NCBI GenBank assembly: GCA_029244935.1
Contig: JAQWQF010000001.1
Location: 1 to 64,000, forward strand
Direction of reading: 5' to 3'
DNA: 64,000 bases
From: Methylophilaceae bacterium
GTDB taxonomy: Bacteria > Pseudomonadota > Gammaproteobacteria > Burkholderiales > Methylophilaceae
This document shows positions 1-64,000 of this stretch, piece by piece; position 1 is the first letter of the stretch, and each line of letters opens with the position of its first letter. The position numbers and the translations under genes are program-made. A model generated the notes under the pieces. That model saw only the letters and a program-made list of their open reading frames with translations. It did not search any database and was not told the DNA's origin.

Positions 1-750
1 ATGTTAGAAGCGGGCGTTCATTTCGGACACCAGACCCGTTATTGGAATCCAAAAATGGCTCCATATATTTTTGGCGATAGAAATAAAATTCATATTGTAA
101 ACCTTGAAAAAACCCTACCGATGTTCGAAGAAGCTATGAAATTTGCAAAGACGCTTGCCGCTAATAAAGGTCGGATTTTGTTTGTAGGTACAAAAAGACA
201 AGCAAGAGATATCCTTAAAGAAGAGGCTTTAAGAGCAGGGTGTTCTTACGTAAACCATAGATGGTTGGGCGGTATGTTGACTAACTTTAAAACAATTAAG
301 CAGTCAATTAAAAGGTTAGTTGAGCTAGAAACTATTTTTGAAGATGGAAGTTTAGATAAAATAACTAAAAAAGAAGGATTAAACCTAAAGAAAGAATATG
401 ACAAGCTTGAGCGTTCAATTGGTGGAATTAAGAGTATGACAGCATTACCTGATGCAATTTTTGTAATTGATGTAGGTTATGAAAGTGGTGCAGTTGTTGA
501 AGCTACGAAGCTAGGAATACCTATCATTGGAGTAGTTGATACAAATAATTCTACGGAAAATATTGCTTATGTTATTCCAGGAAACGATGACTCAAGTCGC
601 GCAATTCGTCTCTATGCAAGAGGTATGGCGGACATTATTCTTGAAGGAAAAAATACTGCAATTAAAGAAGTTACAAAAATGGTTGCGAAAAATGAAGTAG
701 ATGACGAGTTAATAAGTGAAGAAGTAGAGTCAACCAATGAGGTAACTTAA
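1..750 (+). CDS. rpsB: 30S ribosomal protein S2 (5'-partial)
   Basis: Ribosomal protein uS2 of the small subunit, which helps tether S1 and sits on the platform side of the 30S. The translation opens with [19 protein letters not shown], the conserved motif that normally lies about eight residues inside the protein (bacterial S2 usually begins M-x-x-V-S-M-R-D-M-L). The ATG at base 1 is therefore probably an internal Met and the true start lies just outside the window. The rest is full length, including the [11 protein letters not shown] motif, and ends in an acidic tail. It is followed by tsf after 35 nt, the usual rpsB-tsf pair. Confidence 0.97.
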
Positions 751-785
751 ATTATTTTTTTTGATTTTTTTGGAGTATTTATATA

Positions 786-1661
786 ATGGCTGAAATTACA
801 GCAAGCATGGTTATGGCTTTAAGAGCAAAGACTGATGCACCTATGATGGATTGCAAGAAAGCATTAACAGAGGCCGGTGGCGATGAAGGTCGAGCTGAAG
901 AATTATTAAGAGTTAGGTTCGGTAATAAAGCATCAAAAGCATCAAGTCGAATTGCTGCAGAAGGTGCAGTTGAGGCCTCAATTAGTAGCGATGGTAAAAC
1001 TGGTGTTCTTTTAGAAGTTAATTCCGAAACTGACTTTTGTGCAAAAAATGATGAATTCAAAGATTTTGTGAAAAAACTTTCTTTAGCTATTTTAGAGAAT
1101 AAGCCTACGAATATCGATGCATTAAGTGATGTAAAAATTAATGGGGTTGCTGCTGAAGAGTTAAGGACACAGTTGATTGGAAAGATCGGGGAGAATATTA
1201 CTCCAAGAAGATTTAAGCTACTTTCAGCTAAAGGAGAACTTCACTCATATATTCATGGTGTAAAAATAGGAGTAATTTTAGATCTTGAAGGTGGTAATAA
1301 TGAGTTAGGAAGAGATATTGCAATGCATATTGCTGCCTTAAAACCTAAAGCCATCGATAAATCTGGTGTTGAAAATGAGCTTATAGAAACTGAAAGAAGA
1401 GTAGCTATCGAAAAAGCTAAAGAAGCTGGAAAGCCGGAAGAAATGTTTACTAAGATTGCTGATGGAACTGTAAATAAATTTCTTAAAGAAATTACTTTAC
1501 TCAATCAATCATTTGTTAAAGATGACAAAGTTACCATTGAAGAGCTTTTAAAGAAGAATGATGCAACACTTCATTCTTTTTTGATGTTTAGTGTTGGAGA
1601 AGGAATAGAAAAAATAGAAACTGATTTTGCTGCCGAAGTAGCTGCAGCTACTCAAGGTTAA
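786..1661 (+). CDS. tsf: Elongation factor Ts
   Basis: Guanine-nucleotide exchange factor that regenerates EF-Tu-GTP in the cytoplasm. The 291-residue length matches the family. The N-terminal UBA-like domain (about 1-55) is followed by the EF-Tu-contacting motif with TDAPMMDCKKAL, and NSETDFCAKND lies at the start of the core. A GGAG about 11 nt upstream of the ATG supports this start. It shares an operon with rpsB and ends in a strong intrinsic terminator directly after the stop, so rpsB-tsf can end transcription before pyrH. The minus-strand ORFs inside it are shadows. Confidence 0.98.
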   Translation: MAEITASMVMALRAKTDAPMMDCKKALTEAGGDEGRAEELLRVRFGNKASKASSRIAAEGAVEASISSDGKTGVLLEVNSETDFCAKNDEFKDFVKKLSLAILENKPTNIDALSDVKINGVAAEELRTQLIGKIGENITPRRFKLLSAKGELHSYIHGVKIGVILDLEGGNNELGRDIAMHIAALKPKAIDKSGVENELIETERRVAIEKAKEAGKPEEMFTKIADGTVNKFLKEITLLNQSFVKDDKVTIEELLKKNDATLHSFLMFSVGEGIEKIETDFAAEVAAATQG

Positions 1662-1690
1662 AAAGGATTGTTAAAACAATCCTTTTTTTT
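1661..1690 (+). terminator. Rho-independent terminator after tsf
   Basis: The stem GGATTGT / ACAATCC has a TAAA loop, is extended by A-U pairs, and runs straight into a T8 tract, beginning at the tsf stop codon. It separates rpsB-tsf from the pyrH-onward gene run. Confidence 0.9.
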
Positions 1691-1718
1691 GATTGTAAAT
1701 TAGATAGTTTAAAAATTT

Positions 1719-2435
1719 ATGGCTAAATCAATATACAAAAGAATTTTACTTAAGCTTTCAGGTGAAGCTTTGATGGGTGATGACGCTTTTGGCGTTAATC
1801 CGGAAACAATTAATAAAATTGTTGCTGAAATAAAGACAGTAAAATCTTTAGGTGTTGAAATTGCTATCGTAATTGGCGGCGGAAATATATTTAGGGGCGT
1901 GGCTCTTGGAGCAGCAGGTATGGATAGAGCTACGGCTGATTATATGGGTATGCTCGCAACCGTAATGAATGCATTGGCCCTTCAGGATGCAATGAAGCAT
2001 GCAGGTCTTATTAGTCGTGTTCAATCTGCAATTAATATTGATCAAATTGTTGAGCCCTATATACGAGGTAAAGCTATAAGGTATTTAGAGGATGAAAAGA
2101 CTGTTATATTTGCTGCAGGTACAGGCAATCCTTTTTTTACTACGGATACAGCAGCAGCTCTCAGAGCAATGGAAATTAATGCCGAAATTATGATTAAAGC
2201 AACAAAAGTTGATGGGATATACTCGGATGATCCAACAAAAAATAAAGATGCCGTTATGTATAAGAGTGTTACTTTTAACGAAGCAATCCAAAAGAATTTA
2301 AAAATAATGGACGCAACTGCATTCACGTTATGTCGTGATCAAAAGCTCCCAGTAGCAGTGTTTAATATTTTTAAACAAGACGCACTTCAGAATATTTTAT
2401 TGGGTAATGACGAAGGTACCCAAGTAGTTATCTAA
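1719..2435 (+). CDS. pyrH: UMP kinase
   Basis: Bacterial hexameric UMP kinase of the amino-acid-kinase fold, making UDP from UMP for pyrimidine nucleotide synthesis. At 238 residues it is the usual size. It shows the N-terminal [12 protein letters not shown] phosphate-binding motif, the [10 protein letters not shown] glycine-rich loop, [20 protein letters not shown], and the [12 protein letters not shown] nucleotide-binding segment. The start ATG lies 28 nt past the tsf terminator, with no clear Shine-Dalgarno. frr follows after 18 nt, the common pyrH-frr pairing. Confidence 0.98.
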
Positions 2436-2453
2436 TCAAACGGAGGTTATTTT

Positions 2454-3008
2454 ATGGAAGAGATTAAAGCAAACGTTAAGACGAAAATGCAAAAAAGTTT
2501 AGATTCACTAAAGTCTAACCTTTCTAAAATTAGAACTGGAAGAGCGCATACAGGAATTTTGGACCATATTAATGTAGATTATTATGGTGCACTCACTTCA
2601 TTGAGTCAGGTTGCAAGTGTTACATTAGCTGATTCAACTACAATTAATATCCAACCTTACGAGAAGACAATGATCCCTATTATTGAGAAAGTTATTCGTG
2701 AGAGTGACCTTGGCCTAAATCCAGCAACTTCTGGTGAAGTTATCAGAATACCAATGCCTCCATTAACAGAAGAAAGAAGAAGAGAATTAATTAAGGTGGT
2801 TAAGTCAGAGGCAGAAAATTCGAAAGTTTCCATGAGAAACATTAGACGAGAAGCAAATGACGCACTAAAAAAATTAATTAAGGATAAGGAGATTAGTGAA
2901 GATGATGAGCGAAGGGCTCAAGATGAAGTTCAAAAAACTACAGATCAATTTATCAATGAAATTGATAAATTAACGGAGCTGAAAGAGAAAGACCTTTTGG
3001 CTATATAG
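2454..3008 (+). CDS. frr: Ribosome recycling factor
   Basis: Splits post-termination ribosomes together with EF-G. The 184-residue protein has the expected three-helix coiled-coil domain, interrupted by the small beta domain around residues 30-105. It also carries the family signatures [13 protein letters not shown] near the N-terminus and [15 protein letters not shown] near residue 100. A strong Shine-Dalgarno (CGGAGG) precedes the ATG by about 8 nt. uppS begins two bases after the stop. Confidence 0.98.
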
Positions 3009-3010
3009 AT

Positions 3011-3754
3011 TTGAAGTTTTTTAATTTTTTATTTTCTCGAAAAATTTTTCTTAAATCGAAAAATTTACCTAAACACGTAGCAATTATTATGGATGGGAAT
3101 GGTCGTTGGGCAAAAAAAAGATTGTTGCCAAGAGAAGCAGGTCATGTCAAAGGCGTTAATGTAGTTAAAGACGTTATTAATCTTACAAAAAAATACAATA
3201 TTGACTCTCTCACTTTATTTGCTTTTAGCACAGAGAACTGGGCACGACCAAAGAATGAAGTGCTATCGCTTCTAAATCTATTTGATAGGTCTATTGATGA
3301 TGAAAAAGATAAGATTGAATCTAATAATATAAAAATTAGGTTTATTGGTGATTTAGCATCTTTACCAACTGATCTCCAAAAAAAAATTATATATATTGAA
3401 AAGAAATGTAAGAAAAATAATGGAATGCAATTAAATATAGCTATAAGTTATGGTGGAAGATCGGAGATAGTGAGAGCGGTTAATAAATTTATTAAAAATG
3501 CAAAAGCTAAGCAGAGCATATCCGAAGAATTGTTGTCAAAAAAATTAGACACTTATGGCTTACCTGAGATAGACCTTCTGATCAGAACAGGTGGAGAGAA
3601 AAGGCTAAGTAATTTTATGTTATGGCAACTAGCGTACTCTGAACTTTTTTTTACTGATGCTCTCTGGCCTGATTTTAATGAGTCTATTTTTATCAATGCT
3701 CTATATTTTTTTCAAACAAGAAAAAGACGCTTTGGTTCATTAATGGATATTTGA
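3011..3754 (+). CDS. uppS: Undecaprenyl diphosphate synthase
   Basis: Cis-prenyltransferase that makes the C55 lipid carrier precursor used in peptidoglycan and O-antigen assembly, at the cytoplasmic membrane. The P-loop-like motif HVAIIMDGNGRWAKKR contains the catalytic Asp and sits near residue 22. FAFSTENWARP and a degenerate RTGGEKRLSNFMLWQ (usually RTSGE-x-R-x-SNF) are also present. The start is TTG, two bases after frr; no ATG upstream of the motif is available. The roughly 20-residue basic N-terminal extension is slightly longer than usual. Confidence 0.95.
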   Translation: MKFFNFLFSRKIFLKSKNLPKHVAIIMDGNGRWAKKRLLPREAGHVKGVNVVKDVINLTKKYNIDSLTLFAFSTENWARPKNEVLSLLNLFDRSIDDEKDKIESNNIKIRFIGDLASLPTDLQKKIIYIEKKCKKNNGMQLNIAISYGGRSEIVRAVNKFIKNAKAKQSISEELLSKKLDTYGLPEIDLLIRTGGEKRLSNFMLWQLAYSELFFTDALWPDFNESIFINALYFFQTRKRRFGSLMDI

Positions 3755-3756
3755 TA

Positions 3757-4551
3757 ATGCTTAAAACGAGATTTATATCTGCTTTATCAATGTTAATGAT
3801 ATTATTTTTAAGCTTTTTTGTTTTCGACACATGGTTTTTTATTGTTTTTACATCCATTGTTTCATTAACTGCTATTTACGAACTTAGCTTGCTTTTAAAG
3901 TTAAAATTCAACCAAAAAATTATCTTATGGTTAGTCTCATTAACAACCTCTATTTATTTTTATTTCTTCAATGCTGATAATGTAAATATTATTCTTTTTA
4001 CATCATTATTTTTTTGGATTTTATTCCCAGTATTTCATCTTTGTAAAAAATTCCATCTACCTAATAATCTGAAAATTATTTTACCTACTATTTTAATAGT
4101 TCCTTTATGGATCTCTGTTGTCTCTCTATTTTTAAATAATAAATTATTTCTACTATTTATTTTTGTATCTATTTTTATTGCAGATATTGGAGGATATGTA
4201 TTTGGTAAAAAATATGGGAAAAATAAACTTATACCTGATGTCAGTCCAGGGAAAACTATTGAGGGCGTTTTAGGTGCTTTTTTTCTCAATTCGATATTTG
4301 CCTGCCTATTAAGTTTTTATGTTTCAGTCGATTTATTGTTTATTTTGGTTGGAACTATACTGATAACTTTTACAAGTATTTTTGGCGATCTTTATGAGTC
4401 ATTATTAAAAAGGCAGTCAGGTAAAAAAGATAGCGGCTCAATTATTCCTGGTCATGGAGGTATTTTAGATAGAATCGATGGTTTTTGCCCTACCATTCCA
4501 ATTTCTGCATTAATTTTAAATTATTCATATATTTTTGGGGTTATTTTGTGA
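3757..4551 (+). CDS. cdsA: Phosphatidate cytidylyltransferase
   Basis: Integral membrane enzyme that converts phosphatidic acid and CTP to CDP-diacylglycerol, the branch point of phospholipid synthesis. It has about seven hydrophobic segments and the C-terminal CDS signature KKDSGSIIPGHGGILDRIDG. The ORF track begins at a TTG at 3751 overlapping the uppS stop. I prefer the ATG at 3757, giving 264 residues. The gene is coupled to dxr downstream, whose GTG start overlaps its stop codon. Confidence 0.95.
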   Translation: MLKTRFISALSMLMILFLSFFVFDTWFFIVFTSIVSLTAIYELSLLLKLKFNQKIILWLVSLTTSIYFYFFNADNVNIILFTSLFFWILFPVFHLCKKFHLPNNLKIILPTILIVPLWISVVSLFLNNKLFLLFIFVSIFIADIGGYVFGKKYGKNKLIPDVSPGKTIEGVLGAFFLNSIFACLLSFYVSVDLLFILVGTILITFTSIFGDLYESLLKRQSGKKDSGSIIPGHGGILDRIDGFCPTIPISALILNYSYIFGVIL

Positions 4552-5708
4552 GGTCTTTATCAATCCTTGGATCCACAGGCAGTATTGGTTGTAACACACT
4601 AAATGTTGTTAGGTTACATCCTGATAAATTTAATATATTTGCGCTATCTTCATATACCAATACTGATTTATTGCTTGACCAAGCTATTGAATTCCGACCT
4701 TCAGTTATAGTAACCAAGGATGAAATATCTGCAAAAAAAATTTATGAATTAATAAAAAATACATATATTCCCGAAATTTTATATGGAATTTCTGGCTATA
4801 GGGCTATTGCTAGTGCGGATGAAGCGACAGATATTGTTGCTGCTATATCTGGATCTGCTGGCTTAATACCTACGATGGATGCTATCACTCACGGGAAAAG
4901 AATTCTCTTAGCAAACAAAGAGGCCATGGTAATGGCGGGCCCATTAATGATAGATTTATGTTCAAAATTTAATGCAAAATTAATCCCTGTTGACAGTGAG
5001 CATAATGCTATCTTTCAAATTATCCACACTAATTCTGATAATAATGCTATTAACAAAATAATATTAACTGCTTCTGGTGGTCCATTTCGAGATTTCTCAA
5101 AAGATCAGTTGTTAAATGTTACAGTTGAAGAGGCTCTTAATCATCCGAATTGGGTAATGGGAAAGAAGATTACGATTGACTCAGCAACTATGATGAACAA
5201 GGGTTTAGAGGTAATAGAGGCAGCGTATCTATTCGATATACCAATTGCTAAAATTGATGTATTAATTCATCCACAAAGCATTATCCACTCATTTGTTGAG
5301 TTTCATGATGGAAGTTTAATAAGTCAGCTTGGTTACCCAGACATGAGAATTCCGATTTCATATGCGCTTGGATTTCCTGATCGAATTAAATCTGGTATTG
5401 AAGGTATCAGGCTTGAAGAGGCAAAGGATTTAACTTTTGAGCGACCTGATAATAATTTGTTTCCATGCCTAGATCTGGCTTACCAAGCATTTTCTCTTGG
5501 TATGGCATCAACTATAATTCTTAATGCAGTAAATGAAGTTGCTGTTGAAGCCTTCCTTAAAAAAATTATTCCTTTTACAGAAATACCAAACCTTATTGAT
5601 TCGGCTTTGCAGTCATGGGCGCCGAGGAACCCATCTAGTATAGAGGATATCCTGGATATTGATTCTGAAATAAGAACTAAAGCTATGAGTTTAATATCTA
5701 AGAGCTAA
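4548..5708 (+). CDS. dxr: 1-deoxy-D-xylulose 5-phosphate reductoisomerase
   Basis: Second step of the MEP isoprenoid pathway: NADPH-dependent rearrangement and reduction of DXP to MEP. The NADPH motif ILGSTGSIG comes right after the start. PVDSEHNAIFQ, GGPFRDF and the metal/substrate region with HPNWVMGKKITIDSATMMNKGLE follow. The track ORF starts 21 codons earlier inside cdsA; homology places the start at the GTG in GTGAGG (4548), which shares bases with the cdsA TGA and gives 386 residues. In many proteobacteria rseP follows dxr; here it does not. Confidence 0.96.
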   Translation: MRSLSILGSTGSIGCNTLNVVRLHPDKFNIFALSSYTNTDLLLDQAIEFRPSVIVTKDEISAKKIYELIKNTYIPEILYGISGYRAIASADEATDIVAAISGSAGLIPTMDAITHGKRILLANKEAMVMAGPLMIDLCSKFNAKLIPVDSEHNAIFQIIHTNSDNNAINKIILTASGGPFRDFSKDQLLNVTVEEALNHPNWVMGKKITIDSATMMNKGLEVIEAAYLFDIPIAKIDVLIHPQSIIHSFVEFHDGSLISQLGYPDMRIPISYALGFPDRIKSGIEGIRLEEAKDLTFERPDNNLFPCLDLAYQAFSLGMASTIILNAVNEVAVEAFLKKIIPFTEIPNLIDSALQSWAPRNPSSIEDILDIDSEIRTKAMSLISKS

Positions 5709-5791
5709 ACATAATTTATTTGAGCTATTTAAAATATACTATTCATATAAAAATATATATTTTTTTTATTCCAAAACATTGTTATTTCTCA

Positions 5792-5842
5792 ATCACTTAG
5801 AGTGATATTTTATTGCACGGATACTCAATTTCAGTATATAAT
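5792..5842 (+). promoter_or_regulatory. Putative bamA promoter with upstream dyad
   Basis: The 160-nt dxr-bamA gap contains TTGCAC (5813-5818), an 18-nt spacer and a perfect TATAAT (5837-5842), about 26 nt before the bamA ATG. Just upstream of the -35 is a short inverted repeat ATCACT-TAG-AGTGAT (5792-5806) that could be an operator. No remnant of rseP is seen in the gap. The assignment rests on hexamer matches only. Confidence 0.55.
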
Positions 5843-5868
5843 CACATTTTTAATTTACCAACACATTA

Positions 5869-8205
5869 ATGATTAAATTTTTATTGTCTTTTTTATTGAT
5901 TTTTACATTTAATTCTTATTCCCAAGAAGAAATTAGAGTCTCTGACATAAGGGTTGAAGGTCTTCAAAGGATAGACCCTGGGCTTGTTTTTAATAATATT
6001 CCGTTTGAGATTGACGATAAAATCAGCAACATTAATTTCTCTAAGACAATAGACTTGCTTTTTAAAACAGGTCAATTTAAAGACATATCTGTTGAGAGAG
6101 AAGATTCTGTAATTATAATCTCAGTCAGTGAGAGACCTATAATCTACGAAATTAATTTTTTTGGCTCCGAGACATTCCAGCCTGATCGTTTATTGGAGGG
6201 GCTTGCTTTCATGAATGTTGCGACTGGTTTGGTTTTTGATAATGCTGACCTTGTAAAAGCTGAACAAGAAATTGCAAAACAGTATTTGGGACATAGTAAG
6301 TACACTGCAAAGGTAGTATCTGAAGTAATACCCCTAGAAAGAAATAGAGTTAATATCAATTTTTATATTGAGGAGGGTCGAATTTCAAGAATTAAATCTA
6401 TTGATATTACTGGTAATCGGACATACCTAAAAGATGATTTATTAGACCTATTAACTTTAAAAGAGACTAACTGGTTGTCTTGGTATGACAAGGACGATAG
6501 ATATTCCAGACAAGAGCTATCTGGAAACCTTGAGACAATAAGATCGTTCTATATGGATAGAGGATTTCTTGATTTTAAGATTAATTCAACTACTGTAAGT
6601 ATTTCCAAGAATAAAAAAAATATATACATTGCAATTAATATTGAAGAGGGCGATAAATACACAATTGGAACTGTTAAGGTGTCAGGAAAAATACCTGAAG
6701 AGGTTCAAAACAAGGATAAGGAAGAGGCTAATCTAAAAGACCTTAGAAAAGAGATTTTTATTGAGGAAGGGACAGTATTTAATAGAAAACTTGTAAATCA
6801 ATCTTCGCAAAAACTGACTTCAATGTTAGGTAATTATGGTTATGCATTTGCTAATGTTAACGCTGTTCCGGATATTGATAAAATAAACAACATAGTAAAC
6901 TTTAATTTTATGTTGGAACCTGGTAAGAGAATTTACGTAAGAAGAATTAATATAAGTGGAAATGATAAGACTAAAGATAAGGTTATTCGGAGAGAGATGA
7001 GGCAATTGGAATCTTCATGGTTTTCTCAGGCTGATATTGATAGATCAAGAGCCAGGTTAAGTCGAACTCAGTTCTTTGATGGAATAAATATTGAGACTCC
7101 AGGCGTCTCCGGTGTGTCAGATCAAGTTGACGTCAATATTCAGGTTAAGGAAAGAAATACTGGTAGCTTAAGTCTTGGGGCCGGCCTAAGTTCAGATGAA
7201 GGTGTTGTAGGGACAATAACTTTATCTCAAGCTAATTTTTTAGGTACTGGTAATCAAGTTTCAACATCGGTTAGTACTGGCGATATCAATAATATTTACA
7301 GCTTAAGTTATGTAGATCCTTACTGGACAGAAGATGGCATTGCTCGAGGATTTACTCTTTATAAAAAGAGCGTGAATACTAAGGGTCAGCTAAACGGGGC
7401 CGCTGCATACAGTACTGATTCATATGGTGCTGGAATGAATTTCACGTTTCCAGTAAGTGAATATGAAAATATTCTAGCAGGATCAACATTAGATATTACA
7501 ACTCTTGAATTAACTGGCAACGCTCCTTCAGCCTATAAAAACTATTGTACTAGTACAGGAAGCTCAACGGGGACTACTTCCTGTGATACTAGTTCTTGGC
7601 TCTTCTTTACAACATATACTACCGACACGCTTGATGATGCAACATTTCCTACATCAGGGCACAAATATGATGTTCTTGCTGATATAACTGCTCCGGTATT
7701 AGATGTTAAGTATTACAACCTTGGATTTTCTGCTCAGAAATTTTACCCTTGGGCAAGTAAATTTACTACAAGACTTCAAGGTGAAGTTGGTTATACTGAC
7801 TCATACGGGGGAGACGTACTTCCGTTTTATAAAAAATACCGTGTGGGTGGACAAAAATCAGTTCGTGGTTATAAGGAAGGTTCTATTGGTAAAAAGGTAT
7901 ATGATAGTGATTACAAGGATTATATAAGTAATGGAGGTAAGACGGTTATTAAAGGGTCAGTAGAAACATTTTTCCCTCTTCCGGGAATGAAAAAAAGTGA
8001 AAGTCTTAGGATGAGTGCATTTATTGATGGTGGTGGGGTATTTGATGACTCTTTATCATTTTCTCAGATGAGATATTCAATGGGTATAGGTGGTTTGTGG
8101 TTATCACCATTTGGACCATTGAATATATCATTAGCTATGCCACTAAATGATGGTCAATTTGATAAAACTGAGACCTTCCAGTTTGGAATGGGAACTAATT
8201 TCTAA
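5869..8205 (+). CDS. bamA: Outer membrane protein assembly factor BamA
   Basis: Central Omp85 component of the BAM complex, which folds beta-barrel proteins into the outer membrane. It has a signal peptide (MIKFLLSFLLIFTFNSYS, cleavage near residue 18), then about five POTRA repeats across residues 20-420, then a C-terminal 16-strand barrel ending in phenylalanine (FGMGTNF). The barrel carries the diagnostic loop-6 motif VRGY in GGQKSVRGYKEGSIG. At 778 residues it is normal length. skp and the lipid A genes follow, the conserved envelope-assembly order. Confidence 0.97.
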   Translation: MIKFLLSFLLIFTFNSYSQEEIRVSDIRVEGLQRIDPGLVFNNIPFEIDDKISNINFSKTIDLLFKTGQFKDISVEREDSVIIISVSERPIIYEINFFGSETFQPDRLLEGLAFMNVATGLVFDNADLVKAEQEIAKQYLGHSKYTAKVVSEVIPLERNRVNINFYIEEGRISRIKSIDITGNRTYLKDDLLDLLTLKETNWLSWYDKDDRYSRQELSGNLETIRSFYMDRGFLDFKINSTTVSISKNKKNIYIAINIEEGDKYTIGTVKVSGKIPEEVQNKDKEEANLKDLRKEIFIEEGTVFNRKLVNQSSQKLTSMLGNYGYAFANVNAVPDIDKINNIVNFNFMLEPGKRIYVRRINISGNDKTKDKVIRREMRQLESSWFSQADIDRSRARLSRTQFFDGINIETPGVSGVSDQVDVNIQVKERNTGSLSLGAGLSSDEGVVGTITLSQANFLGTGNQVSTSVSTGDINNIYSLSYVDPYWTEDGIARGFTLYKKSVNTKGQLNGAAAYSTDSYGAGMNFTFPVSEYENILAGSTLDITTLELTGNAPSAYKNYCTSTGSSTGTTSCDTSSWLFFTTYTTDTLDDATFPTSGHKYDVLADITAPVLDVKYYNLGFSAQKFYPWASKFTTRLQGEVGYTDSYGGDVLPFYKKYRVGGQKSVRGYKEGSIGKKVYDSDYKDYISNGGKTVIKGSVETFFPLPGMKKSESLRMSAFIDGGGVFDDSLSFSQMRYSMGIGGLWLSPFGPLNISLAMPLNDGQFDKTETFQFGMGTNF

Positions 8206-8230
8206 TTATTATAATGAACAGGAGAAAGCC

Positions 8231-8725
8231 ATGAAAAAAATATTTTTTACAATTTTCTTAATAATGACTATTAATACTACCTATGCAGAAATAAAAATAG
8301 GTTTTGTTAGAATTAATGAAATTTTGAAACAAGCACCTCAAACGGCAATTAGTAACAAAAAACTTGAAAAAGAATTTAAATCAAAAACAGATAAATTAAA
8401 AAAATCAATAGTTACACTTCAAACTAAAGCGAAGAGCTTAGAAAAAAATGGTTTAACTATGGATGATGCCACTAGAGAATCAAAAAAAAGAGAATTACAA
8501 TTGGCTCAAATTGATATTCAGAGAAGTGAAAGGGAACTTAAGGAAGATATTAATTTAAGAAGGCGTGAAGAATTAAATACTTTGCAAGGGAAAGTTAATC
8601 TTGCTATTGATAAGTTTGCACAAAAAGAAAAGTATGACCTAATTCTCTATCAAGGTGTAGCCTATACTAGCGATGCTGTCGATATAACCGAAGAAGTTGT
8701 TAAGGTACTGGGTTCAGTTAAATAA
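8231..8725 (+). CDS. skp: Periplasmic chaperone Skp/OmpH
   Basis: Trimeric jellyfish-shaped chaperone that carries unfolded outer membrane proteins to BAM. The ATG at 8231 has a strong AGGAG site 8 nt upstream and begins a clear signal peptide (MKKIFFTIFLIMTINTTYA). The longer track ORF overlaps bamA and is not needed. The mature part (about 145 residues) opens with the family's KIGFVRINEILKQAP segment, followed by a lysine-rich coiled coil. It sits between bamA and lpxD as in most Gram-negatives. Confidence 0.93.
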   Translation: MKKIFFTIFLIMTINTTYAEIKIGFVRINEILKQAPQTAISNKKLEKEFKSKTDKLKKSIVTLQTKAKSLEKNGLTMDDATRESKKRELQLAQIDIQRSERELKEDINLRRREELNTLQGKVNLAIDKFAQKEKYDLILYQGVAYTSDAVDITEEVVKVLGSVK

Positions 8726-8735
8726 AAGATAAAGA

Positions 8736-9734
8736 ATGCCTAATGCCTCCTCTAAAGAGCTTGCTGAGCTACTAAATGGTACCTCTACTGATCCTCATTT
8801 AGTAGTCAATAACATTTCTTCGTTGACCTCTGCTAATTCTAGTTCAGTTTCTTTTTACTCAGACAAAAAACTTAAAAATCAACTTAAGACATGCCAAGCT
8901 GGCTTAATGATACTCCGTAAAGAAGATTCTAATGATTGGAAAGGCCCCTCAATATTTGTCAAAGACCCATATCTTGCGTTTGCCATAATAGCTAATTTTT
9001 TTAAAAAAAGAACAGATTTTATTGCATATCAGGATAGTACTGCGTTAATTGGCAATAATTCAATAATTGATAAAGATGTCTATCTTGGCCCATATATCAA
9101 TATCAAAGAGAATGCTAATCTAGGAAAGTTAGTAACTATTGAAGGAAATGTTTCTATTGGTAGTAATGTTTCTATTGGAAGTGAAACTATTATTCACTCA
9201 CAGGTTACAATTGGTGATAACGTTCAAATAGGCTCAAATTGTGAGATATTTCCAGGGGCTGCCATTGGAGTCGATGGGTTTGGTTATTCTCAAGACGAAA
9301 AAAATAGCTGGATTAAGATCCCACAAATTGGTTCGGTGGTGATTTATGACAATGTCGATATTGGCTCAAACACAACGATTGATCGAGGCGCATTAGATAA
9401 TACAATTATTAAATCTGGCGTTAAAATTGATAATCAAGTACAGATTGGCCATAATTGTATTATAAATGAGAACACAATTATAGCCGGTTGTGTAGGGATA
9501 GCAGGAAGTGCAGTGATCGGGAAAAACTGTAAAATTGGTGGCGCAGCTATGATATTAGGGCATTTATCAATTGCTGAAAATACAACTATTTCTCCTGGAA
9601 CAATGATTACAAAATCAATAATTCAGGAAGGAATGAAATATACTTCAATCACCCCTTTTCTTGAGCACAGAGAATGGTTAAAATTTGCTGCAAACATAAA
9701 AAAATTGGATGGAATAGATGACAAAAAAAACTAG
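8736..9734 (+). CDS. lpxD: UDP-3-O-(3-hydroxyacyl)glucosamine N-acyltransferase
   Basis: Third step of lipid A synthesis: adds the N-linked 3-hydroxyacyl chain from acyl-ACP. It has an N-terminal uridine-binding domain (about 1-100), then a left-handed parallel beta helix of hexapeptide repeats ([20 protein letters not shown]). The catalytic histidine region [23 protein letters not shown] lies near residue 240. Length 332 is typical. Its 3' end overlaps the fabZ start by 17 nt if the upstream fabZ ATG is used. Confidence 0.96.
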
Positions 9735-10176
9735 TATGGACATTCATGAAATCTTAGATCATTTACCACATCGATATCCCTTTGTGCTCATTGATAAGGT
9801 TACTTCTATGGATTTAGGCAATGAGATTACGGCCATTAAAAATGTAACCATAAACGAACCATTCTTTCAAGGACACTTTCCTTATCATCCGGTTATGCCA
9901 GGTGTATTAATTGTTGAGGCAATGGCTCAGGCAGCAGCAATATTGTCATTTAAGACAATGGATACTAAGCCATCTGAAGAATCTGTATATTATTTTGCAG
10001 GGATTGATAAAGCTAGATTTAAAAAGCCAGTTGGCCCAGGTGATCAAATCATTCTAAATGTGAAGATTGATCGAGTTCTTAAAGGTATATGGAAATATAG
10101 TGGAACGGCTATGGTCTCAAATGAAGTTGTTGCTGAGGCTAGCATGATGTGCATTCTTAAAAAAATAAAAAAATAA
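9718..10176 (+). CDS. fabZ: 3-hydroxyacyl-[ACP] dehydratase FabZ
   Basis: Hot-dog-fold dehydratase of fatty acid elongation, acting on short and long 3-hydroxyacyl-ACPs. It carries [13 protein letters not shown], the catalytic-His segment [26 protein letters not shown] with the helix Glu, and [14 protein letters not shown]. The ATG at 9718 overlaps lpxD and gives 152 residues, close to the E. coli enzyme. An alternative ATG at 9736 would give 146. Its position between lpxD and lpxA is conserved, balancing lipid A against phospholipid acyl supply. Confidence 0.96.
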
Positions 10177-10184
10177 AATTTTTA

Positions 10185-10970
10185 ATGTCTATACCATCAA
10201 AAATTCACGAAACTGCTGTAGTTCATTCAGGAGCTAGACTCGCTAGAAATGTGGAAATTGGGCCATATTCAGTTATTGGTGAATATGTTGAAATTGGTGA
10301 AGGAAGCGTAATTGGGAATCATGTAACAATTACTGGCCATACTTCCATTGGAAAAGATAATAAAATTTTTCATTATTGCTCCCTTGGCGAATCCCCTCAA
10401 GATAAAAAATATAGTAATGAGCCAACAAAGCTGAAAATTGGAGATAGGAATACAATTCGTGAATTCTGTACTTTTAATCGAGGAACTGTACAAGATAAAA
10501 AAATTACTACTGTTGGAAATGATAACTGGATTATGGCTTATGTCCATATTGCTCATGATTGTGTTATTGGAGACAATATAATTCTTGCTAACAATACTTC
10601 TCTAGCTGGACACGTAGAGATTAATGACTATGCTATTCTTGGTGGAATTACTGGCGTTCACCAATTTTGTAAGGTCGGCTCACATTCAATTATTGCTGCA
10701 GGCTCGATCGTATTTCAAGATATTCCTCCTTTTATTATGGCTGCTGGATATAGTGCAAAACCTAATGGAATAAATGTTGAGGGTCTTAAGCGGAGGGAGT
10801 TTTCTGCTGAAGATATAACAATTATTAAGAAAGGTTATAAGGTTATATATCGTGATGGAAATTCTCTGAATGAAGCAATAGTTATTTTAAAGAAAATGGC
10901 TAATGACTCGTTACTCGTAAATCATTATATTGATTTTATCGAGAAGTCTAATCGAGGTATCGTAAGGTAA
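10185..10970 (+). CDS. lpxA: UDP-N-acetylglucosamine acyltransferase
   Basis: First acyl transfer of lipid A synthesis, moving 3-hydroxyacyl from ACP to UDP-GlcNAc. The protein is a hexapeptide-repeat beta helix (residues 1-190) with the family motif GESPQDKKYSNEPTKL. The catalytic histidine lies in YVHIAHDCVIGDN, and the C-terminal helical domain mediates trimer contacts. The 261-residue length matches well. It begins 8 nt after fabZ, and lpxB starts on the next base after its stop. Confidence 0.97.
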   Translation: MSIPSKIHETAVVHSGARLARNVEIGPYSVIGEYVEIGEGSVIGNHVTITGHTSIGKDNKIFHYCSLGESPQDKKYSNEPTKLKIGDRNTIREFCTFNRGTVQDKKITTVGNDNWIMAYVHIAHDCVIGDNIILANNTSLAGHVEINDYAILGGITGVHQFCKVGSHSIIAAGSIVFQDIPPFIMAAGYSAKPNGINVEGLKRREFSAEDITIIKKGYKVIYRDGNSLNEAIVILKKMANDSLLVNHYIDFIEKSNRGIVR

Positions 10971-12098
10971 ATGACTAAAATAGCACTTGTTGCTGGTGAG
11001 CCTTCAGGTGATTTAATTGCAAGCCAATTAATGCTAGAAATTAATAAAAAATTCAAGAATATTGAGTATGTTGGAATTGGCGGCCCGATGATGCATAAAA
11101 ATGGCCTTATCTCTTTTTTTGATTATAAAATTTTGGGCATACACGGCTATATTGATGCAATAAAAAATATATTTAAATTATTGATTTTAAGGAGGAATTT
11201 AATAAAATACCTTCTCGATCAAAAGCCTGACATTTATATTGGGATAGATGCTCCTGACTTTAATTTTTATATTGAGAAGACATTAAAAAAAAATAAAGTA
11301 ATGGTATTCCATTATGTTTCTCCGTCCGTTTGGGCCTGGAGAAAGAATAGAATTTATTCAATGAAAAGTTATATGAATCATCTTTTTCTGGTTTTTCCTC
11401 ATGAAATAAAAATTTTTAAGTCAATAAAGTTACCTTCAACATATGTTGGCCATCCATTAGCAAAAATTATTCCATTAAAACCAAATTCATTGCTGAGTAA
11501 AAAAAAGGTAGGTGTTCCAGAGACTAGCTTTATTATTTCGATTCTTCCAGGTAGCAGATCTAGTGAAGTTAAGTCTCATCTAGATATCATGTTAAGTTCA
11601 GCCATGATCATTCAAAATAAGATGAAAAATGTGTTGTTTTTAATTCCCTGTAATAACAAGGAAAACTTCGAAAAAATTAATAATAGTATTTTTAGACACA
11701 ATGCATTGAATATTAGGACTATTATTGGCCACTCACATGATGTTATTAATGCTTCTGATTTTGTCATCGTTGCCTCTGGAACTGCAACTCTTGAAACAGC
11801 TCTATATAAAAAACCAATGCTAATTATTTATAAGACCTCTTGGTGGTCGTGGCAGATTTTAAGGAGGATGAAATTAATTCCATGGATCGGACTCCCTAAT
11901 ATTTTATTGAATAAATTAATTTCTCCTGAGCTTGTTCAGAAAAGGGTAAATTCAGAAGAAATTGCAAACGAAGCATTAAAAATTATAAATAATAAAAAAT
12001 ATAAAGCCTCAATTATTAAAGAATTTATTGAGCTACACAAATCACTTAGACGTAATACATCAACATTGATTTTAGATGTATTAAAAAAGTATATATAA
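10971..12098 (+). CDS. lpxB: Lipid-A-disaccharide synthase
   Basis: GT19 glycosyltransferase that condenses UDP-2,3-diacylglucosamine with lipid X to form the beta-1,6 disaccharide at the inner membrane face. It has VAGEPSGDLIASQLM at the N-terminus, YVGIGGPMM, SPSVWAWRKNRI, the YVGHPLA motif and ILPGSRSSEV near the sugar-nucleotide site, all in the expected order over 375 residues. The ATG directly abuts the lpxA stop, implying translational coupling. Confidence 0.96.
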   Translation: MTKIALVAGEPSGDLIASQLMLEINKKFKNIEYVGIGGPMMHKNGLISFFDYKILGIHGYIDAIKNIFKLLILRRNLIKYLLDQKPDIYIGIDAPDFNFYIEKTLKKNKVMVFHYVSPSVWAWRKNRIYSMKSYMNHLFLVFPHEIKIFKSIKLPSTYVGHPLAKIIPLKPNSLLSKKKVGVPETSFIISILPGSRSSEVKSHLDIMLSSAMIIQNKMKNVLFLIPCNNKENFEKINNSIFRHNALNIRTIIGHSHDVINASDFVIVASGTATLETALYKKPMLIIYKTSWWSWQILRRMKLIPWIGLPNILLNKLISPELVQKRVNSEEIANEALKIINNKKYKASIIKEFIELHKSLRRNTSTLILDVLKKYI

Positions 12099-12099
12099 A

Positions 12100-12678
12100 A
12101 TGTCCTTAGCTTGCGGAATTGATGAGGCTGGAAGAGGGCCTCTTGCAGGACCAGTATATGCTGCGGCAGTAATTCTTAATCCAAAAAATAAAATTTTTGG
12201 TCTAAATGACTCAAAAAAACTTTCTCACAAAAAACTTCTTTTATTAAGTGACGAGATTAAAAGTAATGCATTAGATTATAGCTATTCATCTGCTTCAGTT
12301 AAAGAAATTGACAGTTTAAACATTTTAAATGCATCATTGCTGGCAATGTATAGAGCATTTTGCGGTCTTAGAGTAAAACCTGATTATGTTTTAGTTGATG
12401 GCATATACACACCAGAAATTAAGGGTTTTAAAATTGATGCAATCGTCAGGGGCGACTCATTAGTCGCAGAAATTTCAGCAGCATCAATTATTGCCAAAGT
12501 GGAACGTGATAGATATATGTGTGAATTAGATCTTAAGTATCCTCAATATAATCTTAGAAAGCATAAGGGTTATCCCACAAAAGAGCATATAGAGCTGTTA
12601 AAAGAGCATGGAGTTATTGATATATATAGAAAATCTTTTCGTCCTGTTAAAGACTTAATTCAAAAGATAGATACATAA
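12100..12678 (+). CDS. rnhB: Ribonuclease HII
   Basis: Removes single ribonucleotides and RNA from RNA-DNA hybrids. The DEDD-type active site is visible: GIDEAGRGPLAGPVYAAAV at the start supplies the Asp-Glu pair, and VLVDG and ISAASIIAKVERDRYM follow. It is 192 residues and starts 1 nt after lpxB, as in E. coli. Its last 24 nt overlap tail-to-tail with the methylase gene on the other strand. Confidence 0.96.
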   Translation: MSLACGIDEAGRGPLAGPVYAAAVILNPKNKIFGLNDSKKLSHKKLLLLSDEIKSNALDYSYSSASVKEIDSLNILNASLLAMYRAFCGLRVKPDYVLVDGIYTPEIKGFKIDAIVRGDSLVAEISAASIIAKVERDRYMCELDLKYPQYNLRKHKGYPTKEHIELLKEHGVIDIYRKSFRPVKDLIQKIDT

Positions 12679-13377
12679 TTTTTTTGATAGATTAGGAAGC
12701 TTAGATTCTCTCCAGTTTTTTATACTTCTACTTACTATAACTTCTTCATCAGTTGTTAGATTAATAGCTAAACATAAATTAATTTTTTGATCTAGGATTT
12801 TTATTAGATTTTCAAGTAAAGTATTATTTCTATAGGGAGTTTCTATAAATATCTGGGTCTCATAATGGGCTAGTATATCTTTTTGCATGTGTTCTAATTT
12901 TTTTTTATTCTCTTCTTTATTAATCGGTATATAACCATGGAATCTAAAATTTTGTCCATTAAATCCAGATGCCATAAGTGAAAGGATAATAGATGAGGGG
13001 CCTACTAGTGGAACAACTTTTATATCATTTTGATGAGCAAGTTTAACCACAGTTGAACCTGGGTCTGCAATACAGGGAACCCCAGCATCTGACAATAACC
13101 CTATACTTTGACCTTCTATCAATGGCTTCATATATGAAATTATATTTTCATCAGATGTCTTTTTATTGTGAGGGATGATTATCAATTCTTGGATAGGTGT
13201 AGACAAGTTTAATTTTTTTATTGTTTTTCTTGCTGACTTCTCATTCTCTACAATAAAATATGTTAGATCTTTAATTCTTTTTCTTTGTTCTTCGACCATA
13301 AAATCATAAATAGCATTTTGATCAAGTGATGATGGTATTAAGAATAATGAAGCCAATTTTTTTTTATCATTTTCCAT
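12655..13377 (-). CDS. SAM-dependent methyltransferase, tetrapyrrole methylase fold (RsmI-like)
   Basis: Tetrapyrrole-methylase-fold protein related to RsmI, the 16S rRNA C1402 2'-O-methyltransferase. It belongs to the shorter divergent form often found beside maf and sppA in Betaproteobacteria. The pattern LASLFLIPSSL, GLLSDAGVPCIADPGSTVVKLA and PLVGPSSIILSLMASGFNGQ is characteristic. I use the ATG at 13377 (240 residues); the track start at 13395 is a TTG. It overlaps the end of maf by 11 nt, suggesting co-translation. Whether the substrate is rRNA is not shown. Confidence 0.82.
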   Translation of the reverse strand: MENDKKKLASLFLIPSSLDQNAIYDFMVEEQRKRIKDLTYFIVENEKSARKTIKKLNLSTPIQELIIIPHNKKTSDENIISYMKPLIEGQSIGLLSDAGVPCIADPGSTVVKLAHQNDIKVVPLVGPSSIILSLMASGFNGQNFRFHGYIPINKEENKKKLEHMQKDILAHYETQIFIETPYRNNTLLENLIKILDQKINLCLAINLTTDEEVIVSRSIKNWRESKLPNLSKKLCIYLLN

Positions 13378-13951
13378 CGAAATAAATTTTTTCAAATTCG
13401 AACATCTTGATTAGGCTTATAAGGGGAAGGCCAATTATAGCTGAAGGGTCATTACTTACAATTTTGTCTAATAGAGTAACTCCTAACCCTTCTGACTTAA
13501 TTGACCCTAGGCAGCCGTTTGGCATTTCATTATCTAGATAGGTGGATATTAATGACTTAGTTAATACTTTATATTTAACATGAATTGTTTCCACGTCCTT
13601 ATACTCAACATTTTTTGATTTATTAATTAAGCATACCGCACTATAAAATGTAACATCTTTACCACTTAGCTTTATTAATTGCTGAAATGATTCATCAATA
13701 TTTTTGGGTTTTTCTATTTGTATTGAATCGTACTCTGCCGTCTGATCTGACCCAATAATGTATGAACTTTCATTATCTTTTGAAACTGCTTGTGCTTTAA
13801 GTGTGGCGAGTCTTAATGCTGAATCAAGACCACCCTCATTGGTTAATTTTTTTTCATCAACCTGTGATGGGATTACTTTAAATTTTTTTGTTAATCTTTC
13901 GAGTAGTTGTTTTCTATAAATAGATGAGGATGCTAGAATAATAGAGTACAT
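13367..13951 (-). CDS. Maf-type nucleoside triphosphate pyrophosphatase (YceF subfamily)
   Basis: Maf/Ham1-fold house-cleaning enzyme; the YceF branch hydrolyses 7-methyl-GTP in E. coli. It has IILASSSIYRKQLLERL at the N-terminus, then QVDEKK, IIGSDQTAEYD (the YceF-like replacement for the canonical SADTVV region), and LGSIKSEGLGVTLL plus a conserved IIGLPLISL near the end. It is 194 residues. In many proteobacteria yceF lies just upstream of yceD-rpmF; here it has been separated from rpmF by the pyruvate carboxylase genes. Confidence 0.9.
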   Translation of the reverse strand: MYSIILASSSIYRKQLLERLTKKFKVIPSQVDEKKLTNEGGLDSALRLATLKAQAVSKDNESSYIIGSDQTAEYDSIQIEKPKNIDESFQQLIKLSGKDVTFYSAVCLINKSKNVEYKDVETIHVKYKVLTKSLISTYLDNEMPNGCLGSIKSEGLGVTLLDKIVSNDPSAIIGLPLISLIKMFEFEKIYFDGK

Positions 13952-13958
13952 TTAACTA

Positions 13959-15803
13959 TCAGGATCTTTGAATTTCAATTAATGTTTCATTTGGAGAAAC
14001 GGAATCTCCTTTTTTGATATGAACTGCCATAACAGCTCCTGATTTTGATGACTGAATTTCATTTTCCATTTTCATGGCTTCAATTATAACTACTCCATCT
14101 CCTGCTTTAACATTATCACCAATTTTTACTTTGATATCGACAATAGTTCCTGGCATTGCAGTAGTAATACAGCCATCATGACTCGGTTTTGGTCTTGAAT
14201 GCTCAAGATCTTCATTAGTTTTATTTTTTTTCTCGATCACTTGATTTCCGTTAGGTGCCACTAATGATTCATCAAGGGTTTCAATAAGAACCTCTTCAGA
14301 AATACCATCTACTGAAACATAAAAAGGCCTTTCAGCTTCTCCTGAGTCACCTGACCCTTTAACTTTTATATGATAGGTTTCACCATGCAGTGAAATATTA
14401 AATTCACTTGGCGCATAGTGATTTACATTGTTATTATCATTTTTGATTAAAAGTTCTTCTGGCTCAAGGGTACCAGCATATCTTTCTTGAAGAAATATAG
14501 TAGCCATATCAGGAAACATTGCATAAGTTAATAAGTCTTCATCTGATTTAACATACCCTTCAGATTTGGCTCTTAGGTTAGAAATTTCTGGCTTAAGTTT
14601 ATCTGCGGGACGACAAGTTATTGGTTTTTGATCACCAATAGCAATCTTCATAACATCTTTGTTAACGGGTGCAGGGGTTGCCCCATACTGACCTAGAAAA
14701 TAATTTTTAACTTCTGATGTGACTGATTTATACCTTTCACCCGTGATAACATTAAGTGCCGCTTGTGTACCAACTATTTGTGATGTTGGTGTAACTAGAG
14801 GTGGGTAACCTAGGTCTTTTCTTACTTTTGGTATTTCAGCTAATACTTCATCCATTCTATTAATTGCACCTTGTTCATTAAGCTGACTTGAAAGATTTGA
14901 AATCATACCTCCAGGAACCTGATTAATAAGAACTCTTGGATCAAGGTTAGTAAAGTCAGACTCAAATTGCCAATACTTCTTTCTTACTTGTTTAAGGTGA
15001 TCTGTTATATCTTCCATTTTAGAAAGATTAGTATCTGTTTTGTATCCAAGATCATTTAAAGCAACAACAATTGATTCTGTTGTAGGATGACTGGCACCTT
15101 CAGAAAAGCTAGAATTGCATGTGTCAATCATTGTCGCACCATTTTCTACAGCAGTTATTAGGTTTATACTAGCAAGACCAGATGTGGCATGACAATGCAT
15201 ATGTATTGGAAGATTAGTATTTTTTACTAAATTAGAAACTAAATCTTTTGTAACTTGTGGCGTTAATAGGCCAGCCATGTCTTTTATAGCAATACTGTCA
15301 CTTCCAAGTTCTTCAATCTTCTTTGCTAAATTTACAAAGTAATCTATATTATGAACTGGAGATGTTGTAAAACTAATTGTACCTTCAGCATGTTTTTTAT
15401 ATTTTTTAACAGCCTTAATTGAGACTTCAATATTTCTAATATCATTAAGGGCATCAAACACACGAAATACATCAACTCCGTTATCTGCAGATTTTTTTAC
15501 AAACATATCTACTACATCGTCTGAATAATTTCTATAGCCAAGTAAATTCTGTCCTCTTAAAAGCATTTGTATCCTGCTATTTGGTAGGGCTTTTCTGAGC
15601 ATTCTCAAGCGCTCCCAAGGATCTTCTTTTAGGTAACGAACACAGGCATCAAATGTTGCTCCACCCCAGGCTTCAATTGACCAAAATCCCATATCATCTA
15701 GTTGTGGGCATATAGGAAGCATATCTTCTGTTCTAAGACGGGTTGCTATATGGCACTGGTGACCATCTCTTAAAACTAATTCTGTAATATCTATTTTTTT
15801 CAT
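13959..15803 (-). CDS. pycB: Pyruvate carboxylase subunit B (carboxyltransferase-biotinyl)
   Basis: Carboxyltransferase and biotin-carrier subunit that transfers CO2 from biotin to pyruvate, giving oxaloacetate. The N-terminal HMGL-like TIM barrel begins ITELVLRDGHQ and contains EAWGGATFDACVRYL, IKDMAGLLTP and the metal-binding HMHCHATSG. The PYC/OADA domain spans about 300-480. The C-terminal biotinyl domain has the biotinylated lysine in EAMKMENE. The same chain serves as the oxaloacetate decarboxylase alpha subunit in other bacteria; the adjacent biotin carboxylase gene and lack of oadBG favour an anaplerotic two-subunit pyruvate carboxylase. Confidence 0.9.
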   Translation of the reverse strand: MKKIDITELVLRDGHQCHIATRLRTEDMLPICPQLDDMGFWSIEAWGGATFDACVRYLKEDPWERLRMLRKALPNSRIQMLLRGQNLLGYRNYSDDVVDMFVKKSADNGVDVFRVFDALNDIRNIEVSIKAVKKYKKHAEGTISFTTSPVHNIDYFVNLAKKIEELGSDSIAIKDMAGLLTPQVTKDLVSNLVKNTNLPIHMHCHATSGLASINLITAVENGATMIDTCNSSFSEGASHPTTESIVVALNDLGYKTDTNLSKMEDITDHLKQVRKKYWQFESDFTNLDPRVLINQVPGGMISNLSSQLNEQGAINRMDEVLAEIPKVRKDLGYPPLVTPTSQIVGTQAALNVITGERYKSVTSEVKNYFLGQYGATPAPVNKDVMKIAIGDQKPITCRPADKLKPEISNLRAKSEGYVKSDEDLLTYAMFPDMATIFLQERYAGTLEPEELLIKNDNNNVNHYAPSEFNISLHGETYHIKVKGSGDSGEAERPFYVSVDGISEEVLIETLDESLVAPNGNQVIEKKNKTNEDLEHSRPKPSHDGCITTAMPGTIVDIKVKIGDNVKAGDGVVIIEAMKMENEIQSSKSGAVMAVHIKKGDSVSPNETLIEIQRS

Positions 15804-15809
15804 ATGTTT

Positions 15810-17228
15810 TTATAATCCTTCATTTGCTGCAATTGCTGCCCCAATTGCAGCAGCAATAATATTTGGTGGTAATTGATCTTCGTAGTCAGTTAGTTCAGGG
15901 TGCGTTTCAACAAAACTTGTATTGAATTTTGCATCAATAAAATTTTGATTCTTTAATATTTCTAAATAATAAGGTATTGTTGTTTTTACTCCAAATAAAC
16001 CAATATCATCTAATGAGCGCATTCCTCTTTGAACTGCGTCATTCCAATTAATTGCCCAAATAGTTAATTTTGCACACATTGAATCATAATATGGTGGTAT
16101 TACGTAGCCAGTATAAATTGAGGCATCAGTTCTTACTCCTGGCCCGCCAGCTGCATAATAACGCGTAATCTTACCAAATGATGGCAAGAAATTATTTTTT
16201 GGATCTTCGGCATTGATTCGAAATTCAATAGCATAGCCTCGATGAGTTATTTTATCTTGCTCGTACTTGAGAGCAATACCACTTGCAATTCTTATTTGTT
16301 CTTGAACAATATCAATACCAGTTATGGTCTCTGTAACTGTGTGCTCAACTTGTAAGCGAGTATTCATCTCCATGAAATAGAAATTATCTTCGCTATCTAA
16401 TAAAAATTCTACAGTTCCAGCATTCTCATAATTAACTGCTTTTGCAGCTTTAACAGCTAGATTACCAATATAGTTTCTTTGATCTTCTGTAAGCTGAGGG
16501 GAGGGGGCAATTTCTATTAATTTTTGGTTCCTCCGCTGTATTGAACAATCTCTCTCAAATAAGTGAACAACATTTCCATGTTGATCGGCAAGAACCTGAA
16601 CTTCAATATGTTTGGGTGTTACCACACATTTTTCAATAAATATTTCTGGACTTCCAAATGCTTTCGTAGCTTCGGAAATTACACGATCAAAATTAGAATC
16701 CATTTCCTTCTCGTTATCACAACGCCTTATACCTCGACCACCACCCCCATTTGTTGCTTTAAGCATCACAGGATAACCAATTGAATTAGCAAATATTTTA
16801 GCTTCCTCTAGGCTATTAATATTTCCTTCACTTCCAGGAATAACAGGCACTTCTGCATCAATCATGGCTTTTCTAGCTTGAATTTTATCACCCATTCTTT
16901 TTATGACTGAAGCATCAGGACCAATAAATTGAATACCTCTTCTTTTACAGATTGCTGCTAATTCAGGATTTTCTGAGAGAAATCCATAGCCTGGATGAAT
17001 TGCATCACATCTTGAAGTAACTGCAATATTAACGATCCTATGAGCATTTAGATATCCAGATAAGGGGTCCGAGCCAACATAGTATGATTCGTCAGCTTTT
17101 TTGACATGAAGGCCGTAACGGTCTGCATCACTATATATTGCAACACTAATTATTCCCATTTCCTTGCAAGCTCGAATAATGCGGACAGCTATTTCACCAC
17201 GGTTTGCAATAAGAATTTTTTGAATCAC
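15810..17228 (-). CDS. pycA: Pyruvate carboxylase subunit A (biotin carboxylase)
   Basis: ATP-grasp enzyme that carboxylates biotin with bicarbonate. It has KILIANRGEIAVRIIRACKEMG at the N-terminus, IHPGYGFLSEN, the glycine-rich ATP loop GGGGRGIRR, EMNTRLQVEHTVTE and FRINAEDP. It is a stand-alone subunit of 472 residues with no biotin domain. The start codon is GTG, preceded by AGGAAAG. It is the first gene of the pycA-pycB-maf-methylase run, divergent from rpmF across a 205-nt gap. It could be mistaken for accC, but pycB 6 nt downstream argues for pyruvate carboxylase. Confidence 0.88.
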   Translation of the reverse strand: MIQKILIANRGEIAVRIIRACKEMGIISVAIYSDADRYGLHVKKADESYYVGSDPLSGYLNAHRIVNIAVTSRCDAIHPGYGFLSENPELAAICKRRGIQFIGPDASVIKRMGDKIQARKAMIDAEVPVIPGSEGNINSLEEAKIFANSIGYPVMLKATNGGGGRGIRRCDNEKEMDSNFDRVISEATKAFGSPEIFIEKCVVTPKHIEVQVLADQHGNVVHLFERDCSIQRRNQKLIEIAPSPQLTEDQRNYIGNLAVKAAKAVNYENAGTVEFLLDSEDNFYFMEMNTRLQVEHTVTETITGIDIVQEQIRIASGIALKYEQDKITHRGYAIEFRINAEDPKNNFLPSFGKITRYYAAGGPGVRTDASIYTGYVIPPYYDSMCAKLTIWAINWNDAVQRGMRSLDDIGLFGVKTTIPYYLEILKNQNFIDAKFNTSFVETHPELTDYEDQLPPNIIAAAIGAAIAANEGL

Positions 17229-17433
17229 TGAAAGGCTTTCCTAGAATTAATCTTTAGTTTTATTATGGGATATGAGGTTCATATTATAACATGCACCTTT
17301 ATTATATAAATTATACAATAATGCTACTGATTGTCATTAAAAGTAATAAATTTATGTCAGTATATGATAAAATCCTGCATAAAATTTTTATCGTAATCCA
17401 CAGTACTAATAAAGGTTAAGGAGCTAATTAATA
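17229..17433. promoter_or_regulatory. Divergent pycA / rpmF intergenic region
   Basis: This 205-nt, very AT-rich gap must contain promoters for both directions. TATGAT (17363-17368) and a TTGTCA (17331-17336) lie on the rpmF side but are not ideally spaced. AAGGAG precedes rpmF by about 10 nt. I see no ORF resembling yceD (DUF177), which commonly sits immediately upstream of rpmF. No confident promoter hexamers could be fixed. Confidence 0.35.
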
Positions 17434-17613
17434 ATGGCCGTACAAAAAAGTAAAAAATCAACAGCAGGGCGAGGTATGCGTCGCTCACATGATACATTAA
17501 CGAATCCAGCACTGGCAATTGAGCCTACCACTGGAGAAGCGCACTTAAGGCATCATGTTAGCCCGTCAGGCTTCTATAGAGGTAAGAAGGTTATTGCGAC
17601 TAAAGGTGAGTAG
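17434..17613 (+). CDS. rpmF: 50S ribosomal protein L32
   Basis: This 59-residue gene is too short for the supplied ORF track. The translation starts [20 protein letters not shown] and ends [11 protein letters not shown], matching the bL32 pattern: basic N-terminus, [11 protein letters not shown] at the C-terminus. The usual CxxC zinc motif is absent, as in many zinc-free L32 paralogues. AAGGAG lies 10 nt before the ATG. It leads into plsX-fabH-fabD-fabG-acpP, the classic arrangement linking ribosome and lipid synthesis. Confidence 0.96.
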
Positions 17614-17636
17614 CTCTCTCCTTTAGTATTCTATAA

Positions 17637-18656
17637 ATGCCCCAATCAATTGCCATAGATGTAATGGGCGGTGATGTTGGCCCCAACGTCACCATACCAG
17701 CTGCAATAGAGTCACTCAACAGACACCCAAGTATCAACATTATCCTTGTAGGAGACGAGAATATAATAAAGAGCCATCTCCTAAAATATCAAAAGAACCA
17801 ATCTTCTCGAATAAAAATCCAACATACAACTGAAGTAGTTTTGATGGACGAGTCCCCCCAAATTGCATTAAAAAATAAAAAAGACTCCTCAATGAGGGTT
17901 GCTATTAATTTAATTAAATCTGGAAAAGCATCTGCTTGTGTTAGTGCAGGAAATACTGGTGCACTGATGGCAACGGCAAGATTTGTTCTAAAAACACTCC
18001 CTGGGATTGATAGGCCTGCAATTGCTTCATTATTACCAAGTATTAAAGGAACGACTTGCCTTTTAGATTTAGGAGCTAATGTTGATAGTTCACCTAAGCA
18101 ACTTTTACAATTTGCAATTATGGGGGCGATGTTATCTTCAGTTTTAAAAAAAGAAAAGTCACCGAGTATAGGGCTTTTAAATGTTGGTAGCGAAAATATT
18201 AAAGGTAATGACACTGTAAAAGAAGCATACAAACTTCTAAGTAGTAGTCATTTAAATTTTTATGGAAATGTAGAGGGAAATGATATTTTCAAAGGTACAA
18301 CTGATGTGGTAGTTTGTGATGGATTTGTAGGTAATATTTCATTAAAAACTACTGAAGGTCTTGCCCATATGATGGGAAAATTTCTTACGGAAGAATTTAA
18401 GCGCAATTTATTAACAAGAATTATGGCATTTATTGCAACCCCTGTTCTAAGAGCATTTAAAAAACGCTTAGACCCTCGAAGATATAATGGCGCATCTTTT
18501 CTTGGGTTAAATGGCATCGTTGTGAAAAGTCACGGAGGCACGGATGCTTTTGGATTTAGATTCGCAATTGAAACAGCAGTTGAGGAAGCGGAAAATCAAG
18601 TGATAGATAAAATAAGAAAACAACTTGAAATTGAATCATTAGTTGGGAATAATTGA
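17637..18656 (+). CDS. plsX: Phosphate acyltransferase PlsX
   Basis: Converts acyl-ACP to acyl-phosphate for PlsY, starting phospholipid synthesis. It has the N-terminal [13 protein letters not shown] motif, [28 protein letters not shown], and [14 protein letters not shown] with GGTDAFGF near the end. The 339 residues match the family. It begins 23 nt after rpmF and ends 6 nt before fabH. A minus-strand 147-aa ORF overlapping it is a shadow. Confidence 0.97.
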
Positions 18657-18662
18657 TCGTAG

Positions 18663-19613
18663 ATGATTTATTCTAAAATTACTTCAGTTGGCGGCTATCT
18701 TCCATCTAATATTCTAACCAATAAAGATCTAGAAAGGTCATTAGATACATCCGACGAATGGATTGTGACGATGACAGGAATTAAAGAAAGACATATTATT
18801 GATCCTAATGAAACTTCAAGCGATATGGCTTACAAGGCCACATTAGACGCTATCAAAACTTCAAAAAAAGACCTAAAAGAAATAGATTTAATAATTGTTG
18901 CAACTACTACACCTGACAAAATATTTCCCAGTACAGCTTGCGCTTTACAAAATAAACTTGGCATTGGGGAATGTCCTGCCTTTGATATACAAGCAGTCTG
19001 TAGTGGTTTTATTTATGCATTAAGCATTGCCGATAAATTTATTAACACTGGCAGTAAGAAAAATGTTTTAGTCGTTGGTGTAGATGCAATGTCAAAAATT
19101 ACAGACTACTCTGACAGAAGTAATGCAATATTATGGGGAGATGGTGCAGGAGCTGTAATTGTGAGCGCCTCTGATAAACCTGGAATTATATCTACTCATA
19201 TTCATTCTGATGGTAAATATGAATCATTATTGCATGTTCCTCGAACTAAAAACCTATCTGGCAAAGATACAATTGAGATGCAAGGTAATCAAGTTTTTAA
19301 GATTGCTGTGAATACACTTGATAGAATTGTTGATGAAACACTAAAAGCAAATAATTTAAAAAAATCTGATATTGATTGGTTAGTTCCTCATCAAGCGAAT
19401 ATTAGAATTTTAGAAGCTACTGCTAAGAAATTAGACATGTCTATGGATAGGGTAATTGTAACTATCGATAAACATGGAAATACATCTGCTGCATCAATAC
19501 CGCTTGCATTAAATGATGGAATTAAGTCAGGAAAAATCAAGCCAGGAGAAACTATATTGATGGAAGCTTTTGGTGGAGGATTTACTTGGGGCTCGGCCCT
19601 AATTAAATATTAA
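18663..19613 (+). CDS. fabH: 3-oxoacyl-[ACP] synthase III
   Basis: Initiating condensing enzyme of type II fatty acid synthesis, joining acetyl-CoA and malonyl-ACP. Its thiolase fold carries the Cys-His-Asn triad: Cys in DIQAVCSGFIYAL, His in VPHQANIRI, and Asn in HGNTSAASIP. FGGGFTWGSALIKY closes the 316-residue protein, which is family length. It lies 6 nt from plsX and 4 nt from fabD, so it is part of one transcription unit. Confidence 0.97.
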   Translation: MIYSKITSVGGYLPSNILTNKDLERSLDTSDEWIVTMTGIKERHIIDPNETSSDMAYKATLDAIKTSKKDLKEIDLIIVATTTPDKIFPSTACALQNKLGIGECPAFDIQAVCSGFIYALSIADKFINTGSKKNVLVVGVDAMSKITDYSDRSNAILWGDGAGAVIVSASDKPGIISTHIHSDGKYESLLHVPRTKNLSGKDTIEMQGNQVFKIAVNTLDRIVDETLKANNLKKSDIDWLVPHQANIRILEATAKKLDMSMDRVIVTIDKHGNTSAASIPLALNDGIKSGKIKPGETILMEAFGGGFTWGSALIKY

Positions 19614-19617
19614 TTAA

Positions 19618-20550
19618 ATGAAAGATTACGTAATTACATTTCCTGGTCAAGGTTCTCAGTCAGTTGGGATGATGAATAAATTTGAATCCGTTGATGTTAT
19701 AAAGTCTTCATTTGATGAGGCCTCAGATGTTGTAGGAGAAGATTTATGGGCGATGATTTCATCAGAGAACGACAAAATTAATCAAACCATAAATACCCAG
19801 CCAATTATGTTAACAGCTGGCTTTTCTGCTTGGCGAACTCTTAAAAAAAATGGGGCCAATGACCCTATGTACCTTGCTGGACATAGCCTAGGTGAATTTA
19901 CAGCCCTTGTTGTATCAGGTGTAATTAGTTTCGAGGATGGACTTAAAATTGTTCGTAAAAGAGCTGAGCTAATGCAAGAAGCTGTTCCGGGAAATAAGGG
20001 GGCTATGGCTGCAATACTTGGCCTTGATGACGAGGTTGTAATTCAAATTTGTAACGACCTAAGCGATAAGTATGTTTTAGAAGCTGTCAACTTCAATTCC
20101 CCAGGGCAAGTTGTTATTGCTGGACATAAATCTATAATAGAATCAGCACTGGAAAAATTTAAGGAGGCTGGGGCAAAGAGAGCATTAATATTACCAGTGA
20201 GTGTACCTTCACATTGTTGCTTAATGAAAGCTGCTTCAGATGATTTTTTGGATTATCTAGGTAACTTTATATTTAATAAGCCAAAAATACCTATTGTTCA
20301 TAATGTTGATGTTATGACTCATACCTCGGATGCTGATATTAAAAATGCTTTATCTATGCAGCTATATAAACCAGTCCAATGGACAAGAACAATAAAATAT
20401 CTATCCGAAAAAAAAATGCATATTTTTGTTGAAGCAGGTCCTGGAAGAGTTTTAATGGGATTAAATAAACGGATAATAAAAGATGCTAGTCATTATTCAT
20501 TAGATGGTATTGAGGCTACAGAAAATTTTTTATCTGAAATTACAACCTAA
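19618..20550 (+). CDS. fabD: Malonyl-CoA:ACP transacylase
   Basis: Loads malonyl groups onto ACP. It has FPGQGSQSVGM at the N-terminus, the nucleophile elbow GHSLGEFTALV containing the catalytic Ser, the Arg in RKRAELMQEA, and the catalytic His in VSVPSHCCLM. At 310 residues it is typical. Genes on both sides are fatty acid synthesis steps transcribed in the same direction. Confidence 0.97.
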   Translation: MKDYVITFPGQGSQSVGMMNKFESVDVIKSSFDEASDVVGEDLWAMISSENDKINQTINTQPIMLTAGFSAWRTLKKNGANDPMYLAGHSLGEFTALVVSGVISFEDGLKIVRKRAELMQEAVPGNKGAMAAILGLDDEVVIQICNDLSDKYVLEAVNFNSPGQVVIAGHKSIIESALEKFKEAGAKRALILPVSVPSHCCLMKAASDDFLDYLGNFIFNKPKIPIVHNVDVMTHTSDADIKNALSMQLYKPVQWTRTIKYLSEKKMHIFVEAGPGRVLMGLNKRIIKDASHYSLDGIEATENFLSEITT

Positions 20551-20559
20551 GGAATTAAG

Positions 20560-21312
20560 ATGAACGAATCTGTAATTAATAAAAAAATAGCTCTAGTTAC
20601 TGGGGCAAGTAGAGGTATTGGAGCAGCAATTGCAATCGAATTGGCTAGACAAGGATTTTTTGTTGTGGGAACAGCTACAACACCTAAGGGGTCAGAAATA
20701 ATCACAAAAATGTTTCAGTTTAATAAAATGCAAGGTCTTGGTCTTCCAATGGATGTTAATAGTAATGAATCAATTAGTGATTTAATTACTAAAATTAATT
20801 TAGATCATGGGGATATTAGTGTTCTTGTAAATAATGCAGGAATAACTAGAGATACTCTTTTAATGAGGATGAAGGAGGAAGATTGGGATTCGGTAATAAA
20901 TACTAATCTTAAGTCAGTTTATAAGCTTAGCCAGGCAGTTATTAAAGGTATGATGAAAAAAAGGTATGGAAGAATCATTAATATTTCTTCTGTTGTGGGA
21001 CATACGGGAAATGCAGGACAAACCAACTATGCGGCAACAAAATCAGGGATTTCTGGATTCACAAAATCACTAGCTCAAGAAATTGGAAGCAGGGAGGTTA
21101 CAGTTAACTGTGTGTCTCCTGGATTTATTGATACAGATATGACAAAAGCATTAAGTGAGGATCAAAGAAAGCAATTATTAGACCATATCCCACTTGGGCG
21201 GTTAGGTGTGCCTGCAGATGTAGCTCATGCTGTATGCTACTTAGCTTCAGATTTAGCAGGGTATGTGACAGGTGAAACTATTCATGTAAATGGCGGTATG
21301 CTAATGATTTAG
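20560..21312 (+). CDS. fabG: 3-oxoacyl-[ACP] reductase
   Basis: NADPH-dependent short-chain dehydrogenase that reduces 3-oxoacyl-ACP. It shows the Rossmann motif TGASRGIGAAIA, NNAGITRDTLL, the catalytic Ser (INISSVVG) and Tyr/Lys (YAATKSG), and the C-terminal GYVTGETIHVNGGM. It is 250 residues. A 123-nt gap follows before acpP, so acpP probably also has its own promoter. Confidence 0.97.
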   Translation: MNESVINKKIALVTGASRGIGAAIAIELARQGFFVVGTATTPKGSEIITKMFQFNKMQGLGLPMDVNSNESISDLITKINLDHGDISVLVNNAGITRDTLLMRMKEEDWDSVINTNLKSVYKLSQAVIKGMMKKRYGRIINISSVVGHTGNAGQTNYAATKSGISGFTKSLAQEIGSREVTVNCVSPGFIDTDMTKALSEDQRKQLLDHIPLGRLGVPADVAHAVCYLASDLAGYVTGETIHVNGGMLMI

Positions 21313-21365
21313 TCATTATAATCAATTAGTTATTATTTATTTATGTATTATTTTAAAATAATTGA

Positions 21366-21392
21366 TTGATTTATAGATTCATTTGATAAAAT
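21366..21392 (+). promoter_or_regulatory. Possible acpP promoter
   Basis: The fabG-acpP gap holds overlapping TTGATT hexamers (21362 and 21366) and TAAAAT (21387-21392). Spacers of 19 or 15 nt are not ideal. An extra promoter here would suit the high abundance of ACP. The start of acpP is preceded by AAAGGGGTAAG, a good ribosome binding site. Confidence 0.35.
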
Positions 21393-21435
21393 AGCAGCTT
21401 AAATTTTTTATTGTTTTTAAAGGGGTAAGATTAAG

Positions 21436-21672
21436 ATGTCTGATATTGAACAAAGAGTTAAGAAAATAGTTTCAGAGCAATTGGGAACAGATATTGCTAC
21501 AGTAAAAAATGAGTCGTCATTTATAGATGACTTAGGAGCAGACTCTTTAGATACAGTAGAGTTAGTAATGGCATTAGAGGAAGAGTTTGACACAGAGATT
21601 CCTGATGATGATGCTGAAAAAATTACAACAGTCCAGCAAGCGATTGACTATATAAACAAAAACCTTCCATAA
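21436..21672 (+). CDS. acpP: Acyl carrier protein
   Basis: Small acidic carrier whose phosphopantetheine arm holds growing acyl chains. Its 78 residues contain the modification site serine in [18 protein letters not shown] and the usual helix IV end. It supplies acyl groups to the fab, lpxA/lpxD and plsX products encoded in this window. AAGGGG lies about 11 nt upstream of the ATG. Its 3' flank carries a set of alternative hairpins before fabF. Confidence 0.98.
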
Positions 21673-21679
21673 TCCGAAC

Positions 21680-21709
21680 GGCCTATTTAGTAGGCCTATC
21701 TTAATAGGC
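21680..21709 (+). promoter_or_regulatory. Alternative hairpins between acpP and fabF
   Basis: GGCCTA-TTTAG-TAGGCC (21680-21696) can form one hairpin. GCCTAT-CTTA-ATAGGC (21694-21709) can form a second that shares the middle bases, so the two cannot both form. The second ends 5 nt before the fabF ATG and would hide the AGG in AATAGGC that may serve as its ribosome binding site. There is no T tract, so it is not an ordinary intrinsic terminator. Confidence 0.5.
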
Positions 21710-21714
21710 AATGC

Positions 21715-22947
21715 ATGACCAAACGAAGAGTTGTTGTTACGGGACTAGGTTTAGTAACACCAGTTGGAATAGGTGTTAAAGACTCGTGGAAAAATATTAT
21801 TTCAGGAGTCTCTGGAATATCAACTATTACAAAGTTTGATCCCACTAATTTTTCCTCTAAAATAGCAGGTGAAGTAAAAAACTTTGATCCTTCATTGTAT
21901 TTGAATCCAAAAGATGCAAGAAGAATGGACACATTCATTCAGTTTGGATTAGTTGCCGGTATTGAGGCATTTAAAGACTCAGGAATAGTCGTAACTGACG
22001 ATAATGCTCATAGAATCGGAGTCTCAATTGGCTCAGGTATTGGCGGTATTAATCTAATTGAATCAACAAATGATTTATATGATAAAGGTGGACCAAGAAA
22101 GGTATCTCCTTTTTTTATACCTGGGACAATTATAAATATGATTTCAGGTAATCTTTCAATTATCTTTGGACTTAAAGGTCCAAATGTGGCTATTGTTACA
22201 GCGTGTACTACAGGAACTCATTCAATTGGAGATGCTGCTAGGATGATTGAGTATGGGGATGCCGATGTAATGGTTGCAGGAGGCTCTGAGGCAGCAATTA
22301 CAGAACTTTCTGTTGCAGGTTTTTCAGCTGCTAAAGCTCTTTCGTCCAGAAATGATGACCCAAGAACAGCTTCGCGACCATGGGATATCGATCGAGATGG
22401 TTTTGTAATTGGTGAAGGTGCGGGTGTTATGGTTCTTGAAGAGTTAGAGCAGGCTAAGAAAAGAGGGGCAAAAATATACTGTGAGTTATCAGGTTATGGC
22501 ATGAGTGCAGACGCCTATCATATAACAGCACCTAGTATTGATGGGCCAAAGAGATCAATGCTAAACGCATTAAAAAATGCAGGTATTAACGCTGATCAAA
22601 TTCAATATATAAATGCTCATGGGACGTCAACTCCTCTAGGCGATCTAAATGAAACAAACGCAATAAAAGAAACTTTTGGTAATAGTGTAGATAAATTGGT
22701 AGTTAATTCAACAAAATCAATGACTGGTCATTTACTTGGTGGTGCAGGGGGAATTGAGTCTGTATTCACGGCACTAGCAATTCATGATCAGATTTCGCCA
22801 CCAACCATAAATATTTTCAACAAAGATCCTGAATGCGACCTTGATTTTTGTGCTAACCAGGCTAGAGAAATAAGAATTGATGCTGCGCTAAAGAATAATT
22901 TTGGCTTTGGTGGGACAAATGGAAGTCTTGTATTTAAAAAAATATAA
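21715..22947 (+). CDS. fabF: 3-oxoacyl-[ACP] synthase II
   Basis: Elongating condensing enzyme, needed especially for extension of unsaturated chains (palmitoleate to cis-vaccenate). The Cys-His-His triad is visible: Cys in VTACTTGTHSIGD, His in NAHGTSTPLGDLNE, and His in MTGHLLGGAGGIE, with a C-terminal NNFGFGGTNGSLVF. The 410 residues fit FabF. No fabA/fabB is seen in this window. Its start lies close behind the acpP 3' hairpins. Confidence 0.97.
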   Translation: MTKRRVVVTGLGLVTPVGIGVKDSWKNIISGVSGISTITKFDPTNFSSKIAGEVKNFDPSLYLNPKDARRMDTFIQFGLVAGIEAFKDSGIVVTDDNAHRIGVSIGSGIGGINLIESTNDLYDKGGPRKVSPFFIPGTIINMISGNLSIIFGLKGPNVAIVTACTTGTHSIGDAARMIEYGDADVMVAGGSEAAITELSVAGFSAAKALSSRNDDPRTASRPWDIDRDGFVIGEGAGVMVLEELEQAKKRGAKIYCELSGYGMSADAYHITAPSIDGPKRSMLNALKNAGINADQIQYINAHGTSTPLGDLNETNAIKETFGNSVDKLVVNSTKSMTGHLLGGAGGIESVFTALAIHDQISPPTINIFNKDPECDLDFCANQAREIRIDAALKNNFGFGGTNGSLVFKKI

Positions 22948-22960
22948 ATAATAAATTTTC

Positions 22961-23773
22961 TTGTCTAATCAATACTTAATAAATGGAAAAGAATCATCGG
23001 GTCTTAATCCTTTTGATAGAGGCTTGGCTTTTGGCGATGGTGTATTTAGAACTATAAAAATACAAAATGGTGCACCTAAGTTTTGGAAGTTTCATTATGA
23101 GATTTTAAGTCATGATGCAAGGTCGATTAGAATTGATATACCAAGTAGTAGAATTTTACTAAGAGATATTAAAAAATTATTTTCTGAGTCGGGTGACTTC
23201 GTTGCTAAATTTATAATTACTCGAGGTATATCTGAGCGTGGATATCAATTTAAAAATAATATTAAATGTACGCGAATCTTACTTAAAAATAAATTCATTC
23301 CCGTTAAAAAAGAAATAGTCAGGACAGGTGTTTCATTGCAGGTGTGCAAGCAAAAACTCTCTGAAAATTTTATGCTATCTGGAATCAAGCATCTTAATAG
23401 ATTAGAGAATGTAATAGCAAAGACCGAGCTTGAGAGAGAAAATTTTGACGGGATTCTATTGGATAGTCATGGCCATGTAAATGAATGTATTAGTAGCACA
23501 ATCATTATAAGGGCTGGAGATACCTTATATTTTCCAAACCAAAATGGTGCTGGAGTCTCAGGCGTTACAAAAAGAATTGTTATGGATAACGCAAGTTATT
23601 TAGGATATAAAGTTAAAATAAAAAACATTTTATTGGATGATTTGATGGAGTCTGATGAGGTGGTTATTACAAATTCTATAATAGGTGCCATTCCAGTTCA
23701 TAAAATTAATAATAAAAAATGGAAATTTTCTAATTTAGCATATGAAATCAATAAAATTTTTGAATCTATCTAA
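22961..23773 (+). CDS. pabC: Aminodeoxychorismate lyase
   Basis: PLP-dependent fold-type IV enzyme that releases pyruvate from 4-amino-4-deoxychorismate to give p-aminobenzoate for folate. It has YLINGKES, FDRGLAFGDGVFRTI, GIKHLNRLENVIAKTELE and the late GVSGVTKRIV phosphate-binding region. It starts with TTG; no ATG is available upstream of the conserved N-terminus. The position between fabF and mltG is the standard proteobacterial order. Branched-chain or D-amino-acid aminotransferases share the fold, but GIKHLNRLE and the context favour PabC. Confidence 0.9.
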   Translation: MSNQYLINGKESSGLNPFDRGLAFGDGVFRTIKIQNGAPKFWKFHYEILSHDARSIRIDIPSSRILLRDIKKLFSESGDFVAKFIITRGISERGYQFKNNIKCTRILLKNKFIPVKKEIVRTGVSLQVCKQKLSENFMLSGIKHLNRLENVIAKTELERENFDGILLDSHGHVNECISSTIIIRAGDTLYFPNQNGAGVSGVTKRIVMDNASYLGYKVKIKNILLDDLMESDEVVITNSIIGAIPVHKINNKKWKFSNLAYEINKIFESI

Positions 23774-24761
23774 CAGCATAAATTTAATTAAGAGAAGGAA
23801 ATTTTTTATAATTTTCTTAATTTTATTAGTATGGTTTTTTAGTTATTTTTTTATGCCATTAAACATATCAGAAGAAAATGCGTCATTTGAAATTGACTCA
23901 GGAAAAAACCTTGGTCAAATTACTAATCAGTTAATTGAGATGAGGGTATTAAAAGATTCATTTCGTTTTAAATTTTTTAGCCATATTTTTGGTAAAACAG
24001 AAAGTCTTAAGCGTGGACACTATAGGTTAGAAAATTCAATCACGCCATATGAACTTTTAAAGATACTTGCTGATGGAAGAGAGGCACTTTATTCGATTAG
24101 GTTTATTGAGGGTAAAGTATTTAGTGATTTAATTTTAGAGTTAAAAAATAATAAACATATTAAGCATGAAATTACATCTTATAAGGAGAAAGATATTTTA
24201 AGAATTATTTCTGCTGATGAACCAACTGCAGAGGGTATTTTCTTTCCTGATAGCTATTATTTTTATAAAAATACTTCAGATATAGAAATTTTAAAGAATT
24301 CCTATAAAGTAATGAAAGGTAAAATGAAGAACTTATGGGATAACCGTGACTTAGACCTTCCTTATAAAAATATTTATGAGGTACTTATTATGGCATCTAT
24401 CATTGAAAAAGAAATTAGCATTAAATCTGAGGCTCCAATGGTTGCAGGAGTTTTTGTTAATAGATTAAATATTAATATGCCACTTCAAAGTGACCCAACT
24501 GTTATCTTCGGTATGAGGCATCGCTATGATGGCAATATACGTAAATCAGATTTGCGCGAAGTAAATGACTTTAATACATATAGGCGAAGAGGGCTTCCAC
24601 CGTCTCCCATTTCTTCTCCAAGCTTAAATTCAATAATTGCAGCTTTTAATCCAGAAAAAACTGATGCTCTTTACTTTGTGGCAAAGGGCGACCGAACGCA
24701 TCATTTTTCAAAAACCTTGTCTGAGCATAATGCTGCAGTTAGAAAATACCAAAAAAAATGA
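23742..24761 (+). CDS. mltG: Endolytic murein transglycosylase MltG
   Basis: YceG-family membrane-anchored lytic transglycosylase proposed to terminate nascent glycan strands. It has a short cytoplasmic tail, one membrane helix (about residues 20-38), a LysM-like region, and the catalytic domain with MASIIEKEISIKSEAPMVAGVFVNRL containing the catalytic Glu, followed by LQSDPTVIFG and ISSPSLNSIIAAFNPEKTDALYFVA. It overlaps pabC by 32 nt; a TTG at 23760 is an alternative start. tmk overlaps its stop (ATGA). Confidence 0.93.
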   Translation: MKSIKFLNLSNSINLIKRRKFFIIFLILLVWFFSYFFMPLNISEENASFEIDSGKNLGQITNQLIEMRVLKDSFRFKFFSHIFGKTESLKRGHYRLENSITPYELLKILADGREALYSIRFIEGKVFSDLILELKNNKHIKHEITSYKEKDILRIISADEPTAEGIFFPDSYYFYKNTSDIEILKNSYKVMKGKMKNLWDNRDLDLPYKNIYEVLIMASIIEKEISIKSEAPMVAGVFVNRLNINMPLQSDPTVIFGMRHRYDGNIRKSDLREVNDFNTYRRRGLPPSPISSPSLNSIIAAFNPEKTDALYFVAKGDRTHHFSKTLSEHNAAVRKYQKK

Positions 24762-25372
24762 GTAATGCTAAATTTATTACATTAGAGGGCGTAGACGGTG
24801 CAGGTAAAAGTACACACATAGATTTTATAAAGTCCTACTTTACATCAAAATCACTTGATTATATTTTAACGCGTGAACCTGGTGGCACTAATTTAGGTGA
24901 AAAAATCCGAGAAATATTGCTTAACGATGAAATGTCACCAATCACTGAATCATTATTAATGTTTGCTGCTAGGTCTGAACATATTTCAAATCTAATTCGT
25001 CCAAATCTTAGCAATGGAGTAACAGTTATTAGTGATCGCTTTACGGATGCAAGTTATGCCTATCAGGGAGGAGGTAAGGGGATATCTAGCTCAACTATCA
25101 GTCAACTTAAAATTTTAGTTCAGAAAGATTTAGAGCCAGACCTTACCTTACTATTTGATCTTCCAGTTGAGGTAAGTATAGAAAGATTAAATAATACAAG
25201 AGTCTTAGATCGATTTGAGAAGCAAGACTATGAATTCCATAAGAGAATTAGAGAGGCATATCTAAATATTGCAAATGAAAACAAAGACCGTTTTCATATT
25301 ATTGATAGCACTAAGAGTATCAGTGATATTCAAAATGATATTACAAAGATTCTGGATATAATCACAAAATGA
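24758..25372 (+). CDS. tmk: Thymidylate kinase
   Basis: Phosphorylates dTMP to dTDP. It has the P-loop GVDGAGKST, the TREPGGTNLGEKIRE substrate motif, and the DRFTDASYAYQGGGKG lid/DRY-like segment, with DLPVEVSIERL afterward. The 204 residues match bacterial TMK. The start overlaps mltG by 4 nt and the end overlaps holB by 4 nt, indicating tight translational coupling. Confidence 0.96.
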   Translation: MSNAKFITLEGVDGAGKSTHIDFIKSYFTSKSLDYILTREPGGTNLGEKIREILLNDEMSPITESLLMFAARSEHISNLIRPNLSNGVTVISDRFTDASYAYQGGGKGISSSTISQLKILVQKDLEPDLTLLFDLPVEVSIERLNNTRVLDRFEKQDYEFHKRIREAYLNIANENKDRFHIIDSTKSISDIQNDITKILDIITK

Positions 25373-26328
25373 ATATATATCCATGGCATCAGAGTAATTG
25401 GAAAAATTTATTTTTTGATGTTAAAAGATTTTCACATGGATTAATACTTCATGGCCCATCCAATTCAGGAATTAATGACTTTGCGTCTATTGCTAGTAAA
25501 AAATTAATTTGTACAAATTCAAAAGGTAGCGAAAGCTATTGTGGAGATTGTCAAAATTGTTCTTGGTTTGACTCTCAATCTCATCCGGATTTATTCGCTA
25601 TTAATAATAGTTCTTTGGAGGAAACTAAGTCTATTGTTAATATAGATTTAATTAGAGAGCTGAAAGTTTTTTTTGAATTAAGCTCACACCAAAAGAATGG
25701 AAAAAAAGTTGCAGTAATTTATGATGCACATCAAATGAATTTAGCTGCATCAAATGCCTTACTAAAAATTCTAGAAGAGCCTCCTAATGATTCAGTAATT
25801 ATATTAACAACTTCAGGTCTAAGCAGTCTATTACCAACAATAAAGAGTCGTTCAAGACTTGAAGCGTTCCATAAGCCTTCATATACTGAGGCTACTAATT
25901 TTCTAAGAACTATTAATAAAGATAATCTAAGTCCATATTTACAATTACATAATGGAAATCCTTTAGCGTTGATTAATGATCACGAAAATCATCCTTTATT
26001 AATTGAGATTATTCATTGTCTAAAATTGGGGAAAAAATTTAATTTATCTGATATTAATGGGCAATGGTTTTCTAATGGATTATTATGGCTCATTAACCTT
26101 TTGCAGAAATGGTCATACGATATACTCTTATCCAAATATACTAATCAACAACATTATTTTCCTAGTGAAGAGTCAATAATTAATCAGCTAGCTAAAAACT
26201 CAAATGCTTCAGCATTGCTTAAATTTCAAAAAATGTTAATTGATGTAAAACTATACGCAACATCTCCAGTCAATAAAGAGATTAATCTTGATATAATCTT
26301 TATTGATTACCGAAAAATTTTTATTTAA
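25369..26328 (+). CDS. holB: DNA polymerase III subunit delta'
   Basis: Clamp-loader subunit of the replicative polymerase. It resembles the AAA+ DnaX fold but lacks a good Walker A (GPSNSGINDF in its place), as expected for delta'. A zinc module with CGDCQNCSWF is seen near residue 60, followed by AASNALLKILEEPPNDSVIILTT and the SRS-type motif IKSRSRLEAF. Length 319 is normal. The context tmk-holB-tatD is conserved. Confidence 0.92.
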   Translation: MNIYPWHQSNWKNLFFDVKRFSHGLILHGPSNSGINDFASIASKKLICTNSKGSESYCGDCQNCSWFDSQSHPDLFAINNSSLEETKSIVNIDLIRELKVFFELSSHQKNGKKVAVIYDAHQMNLAASNALLKILEEPPNDSVIILTTSGLSSLLPTIKSRSRLEAFHKPSYTEATNFLRTINKDNLSPYLQLHNGNPLALINDHENHPLLIEIIHCLKLGKKFNLSDINGQWFSNGLLWLINLLQKWSYDILLSKYTNQQHYFPSEESIINQLAKNSNASALLKFQKMLIDVKLYATSPVNKEINLDIIFIDYRKIFI

Positions 26329-26335
26329 TACTTAT

Positions 26336-27109
26336 ATGTTTATTGATTCACATTGTCATATTAATTTTCCAGAGTTGAGAGATAACATCAAAACTATATT
26401 GGAGAATATGAATGATAATAAAATAACTAACGCTCTTTGCGTTAGCGTCACGCTTGATGATTTTCCAGGAGTATTAGAACTCGCAGACAGATATGATAAT
26501 ATCTTTGCATCAGTAGGCGTTCATCCAGATTATGAAGATATTAATGAACCTTCAGTTGATCAGCTTTTAGCATTAGCACAACATACAAATGTAGTTGCTA
26601 TTGGTGAAACAGGTTTAGATTACTTTAGGCTTAAAGGCGATCTTTCATGGCAAAGAGAGCGTTTTAAGACTCACATCAGGTCAGCAATTAAATCTGGACT
26701 CCCACTCATAATTCATACAAGAAGCGCTCAAGAAGATACTATAAGAATTATGAAGGATGAAGAAGCTAGTAAGGCTGGTGGCGTTATGCATTGCTTCACT
26801 GAGTCCTACGATATGGCAAAAAAAGCAATTGATCAAAACTTTTATATTTCATTTTCAGGTATTATTACATTCAAGAATGCTCAAGATCTCCGGGATACTG
26901 TAAAAAAAGTCCCAATGGATCGAATTCTTATTGAAACAGATTCACCTTACTTGGCACCGGTTCCAAATAGAGGAAAAACAAATGAACCATCCAATGTCTT
27001 GTTTGTAGCTGAGAAAATTGCTGAGATTAAGAATTTACCGGTTGAAGAGGTGGCAGCCATTACTACGGCAAATTTTAAAAAGCTCTTCCCAAAATGTCAT
27101 TTAAGTTAA
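26336..27109 (+). CDS. tatD: TatD family metal-dependent deoxyribonuclease
   Basis: TIM-barrel amidohydrolase-like nuclease (YcfH/TatD type). It has the metal-binding FIDSHCHINF at the start, IGETGLDYF, PLIIHTRSAQEDT, GGVMHCFTESYDMAKKA and the LIETDSPYLAPVPNRGKTNEP hallmark. The ATG at 26336 gives the conserved N-terminus directly (257 residues); the track start 11 codons earlier overlaps holB and adds nothing conserved. It is followed, with a 16-nt overlap, by a metallo-beta-lactamase-fold gene. Confidence 0.95.
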   Translation: MFIDSHCHINFPELRDNIKTILENMNDNKITNALCVSVTLDDFPGVLELADRYDNIFASVGVHPDYEDINEPSVDQLLALAQHTNVVAIGETGLDYFRLKGDLSWQRERFKTHIRSAIKSGLPLIIHTRSAQEDTIRIMKDEEASKAGGVMHCFTESYDMAKKAIDQNFYISFSGIITFKNAQDLRDTVKKVPMDRILIETDSPYLAPVPNRGKTNEPSNVLFVAEKIAEIKNLPVEEVAAITTANFKKLFPKCHLS

Positions 27110-27864
27110 CTATTTTGGGTTGTGGCTCTAGTGCTGGCACTCCCGTTGTAGGTTGTTCATGTAAAACCTGCCTTTCCATTAATCCAAAAAATAAGCGTAC
27201 CCGCTGTTCGAGTCTAATTACTTTAGATAATGGAAAAAATATATTAATTGATACAAGTCCAGATCTCAGGCAGCAATCTTTAAGAGAATCTATTAGATCA
27301 ATTGATGCGGTATTATTTACTCATATACACGCGGATCACTGTCATGGCATAGATGATCTTAGAGCCTTTTGCCAAATTAATAAAAAACAAATACCTATCT
27401 ATGGAAATGAAGAGGTTATTGAGCAGCTTAATCTTAAGTTTAATTATGCAATGGCAGAACCAAATGGCTTTTGGGAGAAGCCAGTTCTTAGAGCGCATAT
27501 CATTGATTCATTAATTGAAATATTTAATACTGAAATAACCCCTGTACCCGTTTTTCATGGCAGGAGTTTGATTAATGGCTATCGTATTGGAACGTTGGCC
27601 TATATTACTGATGTCTCAGAAATTCCTAATAAATCATTGGAACTTTTATGTGGCTTAGATGTTCTACTTCTTGATTGCTTGAAGCATGAGCCGCACTATA
27701 CTCACTTTGGTTTTGATCAGAGTCTTGAAATGGCAAAGAAAATTAATGCTAAGGAAACATACTTAATTCATATGACACACAGTTTTGAGTATGAGGAACT
27801 TAAAAATAAACTACCAAAGTCTGTATATGCTGGCTACGATGGTTTAAAATTAACTGTTGATTAA
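27094..27864 (+). CDS. MBL-fold metallo-hydrolase (PhnP-like)
   Basis: Metallo-beta-lactamase-fold phosphodiesterase-like enzyme. The N-terminus ILGCGSSAGTPVVGCSCKTC resembles PhnP and includes a possible structural zinc site. The metal motif is LFTHIHADHCHGIDD near residue 75, with later His residues in VPVFHGRS and LIHMTHSFEYEEL. Some relatives are cyclic phosphodiesterases. No phosphonate genes are nearby, so a phn pathway role is unsupported. The gene often follows tatD in Betaproteobacteria. Confidence 0.82.
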   Translation: MSFKLTILGCGSSAGTPVVGCSCKTCLSINPKNKRTRCSSLITLDNGKNILIDTSPDLRQQSLRESIRSIDAVLFTHIHADHCHGIDDLRAFCQINKKQIPIYGNEEVIEQLNLKFNYAMAEPNGFWEKPVLRAHIIDSLIEIFNTEITPVPVFHGRSLINGYRIGTLAYITDVSEIPNKSLELLCGLDVLLLDCLKHEPHYTHFGFDQSLEMAKKINAKETYLIHMTHSFEYEELKNKLPKSVYAGYDGLKLTVD

Positions 27865-27879
27865 AAAAATAGGAAACAT

Positions 27880-28248
27880 ATGTACAAAAAAACTAAGTTG
27901 TTACTGGTATTTATCGGTATGGTGTGCTTTTCATTAAGTACTTTGGCTGAATCTAAAAGAACATTTACAGAAGATGAGTTCATTTCAGTTTTTAGCGGAA
28001 AACCAAAAGCCCGTGTTGTAAAATATCTTGGGGAGCCTGATAAGCAAGAATTAGCTATCAAACCAAAGGGTGCTAGCAGTGTACTTGGCCGCCCAACGAC
28101 TGATAAATCAAAGCCAGGAAAAAAAGATAAGGTTGAAATGTGGTATTACAGTAAACTTGTTGAGTATTCTCCGAAAAAGCTCTACAAAAGAGTTGAATTA
28201 ACCCTCATAAATGATCGAGTCGTTAATATCGCTTTTTTTAATCAATAG
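27880..28248 (+). CDS. Exported BamE/SmpA-like small protein
   Basis: 122-residue protein with a signal peptide ending SLSTLA-ES near residue 23. It lacks a lipobox cysteine, unlike true BamE. The segment [19 protein letters not shown] and the later VEMWYYS...[16 protein letters not shown] fit the SmpA/OmlA/BamE fold (helix, helix, three strands, with G-x-P). AGGAAAC precedes the ATG. It converges with fabI and overlaps it by 11 nt. The function is unknown; periplasmic location is inferred from the signal. Confidence 0.6.
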
Positions 28249-29020
28249 AGCCAGCAGCTGTGATATTCATACCACCATCAACATAAGTAATCTCGCCTGT
28301 TATTCCTGAGGCAAGGTCACTACATAAAAATGCCGCTGCATTTCCAACCTCATCAATAGTGACATTTCTCTTAAGCGCAGCATGACGCTCATTAAAATCG
28401 TACATCCGGTCAAAATTTGCAATTCCTGAAGCTGCAAGGGTTTTTATGGGTCCTGCAGAGACTCCATTCACTCTTATACCCTTACTTCCAAGGCTATGTG
28501 ACATATATCTTACGTTAGCTTCTAGGCTTGCCTTAGCTAAGCCCATAACATTATAATTGGGCATTGTTCTCTCGGCGCCTAAGTAACTTAATGTCAATAA
28601 ACTTGCATTAGGGTTTAGGTATGGAATAGCGGCTTTTGCTAGGGCTGTGAAGCTATATGAACTTATGTCATGTGCTATCTTAAAGTTTTCTCTTGTTGTT
28701 TGCTCTACAAAATCACCTGATAAAGCTTCTTTAGGAACAAAAGCGATCGAGTGAACTAGAATATCAAATTTCTCCCAATACTTACTTAACTTTGGAAATA
28801 ATTCGTTAATTTGATCATCAATTGCTACGTCACAGGGAACTACAATCTTCGAGTCAAAATTGCTAGCTAATTTTTCAACCCGTCCGTGGTGTTTTTCCAT
28901 CTGGTATGTAAAAGCAAGTTCAGCTCCTTGAGACTTCATTGCAGATGCAATACCATAAGCAATTGACCTATCGCTTAATAAACCGAGGATTAAAACCTTC
29001 TTATTTTTCAGAAAACTCAT
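28238..29020 (-). CDS. fabI: Enoyl-[ACP] reductase (NADH)
   Basis: Last reduction step of each fatty acid elongation round; the target of triclosan-type inhibitors. It is a divergent SDR with an N-terminal glycine pattern [13 protein letters not shown] and the catalytic [13 protein letters not shown] Tyr/Lys pair after [21 protein letters not shown] closes the 260-residue protein. It completes the FAS II set (fabD/H/G/Z/F/I all lie in this window). It heads the 3' end of the minus-strand run with the ABC permeases 15 nt upstream. Confidence 0.96.
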
Positions 29021-29035
29021 TTTTACAATTCCTAT

Positions 29036-29851
29036 TTATTTATTTTTTGGATCCAGGATATCCCTAAGGCCTTCACCCAGCAAATTATATCCTAACACCG
29101 TCAATAAAATAGCCAATCCTGGAAATAATGATAGCCACCATGCAAATTGAATATATTCTTTTCCATCCGTGAGAATATTACCCCATGAAGCGGTTGGCGC
29201 CTGGACACCTAACCCTAAAAAACTCAATCCGGATTCAACTAGAACCGCACTTGCAATTCCGAGGACTGAACTAACAATTATTGGAGTCATGCTATTGGGT
29301 AATAAATGAAGCACAATTATTTTTATATCTGATGACCCCATTGCTTCTGAAGCCATAACAAATTCACGTCCCTTTAAACTCAAAAATTCTGCTCTTACAA
29401 GGCGTGTAACACCCATCCAAGAAGTTAATCCAATAACAATCATTATATTCCATATAGAGGGCGTTAAAAAAGCGATAACAGCTAATATAAGAAAAAAAGA
29501 TGGTATTGATAACATTATATCCACAATTCTCATAATGAATGAATCAACCCAGCCACGATAAAAACCAGCAACTGAACCCAATATTATACCTATACCTGTA
29601 GATATCCCGACTGCAACAAAACCAACAAGCAATGAAATTTGTGCCCCATAAAGCATCCTTGAAAAAACATCTCTGCCAAGACCATCAGTGCCCATTATAT
29701 GACTATATGTTGGTGCTATAAGGATTGATTCAATATCAATAAAATTTGGGTCATAGGGCGATATAATTGGGGCAAATATTGCAGCAAGTAAAACAGTGGT
29801 TATTATAACTAGACCAGCTAATGCAAGCGAATTACCAATAAATTTTTTCAT
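29036..29851 (-). CDS. Peptide-type ABC transporter permease (DppC/OppC family)
   Basis: Inner membrane permease with about six hydrophobic helices and the BPD_transp_1 EAA loop around VMASEAMGSSDIKIIVLHLLPNS. The N-terminal FAPIISPYDP and GTDGLGRDVFSRMLYG motifs are hallmarks of the OppC/DppC family. It is 271 residues and overlaps the partner permease stop by 1 nt. The substrate is probably an oligopeptide or similar small solute, not determinable here. No ATPase gene lies alongside. Confidence 0.88.
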   Translation of the reverse strand: MKKFIGNSLALAGLVIITTVLLAAIFAPIISPYDPNFIDIESILIAPTYSHIMGTDGLGRDVFSRMLYGAQISLLVGFVAVGISTGIGIILGSVAGFYRGWVDSFIMRIVDIMLSIPSFFLILAVIAFLTPSIWNIMIVIGLTSWMGVTRLVRAEFLSLKGREFVMASEAMGSSDIKIIVLHLLPNSMTPIIVSSVLGIASAVLVESGLSFLGLGVQAPTASWGNILTDGKEYIQFAWWLSLFPGLAILLTVLGYNLLGEGLRDILDPKNK

Positions 29852-30870
29852 TATTTTGTAATTCCTTTTCTAATTCTTGGATCAGCCCAAGCATATCCTA
29901 GATCAGCAATTAAATTACCTATTAAAGTTAAAACAGAACCAATTGTTAATATGCCCATAATTACAGGAAAATCTCTCATTAGTACTGAATCATAAAAAAG
30001 CTTCCCCATTCCAGGAATGGCAAAGATTGATTCGGAAATTACTGAGCCACCTATTAGACCAGGTATAGATAAGCCAATTATTGTTATCAATGGAAGGATT
30101 GCATTTTTGAGAGCATGCACAAAAACTATTTTTTTTTCATTAAGGCCTTTTGACCTAGCAGTTACAATAAAATCTTGATTTAATATTTCTAGCATGCCAT
30201 TTCTAACATAAAGTGATATCCCTGCAAGACCGCTCAAAGAAGAAACAAATACAGGTAAGATTAAGTGCTTTATTAGGTCAGTAAATTGACCAAACAAAGT
30301 CAGATTTTGATAATTCAGACTATGTAAACCTGAAATAGGCAACCATTGATTGCTAACACCAGTCCAATACATTAACAGGAGGGCCAGCCAAAATCCAGGA
30401 ATTGCAAAACCAATGAACACAAATAAAGTTATTGATTTATCTACCCAGCTATTTTGTTTTACTGCGGAAAGCGTACCCAAGATTATTGAGATTGAAAAGA
30501 TTACTGTAATTCCAAGTAAATTTATAAGAAGCGTTATTGGAAGAGCTTCTTGAATTAATCCCTTTGTTATATTTCCATTTTTATCTTTTGTCTCCCATAA
30601 AACTGGTCTTTGGTGTGATGAAAATGAATTCCCGAAATCTAACTTAGATATACGCTGAATCCATAAACCATATTGAACAATAACTGGTTTATCTAAATTG
30701 TAAATTTCTCTCAATTTCTGTCTTGATTCTTCAGAGGATTTTGGATTAAAAGATGCTTCTGTAGATGTAACATCTCCTGGGGCAAGATGCATGATAAAAA
30801 ATGATATAAGACTAATTCCTATAAGCATAGGAAACATCCATAAAACTCTTTTTATTAAATATGAAATCAT
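29851..30870 (-). CDS. Peptide-type ABC transporter permease (DppB/OppB family)
   Basis: Partner permease of the preceding gene. The N-terminus ISYLIKRVLWMFPMLIGISLISFFIMHLAPGD is the classic DppB start, and the EAA loop TARSKGLNEKKIVFVHALKNAILPL lies near residue 240. An extended periplasmic loop of about 60 residues sits between helices 1 and 2, as in OppB relatives that handle larger substrates (YejB-like). It begins directly after the binding-protein gene, forming the order SBP-permease-permease-fabI. Confidence 0.88.
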   Translation of the reverse strand: MISYLIKRVLWMFPMLIGISLISFFIMHLAPGDVTSTEASFNPKSSEESRQKLREIYNLDKPVIVQYGLWIQRISKLDFGNSFSSHQRPVLWETKDKNGNITKGLIQEALPITLLINLLGITVIFSISIILGTLSAVKQNSWVDKSITLFVFIGFAIPGFWLALLLMYWTGVSNQWLPISGLHSLNYQNLTLFGQFTDLIKHLILPVFVSSLSGLAGISLYVRNGMLEILNQDFIVTARSKGLNEKKIVFVHALKNAILPLITIIGLSIPGLIGGSVISESIFAIPGMGKLFYDSVLMRDFPVIMGILTIGSVLTLIGNLIADLGYAWADPRIRKGITK

Positions 30871-32517
30871 CTATATGTCGGAAATTTCGTTTCTTCTAAG
30901 AATTTTTGGAATAAACCAATCATAACTATTATGGTAAATACCAGCTGGGGGTGATGGTTTCATAATTCCTCTAACTCTTTTATTAATAGCTGAAAGTCCA
31001 TAACCTGCATACAGATAAACAATAGGGGAGTCGTCGAGCAATATGTCTGAAAATTTATGATATATCTTTTCCCTTTTAGATATATCTAACTCTACTCGCC
31101 CTTTTTCTAGGAGACTATCAACTCTTTTATTTTTATAACCTAGGAAATTAAATTGCCCAGGTTCTTGTTGAGATGAGTGCCAAATATTATATTGATCTGG
31201 GTCAAGAGAAAGGCTCCAGCCTAAAACAACAACATCAAAGTCTCCTGTTTTAATGAATTGATTAATAAAGCTAGCCCATTCGATAACTCTAATCGAGACA
31301 TCAACTCCAATTTCTTTTAATCTCCTTTGAATAATTACAGCTGTCATTTCTCTTTGCTTATTCTGGTTGGTTAAAATTTCAAACTGAAGAATTTTGCCAT
31401 TTTTTTCTAGAAAGCCATCTTTATTTTTTTTATATCCTGCTTCATTTAATAATGCCAGAGCCTTGATACTGTCATATGGGTAGGGTTTTAATTTAGTGTT
31501 ATTCCAACGAGTTCCTGGTTTATAAGGGCTTGATAAGGGCTCTCCTAGACCAAGAAGCACCCCTTTTATAATTTCATTTTTATCGATAGCGAAGTTTAAT
31601 GCCTTCCTAACACGCTTGTCATTAAATGGTTCCTTTTTTAAATTAAAGCCAAGATAGGTATATCCATTTCCAAGCTCTTTATATAAACCAATTTTGTTCC
31701 TCAGGTCTTTTCTGCTCGGAAAAACCCTCTGAAATTGTATGGGATTGATATTCATTAAATCAATATTATCCGCAGTTAATTCTAGAAACTGTGAGGATGT
31801 GTCAGGAATAATCCTAGATATTAAATTATTAATATTAGCTTTGCCATTAATACTTAAAGGATTGCTTGTTAAGGAAACCTGTTGCCCACTTTTCCAACCA
31901 TCAAGCTTGTAATAATTTGATCCAACAGGCTTTCTTGAGAAATAAGTACTATTAATATCCTCATTTTTTAAGAGATGCTCTGGAAGTATATGGAGTGCGG
32001 TCCAGGTATCAAGGGCAGGAGCATAACTTTCCTCGTAAGTTACTACAAAGGTAAAGGGGTCTGGCGCAGATGCTTTTTTTACTAACTGGTAATCTGAGGC
32101 ATACGGAGTCCTAGTTTTTGGATCGGTAACTAATTTCCATGTAAACATCACATCGTTGCTTGTTAACTTTTCTCCATCGGCCCAAAATAATCCCTTCCTA
32201 ATTTTAAAGGTTATGGTCTTTTGATTACTTGAAATACTCCAACTTTCTGCAATTTCAGGTGCGTAGTTAAGGGACTCATCATATTTTAGTAAGGAGTTAA
32301 AGATATTATTAGCAATAGCAGATGATGCAGAGTCTCCAGCAATCATCGCAATTAGATTACTAGGCTCACCAGTCATGGCATTAATAAGTCTGCCACCACT
32401 TTCTTTGTCGTAGTAATTTTGATAATTTGTATTAACAGAATTATCTTTACCGCATGCAAAAATGAACGAGCAGAACAAAAATATTAATAAATATGGCTTT
32501 ATATTTTTATAATACAT
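30871..32517 (-). CDS. Peptide-binding ABC transporter lipoprotein (SBP_bac_5)
   Basis: Extracytoplasmic solute-binding protein of the DppA/OppA cluster, 548 residues. It has a lipoprotein signal with lipobox IFAC (Cys about residue 22). The family motifs include YAPEIAESWSISSNQKTITFKIRKGLFWADGEKLTSNDV and VRKALNFAIDKNEI. It feeds the two permeases immediately downstream. Membership is clear but substrate is not: relatives bind peptides, murein peptides or nickel. It lies between mltD and the permeases, hinting at murein-fragment recycling, which is inference. Confidence 0.88.
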   Translation of the reverse strand: MYYKNIKPYLLIFLFCSFIFACGKDNSVNTNYQNYYDKESGGRLINAMTGEPSNLIAMIAGDSASSAIANNIFNSLLKYDESLNYAPEIAESWSISSNQKTITFKIRKGLFWADGEKLTSNDVMFTWKLVTDPKTRTPYASDYQLVKKASAPDPFTFVVTYEESYAPALDTWTALHILPEHLLKNEDINSTYFSRKPVGSNYYKLDGWKSGQQVSLTSNPLSINGKANINNLISRIIPDTSSQFLELTADNIDLMNINPIQFQRVFPSRKDLRNKIGLYKELGNGYTYLGFNLKKEPFNDKRVRKALNFAIDKNEIIKGVLLGLGEPLSSPYKPGTRWNNTKLKPYPYDSIKALALLNEAGYKKNKDGFLEKNGKILQFEILTNQNKQREMTAVIIQRRLKEIGVDVSIRVIEWASFINQFIKTGDFDVVVLGWSLSLDPDQYNIWHSSQQEPGQFNFLGYKNKRVDSLLEKGRVELDISKREKIYHKFSDILLDDSPIVYLYAGYGLSAINKRVRGIMKPSPPAGIYHNSYDWFIPKILRRNEISDI

Positions 32518-32518
32518 A

Positions 32519-33874
32519 TCACTTAGGAATATCTAAAGTACTACCTGAGATTATTTTTGTTGATTTTAGTTCGTTAAATTCCATTAAATCCCTGACAGAC
32601 ATTCTATAGTCATCAGCAATATGGCTTAAAGTTTCGCCTGGACTGACATGATGAGTAATAATTGTTGAGTAATTAAATAAACTATGTTTATCTAGAGGAA
32701 AGTTTGTTTTTGAGGCATCTCCAGATGGAATAAGAACAATACTGTTCTTTCTGAATTTTTTTCTAGAACTAATTTGATTGACCTGAGCCAAGAACTTTGT
32801 ATTGACACCAAATTTTCTTGCAACCTGGTGTACTCTTTCTCCAGGTTTAGGCTTATATGTCTCCCAGCTAACAAGGGGCTTGTCGTAGATTGCCATATTA
32901 TTATGAAAGGTTTGAATTGAGTCTATAGGTAATAATACTTCTTGTGAGTAATGATCAGACCGCATCAGAGGTCTTTTATGTTGAGCATTTAACAATTGAA
33001 ATTCTTCCATTGGAATTTCTGCAAATTCTGCAATTAAGTCAGTATCAATTTCTTTTGGTATCGGGATGGATGCAAAATAAGGCTTATCCGCAATGTCAGT
33101 TATATAAAGACCGTATTTTTCTGGATTGCTAATAATATTTTTAATTGCTAATAGCTTAGGAACATAATTCCTTGTTTCTCTTGGAAGTCTAAGATTATAA
33201 TAATTGGTAGATCTTTTGTACCTTTTATTTCTTTTTATGGCTCTACCTACGCGTCCTTCTCCCGCGTTATATGCTGCCAAAGCTAATTCCCATGATCCAA
33301 ACATGCCGTGGAGCTTCTCAAGGTAATCGAGTGCGGCTGTTGTGGAATCAATAACATTTCTTCTGTCATCTCTCCACCAATTTTGCTTTAATCCATATAT
33401 TTTTCCTGTTGATGGAATAAACTGCCACATACCCATTGCCTTCATTCGAGATTTAGCTAATGGATTGTATGCACTTTCAATCATCGGAAGTAGGGCTATT
33501 TCAGTTGGCATACCACGTAACTGAACTTGTTCTACTACATAAAATAGGTATTTTTCTGATCTGCTAAGCATTCTTTCGATATACTCAGGCCTATCTTTGT
33601 ACCACTTTTCATATTTTTTAATTATCTTCCTAGCTTTTTTTGGCGACTTTGATTTTAGAGCGAATCCATCTTTTATTCTGGGCCAAATACTCATTGGCTG
33701 CATCGGTATATCTGAGGACTTATTATTAGCTTGAGAGTTAAATGTTTTAGAATCAGCAGATGGGTAATCTATTATTGTTATTTTATCTCCAAGTACATTA
33801 GTTAATGACCATGATGAATGAGAATGAAAAAGGACTGATAAAATAAAGATATGAATAATTGTTTTAAAATGCAT
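32519..33874 (-). CDS. mltD: Membrane-bound lytic murein transglycosylase D
   Basis: Cleaves peptidoglycan glycan strands in the periplasm. It has a signal peptide (about 1-23), an SLT domain with the catalytic Glu in LLPMIESAYNPLAKSRMKAMGMWQFIPSTGKIYGL and the AAYNAGEGRVGRAI motif, then LysM modules. One degenerate LysM lies near 340-390, and a clear one (HVSPGETLSHIADDYRMSVRDLMEFN) is at the extreme C-terminus. The 451 residues match two-LysM MltD. Its ATG overlaps gloB by 11 nt. Confidence 0.93.
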   Translation of the reverse strand: MHFKTIIHIFILSVLFHSHSSWSLTNVLGDKITIIDYPSADSKTFNSQANNKSSDIPMQPMSIWPRIKDGFALKSKSPKKARKIIKKYEKWYKDRPEYIERMLSRSEKYLFYVVEQVQLRGMPTEIALLPMIESAYNPLAKSRMKAMGMWQFIPSTGKIYGLKQNWWRDDRRNVIDSTTAALDYLEKLHGMFGSWELALAAYNAGEGRVGRAIKRNKRYKRSTNYYNLRLPRETRNYVPKLLAIKNIISNPEKYGLYITDIADKPYFASIPIPKEIDTDLIAEFAEIPMEEFQLLNAQHKRPLMRSDHYSQEVLLPIDSIQTFHNNMAIYDKPLVSWETYKPKPGERVHQVARKFGVNTKFLAQVNQISSRKKFRKNSIVLIPSGDASKTNFPLDKHSLFNYSTIITHHVSPGETLSHIADDYRMSVRDLMEFNELKSTKIISGSTLDIPK

Positions 33875-34592
33875 CTTTTCTGCCTCTAATATTTTTTAAT
33901 TCATTACTGTCGGCAGCCCTAAGAAATGGATTAGTTGCCAGTTCTTCTGAGAGTATTGTAGGTAATGTGATATTTTGATTTAATGTTCTTTGATAGCGAG
34001 CAGATAAATCTAGATTATTAACTTCTTCTGTCATTGCAAACCTTATATTATTTAATGTGTATTCATGACCGCAATAAATTTTTGTTGTTGCTTTAAGGGT
34101 TTTAATTTTTTGAAGGGAGTTAAACATTTGCTTCGCTGTCCCTTCAAATAATTTTCCACAACCACAACCGAACAAAGTATCTCCACAGAAAATTAAATCT
34201 GAGTCGAGGTATGCAACATGATCTAAAGTATGACCTGGTATTTCAATTACTTTGTATTTTAGTTTTGACTTATTCATGACTAGAATATCATTTTCTTGGA
34301 CTGATTTATAACGAAAATCAAATTTACTTTTAGCGGGCCCATAAACTTTTATATTAGGGTAGCGAGCAATAAGTTTTTTTACACCATCAATATGATCAAA
34401 ATGCTTATGTGTTATTAATATTGCTTCAGGGTAAATATTATTTTTTTCAATAAATTCAATAACTTGTATTGATTCTCCAGGGTCTACTATTACAGCGTAA
34501 TTATTTTGAATAATAATCCAAATATAATTATCTTTGAAGGCCTTTATTGGTAATATAGTAGAAGGTAAATTTTCCGGTATTGGTATATGCAT
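33864..34592 (-). CDS. gloB: Hydroxyacylglutathione hydrolase (glyoxalase II)
   Basis: Hydrolyses S-lactoylglutathione, finishing methylglyoxal detoxification. The binuclear metal motif is ILITHKHFDHIDGVKKLI, with metal ligands in IPGHTLDHVAYL, DLIFCGDTLFGCGCGKLFEG and YCGHEYTLNNIRFA. The C-terminal glutathione-binding segment is shortish but ends in the conserved NPFLRA and RGRKDAF. It is 242 residues. The divergent methyltransferase gene begins 44 nt upstream. Confidence 0.94.
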   Translation of the reverse strand: MHIPIPENLPSTILPIKAFKDNYIWIIIQNNYAVIVDPGESIQVIEFIEKNNIYPEAILITHKHFDHIDGVKKLIARYPNIKVYGPAKSKFDFRYKSVQENDILVMNKSKLKYKVIEIPGHTLDHVAYLDSDLIFCGDTLFGCGCGKLFEGTAKQMFNSLQKIKTLKATTKIYCGHEYTLNNIRFAMTEEVNNLDLSARYQRTLNQNITLPTILSEELATNPFLRAADSNELKNIRGRKDAF

Positions 34593-34636
34593 ATTGTCAT
34601 TAAGTGTACTATGTTTTTGTATTATTTTTATAGATA

Positions 34637-35311
34637 ATGAGCTGGTTTAATTCTCCAGCTGGAAAACAATTGCTATTAGCGGAGCAGTTCGTTATTGAGA
34701 GCTTATTACAGGACAAATTTGGGTATTTTGCAATGCAACTTGGAGGTTATGATTGTAATTTTTTGACTGAAAGTAGAATAGCAAAACATCTATTCAATGG
34801 TGGAAAATATCAAAATATTTCTTTCTTTAATTGTGCTATACCAATTGCAGCAGATTCAGTAGATCTAATTATTAGTCCGCACATTATTGAACAAACCTCT
34901 AATACGGAATTTTTATTTAATGAGCTTTATAGAACTATAATTCCTGGAGGGCATGTCATTTTTGTATCATTTAATCCTTATAGTTTTGCAGGAGTAAGAA
35001 AAATATTCGGTTTTGAAAATGTAGCTCCATGGAATGGTAATTTTATGTCAGCAAATTCTGTTCAAAAGTCTTTAATTTCGACTGGATTTACAATCGATGA
35101 GGCAAAGATGAGTAATTATCAATTTATTTTTAACGATCAAAGTATAGGTTTTAAGCAATCCTTTGAGAGCATCGGTTCGAGATGGATTCCATTTTTTGGT
35201 AACATATATTTTATAGTAGCAAAAAAAATAGAGGCTAGTGTTACCCCGATTAAGCCAAAGTGGGTTAAGCCAAGGAAATTATCAGTAGCAATCAACAAAG
35301 GTCGTTTATGA
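34637..35311 (+). CDS. SAM-dependent methyltransferase-like protein
   Basis: 224-residue class I methyltransferase-like protein. It retains the post-motif pattern PIAADSVDLIISPHIIEQTSN (acidic VDLI strand 4) and an IIPGGHVIFVSFNP strand 5. However, the usual motif I glycine loop (D/E-x-G-x-G) is not recognisable, only LGGYDCN. Proteins of this type lie between gloB and rnhA in many Beta- and Gammaproteobacteria. The target is unknown to me. Its stop overlaps the rnhA start (ATGA). Confidence 0.7.
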   Translation: MSWFNSPAGKQLLLAEQFVIESLLQDKFGYFAMQLGGYDCNFLTESRIAKHLFNGGKYQNISFFNCAIPIAADSVDLIISPHIIEQTSNTEFLFNELYRTIIPGGHVIFVSFNPYSFAGVRKIFGFENVAPWNGNFMSANSVQKSLISTGFTIDEAKMSNYQFIFNDQSIGFKQSFESIGSRWIPFFGNIYFIVAKKIEASVTPIKPKWVKPRKLSVAINKGRL

Positions 35312-35742
35312 TAAATATATATACAGATGGTGCATGTAAAGGTAACCCAGGTCCTGGTGGGTGGGGTGCATTAATTATTAATGATAAAGATAAAAAAGAA
35401 ATATATGGTGGTGAAAGAGAGACTACAAATAATAGAATGGAATTATCTGCTGTAATAGAAGCTTTAAAATATATTGACGGTCAAAAATGTTCTTTATCAA
35501 TTTATACAGATTCAACATACGTTCTTAAAGGAATGTCTGATTGGATAAATGGATGGAAAAATAATAATTGGATATCAAGCACGAAAAAACCTGTAAAGAA
35601 TAAAGATTTATGGATGATTTTGGATTCATTGGCTTCATCCCATAAAATAGAATGGATCTGGGTTAAGGGACACTCTGGACATCCTGAGAACGATAGGGCA
35701 GATTTCTTAGCAAATCTGGGAGCAGGGGAGTCAGTTAAATAA
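35308..35742 (+). CDS. rnhA: Ribonuclease HI
   Basis: Cuts RNA in RNA-DNA hybrids. The DEDD active site is clear: Asp in IYTDGACKGNPGPGGWG, Glu in NNRMELSAVIEAL, Asp in IYTDSTYVLKGM, and Asp in HPENDRADFLAN. The basic handle region WINGWKNNNW is present. The 144-residue length is typical. It abuts dnaQ, a pairing conserved in E. coli (divergent there) and co-directional here. Confidence 0.97.
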   Translation: MINIYTDGACKGNPGPGGWGALIINDKDKKEIYGGERETTNNRMELSAVIEALKYIDGQKCSLSIYTDSTYVLKGMSDWINGWKNNNWISSTKKPVKNKDLWMILDSLASSHKIEWIWVKGHSGHPENDRADFLANLGAGESVK

Positions 35743-36411
35743 ATGAGACAAATTTTTCTAGATACTGAAACAACAGGACTTGATCCTAATCAAGGTCATC
35801 GTATTATTGAGATCGCCGCAATTGAGATGTTAAATCGACAACAAACAAATAATCGATTTCATACCTATATAAACCCAGAAAGAGATATCGATCCTGCAGC
35901 CCAGGAAGTTCACGGGATTTCATTAGATTTTTTAAAAGATAAACCCTTATTTAATGATATTAGTGATTCATTTTTGTCATTTATCGAAGGAGCTGAACTT
36001 ATAATACATAACGCACCTTTTGATATAGGTTTTTTAAATATGGAGCTCGGTAAAATTGAGAAAAAGAAAGTTGAGGAATACAGCTTTAAAATTACAGACA
36101 GCTTAAAACTTGCAAAAGAAAACAGACCAGGCCAAAGAAATAATTTAGATGCTCTTTGCCGAGCCTATGGAATCAATAATTCACAAAGAAGCTTGCATGG
36201 AGCGTTATTAGATGCAGAATTATTAGGAGAAGTATTTTTAGCAATGACGAGGGGCCAAGAAGCTTTTTCAATTAATTTTACTAATGAAAACACTGAGGTT
36301 AAATTGGGGCCGGTAGATCAAGAAAAATTAAACATAGTTAAGCCAAGTGCCGAAGAAATAACATTGCATGACAATTATAAATTAAAGATCAAGAGCGCGA
36401 ATAATTGGTAA
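35743..36411 (+). CDS. dnaQ: DNA polymerase III epsilon subunit
   Basis: Proofreading 3'-5' exonuclease of the replicative polymerase. The DEDDh motifs are visible: FLDTETTGLDPNQGHRIIEIAA, IHNAPFDIGFLN and the late SLHGALLDAELLGEVFLAM with His and Asp. The C-terminal tail after residue 180 is the region that binds the alpha subunit and is poorly conserved. It is 222 residues and starts directly at the rnhA stop. Confidence 0.95.
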   Translation: MRQIFLDTETTGLDPNQGHRIIEIAAIEMLNRQQTNNRFHTYINPERDIDPAAQEVHGISLDFLKDKPLFNDISDSFLSFIEGAELIIHNAPFDIGFLNMELGKIEKKKVEEYSFKITDSLKLAKENRPGQRNNLDALCRAYGINNSQRSLHGALLDAELLGEVFLAMTRGQEAFSINFTNENTEVKLGPVDQEKLNIVKPSAEEITLHDNYKLKIKSANNW

Positions 36412-36414
36412 ATC

Positions 36415-36852
36415 TTAGCTAACGTCGGCCCAATTATTAGGAGTTTCATATAACCTAACTTTAACTGGAGTTATTGATTTATTAAATTTTTTCTTAAATG
36501 CCTTTTTGAGAGATTCGAATGCAACTAAGGCCATATTTTCAGCGGTTGGAACCTTAGGTAGGCTGACAGTTTTATGATCTTTTAGAGTGTTTAAGAAATC
36601 TACAACCTCTTGATCTTTTTCGTAAACAATAAAAGCATGATCCCATCGATCTACAATAGTACTTTTAATTAGCTCCTTTGCATCCTTAAAATCCATAACC
36701 ATACCAAACTCTGAAGCTTGCTCTTGCTCAATAATTTCGCCTTTGATAGTTACTTCAAGGGCATAACGATGACCATGTAGATTCTTGCATGTACTTTTAT
36801 GACCAGGGATTCTATGCCCTGCATCAAACTCCATTCTGGTTGTAATTTCCAT
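36415..36852 (-). CDS. queD: 6-carboxy-5,6,7,8-tetrahydropterin synthase
   Basis: PTPS-fold enzyme for the second step of queuosine/7-deazaguanine synthesis. It has the zinc ligands in FDAGHRIPGHKSTCKNLHGHRYALEV (the Cys being catalytic), then GMVMDFKDAKELI, DHAFIV and PTAENMALVAFESL with the late Glu in VRLYETPNNWADV. It is 145 residues. queG elsewhere in this window (47 kb) supplies the last step of the same pathway. It lies 2 nt from the protease gene upstream. Confidence 0.93.
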   Translation of the reverse strand: MEITTRMEFDAGHRIPGHKSTCKNLHGHRYALEVTIKGEIIEQEQASEFGMVMDFKDAKELIKSTIVDRWDHAFIVYEKDQEVVDFLNTLKDHKTVSLPKVPTAENMALVAFESLKKAFKKKFNKSITPVKVRLYETPNNWADVS

Positions 36853-36854
36853 AT

Positions 36855-38096
36855 TTATAGCTTGTCGATAGCATTAATGCGTAATAATGCCGGTGGATGA
36901 GAGTCGTAGAAACTAGAGTGCAAAGGATCAGGAGTTAATGTTGATGCGTTGTCACGATATAGCTTGATTAATGACTCTTTAAGGTCAGTGGCCTTAGAAA
37001 AATTACAAGCATACTCATCAGCTTCAAATTCATTTTTTCTTGAATAGTAAGCCATAATAGGCCTTATAAAAAAAACAAATAATGGCGATACAAGTAAGAA
37101 TAATAGAACAGCATTAGCATCATTTAGGCTATAAACACCAAGACCTTCGTAAAACCACACACTTTCTTTAAGGTTACCAAGAATATAAAGTCCAATAAAG
37201 CTAATTAAAAACATAAGGGCAATTCTTTTTTTAACATGTTCATGATGAAAGTGCCCGAGCTCATGAGCTAAGACAGCCTCAATTTCTTTTGAGTTTAATT
37301 TTTCAAGCAACGTATCAAAAAATACAATTCTTTTTGATTTTCCAAATCCTGTGAAATATGCATTTCCATGATTGCTTCTGAGTGAACCATTCATAACGAA
37401 AAGGCCGCTGGATTTAAAACCACATCTCAATAACAACTTCTCAATCTTAGCTTTAAGTTTGATGTCACTTAATGGTTCAAATTTATTGAATAATGGAGCA
37501 ATATATAGAGGGTATAAAGATAACATTGCAAAATTAAAAAAACTAATAAATACCCACAACCAAAGCCACCATAATTCACCCAAATTACCGATAATCCAAA
37601 GGGAGAAAAGCAGTATCGGAAGACCAATTAAAATAGAAAGTATTAATTGTTTGACTCCATCAAGAATAAATACCTTAATTGACATTCGATTAAAGCCAAA
37701 TTTTTCATCAATATTAAAAATCTTAAAAAGATTAGCAGGTAAATCAATTAATGAAGATAGAACCATTACTGATATTATTACAAGTGACCCTGAAATAAGA
37801 TTGTTTAATTCTAAAATAGAAATATAATTATTAAGGAAGTTTATTAGACCTCCGACAGTTAGAAAGTATAGAAAGATTGCTTGAACCAGAAGGTCGACAA
37901 TGTTTAATTTTGATTTAGCTACCGTATAATCTGCTGCCTTTTGGTGATCTTTTGCTTTGATGATTGATTTGAACGCGTTTGGTACTTTATTGCGATGATG
38001 CTGAACGTGTCTTATATGTCTTGTAGATAGCCATATTTGTGTCATAACTGTAAAAACTATTAGAAATATAAATAAAAATTGAAATATTGAAGCCAT
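36855..38096 (-). CDS. M48 family metalloprotease (Ste24/CAAX protease-like)
   Basis: 413-residue integral membrane zinc protease. It has about seven hydrophobic segments, and the Ste24-like region IDLPANLFKIFNIDEKFGFNRMS precedes the catalytic HELGHFHHEH near residue 280. A third-ligand segment NEFEADEYACNFS lies near 360. The architecture matches bacterial Ste24p-like M48 proteases, not the smaller HtpX. The physiological substrate is unknown; a role in membrane protein quality control is inference. Confidence 0.88.
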   Translation of the reverse strand: MASIFQFLFIFLIVFTVMTQIWLSTRHIRHVQHHRNKVPNAFKSIIKAKDHQKAADYTVAKSKLNIVDLLVQAIFLYFLTVGGLINFLNNYISILELNNLISGSLVIISVMVLSSLIDLPANLFKIFNIDEKFGFNRMSIKVFILDGVKQLILSILIGLPILLFSLWIIGNLGELWWLWLWVFISFFNFAMLSLYPLYIAPLFNKFEPLSDIKLKAKIEKLLLRCGFKSSGLFVMNGSLRSNHGNAYFTGFGKSKRIVFFDTLLEKLNSKEIEAVLAHELGHFHHEHVKKRIALMFLISFIGLYILGNLKESVWFYEGLGVYSLNDANAVLLFLLVSPLFVFFIRPIMAYYSRKNEFEADEYACNFSKATDLKESLIKLYRDNASTLTPDPLHSSFYDSHPPALLRINAIDKL

Positions 38097-38196
38097 AATG
38101 AATGTTCTAATCTAGAAAAAAGATACATTGTGAATCAAAACGTAAACAAAAGTAAGTTAATCTGTCTAATTATAAAGAACTTTAATGGAAATCATG

Positions 38197-38742
38197 ATGA
38201 GTAAAAATAATAGTAATTTAATATGGCTCGATATGGAGATGAGTGGTCTAAATCCAGAAACTGATATGATACTTGAGATCGCTTTAGTTATAACTGATCC
38301 TTATTTGACAATTATTGGAGAAGGGCCTGTTATAGTCATTCATCAAAGCGATGAGGTTCTTGCAAGAATGGATTCATGGAATCAGTCTACCCATGGAAAA
38401 TCAGGCCTTATAGAAAAAGTAAAAAATTCAAATGTTACAGAAGAGGAGGCCACTCATCAGCTAATAGAGTTTATGAGTCAGTATATTGATAAAGGCAAAT
38501 CTCCTATGTGTGGAAATTCAATCTGTCAGGATCGAAGGTTTATGGCCAAACATATGCCTTTATTAGAAAGTTTTTTCCATTACAGAAATCTGGATGTGAG
38601 TGTATTTAAGGAATTAGCTAAAAGATGGAGGCCTGAATTAATCAATGGGTTTAAAAAAAAGAGTAAGCACGAAGCATTAGCTGATATATTGGAATCTGTA
38701 GAAGAGTTAAAATACTACAGAGAACACTTCATAAAGATATAA
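38197..38742 (+). CDS. orn: Oligoribonuclease
   Basis: Essential DEDDh exoribonuclease that degrades diribonucleotides, including pGpG from c-di-GMP turnover. It has [22 protein letters not shown], the middle [16 protein letters not shown] and [16 protein letters not shown]. The track starts at an ATG at 38185 (185 residues). I prefer the third ATG (38197, MSKNNSNL), which matches the family's N-terminus and has GGAAATC in front. It is divergent from the M48 protease gene across about 90-100 nt. Confidence 0.94.
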
Positions 38743-38743
38743 A

Positions 38744-39130
38744 ATGTTTACCCCTATAAATTTTTTACTAATAGGTCTCGCATCAGCGCTTGGAGCTTGG
38801 GCTCGTTGGATTATCGGCTACCTTTTTTATTCTATTTTCCCTAATTTTTCGTTTGGTACCCTGGTTGTGAACTTATTAGGCGGTTTTTTGATGGGATGTT
38901 CAATAGGTTATTTTCAGTCACTTTCATATATTGACGAAGAGTTAAAGATTATTGTTAATATTGGATTTTTAGGTGGACTTACTACTTTTTCAGCATTCAC
39001 TGCTGATCTATTTCATTTATTTGATAAAGATCAGCAGATGACGGCTATTTTATTGATGCTTTGCCATGTTTTTGGTTCCTTAGCCCTAGCATTTATAGGT
39101 TGGTATCTTATTAACCTTATTTTGAAGTAG
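38744..39130 (+). CDS. crcB: Fluoride exporter CrcB/FluC
   Basis: Small dual-topology membrane protein that expels fluoride. It has four hydrophobic helices in 128 residues, with the family motifs GAWARWIIGYLF, GTLVVNLLGGFLMG (the Asn being pore-lining) and GFLGGLTTFSAFTADLF. It starts 1 nt after orn and overlaps the 3' end of rne on the other strand by 14 nt. No fluoride riboswitch is visible, as it sits directly behind orn. Confidence 0.94.
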   Translation: MFTPINFLLIGLASALGAWARWIIGYLFYSIFPNFSFGTLVVNLLGGFLMGCSIGYFQSLSYIDEELKIIVNIGFLGGLTTFSAFTADLFHLFDKDQQMTAILLMLCHVFGSLALAFIGWYLINLILK

Positions 39131-41342
39131 CCTTTTTTGATTTAGCAGCTGACTTCGGTTTAGCAGCTGGCTTCGGTTTAGCAGCTGGCTTCGATTTTAT
39201 GGTCTTCTTTTTTGTTTCAACCATCTCAATTTTTCCTGTTGAAACGTTTTCTGCTTTCTTTTGCCACCCTGCTACTTTTTTCTTTACAGGTTTCTTTTTA
39301 TTTACTTCAGCCTCAGTCGTTTTAACTTGTTTAGTCTCAACTAGGCTTAAACCTATTTTTGAAAGATCTACTTTTGGTAGCGGCTGTCTTTTAGGTTTAG
39401 GGGCAATTGGTACACGCTCTTTCTTCTTAGACGTATCTATAATAGCTGCTTTTGGAATATCAGGAGCTGATGTTACGCTTTTTGTAGGAGTTTCAATACT
39501 TGTATTATCTTTTTGGTTACTATTACCATCATAACCTGGTTTATTTGACCTATTGTTTGGCCTTTTATTTCTATTTCTATTTCTATTATTTCGTGACCTG
39601 TTCGGCCTATTTAATTTTTCATTTACATTTGTTTCAGCTGTAGCTTCCTCACCTTTGGATACATTTACTTTCTTAACATTCTCATCGTCGACTGTACTTG
39701 TAATTAAGTTCTTGAAAAAACCAAAGATTGACGAGTTCTTTCCTTTCTGTGTTGATCTTGCGGGTATTATAGCTTTAACTGCAGGCTCCAATCTTTCTTC
39801 TATTGTATTCTTTTCATTTTCTTTATTTTCATCCTCATTCGATGGCTCAACAACTGCATAACTAGCTTTACCAAGCTTAGTAGATGATTTTTGTAGGTCA
39901 TATTTCGGTATTTCAAGGTAACGATTCGGTATAATTGCTATTTGATTGCCGGTTTTACTTTCAATATCAACAATTTCATTACGTTTTTCATTGAGGATAA
40001 GGGTAGCAACTTCAACTGGTAGTTGAATAGCTATTGATTGATTATTTTCTTTGTTTGCCTCTTCTTGAATAAGTCTAAATATAAATAGAGCTGTAGATTG
40101 AACATCTCGAACCCTACCTGTTCCTTGACATCTGGGACATGCTCCATTGACCGATTCGCCTATACTTGGTCTTAATCGTTGTCTGGAAAGTTCTAATAAC
40201 CCAAATTTCGAAATTTTTCCAATCTGAATTCTTGCTTTGTCTTGTTTTAGAGTATCTCTTATTCTGTTTTCAACTTCTCTTTGATGCTTTGAATTCTCCA
40301 TATCGATAAAATCAATAACTATCAAACCACCAATATCTCTAAATCTTAATTGTTTGGCTAGTTCATCAGCTGCTTCAAGATTTGTGTTATAAGCTGTTGA
40401 TTCAATGTCTCTACCCTTTGTAGACCTGCTAGAATTGACATCTACCGAAACCAGCGCCTCAGTGTGGTCAATTACAATAGCTCCACCAGATGGCAACTGA
40501 ACTTCCCTTAAAAATGCTGATTCAATTTGATTTTCAATGTTAAATTTTGTAAATAAAGAAGTATCTTCATCATATAATTTAATTCTTTCTGAATAATTTG
40601 GCATTACGTGGCTCATAAATTGAAGAGCTTGGTCGTAAATTTCTTTTTTATCAATTAAAACTTCTTCGATATCTGTAGAGAAGTAATCACGAATAGCCCT
40701 TATTACTAAATTACTTTCTTGGTATATAAGAAAGGGGCCTTCCTGAGCATCTGCTGCATTTTCAATTGCTTCCCATAATTGCGTAAGGTAGTCTAGGTCC
40801 CATTGTATTTGCTCAACAGTTGCTCCAATTCCAGCTGTCCTGCCAATTACGCTAGTGCCTTTCTTTATTTTAATTTTAGAAAGAATATCTTTGAAGCTTG
40901 ATCTTTCATCACCTTCAATTCTTCTTGAGATCCCACCACCATCGCTGTTGTTAGGCATTAATACTATGTATCTACCTGCTAATGAAAGATATGATGTAAG
41001 TGCAGCGCCTTTATTACCTCGTTCTTCTTTGGTAACTTGGATAATTATTTCTTGGCCTTCTGAGATAACATCCTTTATTGATAAGTCTTTTTTTCTTGTC
41101 TTTTTGGAATAATATTCTGGTGATATTTCCTTGAACGGAAGGAATCCGTGACGATCTACACCATAGTTAACGAAGGCTGCTTCTAATGATGGCTCAACTC
41201 TTGTAATTGTTGCTTTGTATATATTACTTTTACGTTGCTCTTTGTTCCCCCGCTCAAAGTCTAGATCCTCTAATTTATTATCATTTACAATTGCAACTCG
41301 CAACTCTTCTGATTGTGTTGCATTAAATAACATCCTTTTCAT
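39117..41342 (-). CDS. rne: Ribonuclease E
   Basis: Endoribonuclease initiating mRNA decay and rRNA/tRNA processing. The catalytic half (residues 1 to about 510) has an S1 domain near 35-125, the DNase-like metal site with VDVNSSRSTKG and VIDFIDMENSK, and the zinc-link CPRCQGTG near 400. The remaining C-terminal part (about 230 residues) is a basic, disordered scaffold with an NRNRNKRPNNR patch and an Ala-Lys-Pro repeat tail. It is shorter than the E. coli scaffold of over 500 residues. GGAG precedes the ATG. Its orientation opposite rluC is conserved. Confidence 0.95.
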   Translation of the reverse strand: MKRMLFNATQSEELRVAIVNDNKLEDLDFERGNKEQRKSNIYKATITRVEPSLEAAFVNYGVDRHGFLPFKEISPEYYSKKTRKKDLSIKDVISEGQEIIIQVTKEERGNKGAALTSYLSLAGRYIVLMPNNSDGGGISRRIEGDERSSFKDILSKIKIKKGTSVIGRTAGIGATVEQIQWDLDYLTQLWEAIENAADAQEGPFLIYQESNLVIRAIRDYFSTDIEEVLIDKKEIYDQALQFMSHVMPNYSERIKLYDEDTSLFTKFNIENQIESAFLREVQLPSGGAIVIDHTEALVSVDVNSSRSTKGRDIESTAYNTNLEAADELAKQLRFRDIGGLIVIDFIDMENSKHQREVENRIRDTLKQDKARIQIGKISKFGLLELSRQRLRPSIGESVNGACPRCQGTGRVRDVQSTALFIFRLIQEEANKENNQSIAIQLPVEVATLILNEKRNEIVDIESKTGNQIAIIPNRYLEIPKYDLQKSSTKLGKASYAVVEPSNEDENKENEKNTIEERLEPAVKAIIPARSTQKGKNSSIFGFFKNLITSTVDDENVKKVNVSKGEEATAETNVNEKLNRPNRSRNNRNRNRNKRPNNRSNKPGYDGNSNQKDNTSIETPTKSVTSAPDIPKAAIIDTSKKKERVPIAPKPKRQPLPKVDLSKIGLSLVETKQVKTTEAEVNKKKPVKKKVAGWQKKAENVSTGKIEMVETKKKTIKSKPAAKPKPAAKPKSAAKSKKATSK
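39141..39194. repeat. Three tandem 18-bp repeats in the rne 3' end
   Basis: Three consecutive 18-bp units (TTTAGCAGCTGGCTTCGG with one or two changes) lie at 39141-39158, 39159-39176 and 39177-39194. They keep frame and encode the Ala-Ala-Lys-Pro-Lys repeats at the RNase E C-terminus. Copy number could vary by slippage without frameshift. Confidence 0.9.
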
Positions 41343-41685
41343 TACATTATCTCCATTTATTTTTATGAAGATTTTAGATAAAGGAATTCCTATAAATTAT
41401 TTAAAGAAACTAGTTGCAACGCACCGTGTCAATATATTATTGACAGGCAGCGTAATATGTACATCTACTTTTTTATAAAACTCTTATTCTCTAAAACTAT
41501 TAATTTATTAAAATTCTATTATAAAAATCTTTTTATTTAAGCCTGCTTTTTGTTTAAAGGTGAGCAGCACTAACCGTGAATTCTTTTGTTTATGTATAAT
41601 TCAGAATTGTTTTTCTCTTTAATAAATTTAAAGATATCTGAACAAATTAAGTATATGTGATAAATCATTAAAAGAAAACTAAATT
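41343..41685. promoter_or_regulatory. Long rne/rluC divergent leader region with 19-bp palindrome
   Basis: This 343-nt non-coding gap is one of the longest in the window. It contains a perfect palindrome TGTCAATA-TAT-TATTGACA (41427-41445) with a TTGACA hexamer on each strand, and a TATAAT at 41595-41600 on the rluC side within AATTCT...AGAATT arms. On the rne side it would form a long 5' leader, as in E. coli where the rne leader mediates autoregulation. That function is by analogy only. Confidence 0.5.
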
Positions 41686-42651
41686 ATGCGTCTCGACAAT
41701 AAAAATAATGTTAAATATCATATAATTGACGAAGGTAGCGAAGGTCAAAAAATTGATAATTTTTTAGTTAAAATATTAAAAGACGTTCCCAAGAGCCACA
41801 TATATAAGTTACTTAGAAGTGGTCAAGTCAGAGTTAATAAAAAAAGAATCCGTACTGATTTTAGATTATCTATTAATGATTCAGTTAGGATCCCACCAGT
41901 TTCATATAGAGAAAGAGCTAAATTTGTTCCTATAGCTGCTAATAAGTCTCAAATAACTGATATCGAAAAAGATGTTCTATTTGAGGATGATGCATTTATA
42001 GTTCTAAATAAGCTCCATGGCATAGCTGTACATGGAGGGAGTGGGGTCAATTTTGGTGTTATTGAGCTTTTACGACAATCGCGACCTAATGCTAAATTTC
42101 TTGAGCTAGTTCATCGTATTGATAAAGATACTTCTGGAATTTTGTTAATTGCAAAAAAAAGATTAGCCTTGGTAGGCATTCATAAGCAAATGCGTGATAA
42201 ATCGATACATAAAAAGTATGAAGCAATTGTCCATGGAGAATGGAATAAAAAACAACTCATTGTTGATTTAAATCTACTAAAAAGTTCTGACGTTGATGGC
42301 CAAAAAAAAATATCTGTAGTTGATGATTCAAATAATTCCGTAAATACAAAAAAATCTCGTTCGGTTTTTTTCCTTAAAAAAAATCTTAAAGACTTTACTT
42401 TTCTTGAGGTAAAGTTAATTACGGGTCGCACTCACCAAATTAGGGTCCATCTCTCTCATCTTGGGTTTCCAATAGTGGGTGATCAGAAGTATGGTAATTT
42501 TGAGTTAAATAAAAGATTAAGGAAAATTGGCCTCGGACGTATGTTTCTTCATGCATCAGAGGTAGCTTTTATTCACCCGATTTCTATGGATAAAGTTCAT
42601 TTCTTAGCACCAACACCAATAGAATTTAATAAAATTAATTCATTAAAATGA
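41686..42651 (+). CDS. rluC: 23S rRNA pseudouridine synthase RluC
   Basis: Modifies U955, U2504 and U2580 of 23S rRNA in E. coli. It has an N-terminal S4 RNA-binding domain (SHIYKLLRSGQVRVNKKR), then the RluA-type catalytic domain with the Asp motif LVHRIDKDTSGILLIAK, and TGRTHQIRVHLSHLGFPIVGDQKYG. The 321-residue protein fits RluC/RluD; its position opposite rne favours RluC. It overlaps the HAD gene by 4 nt (ATGA). Confidence 0.93.
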   Translation: MRLDNKNNVKYHIIDEGSEGQKIDNFLVKILKDVPKSHIYKLLRSGQVRVNKKRIRTDFRLSINDSVRIPPVSYRERAKFVPIAANKSQITDIEKDVLFEDDAFIVLNKLHGIAVHGGSGVNFGVIELLRQSRPNAKFLELVHRIDKDTSGILLIAKKRLALVGIHKQMRDKSIHKKYEAIVHGEWNKKQLIVDLNLLKSSDVDGQKKISVVDDSNNSVNTKKSRSVFFLKKNLKDFTFLEVKLITGRTHQIRVHLSHLGFPIVGDQKYGNFELNKRLRKIGLGRMFLHASEVAFIHPISMDKVHFLAPTPIEFNKINSLK

Positions 42652-43304
42652 GAAAAAAATACAAGGTAATAATATTTGACTGGGACGGAACAATTGTTAA
42701 TTCAACAGGATTAATTGTAAAAGCAATAAAAGAAGCTGCTTTAGTTAAGGGTATTACTCTTATTGACGAAAGAAAAATATCTTCAGTAATTGGATTAGGT
42801 CTTGACCAAGCATTTAGAGTTTTATTTAATAATACATCGATGCAGGAAATTATAGAGTTACAAGAACTCTATAAAGATTTTTATTTAGAGAATATCAATA
42901 AAGTATCCTTGTTTGATGGAATTGTGCCTGGCATAAAAGACCTCCATAGACGCGGATACAACTTGGCCATTGCAACAGGTAAAAGTCGAAGGGGTCTAGA
43001 TATCGATCTAAAGCAATCTGGATTAGAACCCTTATTTAATATTACCAAAACGATGGACGAATGCTTTTCTAAGCCACACCCACAGATGGTTAATGAAATA
43101 TTAGATTTTTACATTATTGAAAAGAATGAGGCACTTATAGTTGGTGATTCTACATATGACCTTGAGATGGCATTAAATGCTGGTATTGACTCTCTGGGTG
43201 TAACATTTGGCTCTCATAATAAGGCGGAATTATTGAACTATAATCCTAAAGCAATAGTAGATAATGCTTATGAAATATTTGAATGGATTATGAGGAATGA
43301 ATAA
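42648..43304 (+). CDS. HAD-superfamily hydrolase (phosphoglycolate phosphatase-like)
   Basis: 218-residue HAD-IA phosphatase. Motif I is VIIFDWDGTIVNST, motif II ATGKSRRG, and motifs III/IV KPHPQMVNEI and LIVGDSTYDLEMALNAG. The alpha-helical cap inserted after motif I resembles Gph and PpaX. It sits in the conserved rluC-HAD-Rieske-sppA order of Betaproteobacteria. The specific substrate is not evident from sequence. Confidence 0.87.
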   Translation: MRKKYKVIIFDWDGTIVNSTGLIVKAIKEAALVKGITLIDERKISSVIGLGLDQAFRVLFNNTSMQEIIELQELYKDFYLENINKVSLFDGIVPGIKDLHRRGYNLAIATGKSRRGLDIDLKQSGLEPLFNITKTMDECFSKPHPQMVNEILDFYIIEKNEALIVGDSTYDLEMALNAGIDSLGVTFGSHNKAELLNYNPKAIVDNAYEIFEWIMRNE

Positions 43305-43309
43305 TTAAA

Positions 43310-43654
43310 ATGTTAACAATTTATAAAAATCAATTTACGGCAGAATCTTTAACAGTTAAATTTAATTATAAATCAGAAGGGCTAAAATTATCAGGCTTTG
43401 TTATTCTTTATGAAGGTAATTTTTATGCATACCAAAATCAATGTATGCATCTTTCAGTAGAACTAGATTGGCAGGAAAACAAATTTTTAGACGATGATGG
43501 AAGATATATAGTATGTGCAACTCATGGTGCATTATATAATCCAGACGATGGTAATTGTGTTTCTGGTCCTTGTGAGGGTAAAAAATTAAAAAAAATAATA
43601 TTTGAAGAACAAGCTGATAAAATAATTATAAATAATATAGATGGAGTCAATTAA
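43310..43654 (+). CDS. Rieske [2Fe-2S] domain protein
   Basis: 114-residue stand-alone Rieske-type ferredoxin. The cluster ligands are CMHLSVELDW (C-x-H) and CATHGALYNPDDGNC (C-x2-H), the arrangement of soluble Rieske proteins. There is no signal or membrane segment, so it is cytoplasmic. Its partner is unknown; it may donate electrons to an oxygenase or have a structural role. It overlaps sppA by 14 nt if the first sppA ATG is used. Confidence 0.88.
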   Translation: MLTIYKNQFTAESLTVKFNYKSEGLKLSGFVILYEGNFYAYQNQCMHLSVELDWQENKFLDDDGRYIVCATHGALYNPDDGNCVSGPCEGKKLKKIIFEEQADKIIINNIDGVN

Positions 43655-44600
43655 AGATATGACAGATAAAGAAAATTGGGGAGACAAAGCTCTAGAAAAA
43701 ATTTCACAAACAGCCTTTTCAGAGCAAAGAAAAGCAAGGCGTTGGGGGATATTTTTTAAGTTAGCTACATTAATATACCTCTCAATTCTTTTATTCTTTT
43801 TTATCTCAGATAATGATAAAAAAATTGCTACAACAGGTTATTTCACTGCATTAATATCTATAAATGGAGAGATAGGTAGTGAATCAGAAGCTAATGCAAA
43901 CGATTTTAAACGAAATTTGAATGATGCTTATAATAACCCTGGTACTAAAGGTATTATTCTCTCTATTAATAGCCCGGGAGGCAGTCCTGTTCAGGCTGGA
44001 ATCATGAATGATGAGATTAGGCGACTTAAATCTCAGTATCCACAAATACCAATCTATGCTGTTGTTGAAGATATATGCGCTTCTGGAGCATATTATGTCG
44101 CAGTCGCTACTGACTCCATCTTTGTAGATAAAGCTAGTATTGTTGGCTCAATAGGGGTTTTAATGGATGGGTTTGGATTTGAAGAGACTATTAATAAACT
44201 TGGAATTGAAAGAAGATTAATGACTGCGGGTAATAATAAGGCTTTATTAGACCCTTTTTCTCCTATTAATCCAAAGCATAAGGCACATGTTCAGGATTTA
44301 TTGGACCAGATTCACCAGCAGTTTATTAATGTTGTTATGGATGGAAGAGGGGAAAAATTAAAGAAAGGTAAAGAAGAAATTTTTTCAGGTCTCTTTTGGA
44401 ATGGTGAAAAATCGATAAAATTAGGTTTGACAGATTATTTAGGCGATCTTGATTACGTTGCCCGTGAAATTATAGGACATGAGCAAATTGAAGACTTTAC
44501 TACTTATGAAACGTTTGCTGATAGATTTGCTAAACAACTAGGGGTTAGTATAGGGTCAGAAATAAGAGGAAAATTTTTTAATAATTTTGTTTTAAAATAA
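43641..44600 (+). CDS. sppA: Signal peptide peptidase SppA, short form
   Basis: S49 serine protease that degrades cleaved signal peptides at the inner membrane. One N-terminal membrane helix (about 38-58) is followed by a single protease domain. The nucleophile Ser is in DICASGAYYVAVATDSIF and the catalytic Lys lies about 50 residues further on, in the segment after GSIGVLMDGFG. It is 319 residues, the 36K single-domain form, not the double-domain E. coli enzyme. An alternative ATG at 43659 has a GGAG 12 nt upstream and may be the real start. Confidence 0.92.
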   Translation: MESIKDMTDKENWGDKALEKISQTAFSEQRKARRWGIFFKLATLIYLSILLFFFISDNDKKIATTGYFTALISINGEIGSESEANANDFKRNLNDAYNNPGTKGIILSINSPGGSPVQAGIMNDEIRRLKSQYPQIPIYAVVEDICASGAYYVAVATDSIFVDKASIVGSIGVLMDGFGFEETINKLGIERRLMTAGNNKALLDPFSPINPKHKAHVQDLLDQIHQQFINVVMDGRGEKLKKGKEEIFSGLFWNGEKSIKLGLTDYLGDLDYVAREIIGHEQIEDFTTYETFADRFAKQLGVSIGSEIRGKFFNNFVLK

Positions 44601-44604
44601 TAGT

Positions 44605-46257
44605 TTAAAGATTTTTTTTAGTGTAATTTATAAGGTTATTTGTTGAGGAATCAAAAGACGTTGTTGTGTCTTTTTTTCTTAATTCTGGTAACACAAGCGA
44701 AGCAATTTGCTTGCCATATTCAACACCCCATTGATCGAAAGAGTTGATATTCCAGATAATGCCTTGAACAAAAATCTTATGCTCATAAATTGCAATTAAG
44801 CGACCTAGAGTCTTAGGATCCAGTTTGTCGAATAGAATTGAGGTTGATGGGCGATTACCCATAAAAGATTTATGATTTGCTAATAAATCAATATCTCTTT
44901 TAGTGAGACCTTGCCCTAGCATCTCATCCCTGGCCTCATCTTCTGTTTTACCTAGCATTAGGGATTTAGTCTGAGCAATAAAATTTGATATCAAAATTTT
45001 ATGATGGGTGTCTCCATTTGCACCTAGTTTGTATTGTGAGTGAATTGGCATCAGAAAATCTGTTGGGACAATTTCGGTGCCCTGGTGAATTAGTTGGTAG
45101 AAAGCATGTTGACCATTAGTTCCTGAATCCCCCCATATTATTGGCCCAGTATTTAGACATACTCGCTTGCCTTCTCTGTCAATAAATTTTCCGTTACTTT
45201 CCATGTCTAATTGCTGAAGATAAGAGGGCAATAAAGAAAGGCCTTGGTCGTAAGGTAAAATTGCATGTGTTGTAAAGTTAAAGAAATTAATATTCCAAAT
45301 ACCTATTAAAGCTAATACTACTGGAATGTTCTCCTCTAACGGAGCAGTTCTAAAGTGAGTGTCTATATCATACGCTCCAGATAACAGCTCCTTAAAGTTA
45401 TCCATCCCAATAAAAATAGCTATTGGAAGTCCGATTGACGACCACAAGGAATACCTTCCACCAACCCAGTCCCAAAATTTAAACATATTTTCTGTGGGAA
45501 TTCCGAAATCTTCAACTGCAACTTTGTTTGTCGATATTGCTACAAAATGGCTGCTAATAGCAGCAGGATCTTTTAAATTAGAAATCAACCATTCTCTGGC
45601 AGAAAATGCATTTGTCATCGTTTCTTGTGTAGTAAAAGTTTTTGATGCAACAATAAAGAGTGTTGTCTCTGGGTTGCATTGCTCAAGCGTTTGAGCTAAA
45701 TCTGCGCCATCAACATTTGATACAAATAAAGGAATGATATTTTTATTCCCATATGGCTTTAATGCCTTACACACCATAGCTGGACCAAGATCTGACCCAC
45801 CAATACCAATATTTACAATCGACTTAATTCTCTTACCGGTAAATCCTTTCCATTGACCTGATCTTATAGATTCTGAGAAAACACCCATTTTATCAATTGA
45901 GGCATTTATTTCTGGCATTACATCTTTGCCGTCAGTTGTAATAGGGGTGTTTGATTTATTTCGCAATGCGGTATGAAGTGCAGACCGACTTTCACTAAAA
46001 TTAATTTTCTCACCAGAAAATAACTTATCCCTCCACAAATCAATCTTTGCTTCACGCGCAAGGCTTGTTAATAAAGGAAGAGTATCCTTATTAATACGAT
46101 TTTTTGAGTAATCAATAAGTAAATCATCGTATTGGATATGATTATCATTGAATCTATTACTATTCTCTTGAAATAAGTCTCGCATTTGAGCGGACTTAAT
46201 TGTTTTGTGATGGTCGACTAAGGCAACCCATGCGTCACTGTTTGTTATTGATGTCAT
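44605..46257 (-). CDS. pgi: Glucose-6-phosphate isomerase
   Basis: Interconverts glucose 6-phosphate and fructose 6-phosphate; in a methylotroph it would also serve the ribulose monophosphate cycle. It is 550 residues with the signatures NIGIGGSDLGPAMVCKAL, VASKTFTTQETMTNA, VGGRYSLWSSIGLPIAI, the catalytic region GTNGQHAFYQLIHQGT, and QWGVEYGKQIA near the end. It converges on sppA with only 4 nt between stops. Confidence 0.97.
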   Translation of the reverse strand: MTSITNSDAWVALVDHHKTIKSAQMRDLFQENSNRFNDNHIQYDDLLIDYSKNRINKDTLPLLTSLAREAKIDLWRDKLFSGEKINFSESRSALHTALRNKSNTPITTDGKDVMPEINASIDKMGVFSESIRSGQWKGFTGKRIKSIVNIGIGGSDLGPAMVCKALKPYGNKNIIPLFVSNVDGADLAQTLEQCNPETTLFIVASKTFTTQETMTNAFSAREWLISNLKDPAAISSHFVAISTNKVAVEDFGIPTENMFKFWDWVGGRYSLWSSIGLPIAIFIGMDNFKELLSGAYDIDTHFRTAPLEENIPVVLALIGIWNINFFNFTTHAILPYDQGLSLLPSYLQQLDMESNGKFIDREGKRVCLNTGPIIWGDSGTNGQHAFYQLIHQGTEIVPTDFLMPIHSQYKLGANGDTHHKILISNFIAQTKSLMLGKTEDEARDEMLGQGLTKRDIDLLANHKSFMGNRPSTSILFDKLDPKTLGRLIAIYEHKIFVQGIIWNINSFDQWGVEYGKQIASLVLPELRKKDTTTSFDSSTNNLINYTKKNL

Positions 46258-46340
46258 ATTACAGAAGGGGCTTGTTTATTTAATTTAATAGGATGTAATT
46301 GTAGCAAACTTTTTTGATTATAAATGTAGAGCGTGAAAAA

Positions 46341-47399
46341 TTATTTATGTTGATCAATAGCCCAAATGATATGTTTTTTTACAAGATCAGTCGATGAATG
46401 AAGCCTATTTTGTAAAACTTCAAGGATTTCATTGCTTTTGGGAGCATTGCCTAAACCAACAGCAATGTTTCTTAACCATTGTTGGTATCCAATTCTATAG
46501 ATAGCACTTCCTTTAAAATTATTATCAAAGTCTTTCTCGGAAAATTTAAAGCTATCGATTAAAGATAGATTATTAAGATCATGCCTAACTAAGAAATCTT
46601 TTTCACTGGTTATTTTGGCGTATTTATTCCAAGGGCAAACTAATTGACAATCGTCACATCCGTAAACCCGATTTCCTATTGCCTTTCTATACTCTATTGG
46701 TATCTCATCTTTATTTTCGATAGTTAAATAAGATATACATTTTCTAGCATCAAGCTTGTAAGGGGCAATAATTGCATTTGTTGGACAGATATCTATACAT
46801 GCTTTACATGTACCACAATGTGTCGTTACCTCGCTATCATATGGAAGGGAAAGATTGGTGTAAATTTCTCCAAGAAAAAACCATGAACCATGGTCTTTGT
46901 TGAGAAGTAAAGTATGTTTTCCTCTCCAACCTAATCCTGCCTTTTCTGCAATGCCAACCTCGAGCACAGGCGCACTATCAGTAAAAACTCGTATATTTGT
47001 TAAGTGCTGTTTGGCTTCATTTTTGATTTTTTCTGCTAGCTTCTTTAATTTTGATCTAATAACTTTATGATAATCTCTACCCAGCGCATACCGAGAGATA
47101 TACGCACGATTTTTATCCTTTAAAACAGCTAAGGTATTCTCTTCAAGTGGCATATAATCAAGGCGAACTGAAATGATACTAATTGTGTCCTCGACAAGGC
47201 TTTCAGGTGAAAATTTTAGTTTTTGATGCTGCTTTAAATAGTTCATATTTCCATGAAATCCTAATTTTATCCATTTTTGATAGGACTTTTTTTGGCTTTT
47301 TAGGTTAGCATCAGTTATACCGACATGATTAAAGCCTAACTCAATTCCCCAATCCTTAATTTTTTTTGCAAATGCATTAGACTTTAATTTATCATTCAT
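46341..47399 (-). CDS. queG: Epoxyqueuosine reductase
   Basis: Cobalamin- and Fe-S-dependent enzyme for the last step of queuosine-tRNA synthesis. It has an N-terminal DUF1730-like domain, then two 4Fe-4S motifs, CGTCKACIDICPTNAI and CDDCQLVCPWN, and a C-terminal HEAT-like segment. The 352 residues match QueG. It pairs functionally with queD at 36.4 kb. Its start is only 25 nt from the divergent tsaE start, so its promoter must extend into tsaE coding sequence. Confidence 0.95.
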   Translation of the reverse strand: MNDKLKSNAFAKKIKDWGIELGFNHVGITDANLKSQKKSYQKWIKLGFHGNMNYLKQHQKLKFSPESLVEDTISIISVRLDYMPLEENTLAVLKDKNRAYISRYALGRDYHKVIRSKLKKLAEKIKNEAKQHLTNIRVFTDSAPVLEVGIAEKAGLGWRGKHTLLLNKDHGSWFFLGEIYTNLSLPYDSEVTTHCGTCKACIDICPTNAIIAPYKLDARKCISYLTIENKDEIPIEYRKAIGNRVYGCDDCQLVCPWNKYAKITSEKDFLVRHDLNNLSLIDSFKFSEKDFDNNFKGSAIYRIGYQQWLRNIAVGLGNAPKSNEILEVLQNRLHSSTDLVKKHIIWAIDQHK

Positions 47400-47424
47400 A
47401 TGGAAAAATAATAAACTAAAAACT

Positions 47425-47889
47425 ATGATAAATGTTCCATCAATTGATCTAAATAATGTAAAAGATACTCATGAGCTGGCAAAAAAGATTGCTCAAAAAA
47501 TACGTTCTGGTATGTTAATTTACTTATCTGGAGACTTAGGGTCGGGTAAAACAACCTTTGCAAGAGATTTAATTCATGAATTAGGGTTTGACGGCATAGT
47601 AAAAAGTCCGTCTTATAGTCTTGTTGAGCAATATACTTTTGATACTTATACAGTAAACCATTTTGATTTATATCGATTTAGAAGCCCGGAAGAATGGCAT
47701 GAAGCAGGATTTAATGAGTTTATTAATAGAGAAAATATTAATTTAATTGAATGGCCAGAAAAAGGCGATCCATATTTACCAGTCTCAGATCTGATAATAA
47801 ATTTTTATTATATAAGCAGTGATAAACGAAAGGTTCTAATAACAGCAAGTTCACCAAAAGGGGTCGAATGTATAAAAGAATTAATGTAA
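47425..47889 (+). CDS. tsaE: tRNA threonylcarbamoyladenosine synthesis ATPase TsaE
   Basis: ATPase that, with TsaB and TsaD, makes t6A37 on ANN-decoding tRNAs. It has the Walker A LSGDLGSGKTTFARDLI, then SPSYSLVEQY, VNHFDLYRF and LIEWPEKGDPYLP, the full TsaE motif series in 154 residues. It overlaps amiC by 22 nt. The gene order tsaE-amiC-miaA is a variant of the E. coli tsaE-amiB-mutL-miaA cluster, with mutL absent here. Confidence 0.95.
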   Translation: MINVPSIDLNNVKDTHELAKKIAQKIRSGMLIYLSGDLGSGKTTFARDLIHELGFDGIVKSPSYSLVEQYTFDTYTVNHFDLYRFRSPEEWHEAGFNEFINRENINLIEWPEKGDPYLPVSDLIINFYYISSDKRKVLITASSPKGVECIKELM

Positions 47890-49121
47890 GTCTATTTTTA
47901 ACTTTATTTTTATTTATTGTTACTAGTAATGCCTATTCAAAAAATGATATTCATGCAGTGAGAATTTGGCCAGCGCAAGAATATACAAGGATTACAATTG
48001 AGTCGATTGCACCATTAAATAATGATCAAATGATACTTAAAAACCCAGAAAGGGTAGTCATTGACCTTAAAAATATTGCTATAAATGATGTAATTAAGAT
48101 GCTCCCATCTAAATTGTCAGAAAATGATCCTAATATTAATAAGATTAGAGTTGCTCAATTTACTCCTACTGTCACTAGAGTTGTTATTGATCTTAAGGGA
48201 GAGGCCCGAGTTAAGATTTTTTCACTAAAGCCAATTGACCCCTATAAAGATAGGCTTGTTATTGATTTATATACAGAAAATCAAGACAGTATTGCGATTC
48301 TTTTAAAGCAATTAAAAGAAAAAAATGAACCAGCTAAGGTAAATTTAAAAGGCACCCCTAACAAAAATATTAAAGTTGAAAAAATTACAAATAAAGAAAA
48401 AATAATAATAAATCAAATTATAGTGGCTATTGATGCTGGCCATGGAGGGGAGGATCCTGGAGCTATAGGAAAAGGAGGCACACGTGAAAAAGATATTAAT
48501 CTTCAAATTTCAAAAAAACTGAAAGCATTAATTGATAAGGAAAAAGGAATGAAAGCAGTCTTAATAAGGGATGGTGATTATTTTGTTCCCTTGGCTGCTA
48601 GAGTAAAAAAGGCAAGAAAAATAAAGGCTAATATTTTTATTTCAATACATGCAGATGCATTTACTAGAAGAAGTGTTAGAGGATCATCAATTTTTGCTTT
48701 ATCAGAAAAAGGAGCTACTAGTGCATTTGCAAAATTAATTGCCAACAAGGAAAATGAATCTGACCTAATAGGGGGAGTAAGTATCGATGATAAAGACCCT
48801 TTACTAGCAAAAACGTTATTAGATTTATCTCAGTCTGCAACAGTTGATGACAGTATAACCCTCGGAAATCACGTTTTAAAAAAAGTTAAGCGAGTTAACA
48901 GACTTCATAAAAAACATGTCGAACAGGCAGGCTTTGCAGTTCTAAAAGCTCCTGATATCCCATCAATTCTAATAGAGACTGCATTTCTAAGTAATCCAAC
49001 TGAAGAAAAGAATTTAAGATCAAAGGCATTTCAGGATAAGTTAGTTAAGAGTATTTTTAAAGGTATAAAAAGTTACTTAAAGACAAAGACTTCTATGAAT
49101 TCCTCAAGTTCATCAAATTAG
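47868..49121 (+). CDS. amiC: N-acetylmuramoyl-L-alanine amidase (AmiC/AmiB family)
   Basis: Periplasmic septal amidase that cuts peptide stems from murein to separate daughter cells. It has a signal peptide (about 1-24), an AMIN domain (about 28-135) for septal targeting, a linker, and an Amidase_3 catalytic domain from about 185. The catalytic domain shows zinc ligands and motifs AIDAGHGGEDPGAIG, FISIHADAFTRRSVRGSSIF and SILIETAFLSNPTEE. It is 417 residues. Whether it is best called AmiB or AmiC is not resolvable here. Confidence 0.93.
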   Translation: MYKRINVSLFLTLFLFIVTSNAYSKNDIHAVRIWPAQEYTRITIESIAPLNNDQMILKNPERVVIDLKNIAINDVIKMLPSKLSENDPNINKIRVAQFTPTVTRVVIDLKGEARVKIFSLKPIDPYKDRLVIDLYTENQDSIAILLKQLKEKNEPAKVNLKGTPNKNIKVEKITNKEKIIINQIIVAIDAGHGGEDPGAIGKGGTREKDINLQISKKLKALIDKEKGMKAVLIRDGDYFVPLAARVKKARKIKANIFISIHADAFTRRSVRGSSIFALSEKGATSAFAKLIANKENESDLIGGVSIDDKDPLLAKTLLDLSQSATVDDSITLGNHVLKKVKRVNRLHKKHVEQAGFAVLKAPDIPSILIETAFLSNPTEEKNLRSKAFQDKLVKSIFKGIKSYLKTKTSMNSSSSSN

Positions 49122-49124
49122 TTT

Positions 49125-50057
49125 ATGAAAAAGAAAATTTTTTTAATGGGACCAACAGCTTCAGGAAAAACTGAGGCTGCAAAGATAATTTTTGATAATT
49201 TTCCAGTTGAGATTATAAGTGTTGATTCAGCCCAGATATATAAGGGCTTTAATATTGGTTCAGCTAAACCTAAACCAAATGAACTAATTAAGTATCCTCA
49301 TTATTTAGTTGACCGCAAAGGCCCCTGTGATAGATATTCTGTTAATGAATTTAAATTAGATGTTGAAGAAGTTTCATCAAAAATATATAAGAAAAATAAG
49401 GTTCCGATGTTAGTAGGCGGCACAATGATGTACTTTAATTCCTTAGAGAGACCATTGAATGAAATGCCAGGGTCAACGCCTGAAGCTAGAAAAAAAATAA
49501 ATGATGACCTAAATAAATATGGCCTAGATGAGATGTACAAAAAGCTTTCAAGAATAGATCCTGTTATTGTAGAGAAAATTAAAGGTACTGATAAGCAGAG
49601 AATTATGAGGGCTTTAGAGGTTTACTATATTTCTGGTAAACCTCTGTCTTTTTATCATATTCCGAAAGTTAAACCTTTAACTAACTGTAAATTGTTAAAG
49701 ATTGCATTGATTCCCGCAGACAAAACTTTATTAAATAATAGAATTGAGATTCGAGTTAATGATATGTTAAAAAATGGATTTATTGAGGAAGTTGAATCCT
49801 TACTTAAAAATAATCCTGGCCTTGATTTAACATATCCTGCCCTAAGGTCGGTTGGTTACAAGCAGATCTACGAATATCTGATGGGTATGATTTCTTTTGA
49901 TATGTTATCCAAGAAAATTATTATTGCTACGCGTCAATTGGCTAAGAGACAGATGACATGGATTCGAGCTATGGAAAATTTACTAGCGGTTGATCCTTTT
50001 GATAAATCATTCAATATAAAAATTAACAATAGGGTAAAAGAATTTTTAAAAGAATAA
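49125..50057 (+). CDS. miaA: tRNA dimethylallyltransferase
   Basis: Adds the isopentenyl group to A37 of UNN-decoding tRNAs. It has the P-loop LMGPTASGKTEAA, the substrate motif VDSAQIYKGFNIGSAKPKPNE, HYLVD, MLVGGTMMYFNSL and a C-terminal RQLAKRQMTWIR. It is 310 residues and begins 3 nt after amiC. The P-loop reads GPTASGKT as in E. coli. Confidence 0.96.
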   Translation: MKKKIFLMGPTASGKTEAAKIIFDNFPVEIISVDSAQIYKGFNIGSAKPKPNELIKYPHYLVDRKGPCDRYSVNEFKLDVEEVSSKIYKKNKVPMLVGGTMMYFNSLERPLNEMPGSTPEARKKINDDLNKYGLDEMYKKLSRIDPVIVEKIKGTDKQRIMRALEVYYISGKPLSFYHIPKVKPLTNCKLLKIALIPADKTLLNNRIEIRVNDMLKNGFIEEVESLLKNNPGLDLTYPALRSVGYKQIYEYLMGMISFDMLSKKIIIATRQLAKRQMTWIRAMENLLAVDPFDKSFNIKINNRVKEFLKE

Positions 50058-50085
50058 TAAGATTTTCATTAAGTGCCATAAACTA

Positions 50086-51951
50086 TTAAGTTGAACCAGG
50101 TAAGACTCTAGAGTATATTTCTTCAAGATTTCTTGTAAAAACCTTGGGTCTGAATAAATTAGATTTTGCTTTACCTTTAATTATTTTTTCTTTTATTAGC
50201 TTTAACGATTCTTTATCGGATGCATATTTTATTGCTTCATTAATGTAGGCCTCATCAGAATCAACAATAAGTTCACTGCAGCCGACCTCCGAAAGTATAC
50301 TTCCAGCTACACGACTGGAAAAAGTATTTCCTGATTTAGTTAATACAGGGCAATGAGCCCATATAGCATCAGACGCAGATGTATGTGAATTGTATGGAAA
50401 TGTGTCGAGATAAAGGTCAATTATTTGGTGTCTATTAATATGATCTTCTATTTTTGTTTTTTTAGCAAAACATATGCGGGATGACTCAATATCCTTGTTT
50501 TTAGCATATGCTTTCAGATTATTCATACATTCTTTGTTTGATTCTAGAAGCCATAAAATACTATTAGGAGTATTTTTAAGTATTCGTAGCCACAAGTTAA
50601 ATTGACTCTCAGTAATTTTAATAGATTGACTAAATGAAGCGTAAATAAATGTATCCTCAACAAATCCAAAATCTTTTTTATTGACTGATAATAATTTAGT
50701 ACGATTCTCGATATTAGGTTGATAGCAACTTGGAAAATAAATAATATTTTCTGCATAATGCAAAATATTAGTATCTGGAACAAGATAATGATCAACTAAT
50801 ATATGGTCGTAAAGTGGAACGGAATTAATAAACCCCATAGTACTTGGAAAGCCCAACCAATTAATATGTTTTATCGCTGGCCTATACGCAGCAAGGATTG
50901 ACCGACTATTTTTTGTGAATCCTGAAAGGTCAACTAATATATCCGTATCATTTGAAGCAATTAATTTAGCTGCCTCCTGATCACTTAATTCAGAGATATT
51001 AATAAAGTCGTGCCCAAGACTTTGAAAATGATTATGAGCTGCTGAGTCTTCATTGGTGCCTGAGTAATAAAGTGTAATATTAAACTCATCTTTATTATGA
51101 TACTTAAAAATATCAATTATTAAAAAGTATAGCGGATGAAGTCTGAAGTCAGATGATAAATAACCTACCTTTATTTTTGAATTTTTATTGTTATTTCTCT
51201 TAACTTTTTGAATTTTATGCGCGTATTTTTTTGCCCAGCTGGAAGAAACTTTAAGTTGTTCTTCGCAACTAACATTAGGCATTGAAAGAACCGTAAATGG
51301 AGAAATACTTCCAGAATTTATATTGCTTATATGGTTCTTAATATTTTGAAAATGCTTATTTATATTATTCCAGTCACATACATTTTGTTTTAAATGAGTT
51401 AACTCAATCTCAGTATGAATTAAATCTGGATTTTCATTTAACGCAGCAGTATAAAATTTCATTGCTTCTGAAAATTTTCCAATAGATCTAAGAGAATTTC
51501 CAATACATGAGAGTGTCTCAGAATCGTAATTAAGCTCAAGAGATTTATTATAATGTTCTAATGCAGCATTATATTTACCTTGCGCATAACATGCATTACC
51601 AAGGTTAAATAAATATTCTGATTTTGAGGGATTGAGTTTTATTGCTTCAAGAAAGTTATTTTCTGCAAGATAGAAGTTTCTGTTGTCATAAAATTGATTT
51701 CCAATTTCACATAAGCAAAAACATAGTCCGTCTCTTAAATTTATATCATCAGGGTAGGCTAAAAATGCTAGCCTGAAATATTCTATTGCCTTATCAAATA
51801 AACCAAGCATTGCATATAAATTTCCAATCTCTATTTGAATTGCATTATTTGTTGGGTCATTTTCCAATGCTTTTTGGTAGTCAATTAATGCCCCTTCAAG
51901 GTCTCCTTTTTTCTCTTTAGATTGAGCTTTGGTTATATAATCATTATTCAT
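50086..51951 (-). CDS. TPR-repeat GT41 O-GlcNAc-transferase-like protein (SPINDLY type)
   Basis: 621-residue protein. The N-terminal part (about 1-220) contains tandem TPR units such as ALENDPTNNAIQIEIGNLYAMLG and AIEYFRLAFLAYPDD. The C-terminal part is the glycosyltransferase-41 catalytic region with KIKVGYLSSDFRLHP, DILVDLSGFTKNSR, INWLGFPSTMG and DLYLDTFPYNSHTSASDAIW. Family members move GlcNAc (or fucose in plant SPY) onto Ser/Thr; bacterial substrates are mostly unknown, some being surface or secreted proteins. It is on the same strand as the lipid operon, 52 nt downstream, so read-through is possible. Confidence 0.85.
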   Translation of the reverse strand: MNNDYITKAQSKEKKGDLEGALIDYQKALENDPTNNAIQIEIGNLYAMLGLFDKAIEYFRLAFLAYPDDINLRDGLCFCLCEIGNQFYDNRNFYLAENNFLEAIKLNPSKSEYLFNLGNACYAQGKYNAALEHYNKSLELNYDSETLSCIGNSLRSIGKFSEAMKFYTAALNENPDLIHTEIELTHLKQNVCDWNNINKHFQNIKNHISNINSGSISPFTVLSMPNVSCEEQLKVSSSWAKKYAHKIQKVKRNNNKNSKIKVGYLSSDFRLHPLYFLIIDIFKYHNKDEFNITLYYSGTNEDSAAHNHFQSLGHDFINISELSDQEAAKLIASNDTDILVDLSGFTKNSRSILAAYRPAIKHINWLGFPSTMGFINSVPLYDHILVDHYLVPDTNILHYAENIIYFPSCYQPNIENRTKLLSVNKKDFGFVEDTFIYASFSQSIKITESQFNLWLRILKNTPNSILWLLESNKECMNNLKAYAKNKDIESSRICFAKKTKIEDHINRHQIIDLYLDTFPYNSHTSASDAIWAHCPVLTKSGNTFSSRVAGSILSEVGCSELIVDSDEAYINEAIKYASDKESLKLIKEKIIKGKAKSNLFRPKVFTRNLEEIYSRVLPGST

Positions 51952-52003
51952 ATTTTTTAGTAATATGTTTTTTCATTTGACGTATTACTGGTTTTATCTA
52001 AAA

Positions 52004-53212
52004 TTAAATTTTATTTCTATAATCTGGTTTGGTAATATGGAGATGTATATTACTGATTGATTTCTCTAAAAACCCACCCTCACAATAGCAGAAATAAAAT
52101 AACCACATCCTTATAAATTCTTCATCGAAACCTAACTTTATAATATCTTTATTGTTCCTAGTAAATTTTTTTCTCCAGTCAGCCAATGTTTTAGCATAAT
52201 GCTGGCCAATATCACTTAAATCATAAACCACCATATCACCTGAGCAAGTTATTGAATTTTGTATGGCATTTAATGACGGTATACAGCTTCCTGGAAATAT
52301 ATACTTTTGAATAAAATCAACTGATCGTATAGCCTTTTGATACCTTTGGTCTCTTATAGTGATTCCCTGAATTAGGGCGTCACCATTTTTGTTTAGTAAC
52401 TCAGATATTTTTTTAAAATACGAATCATAGAATTTGTGACCAACAGCCTCAATCATCTCAATTGAAACTAATTTATCGTATTTACCAGTTAACTCTCTGT
52501 AATCCTTGAATATAACCTTTATATGTTTTTCGAGCTTTAGTTGCTTAATTCTTTCACAGACATATTTGTACTGTTCCTTAGAAATTGTTGTTGTTGTAAC
52601 ATGACAACCATAATGTTTAGCTGCATGTATTGCAAACCCGCCCCAACCAGAACCAATTTCAATAACATGGTGTGATTTTTTAAGGTCTAATTTTCTACAG
52701 ATTATATCTAGCTTATGTTCTGCAGCTACTTCTAATGTTGATGTTTTATTGGGGTAAATTGCCGAGGAATACATCATTGACGGATCTAGAAATAATGAAA
52801 AAAATTTATTACTAAGGTCATAATGTTGTGCAATATTTTTTTTACTTCCATAAAGTGTATTTCTATTCAATGCATGCAATATTCTAAGAAGTGGAGCAGT
52901 TAGAATTCTAAATGGACCTTCAATAGAATCCATAGTTGATTGATTACGCGCCATCAACTGTATTACTTTAGTTACATCTTTTGATGTCCATGATTTATGG
53001 ATATAAGCCTCACTTGCCCCTATAGAGCCTCCAAGAAGAATTTCAGTATAAAAACTTGGGTTGGTGACTTTAATTTCAGCTTTTAGGACACTTTGAGTAC
53101 CAAATTTATAGATATTATTGCTTTCTGTAATTAAAAGCTGACCATTGGAAATTTTTTTAAGATTTCTATGTACTATTTTTTTTGCAAATTTGTTTAAATA
53201 TTCTCTTATCAT
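52004..53212 (-). CDS. Non-canonical Cfa-type fatty acid methyltransferase
   Basis: 402-residue member of the cyclopropane-fatty-acyl-phospholipid synthase family with the SAM motif HVIEIGSGWGGFA near 182-194. The acyl/bicarbonate site differs from E. coli Cfa: YSC is YSS near residue 150, and the LLHTIG His is replaced in LIQGITI near 281. MIEAVG keeps the Glu. Such variants sit with FAD and DUF1365 genes in photo-oxidative-stress clusters; in Rhodobacter the equivalent protein methylates vaccenoyl chains on the way to furan fatty acids (family knowledge). Last gene of the nine-gene run, overlapping DUF1365 by 4 nt. Confidence 0.82.
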   Translation of the reverse strand: MIREYLNKFAKKIVHRNLKKISNGQLLITESNNIYKFGTQSVLKAEIKVTNPSFYTEILLGGSIGASEAYIHKSWTSKDVTKVIQLMARNQSTMDSIEGPFRILTAPLLRILHALNRNTLYGSKKNIAQHYDLSNKFFSLFLDPSMMYSSAIYPNKTSTLEVAAEHKLDIICRKLDLKKSHHVIEIGSGWGGFAIHAAKHYGCHVTTTTISKEQYKYVCERIKQLKLEKHIKVIFKDYRELTGKYDKLVSIEMIEAVGHKFYDSYFKKISELLNKNGDALIQGITIRDQRYQKAIRSVDFIQKYIFPGSCIPSLNAIQNSITCSGDMVVYDLSDIGQHYAKTLADWRKKFTRNNKDIIKLGFDEEFIRMWLFYFCYCEGGFLEKSISNIHLHITKPDYRNKI

Positions 53213-53940
53213 GGGTGTGGGTAGAACCTCACTCTTTTTATAAATAATATCAATGCATTAAAATAAATTAGCACAATCGATTTAATTGACATTGGTAGAG
53301 ATAAAAATAAAATTTTATTCAGTGTAAAGTTATTCCATGCTTTCTTTGTCATTTTAAGAGTAGCATTAAATACTAATTTGTCATTACGGTAACTGTCCAT
53401 TGAAACAAAAAGGAAGTCCTTTGGAGGGCTAAATACCCAACTATAATTTATATTCATCGGCATAAATGGTGAGACATGAAACCCTTTATCAAATTCAAAC
53501 TTCTTAGACATTGATGGCTTATTTCTGCAGTCATGAACATAAATATATTTTTCATTCCATGGAGTATTTGTTATGTGGGATACAATTGCCTGAATATTTG
53601 ATGATTCGTCAAAACAATAATAAAAGCTAACAGGATTAAATGTAAACCCGAAGGAGCGTATAGTTGTTAGTAAAAAAATCTTTCCTTTATGGTTTAAATT
53701 AATTTCTTTTAACAATAAGGTCTTAATAGAATTCTTAATTGATTTTCTTTTGTCCCCATAAAAATCTGATCGATAAAAAGAGGCAAGGTTTGGCTTGTTA
53801 TAGCTCCAAAATAATTTTCCTAAGAATGCATCCTGAAGCCCATCAAGATCAAGGAAGAGCATGTTAGTTTTATACCTAAATTTATGAGATTTTGATGAAA
53901 ATCGTGTGTGTGCAATTGTGCCTTGGTAGATTGCATGCAT
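53209..53940 (-). CDS. DUF1365 family protein
   Basis: 243-residue protein that typically lies between a Cfa homologue and an FAD oxidoreductase. It has IYQGTIAHTRFSSKSHKFRYKTNMLFLDLD at the N-terminus, then SFGFTFNPVSFYYCFD and PWNEKYIYV, and near the C-terminus one hydrophobic stretch (KSIVLIYFNALILFI). These patterns define DUF1365. The biochemical role is not established; a part in unsaturated or branched fatty acid modification is inferred from the neighbours. It abuts the FAD gene with a 1-nt gap. Confidence 0.8.
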   Translation of the reverse strand: MHAIYQGTIAHTRFSSKSHKFRYKTNMLFLDLDGLQDAFLGKLFWSYNKPNLASFYRSDFYGDKRKSIKNSIKTLLLKEINLNHKGKIFLLTTIRSFGFTFNPVSFYYCFDESSNIQAIVSHITNTPWNEKYIYVHDCRNKPSMSKKFEFDKGFHVSPFMPMNINYSWVFSPPKDFLFVSMDSYRNDKLVFNATLKMTKKAWNNFTLNKILFLSLPMSIKSIVLIYFNALILFIKRVRFYPHP

Positions 53941-53941
53941 T

Positions 53942-55183
53942 TTAATTTATCAGCTTATTTAGTTGACTTACGACATCATATGCGCTTTTGACTCCGTCTT
54001 CATGAAATCCATTTCCCCAGTACGCACCAGCGTAAAATGTTCTGTTAGCTCCTGAAATTAAGTGATGATTTTTTTGTGCATTAATTCCATCAATCGTAAA
54101 CACAGGGTGTGCATAACTTAATTTTTTTATAATTTTTTTCGGGTCAATATTACTTTTTGGATTTAATGTTACAAGAATAGGGCTCTCACTTTTAATATTT
54201 TGAAGTATATTCATATTGTATGTCAGAGAGATAGGTTCATGGCTTTTGTTATCAATATTATAGTTCCATGCAGCCCATGATAATTTATGTTTTGGCATTA
54301 TCGATGCGTCTGTATGCAAATAAACTTCATTATCAGCATAGGGTATTGAGCTTAGTAATTCTTTTTCCTCGTAGCTAGTGTCTTTTATTAGTTGCAAGGC
54401 TTCACTACTATGACAAGCCATGAATAAATAATCAAAACTTTCACTGCCTTGATTGTGGTGAATAACGACTTTATTTTCCATTCTTTCAATCAACCTTATA
54501 TTAGAATTCAGTTTTATTGAATTAATAAATGGCTCACATAGCTTTTTAACATAGGACTCTGATCCCCCAGTGACTGTTAGCCATTGAGGCCTATCATTGA
54601 TATTGAGCATGCCATGATTATGAAAAAATTTTACAAAAAACTTGGCTGGAAAGTTAAGCATAGTTTTTAAATTAGACGACCAGATTGCTGAACCCATAGG
54701 TAATATATAATGTTTTGAAAAGTAGCTAGAATAATTATTATTAGCTAAATAATCACCTAATGTTATCTCTTCTTTAGCACTAAGTAACTCAAGAGCCTCT
54801 TTATTAAAGCGAAAAATTTCTAAAATCATTTTAATAAACTTAAGATTGAATAAGTTTTTTCTTTGAGAGAATAAAGTGTTTAGATTTGTACCGTTGTATT
54901 CAAGACCAGACAGTTTTGAAAAAACACTAAAACTCATATTACTATTTTCGTAATCAACTCCCAATTTGTCGAGTAATGATGTAAATAATGGGTAAGTTTT
55001 TTTGTTAAAAACAATAAATCCTGTGTCGACAGGAATAGATTTACCCTCTAATTGAACTTTATGAGTATGTGAATGACCACCAATTCGGTCATTTTTCTCG
55101 AATACTGTAATTTTATGTTCTTTATGAAGAAGGTGGGCGATAGTATTTCCAGAGATGCCAGCCCCAACTATAGCTATTTTCAT
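53942..55183 (-). CDS. FAD-dependent oxidoreductase (amine-oxidase-like)
   Basis: 413-residue flavoprotein with the Rossmann dinucleotide motif IAIVGAGISGNTIAHLLHK and the GG doublet in RIGGHSHTHKV. PVDTGFIVFNKKTYP and a C-terminal NRTFYAGAYWGNGFHEDGVKSA close the FAD site. This type of protein accompanies DUF1365 and Cfa genes in many proteobacteria and is a candidate acyl-chain desaturase/oxidase. Substrate is not shown. Its ATG overlaps the desaturase gene by 4 nt. Confidence 0.82.
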   Translation of the reverse strand: MKIAIVGAGISGNTIAHLLHKEHKITVFEKNDRIGGHSHTHKVQLEGKSIPVDTGFIVFNKKTYPLFTSLLDKLGVDYENSNMSFSVFSKLSGLEYNGTNLNTLFSQRKNLFNLKFIKMILEIFRFNKEALELLSAKEEITLGDYLANNNYSSYFSKHYILPMGSAIWSSNLKTMLNFPAKFFVKFFHNHGMLNINDRPQWLTVTGGSESYVKKLCEPFINSIKLNSNIRLIERMENKVVIHHNQGSESFDYLFMACHSSEALQLIKDTSYEEKELLSSIPYADNEVYLHTDASIMPKHKLSWAAWNYNIDNKSHEPISLTYNMNILQNIKSESPILVTLNPKSNIDPKKIIKKLSYAHPVFTIDGINAQKNHHLISGANRTFYAGAYWGNGFHEDGVKSAYDVVSQLNKLIN

Positions 55184-56151
55184 TTTTGGTAAATATTTTT
55201 TTCAGGGCTATTAATTCGATTCGATTCCCTAATATTAGTAGACACAGTTCTTACGTCCCATATCAAGCCGAATAATGACATTAATTTTAGAAGGTAATAG
55301 GTTATATCAATTTCCCACCAATAGAATCCTTGGCGAGCTGAGCCCGGGAAATGATGATGATTATTATGCCAGCCTTCGCCGAACGTTAGTAAGGCGATAA
55401 AAAAATTATTTTTACTTTCATCCTTGGTTTTATATCGAGGCTTCCCCCAAAGGTGAGCAACTGAATTTACAAGAAATGTAGAGTGGTATAAAACAACTGT
55501 TGATAATACAAAGCCCCACGACAATAGTTGCAGACCGTTAGTATTCAAAGTAGGGTGATTCGTATTCAAATATTCACCAAAGAAATAGAGGGATACGCAT
55601 GTTATGATAGGTACGAGTACGTCAAAACGATCAATTAACCTTAGTTCGGGGTACCGAAAAAGCTCTTTTACCATTTTTGTGTGTGTGAGAAAATTAGCTT
55701 TTGTTAGAAACCATCCTGTGTGACTCCAAAAGAAACTGTGTGCCTTCGGCGAATGTTTGTCATTAATTGTATCAGAATGCACATGATGTTCTCTGTGATG
55801 TGCAGCCCACCAAATTGGACCTCTTTGAACAGCTGAGGCACCTACAATAGCAAAAATAAATTGCATTAGTCGACTAGTTTTAAAAGTTTTATGGGAAAAA
55901 TAACGGTGATAAAAGCCGGTAATAGCAAACATTCTAATAGCATACATTGATATGAATACCGCAATTGCAGTTTTACTTACTCCGACAAAGAATAGAGATA
56001 TAAGAGAGAGATGAATAATAATATAAGGGATAACCCGAGCCCAATCAATTTCTTTTCCGTGCAGGTTGATATTAAGATATTTTTCTTCAACAACTCTGTT
56101 GTCAAACCAGCTAACAAAATGACGTATTAGATATTTTGTTATGCGGATCAT
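55180..56151 (-). CDS. Membrane fatty acid desaturase (acyl-CoA/acyl-lipid type)
   Basis: 323-residue di-iron desaturase with four or more membrane helices and three histidine boxes: HRYFSHK (82-88), HREHH (119-123) and HNNHH (262-266). The spacing matches delta-9 type stearoyl-CoA/acyl-lipid desaturases, and WHNNHHHFPGSARQG is the third-box context. Within this operon it could provide the double bond that the methyltransferases use. Oxygen-dependent, so it needs an electron donor not encoded next to it. It overlaps the lipocalin gene by 4 nt. Confidence 0.9.
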   Translation of the reverse strand: MIRITKYLIRHFVSWFDNRVVEEKYLNINLHGKEIDWARVIPYIIIHLSLISLFFVGVSKTAIAVFISMYAIRMFAITGFYHRYFSHKTFKTSRLMQFIFAIVGASAVQRGPIWWAAHHREHHVHSDTINDKHSPKAHSFFWSHTGWFLTKANFLTHTKMVKELFRYPELRLIDRFDVLVPIITCVSLYFFGEYLNTNHPTLNTNGLQLLSWGFVLSTVVLYHSTFLVNSVAHLWGKPRYKTKDESKNNFFIALLTFGEGWHNNHHHFPGSARQGFYWWEIDITYYLLKLMSLFGLIWDVRTVSTNIRESNRINSPEKNIYQK

Positions 56152-56666
56152 TGATGGGGAACCATTCTAAGTAGGTCGGTGTTATAGCCTAAAGCGTTTA
56201 TGTGAGCCACTATTTTATCAAGCTCTGGTTTATCTATCTCATTGGCTCTTGACATTATCCATACATAATCAAGGGCATCACGAGCTATTACAGTTGTTTT
56301 GTAATCATTATCTAGATAAGTTATTTTGTATTGAGACTTAAAAGGCCATATAAACTGCATATCCCATTGAGCATTATTCGTACCTTCTACAATAAAGCCT
56401 TTTGGATTATATGTCTTTTCTTGACCCTTAAGAGAGCCTTTATTAAACGTAAATGTTGTTGCAATAGTGCCATCATTATTAAGCTCATACGATTCAATTG
56501 CGTTATAGGCTTCTTTTTCAATAAATGTCGGTATGTGCGCGATCACATACCATGAACCCATAAACTCATTTATGTCGACTTGATCAACTGTTCTTAGGTT
56601 AACTGAGTTCATTGAACATCCAGAAATAAAAAAAAATATAAAAAAAATTATTTTAAAAACAATCAT
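56148..56666 (-). CDS. Lipocalin outer-membrane lipoprotein (Blc-like)
   Basis: 172-residue lipocalin with a lipoprotein signal (lipobox ISGC, Cys about 17). It carries the structurally conserved FMGSWYVIAHIPTFIE start, YNPKGFIVEGTNNAQWDMQF, and a late YVWIMSRANEI close to Blc. Blc-family proteins bind fatty acids and lysophospholipids and are induced under envelope stress. Placement in a lipid-modification operon fits a role in carrying or salvaging membrane lipids, though this is inference. Confidence 0.88.
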   Translation of the reverse strand: MIVFKIIFFIFFFISGCSMNSVNLRTVDQVDINEFMGSWYVIAHIPTFIEKEAYNAIESYELNNDGTIATTFTFNKGSLKGQEKTYNPKGFIVEGTNNAQWDMQFIWPFKSQYKITYLDNDYKTTVIARDALDYVWIMSRANEIDKPELDKIVAHINALGYNTDLLRMVPHQ

Positions 56667-56679
56667 ATATAATAAATAA

Positions 56680-57306
56680 TTAAATTAATTTATAGAAAAT
56701 ATCACCTATTGGTGTTGGTGATTTTAAACCAACCCAATTCATTTCTTTATCATACCAAAGATCAATAACTAGACGTTCATTCCCCTCCTTAGTTCCTTTT
56801 AAAACATAATGATTTGTCATTATGTTTTGCCCTTTAACTGACAACAATTCTTGTTTAATTAAAGTTGTTTCAATGTCCAGCCATTCTGCATTTTGTGGAT
56901 TAAGAAGCTTTTTTTCTTTTAGCATATTTGGATCCCAATAAGCGAATGTCATAATACAAGCGGGAAGGGATTCGGTAAGTTTGTTAGTTTTAATAAGAAA
57001 TTCATTACCATTTAAAAGGCCATTCACTTCAATGATTTTTCCATCATCATCTGTTTTGCTATCAATTTTAGTCAAACATCCCTGAGTCCATAATTCCGTT
57101 GATACATGTTTGTAGTATATATCCATAAACATAAATTCAATATGAAACTTAGCAGAACTAATTGTTTTCTTATTATCAATCCTGAATGTATGTTGCCCTA
57201 TGATTTTATCATTGAGGATCGCATCAAATTTCCATTCCTGAGCACTCACATTTTCAGAAAAAATAAATAATAGAGTAATTAGGTAGGCTATTTTTTTGGT
57301 GGCCAT
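56680..57306 (-). CDS. Exported protein, DUF6134-like
   Basis: 208-residue protein with an N-terminal signal peptide (cleavage near VSA-QE, about residue 22). The mature portion starts WKFDAILNDKIIGQHTFRI and ends WVGLKSPTPIGDIFYKLI. Its strand-rich pattern resembles the DUF6134/DUF3108 type of periplasmic proteins, so lipid binding is possible but unproven. Family naming is from memory of the pattern, not a search. It overlaps the DUF1295 gene by 19 nt. Confidence 0.6.
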   Translation of the reverse strand: MATKKIAYLITLLFIFSENVSAQEWKFDAILNDKIIGQHTFRIDNKKTISSAKFHIEFMFMDIYYKHVSTELWTQGCLTKIDSKTDDDGKIIEVNGLLNGNEFLIKTNKLTESLPACIMTFAYWDPNMLKEKKLLNPQNAEWLDIETTLIKQELLSVKGQNIMTNHYVLKGTKEGNERLVIDLWYDKEMNWVGLKSPTPIGDIFYKLI

Positions 57307-58049
57307 GGGATAAAGCTCGATGTGTGTTGTGCGTATTTTTTATATCCTGGCCGTCTACCAGAAATAGTACTTTCCATTCTGCCAATACCAGAAAATTTGA
57401 GGAGTAACCATGTCATGAGAATTGGTGAGAAAATTGCAATCAGATGACCGGAGCTGAAAGAGACAATATAAAAACCCCACCAAACTAGAAATTCACCAAA
57501 ATAATTTGGATGCCTTGAATATCGCCATAAGCCTGTATCTAGAACTCCCTTGTGATTACCATTAACAAATTGCTTAAGCTGGTAGTCGGCTATAGTTTCG
57601 TACAATATGCCAAATATAATGATTCCAAGTCCAATCTTATCAATCATACTGTAAGGGTGGTCACTATTTGCTAATGCTATCAATGGTAGGGATATAACCA
57701 TAGCTAATACAGCCTGGAATATAAATATTATATATAAGCTTTTGAATTTAAAGTTTGGCTCATTGTTGCTTCTAATTTCCTGGTACCGAATATCTTCCTT
57801 GGAGCCAAAGTTGCGGATTGAAAGATAGGCCGTTAATCTTGCTGACCAAATTAAAACCAAAAATAAGACTGCTATATTTTGATTGGAAAGTAGCCATGTT
57901 TCTTGCAATGCTGTGACGTATGCAATAACAATAAAGATACTCCACATACTATCTACATGTGTAACATTCTTTGTTACTAGGCTAACTGCCCAACCAATGA
58001 TCGCAAAAATAAGTAAGTTTCCAGCTATTAAAATATAAATATCAATCAT
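57288..58049 (-). CDS. DUF1295 membrane protein (steroid 5-alpha-reductase-like)
   Basis: 253-residue polytopic membrane protein with six or so hydrophobic segments. The C-terminal motif WRYSRHPNYFGEFLVWWGFYI followed by GRRPGYKKYAQHTSSFIPWPPK is characteristic of DUF1295/steroid 5-alpha-reductase and ICMT-like enzymes that bind NADPH or SAM near the R-HPNY-GE motif. It may reduce or methylate a lipid substrate; the operon context supports a lipid, but the reaction is unknown. It overlaps its neighbours on both sides. Confidence 0.8.
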   Translation of the reverse strand: MIDIYILIAGNLLIFAIIGWAVSLVTKNVTHVDSMWSIFIVIAYVTALQETWLLSNQNIAVLFLVLIWSARLTAYLSIRNFGSKEDIRYQEIRSNNEPNFKFKSLYIIFIFQAVLAMVISLPLIALANSDHPYSMIDKIGLGIIIFGILYETIADYQLKQFVNGNHKGVLDTGLWRYSRHPNYFGEFLVWWGFYIVSFSSGHLIAIFSPILMTWLLLKFSGIGRMESTISGRRPGYKKYAQHTSSFIPWPPKK

Positions 58050-58545
58050 TTTTTTGGGATAAATATACTAATAGAGGCGTAAAAACAGCCCATCCTAATG
58101 AAAGAACGAATAATGCTTGAGTTTCAGTGATGGTTATAGCGCCTAATTTCTCGCCTGCAATATAGGCTAAAGGACCACCAATTGATCCAAATAAGGCAGC
58201 CAAGGCCATCCGTCCTTTTAACCAACTAAGACTATGGTTTAAGGTCATAGCAAACATTATCCAAAGAATAATGATCCATAATGGCGTAAGGGGGTATGGC
58301 CATCCTGGATCATTATATAAAATTAAGCTGTTGTATTGTATTAGCCCATCGAATAAAAACCCGATGATAGCTGCGTAGATAAATAATTTAATATCCTGCA
58401 TATAGTTTTGAATAACTTTTAGGTGAATTAATATAATAACTACTGAAACAATTATTGCTTCTGAGGTTCTTCCGTAGGCTGCTCCTAAAATGGCAGTAAA
58501 CCATCCAAACTGAAATAAAAGAAAGTTGATTAATTTAGATTTCAT
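58042..58545 (-). CDS. DUF2878 membrane protein
   Basis: 167-residue protein with about five hydrophobic helices. Its features are FQFGWFTAILGAAYGR, DGLIQYN and PLTPLWIIILWIMFAMTLNHSL. This matches the DUF2878 pattern that co-occurs with Cfa, FAD and DUF1365 genes in Gammaproteobacteria such as Vibrio and Shewanella (general knowledge). No catalytic residue is obvious and function is unknown. It overlaps DUF1295 by 8 nt and the methyltransferase by 4 nt. Confidence 0.72.
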   Translation of the reverse strand: MKSKLINFLLFQFGWFTAILGAAYGRTSEAIIVSVVIILIHLKVIQNYMQDIKLFIYAAIIGFLFDGLIQYNSLILYNDPGWPYPLTPLWIIILWIMFAMTLNHSLSWLKGRMALAALFGSIGGPLAYIAGEKLGAITITETQALFVLSLGWAVFTPLLVYLSQKND

Positions 58546-59573
58546 TTTTTAAAAAGATAATGTGAAACTCGCCATTCATCACCGTCGTTGAAGCCCCAGA
58601 GCTCAGCACATGCCATAAAGAATATTCTCCAACGCTGTAACCATTTTTTTGCATCATTTTTTCCGTAAACACTCTCCAGAGATTGTATAGCTTTTATATT
58701 ATTTTTATCAATATTTTTAAGCCAGGCATTAGCCGTATTTTCATAATGGTTTCCTGACCAAGTCCATTGCTTCTCTATCTTAATTTTATCTTGAAAGTGA
58801 AGAGGAAGGTCCTCACTTGGCATCATTCCACCAGAGAAAAAATACTGACTCATCCAGTCATCCTTGTCCTCAACTTCGAAGAGATAAGGTTGAGATTTAT
58901 GCACAAATATGTGCATAAAGAATTTTCCTTTAGGGTTGAGCCACCTAGAAATATTTGCAAATAATTTCCTATGATTTCGCATATGTTCAATCATTTCTAC
59001 AGATACTATTCGGTCATATTTTTTGTTAGTTTTAAAAATATTCATATCGCATGTTATTACCTCAATATTTTTAAGTTTTCTTAATTTTGCTTGAGATAAA
59101 ATATAAGTGCGTTGTGAGGATGAATTTGATACGGCAGTTATCGAACTTTTTGGGTAATGTTTAGCCATCCATAGAGTGAGCGAGCCCCACCCACAACCAA
59201 GTTCTAGAATACTTAGGCCATCCTTAAGATTGGCATGATTACAAGTTTTTTTTAAGGCTAACTTTTCAGCTTGATCAAGATTATTTGTTTTTTTATCCCA
59301 ATAACAAGAACTATATTTTTTATTTAATCCTAAGCAAAGATTATAAAATTCAGCAGGAACCTCATAATGTTGTTCGTTAGCTAGCTCTGGAACCAATGCA
59401 ATTGGAGACTCGTCCATTGCATTAATAAAATTTTGTTTTATCTTCTGTCTCTCCTCTGATGTCCCTTTTGAGAGTGAATGTAGTCTTTTTTTAAGAAGGG
59501 ATCTAATTCCATACCGTATTAATGTATCCGGCAAAAGATTTTTTTCAGCAATTTTTATTAATATTGTAATCAT
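58542..59573 (-). CDS. Second Cfa-family SAM methyltransferase
   Basis: 343-residue Cfa/coclaurine-N-methyltransferase-like enzyme, distinct from the other Cfa gene in this operon. SAM motif ILELGCGWGSLTLWMAKHYP is near 120-140. SVEMIEHMRNH keeps the Glu-His pair, KYSSCYW has a shifted Cys, and FMHIFVH keeps a His that the partner gene lacks. No N-terminal lipid-binding extension of standard Cfa type is seen. It is the first gene of the nine-gene run; its upstream 76 nt border tRNA-Glu. Substrate could be a lipid or a small amine. Confidence 0.8.
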   Translation of the reverse strand: MITILIKIAEKNLLPDTLIRYGIRSLLKKRLHSLSKGTSEERQKIKQNFINAMDESPIALVPELANEQHYEVPAEFYNLCLGLNKKYSSCYWDKKTNNLDQAEKLALKKTCNHANLKDGLSILELGCGWGSLTLWMAKHYPKSSITAVSNSSSQRTYILSQAKLRKLKNIEVITCDMNIFKTNKKYDRIVSVEMIEHMRNHRKLFANISRWLNPKGKFFMHIFVHKSQPYLFEVEDKDDWMSQYFFSGGMMPSEDLPLHFQDKIKIEKQWTWSGNHYENTANAWLKNIDKNNIKAIQSLESVYGKNDAKKWLQRWRIFFMACAELWGFNDGDEWRVSHYLFKK

Positions 59574-59649
59574 AGGTCTAAGCTGAAATTATTTTATTGA
59601 TATCTGATTATGACGAAATTAATTAAAAATAGTTTAGATTTAATTAAAA

Positions 59650-59725
59650 TGGTGACCCCAAGGGGAGTCGAACCCCTGTTGCCTGGATGAAAACCAGGTG
59701 TCCTAGGCCTCTAGACGATGGGGTC
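59650..59725 (-). tRNA. tRNA-Glu (UUC)
   Basis: The minus strand reads GACCCCATCGTCTAGAGGCC from the 5' end. The 7-bp acceptor stem GACCCCA / TGGGGTC and the anticodon stem CCTGG / CCAGG enclosing loop TTTTCAT give anticodon TTC. The T arm is CAGGGGTTCGACTCCCCT, with discriminator A and an encoded CCA. The 76-nt length and sequence closely match bacterial tRNA-Glu. It lies upstream of the lipid operon on the same strand. Confidence 0.97.
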
Positions 59726-59793
59726 GTTCTAGAAAGTGGAACATTTTACTACAATATATGGAAATGTATCCATTAAATTTCAATTGTTTTTAC

Positions 59794-60225
59794 TTATTTA
59801 GTTACTTTATTTATATTTATAACGCCTTTAGACAGGCTAACTTCTCTTAAAAAGCTTAACAAACCAAGAATAAGTGTTGTCATGGCAACGATAAAAAGGA
59901 CTGAAAGGTATTGGTCTAAGTTAAAACTCACTTCAATCGCTATAAAAATCATTGCAATTAAGACACAAATTAATAACGCAGATACAGTTGTTAGATAAAT
60001 TGCTATATGAGTCCAACGAGCACGGCATAATAAGGAGATAAGTTCTTCGGCTTTATTTTCTTTTTTTACATATAGATTTTTACCTTCATTAAGGACTCGA
60101 AAGCGATCCACAATCCTACTTAAACGAGTTGCCATAACAGTTAATATTGCTCCTATACCAGTAAGCAAAAAAGCTGGGGCAACAGCCATCTGTATAACAA
60201 CTCCAATTTCACTAAGATTAATCAT
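59794..60225 (-). CDS. DUF2721 membrane protein
   Basis: 143-residue membrane protein. The start MINLSEIGVVIQMAVAPAFLLTGIGAILTVMATRLSRIVDR is the DUF2721 signature, followed by a cytoplasmic basic loop (residues about 40-70) and two helices (about 73-125). Homologues are widespread and uncharacterised. It ends about 70 nt from tRNA-Glu and follows the hypothetical gene at 60245 on the same strand after 19 nt, perhaps as a pair. Confidence 0.85.
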   Translation of the reverse strand: MINLSEIGVVIQMAVAPAFLLTGIGAILTVMATRLSRIVDRFRVLNEGKNLYVKKENKAEELISLLCRARWTHIAIYLTTVSALLICVLIAMIFIAIEVSFNLDQYLSVLFIVAMTTLILGLLSFLREVSLSKGVININKVTK

Positions 60226-60244
60226 AACTAAGTCCTTATTCCAT

Positions 60245-60763
60245 TTAATTTTTTAACTGAATCACTTGTAGACTTGGCTTAACCTGTTCGTATAGTTCAT
60301 TCAAGAATTTTTGTGTATCCTCAGGGAAGGGTATTTTTTCAAAGTAAGCATTAACTGCTGGGCATATAACATTTTTATCGCTGCTATTTGTATATTTTTT
60401 TTCAACATCAGTTACCTTACTTTCATTGTCTGTATGGAAAATATTCTGTTGCGACCAAATATCATTATCAATACTTTTGATATCCAATCCAATAAAGGAT
60501 GTTTGGTCTTCCAAAACATAGGCAGATGCTCTTGCAAATGCTGTTGCCTTATATTTATCCGCCAGAAAATTAACGAAATATGCTTCTAATTCGCCGTATA
60601 TACCTTTACCGCCATTTACCTCTGAAAACATGCCGGTAAATAATAGGTATTGATTTTTATTATCGCAAAACGTAATAACTTTATTAACTGCCTTGTGCTC
60701 TAAAACAATATCCCTATATGTATTAGAAAAATCTTTTTTTAAAAACTCGAATACTTTATTCAT
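60245..60763 (-). CDS. Hypothetical protein, 172 aa
   Basis: I do not recognise this gene. The 172-residue product has no signal peptide or membrane segment. Features are an N-terminal KVFEFLKKDFSNTYRDIVLEHK helix, a central YLLFTGMFSEVNGGKGIYGELEAYFVNFL stretch and a C-terminal segment with CPAVNAYFEKIPFPED. It is acidic to neutral and appears globular and cytoplasmic. It diverges from a promoter region shared with the small gene at 60863 and may be co-transcribed with the DUF2721 gene. Confidence 0.65.
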   Translation of the reverse strand: MNKVFEFLKKDFSNTYRDIVLEHKAVNKVITFCDNKNQYLLFTGMFSEVNGGKGIYGELEAYFVNFLADKYKATAFARASAYVLEDQTSFIGLDIKSIDNDIWSQQNIFHTDNESKVTDVEKKYTNSSDKNVICPAVNAYFEKIPFPEDTQKFLNELYEQVKPSLQVIQLKN

Positions 60764-60788
60764 TTAGTAAATATACCTTTAAAGTTGT

Positions 60789-60818
60789 TTGACCTATTAT
60801 ATAATGGGTTGGTAAAAT
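60789..60818 (+). promoter_or_regulatory. Putative promoter for the 65-aa gene
   Basis: TTGACC (60789-60794), an 18-nt spacer and TAAAAT (60813-60818) form a reasonable sigma-70 promoter about 45 nt before the ATG at 60863. A second TATAAT (60800-60805) lies inside the spacer. Confidence 0.5.
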
Positions 60819-60862
60819 AGTTGTGATGTTGTAAATATTTATTTAATTTTTTGAGGTTAGTT

Positions 60863-61060
60863 ATGCACACAGAAGAATATACGGAAATGATAATACAAAT
60901 ATCAACACTCCTTGATATTGAGCATGATGAGGTAACTAAATTCCTTGAGCTAATGCTTGATGGTTATAATTTCGAAGATGCTGTGAATGGCTGTTCATTA
61001 ACTACGGACGAATGTAAATTAGTTTTAAGCGAAATTCAAAAAAGAAAACCAAAAGAGTAG
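60863..61060 (+). CDS. Small hypothetical protein, 65 aa
   Basis: I do not recognise this protein. The ATG at 60863 with GAGG 8 nt upstream is preferred over the TTG at 60851 used in the track. The product, MHTEEYTEMIIQISTLLDIEH..., is acidic and helical, with two cysteine-free helices and one Cys in VNGCSLTTDECK plus a second nearby. No signal is seen. A good upstream promoter and codon pattern support it as a real gene. It is not obviously a toxin or antitoxin. Confidence 0.6.
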   Translation: MHTEEYTEMIIQISTLLDIEHDEVTKFLELMLDGYNFEDAVNGCSLTTDECKLVLSEIQKRKPKE

Positions 61061-61233
61061 ATCTAACGTTTTATTAATCTATATAAGTAAGCATTGGTTT
61101 GCCCCATAATTACTGGTGTGGTGCTTATCCTTTTTTTTTGGAAAGGCTGAATAATAAGTTTCTTATCTGTGAAGCAATTCATTCTTTTTTTACATCCACA
61201 TCTAACCCTTTGAGACTTTTTATAGATGTAACT

Positions 61234-61289
61234 AAATTGTTACAAAATAGTAAAAAATTGTTACACAATTGTAAATATATTGTTATACT
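61234..61289 (+). promoter_or_regulatory. Phased direct repeats and -10 upstream of the cytochrome c gene
   Basis: AAATTGTTACA occurs exactly twice (61234-61244 and 61255-61265), and a degenerate copy ATATTGTTATA lies at 61277-61287. The TTG triplets are 21 and 22 nt apart, two helical turns. The last copy overlaps a -10-like TATACT (61284-61289), 32 nt before the start codon. This looks like a multi-site regulator or activator array for the cytochrome c / dehydrogenase pair. Confidence 0.5.
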
Positions 61290-61321
61290 AAAATTGCAGT
61301 TTTTTTACTTGTTAGGCTTTT

Positions 61322-61651
61322 ATGATTAAATTATTTATTAGTTTCTTTGGCATTGTTTGTTGTCTTTTGTCATTTCAGGCTTTAGCGGCTGATGCTGCTG
61401 CTGGAAAAATGAGATACAGCAAAACATGCGTTAATTGTCATGGCCCAGCAGGAAAAGGTGCCGCCAGTTATCCAAAAATTTCTGGTAAGGAAATTCCATA
61501 CATAATAGATAAACTTGAAACTTATCGGTCTGGAACTAAAATTGGACCAAATTCAGGTTTAATGATTATGATGGCAAAACCATTAACCGATGAAGAAATT
61601 GCAAATTTAGCAGCGTATTTAAAAGATGCTAAATATATCGTTAACAATTAG
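61322..61651 (+). CDS. Periplasmic class I cytochrome c
   Basis: 109-residue monohaem cytochrome. The signal peptide (about 1-22, ending QALA-AD) is followed by the haem motif CVNCHGPAGKG (Cys36, Cys39, His40), and a methionine cluster GLMIMMAKPL supplies the probable axial Met near residue 80. TDEEIANLAAYLKDAKY is the usual C-terminal helix. It lies 12 nt before the PQQ dehydrogenase gene and is therefore its likely electron acceptor. The preceding 260 nt contain no convincing gene (the 76-aa track ORF is judged spurious). Confidence 0.92.
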   Translation: MIKLFISFFGIVCCLLSFQALAADAAAGKMRYSKTCVNCHGPAGKGAASYPKISGKEIPYIIDKLETYRSGTKIGPNSGLMIMMAKPLTDEEIANLAAYLKDAKYIVNN

Positions 61652-61663
61652 GAGAGTTATAAA

Positions 61664-62968
61664 ATGAAAGTATTAAGTAAGGTATTTACAGTCATAGTTT
61701 CTGCTATGTTGCTTACTGCAACTTCAGCCTATGCGGAACATCACGGGTCTAAAGGAATGAATGTTCCCAAGATCGGTTCAATGGTAGTTATGTCTGGTTT
61801 ATCAAACCCATGGGACATGACATTTACTAAAGATGGTTCTATGTTTTACACTGAAAAATGTGACGGCCTTTCAGTAAAAACAGCTTCTGGAAAAACACAT
61901 AAGCTTTATGGAATGAAAGGTTCTAAGGGTTATAAGAGTTCTGGTAATGATCTTTTTTGTAGTGGTCAAGCAGGTATGCTAGGCGTTGAATTAGATCCAA
62001 ACTTTAAAAAGAACCGTACACTCTATCTTTATTCTACATCAACCAAATATCATGGTTCTGGATGTAAAACCAATTTTGAAAGATGTGACGGTAATATTGT
62101 TATGAAATTCAAAGTTGCTAAAGATTTGTCAAAAATTTCTGGACGTACCGATATTGTTAAAGATATTCAGTACAAGCCATTTGAGTCTAATCAACCATTT
62201 GGTGGGCCAGGTGCGCACAACGGTGGAAGAATGGCATTTGGACCAGAAGGCTATCTTTGGGTAGGTACTGGTGACCGTCATAGAGGAGTTTGCCCTCAAG
62301 ATAATTCATTAGCTTGTGGTGTAGTTCTTAGAATTGACGGAAATGGTAAAGGCCATCCAAAAAATAAGATTAAAGCGGATAAACGTTTTTATACTTATGG
62401 CCATAGAAATGTTCAAGGTTTAGACTTCCGTCCAAGTGACGGCCAAGCATTTACTGCTGAACATGGACCTTGGCACAATGATGAAATTACTGCATTAGTA
62501 AACGGCGGTAATGGTGGCTGGGATCCACATGAAAAAAGAGCTGGCCGTGGTGCTTGTCCAGATCAATATTGTGGTTATGAGCCGAATCAAATGGAAGGTA
62601 TGACTCCTGCTGTTCGTGCTGCTTATACTCCAATGAGTGATACTCGTTTTAAAGATCTAATGCCTCCTGCTTGGAATAACAACGGCTACTCTCAAGGAAC
62701 TGGTTCTGCTGCTTTCTTGAAAGGTAAAAACTGGGGTATTTATGAAGGACGTTTAGCTACTGGAATCATGGGTATTGGTTTTGGTGGAACACCAGGTGGT
62801 ATGCGTATTGATATCGTTGATCTTGCTAAAGACGGAAAATCAGTTAAAAGTGTGATTCACATGCCTGTTGGCGTATCAAAGAGATTCCGTGGCCTAGAAA
62901 TGGGACCGGACAATGCTTTATATGCTACTACTGATGAAGGTGAAATTTATAAAGTTTCAGCTCAGTAG
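61664..62968 (+). CDS. PQQ-dependent sugar/sorbosone dehydrogenase family protein
   Basis: 434-residue periplasmic beta-propeller dehydrogenase of the soluble glucose dehydrogenase/GSDH class. It has a signal peptide (about 1-24, TSAYA-EH) and LSNPWDMTFTKDGSMFYTEK at the blade start. GMLGVELDPNFKKNRTLYLYST, GAHNGGRMAFGPEGYLWVGTGD, YTYGHRNVQGLDF and AEHGPWHNDEI make up the PQQ/calcium site. GGAGAG precedes the ATG. Substrate (aldose, sorbosone or other) is unknown. Arginine codons are mostly CGT, unlike the AGA-rich neighbours, suggesting high expression. A strong terminator follows. Confidence 0.88.
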   Translation: MKVLSKVFTVIVSAMLLTATSAYAEHHGSKGMNVPKIGSMVVMSGLSNPWDMTFTKDGSMFYTEKCDGLSVKTASGKTHKLYGMKGSKGYKSSGNDLFCSGQAGMLGVELDPNFKKNRTLYLYSTSTKYHGSGCKTNFERCDGNIVMKFKVAKDLSKISGRTDIVKDIQYKPFESNQPFGGPGAHNGGRMAFGPEGYLWVGTGDRHRGVCPQDNSLACGVVLRIDGNGKGHPKNKIKADKRFYTYGHRNVQGLDFRPSDGQAFTAEHGPWHNDEITALVNGGNGGWDPHEKRAGRGACPDQYCGYEPNQMEGMTPAVRAAYTPMSDTRFKDLMPPAWNNNGYSQGTGSAAFLKGKNWGIYEGRLATGIMGIGFGGTPGGMRIDIVDLAKDGKSVKSVIHMPVGVSKRFRGLEMGPDNALYATTDEGEIYKVSAQ

Positions 62969-63015
62969 TTTTAAAATACTTGCCTAGCTTATAGCTATGC
63001 AGATATGATTAAATA

Positions 63016-63049
63016 AAAACCCCCATTAATTTTAGTGGGGGTTTTTTTT
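63016..63049 (+). terminator. Rho-independent terminator after the PQQ dehydrogenase
   Basis: AAAACCCCCA ... TGGGGGTTTT forms a GC-rich stem with a TTAATTTTAG-type loop and a run of eight T at the end. It closes the cytochrome c-dehydrogenase transcription unit. Confidence 0.93.
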
Positions 63050-63149
63050 AGATTTATAAATTAATTTTTTATAGAACTTTATTCGAAAACTATCCTCTTA
63101 AGAATTGATACAAAAATAATTTCACTGTAATGTTAGTTAAAGGGAGTGT

Positions 63150-63851
63150 TTGAAAATTTTATATTTATTAGCTAATCCTCAAAGAAAAATAATTTTTAAT
63201 TTTGCATTTCTATTCTTTTCTTTAATGGCGCATGCTGGAGAATCAAACTTGATAGATAAAAAACAACTTGTAGTTTTTGAATCTGAGACATGTGGCTCTT
63301 GTAAAGAGTTTGAGAAAGATGTAACAGCTAATTGGAAGTCATCATTTTCAATAGAAAAAACCTATAATATGCAGGCCCCAACTGGTCTTAAACTAAAAGA
63401 ATCTGTATGGGCTACCCCAACTATTGTTATGTTCGATGATGGTAAGGAAGTTTCGAGGTACACAGGTTACGATGGCAATAAACAAGCGTTTTGGAGATGG
63501 TTTGGGCAGAATACTATGACACCAGAGCAAAAAAGAATTGCCTTTGAAGATGGAACAGAGCCTGCCTTTAGCGGATCACTTCTTGATAATCATTTACCAG
63601 GTTATTACGTAGATCCATTAACGGGTGAGCGTTTATTTCGAAGTGATAAAAAATTTGATAGCGGAACTGGTTGGCCAAGCTTTTTTAATCCTGTTCCAGG
63701 TTCATTGGTATTTAATGACGATGGACGAAGGGTTGAAGTATTAAGTGCAAGTTCAGGCATTCATTTAGGCCATGTATTTAATGATGGCCCTCCACCAACT
63801 GGAAAACGTTATTGTATTAATAGTGCTGTATTGAAGTTTGTAGCCGACTAA
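63150..63851 (+). CDS. msrB: Exported thioredoxin-like/MsrB fusion, methionine-R-sulfoxide reductase
   Basis: 233-residue protein that repairs methionine-R-sulfoxide, probably in the periplasm. The signal peptide runs to about residue 29 (MAHA-GE). A thioredoxin-like domain (about 35-118) has CGSC at 48-51 and ATPTIVMFDDG with the cis-Pro. The SelR/MsrB domain (about 120-233) contains YDSG-like FDSGTGWPSFF and the catalytic Cys in RYCINSA. The usual recycling Cys of SGCGWPSF is Thr, and the zinc CxxC pairs are missing, so the fused CGSC may do the recycling. TTG start with AGGGAG. Confidence 0.9.
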   Translation: MKILYLLANPQRKIIFNFAFLFFSLMAHAGESNLIDKKQLVVFESETCGSCKEFEKDVTANWKSSFSIEKTYNMQAPTGLKLKESVWATPTIVMFDDGKEVSRYTGYDGNKQAFWRWFGQNTMTPEQKRIAFEDGTEPAFSGSLLDNHLPGYYVDPLTGERLFRSDKKFDSGTGWPSFFNPVPGSLVFNDDGRRVEVLSASSGIHLGHVFNDGPPPTGKRYCINSAVLKFVAD

Positions 63852-63875
63852 AAAATATCTAGTTTTGAGTGAACT

Positions 63876-64000
63876 ATGAAATCAATATATTGGTTTAGGA
63901 ATGATTTAAGAATAAATGATAACCACTCATTAAATTTAGCAATAGATAGGTCTGATAAGATTCTTTTTGTTTATATTCATGATATTGCAAATAAAAGAAA
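63876..64000 (+). CDS. Deoxyribodipyrimidine photolyase/cryptochrome (3'-partial)
   Basis: The window ends inside this ORF, which is absent from the track. The ATG at 63876 gives MKSIYWFRNDLRINDNHSLN, followed by LAIDRSDKILFVYIHDI. WFRNDLR-x-x-DN is the hallmark N-terminus of the photolyase/cryptochrome antenna domain. Class (CPD photolyase, DASH or other) cannot be told from 41 residues. It begins 24 nt after msrB on the same strand, so the two are probably co-transcribed. Confidence 0.88.
   Translation, partial: MKSIYWFRNDLRINDNHSLNLAIDRSDKILFVYIHDIANKR

Follow-up and report, generated by a model that had tools for sequence, protein, structure and literature searches.

Synthesis of furan fatty acids has been described for Rhodobacter sphaeroides, in which UfaM yields 11Me-12t-18:1, UfaD converts this product to a conjugated diene, and UfaO adds an O2-derived oxygen to give the furan (PMC7380195). 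The three genes are consecutive, in the order ufaD-ufaO-ufaM, in R. palustris (RPA2571-2570-2569) (PMC7380195), and ufaD, ufaO and ufaM are also consecutive in Halomonas sp. YLGW01 (PMC12089945). UfaM of both organisms produces 11-methyl-octadec-12-enoate, the Halomonas enzyme doing so in E. coli (PMC7380195, PMC12089945); E. coli cells expressing Halomonas ufaM contained cyclic fatty acids too, but this host has its own cfa (PMC12089945).

In bacterial Cfa, five residues form the bicarbonate site (Cys139, Glu239, His266, Ile268 and Tyr317 in E. coli). All five are listed as strictly conserved among non-plant enzymes (PMC3132707), and Glu239, His266 and Tyr317 are named as the side-chain ligands of bicarbonate (PMC11387697). 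Exchange of Cys139 for Ser leaves the E. coli enzyme with 31% of its normal catalytic efficiency (PMC3132707). The cotton enzymes GhCPS1 and GhCPS2 are reported to carry both C139S and H266Q; the case of GhCPS1 is clear, while for GhCPS2 the paper prints 'I729' in a sentence saying Q, an apparent misprint, with Gln266 reported for the family (PMC3132707). In yeast, GhCPS1 and GhCPS2 produced C17 and C19 cyclopropane fatty acids, and GhCPS3, which retains the Cys, produced none (PMC3132707).

Gene product and fold

The DNA analyzed, referred to here as the window, is a stretch of 64,000 nucleotides from a Methylophilaceae bacterium, and its relevant features are collected in Table 1. The gene under study is an intact open reading frame with an ATG start (ORF list). 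Its 402-residue product matched PF02353, the cyclopropane/mycolic acid cyclopropane synthase (CMAS) family, with an E value of 1e-80 (Pfam), and its top phmmer match in the PDB was E. coli Cfa (6bqc, E 3e-50). The AlphaFold model has a pLDDT of 90, and the Cfa structures 5z9o and 6bqc superpose on this predicted fold over the full length (TM 0.76-0.87). The CMAS/Cfa-type fold of a SAM methyltransferase, which UfaM requires, is thus seen in both the family match and the model, where TM reaches 0.87. Automatic annotation would label the gene a cyclopropane synthase. Against the NCBIfam cyclopropane synthase equivalog, the protein scores 275 bits, under the 400-bit cut-off.

Table 1. Coordinates of the operon, its flanking tRNA gene and the active-site codons in the window
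Feature	Position	Strand	Basis
ufaM-type SAM-dependent fatty acyl methyltransferase, 402 aa	52004..53212	-	CMAS match, UfaM clade, Cereibacter identity
Ile286 codon, opposite E. coli Ser270; GhCPS2 I733T position by residue offset	52355..52357	-	PMC3132707
Gln282 codon, opposite bicarbonate ligand His266 of E. coli	52367..52369	-	alignment; His266 role from PMC11387697
Glu255-Ala256 codons: conserved bicarbonate ligand Glu239; Ala replacing His240	52445..52450	-	
Glu252 codon, aligned with Gly236 of E. coli (Gly in 27/27 Cfa-type, Glu in 53/53 UfaM-type)	52457..52459	-	
Ser150 codon, at the place of Cys139 in E. coli Cfa	52763..52765	-	alignment and sequence
ufaO-like gene, DUF1365	53209..53940	-	PF07103, E 5e-66; single match per Cereibacter genome
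ufaD-like gene, flavin amine-oxidase family	53942..55183	-	PF01593; 36% identical to Cereibacter protein encoded beside UfaO
Membrane fatty acid desaturase	55180..56151	-	sole PF00487 match in genome
Lipocalin (Blc-like)	56148..56666	-	PF08212
DUF6134 protein	56680..57306	-	PF19630
DUF1295 membrane protein	57288..58049	-	PF06966
DUF2878 membrane protein	58042..58545	-	PF11086
Second CMAS-like methyltransferase, candidate FufM (9M5-FuFA methylase), head of operon	58542..59573	-	
tRNA-Glu directly upstream of the nine-gene operon	59650..59725	-	ARAGORN

Clade membership

Genomes of Cereibacter, the genus of R. sphaeroides, were selected through contigs encoding the reaction-centre L subunit, whose sequence served as a search key only. 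The window protein found one match in each of five Cereibacter genomes, with 37-39% identity. The protein of C. johrii, a sister species to R. sphaeroides, reads MTYSS and LQIIT, and so carries the same Ser and Gln as the window protein. The preliminary description had put forward the sharing of these two residues with Rhodobacter UfaM as a supporting test, and the Cereibacter orthologues agree with it. The ufaM gene of C. johrii adjoins a photolyase-like gene, as judged by eye.

We then compared 53 UfaM-type with 27 Cfa-type proteins. The UfaM-type grouping was set by gene neighbourhood (ufaO at the locus), independently of the residues, and 12 entries without a visible ufaO (the window protein, Rhodobacteraceae, a contig end and one plasmid) were grouped by similarity. 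In a tree of 82 homologues the 53 UfaM-type proteins form one clade with support of 100/99, which was recovered in 100% of 200 bootstrap trees. The window protein and C. johrii UfaM lie inside this clade, and the 27 Cfa-type proteins lie outside; the window protein thus groups with UfaM and does not fall among the bacterial Cfa proteins.

Cereibacter UfaM (R. sphaeroides RSP2144 type) shares with the window protein its clade, the signature of Ser, Gln, Glu236 and Ala240, and the partner genes (PMC7380195), but the identity noted above is modest and the gene arrangement differs: ufaM stands apart from ufaD and ufaO in R. sphaeroides, whereas in the window it is part of a ufaD-ufaO operon that also holds a desaturase and a second methylase. 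R. palustris UfaM (RPA2569; PMC7380195) and the Halomonas sp. YLGW01 protein (PMC12089945) are likened to the window protein by partner genes and gene arrangement alone. The protein is a further UfaM, of a family already described, and its operon is also of a recognized type.

Active-site residues

Residues were compared in a MAFFT alignment of 83 sequences, in which the window protein and 77 homologues were joined by UmaA, a mycobacterial methyltransferase, and by four cyclopropane synthases of known structure. E. coli Cys139, Glu239, His266, Ile268 and Tyr317 correspond to Ser150, Glu255, Gln282, Ile284 and Tyr339 of the window protein, so that the five-residue bicarbonate site of bacterial Cfa here reads S, E, Q, I, Y. 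The preliminary description had read YSS for YSC and LIQGIT for LLHTIG by eye, and both the alignment and the phmmer pairing with 6bqc gave the same correspondence. By alignment, no other Cys or His in the window protein stands in for positions 139 and 266. The SAM motif and the Glu, described as intact, are indeed both retained, but the motif around the Glu is otherwise changed: VGMFEHVG of E. coli reads IEMIEAVG, with Glu252 at the place of Gly236 and Ala256 at that of His240. The window protein therefore resembles E. coli Cfa in its fold, N-terminal lipid-binding domain, SAM motif, Glu239, Ile268 and Tyr317, and differs from it at positions 139, 266, 236 and 240 and in its clade.

The positions differ in diagnostic value. 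Every UfaM-type protein (53/53) has Glu at 236, Ala at 240 and Asp at 279, residues that no Cfa-type protein (0/27) has at these sites; Gln at 266 is found in 53/53 and 1/27, respectively, and position 270 is Ile or Val in all 53 UfaM-type proteins. Because the UfaM clade itself varies at position 139 (44 Ser, 5 Cys, 4 Ala), the absence of Cys139 is the weakest mark, and Ser139 was rejected as a diagnostic residue (9/53 carry Cys or Ala). Gln266 was likewise rejected as proof of methyl transfer, both by the cotton enzymes and by one Cfa-type protein from a congener (L168, G020:C1:24000-31000). This protein, the sole member of the Cfa group without His at 266, has Gln there and yet retains Cys139, Gly236 and His240.

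Since cotton enzymes with both residues make cyclopropane, the presence of Ser and Gln is insufficient to argue for methyl transfer; the pair marks the UfaM/plant-type branch without ruling out cyclopropanation. The protein could then make cyclopropane lipids as plant CPS enzymes do, with a bound base still deprotonating the methyl group despite Ser and Gln at the Cys and His positions, and with the oxidase as an accessory. Plant CPS enzymes (cotton GhCPS1/2, Sterculia) resemble the window protein in having an oxidase partner and, in cotton, Ser139 and Gln266; the N-terminal domain of the cotton enzymes is an oxidase whose deletion costs approximately 70% of activity (PMC3132707), and in Arabidopsis the UfaM and UfaD homologues are fused in one protein, AT3G23510 (PMC10940516). 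In plants, however, the oxidase is fused to the synthase and a cyclopropane product has been demonstrated, whereas the window encodes the oxidase as a separate gene, although Ser and Gln are present. Moreover, both ufaO and ufaD share the operon, the characterized bacterial members so arranged make the methyl product (PMC7380195, PMC12089945), and the Agrobacterium homologues of the oxidase and synthase gave no cyclopropane product in yeast (PMC3132707). We consider a plant-type cyclopropane synthase unlikely here. The preliminary description had doubted cyclopropanation and favoured a methyl transfer as in furan fatty acid synthesis; its conclusion is probably right, supported by the clade and the ufaD/ufaO operon, neither of which it had drawn on, while its reasoning from the residues is insufficient in view of the cotton enzymes.

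The GhCPS2 substitution I733T raises cyclopropane production about tenfold (PMC3132707). By residue offset, this site would correspond to E. coli position 270, which makes it a lead on the choice between ring and branch and not a result.

Operon organization

The ufaM-type gene closes a run of nine genes on the same strand (59573 to 52004), most of which overlap slightly or are separated by only a few bases. The terminal three genes encode a flavin amine-oxidase-type protein, a DUF1365 protein and the CMAS protein, in the order ufaD-ufaO-ufaM; the partners that UfaM requires in a genome are thus found here as adjacent genes, homologous to Cereibacter UfaD and UfaO. The UfaO model has a pLDDT of 92 and a predicted beta-rich fold followed by a long C-terminal helix. 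No relative of UfaO was found in the PDB by sequence, and fold matches there were weak (best E 0.016), those ranked highest including the OssO spirocyclase and nitrobindin.

The UfaM-type loci fetched carried the ufaD-ufaO-ufaM block wherever the contig sufficed, with Rhodobacteraceae as the known exception, and ufaO and ufaD were found beside none of the Cfa genes at 20 loci (about 3 kb on each side). The block is present on annotated plasmids of Pseudoalteromonas, Acinetobacter, Aeromonas, Klebsiella, Azospirillum and Cupriavidus. The Acinetobacter cluster (pYUSHP14-1) groups lipocalin, desaturase, ufaD, ufaO, ufaM, DUF1295 and second methylase genes as in the window; unlike the window cluster, it is plasmid-borne and has its DUF1295 and methylase genes after ufaM, not before it.

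The closest solved relative of the methylase at the head of the operon is coclaurine N-methyltransferase (E 6e-73, full length), to which Arabidopsis LIME1 is related as well. Methylases of this type are encoded near ufaM in Acinetobacter and on several Rhizobiales plasmids. FufM, which methylates 9M5-FuFA, has LIME1 as its homologue in Arabidopsis (PMC10940516); the R. palustris FufM is RPA0924. Because of this similarity, the ufaM neighbourhood and the LIME1 relationship, the first gene is a candidate fufM, an assignment towards which we lean. Such an enzyme would convert 9M5-FuFA to 9D5-FuFA, and with it the operon may encode synthesis of dimethyl-furan lipids.

A different end product has to be weighed as well. 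The window gene could encode a methylase of the UfaM kind in an operon that makes not the known 9M5 furan acid but some other lipid, such as one with a methyl branch or a shifted chain owing to the desaturase. The desaturase gene adjoins ufaD in Acinetobacter and in the clusters examined from this family, and is absent from Pseudoalteromonas-type and Azospirillum-type clusters, and the window UfaO is just 26-28% identical to Cereibacter UfaO. The three core enzymes nevertheless stay together, and the genome encodes FabA, a source of cis-unsaturated chains, so these chains do not depend on the operon desaturase and the ordinary substrate can be made. We regard such a product as unlikely.

Proposed function

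The gene very probably encodes UfaM, which uses SAM to methylate phospholipid acyl chains in the opening step of furan fatty acid synthesis, and it is clade and operon with ufaD and ufaO, not Ser and Gln, that support methyl transfer. Predicted fold, clade, residues and operon were observed here and the chemistry comes from homologues elsewhere, by analogy with which the window protein would have the same activity and would form 11Me-12t-18:1 from a cis-vaccenoyl phospholipid, its presumed substrate chain. UfaM would bind SAM and a cis-unsaturated acyl chain in the Cfa-type fold and move the methyl group from SAM to one olefinic carbon. The proton lost next would come from the adjacent chain carbon and not from the methyl just added, and the product would have a methyl branch next to a trans double bond (11-methyl-12t-18:1 from cis-vaccenate); residues around the bicarbonate site presumably steer this deprotonation. 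UfaD would next add a second double bond, UfaO would insert the O2-derived oxygen and close the furan, and the second operon methylase may add a second ring methyl.

Cyclopropane synthase is the name that annotation gives to proteins of the UfaM branch, as in the plasmid records, and for many furan-lipid producers among marine and soil bacteria cyclopropane lipids may be wrongly predicted as a result. The residue comparison provides simple marks that separate the branches, and shows the most visible of them, the Cys, to be the least reliable. The I733T substitution in cotton, at what would be the site occupied by Ile or Val in all UfaM-type proteins examined, offers a handle on ring closure versus branching within one fold.

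Genome and genus context

The genome is 1.25 Mb in size and 95% complete. No separate Cfa was found in it; beyond the two operon methylases, the other PF02353 match was only partial (C30, 37 bits). Among the 31 genomes of this small-genome genus, a UfaM query matched 30, a few of the matches being fragments, and intact Cfa-type copies occur in three congeners only (G008, G020 and G021). A fourth congener genome has a Cfa-type copy with two in-frame stops (G027:C18:10925-12034). It looks as if Cfa is being lost in the genus while ufaM is kept.

Loss of function could be asked of the window protein too, as a degenerate or inactive Cfa whose catalytic residues are gone: it departs from E. coli Cfa at two of the five bicarbonate-site residues, and the congener copy with stops shows decay of a related gene. 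We find this hardly credible, as the SAM motif, Glu, Ile and Tyr are retained, the substitutions are common to a clade of 53 members, and UfaM matches persist across the genus. A broader proposal is possible but rather doubtful: that a fixed set at the bicarbonate site (Glu236, Ala240, Gln266, Ile/Val270 and Asp279), and not Cys139, decides between methyl branch and cyclopropane, and that in this streamlined genus Cfa has been displaced by the operon, which by itself would provide a complete pathway to membrane lipids of the dimethyl-furan (or desaturase-modified) kind.

Singlet-oxygen control as in R. sphaeroides was considered and is unsupported here: the genome gave no match to the anti-sigma factor ChrR, and the ChrR/sigma-E-type promoter word TGATC is absent upstream of the operon in the window and in all relatives but one.

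Two further genes in the window were noted by eye. Beside the operon, 50086-51951 encodes a TPR protein whose C-terminal part resembles an O-linked GlcNAc transferase, and the open reading frame at 63150-63851 encodes a thioredoxin-like N-terminus followed by a part like the methionine sulfoxide reductase MsrB.
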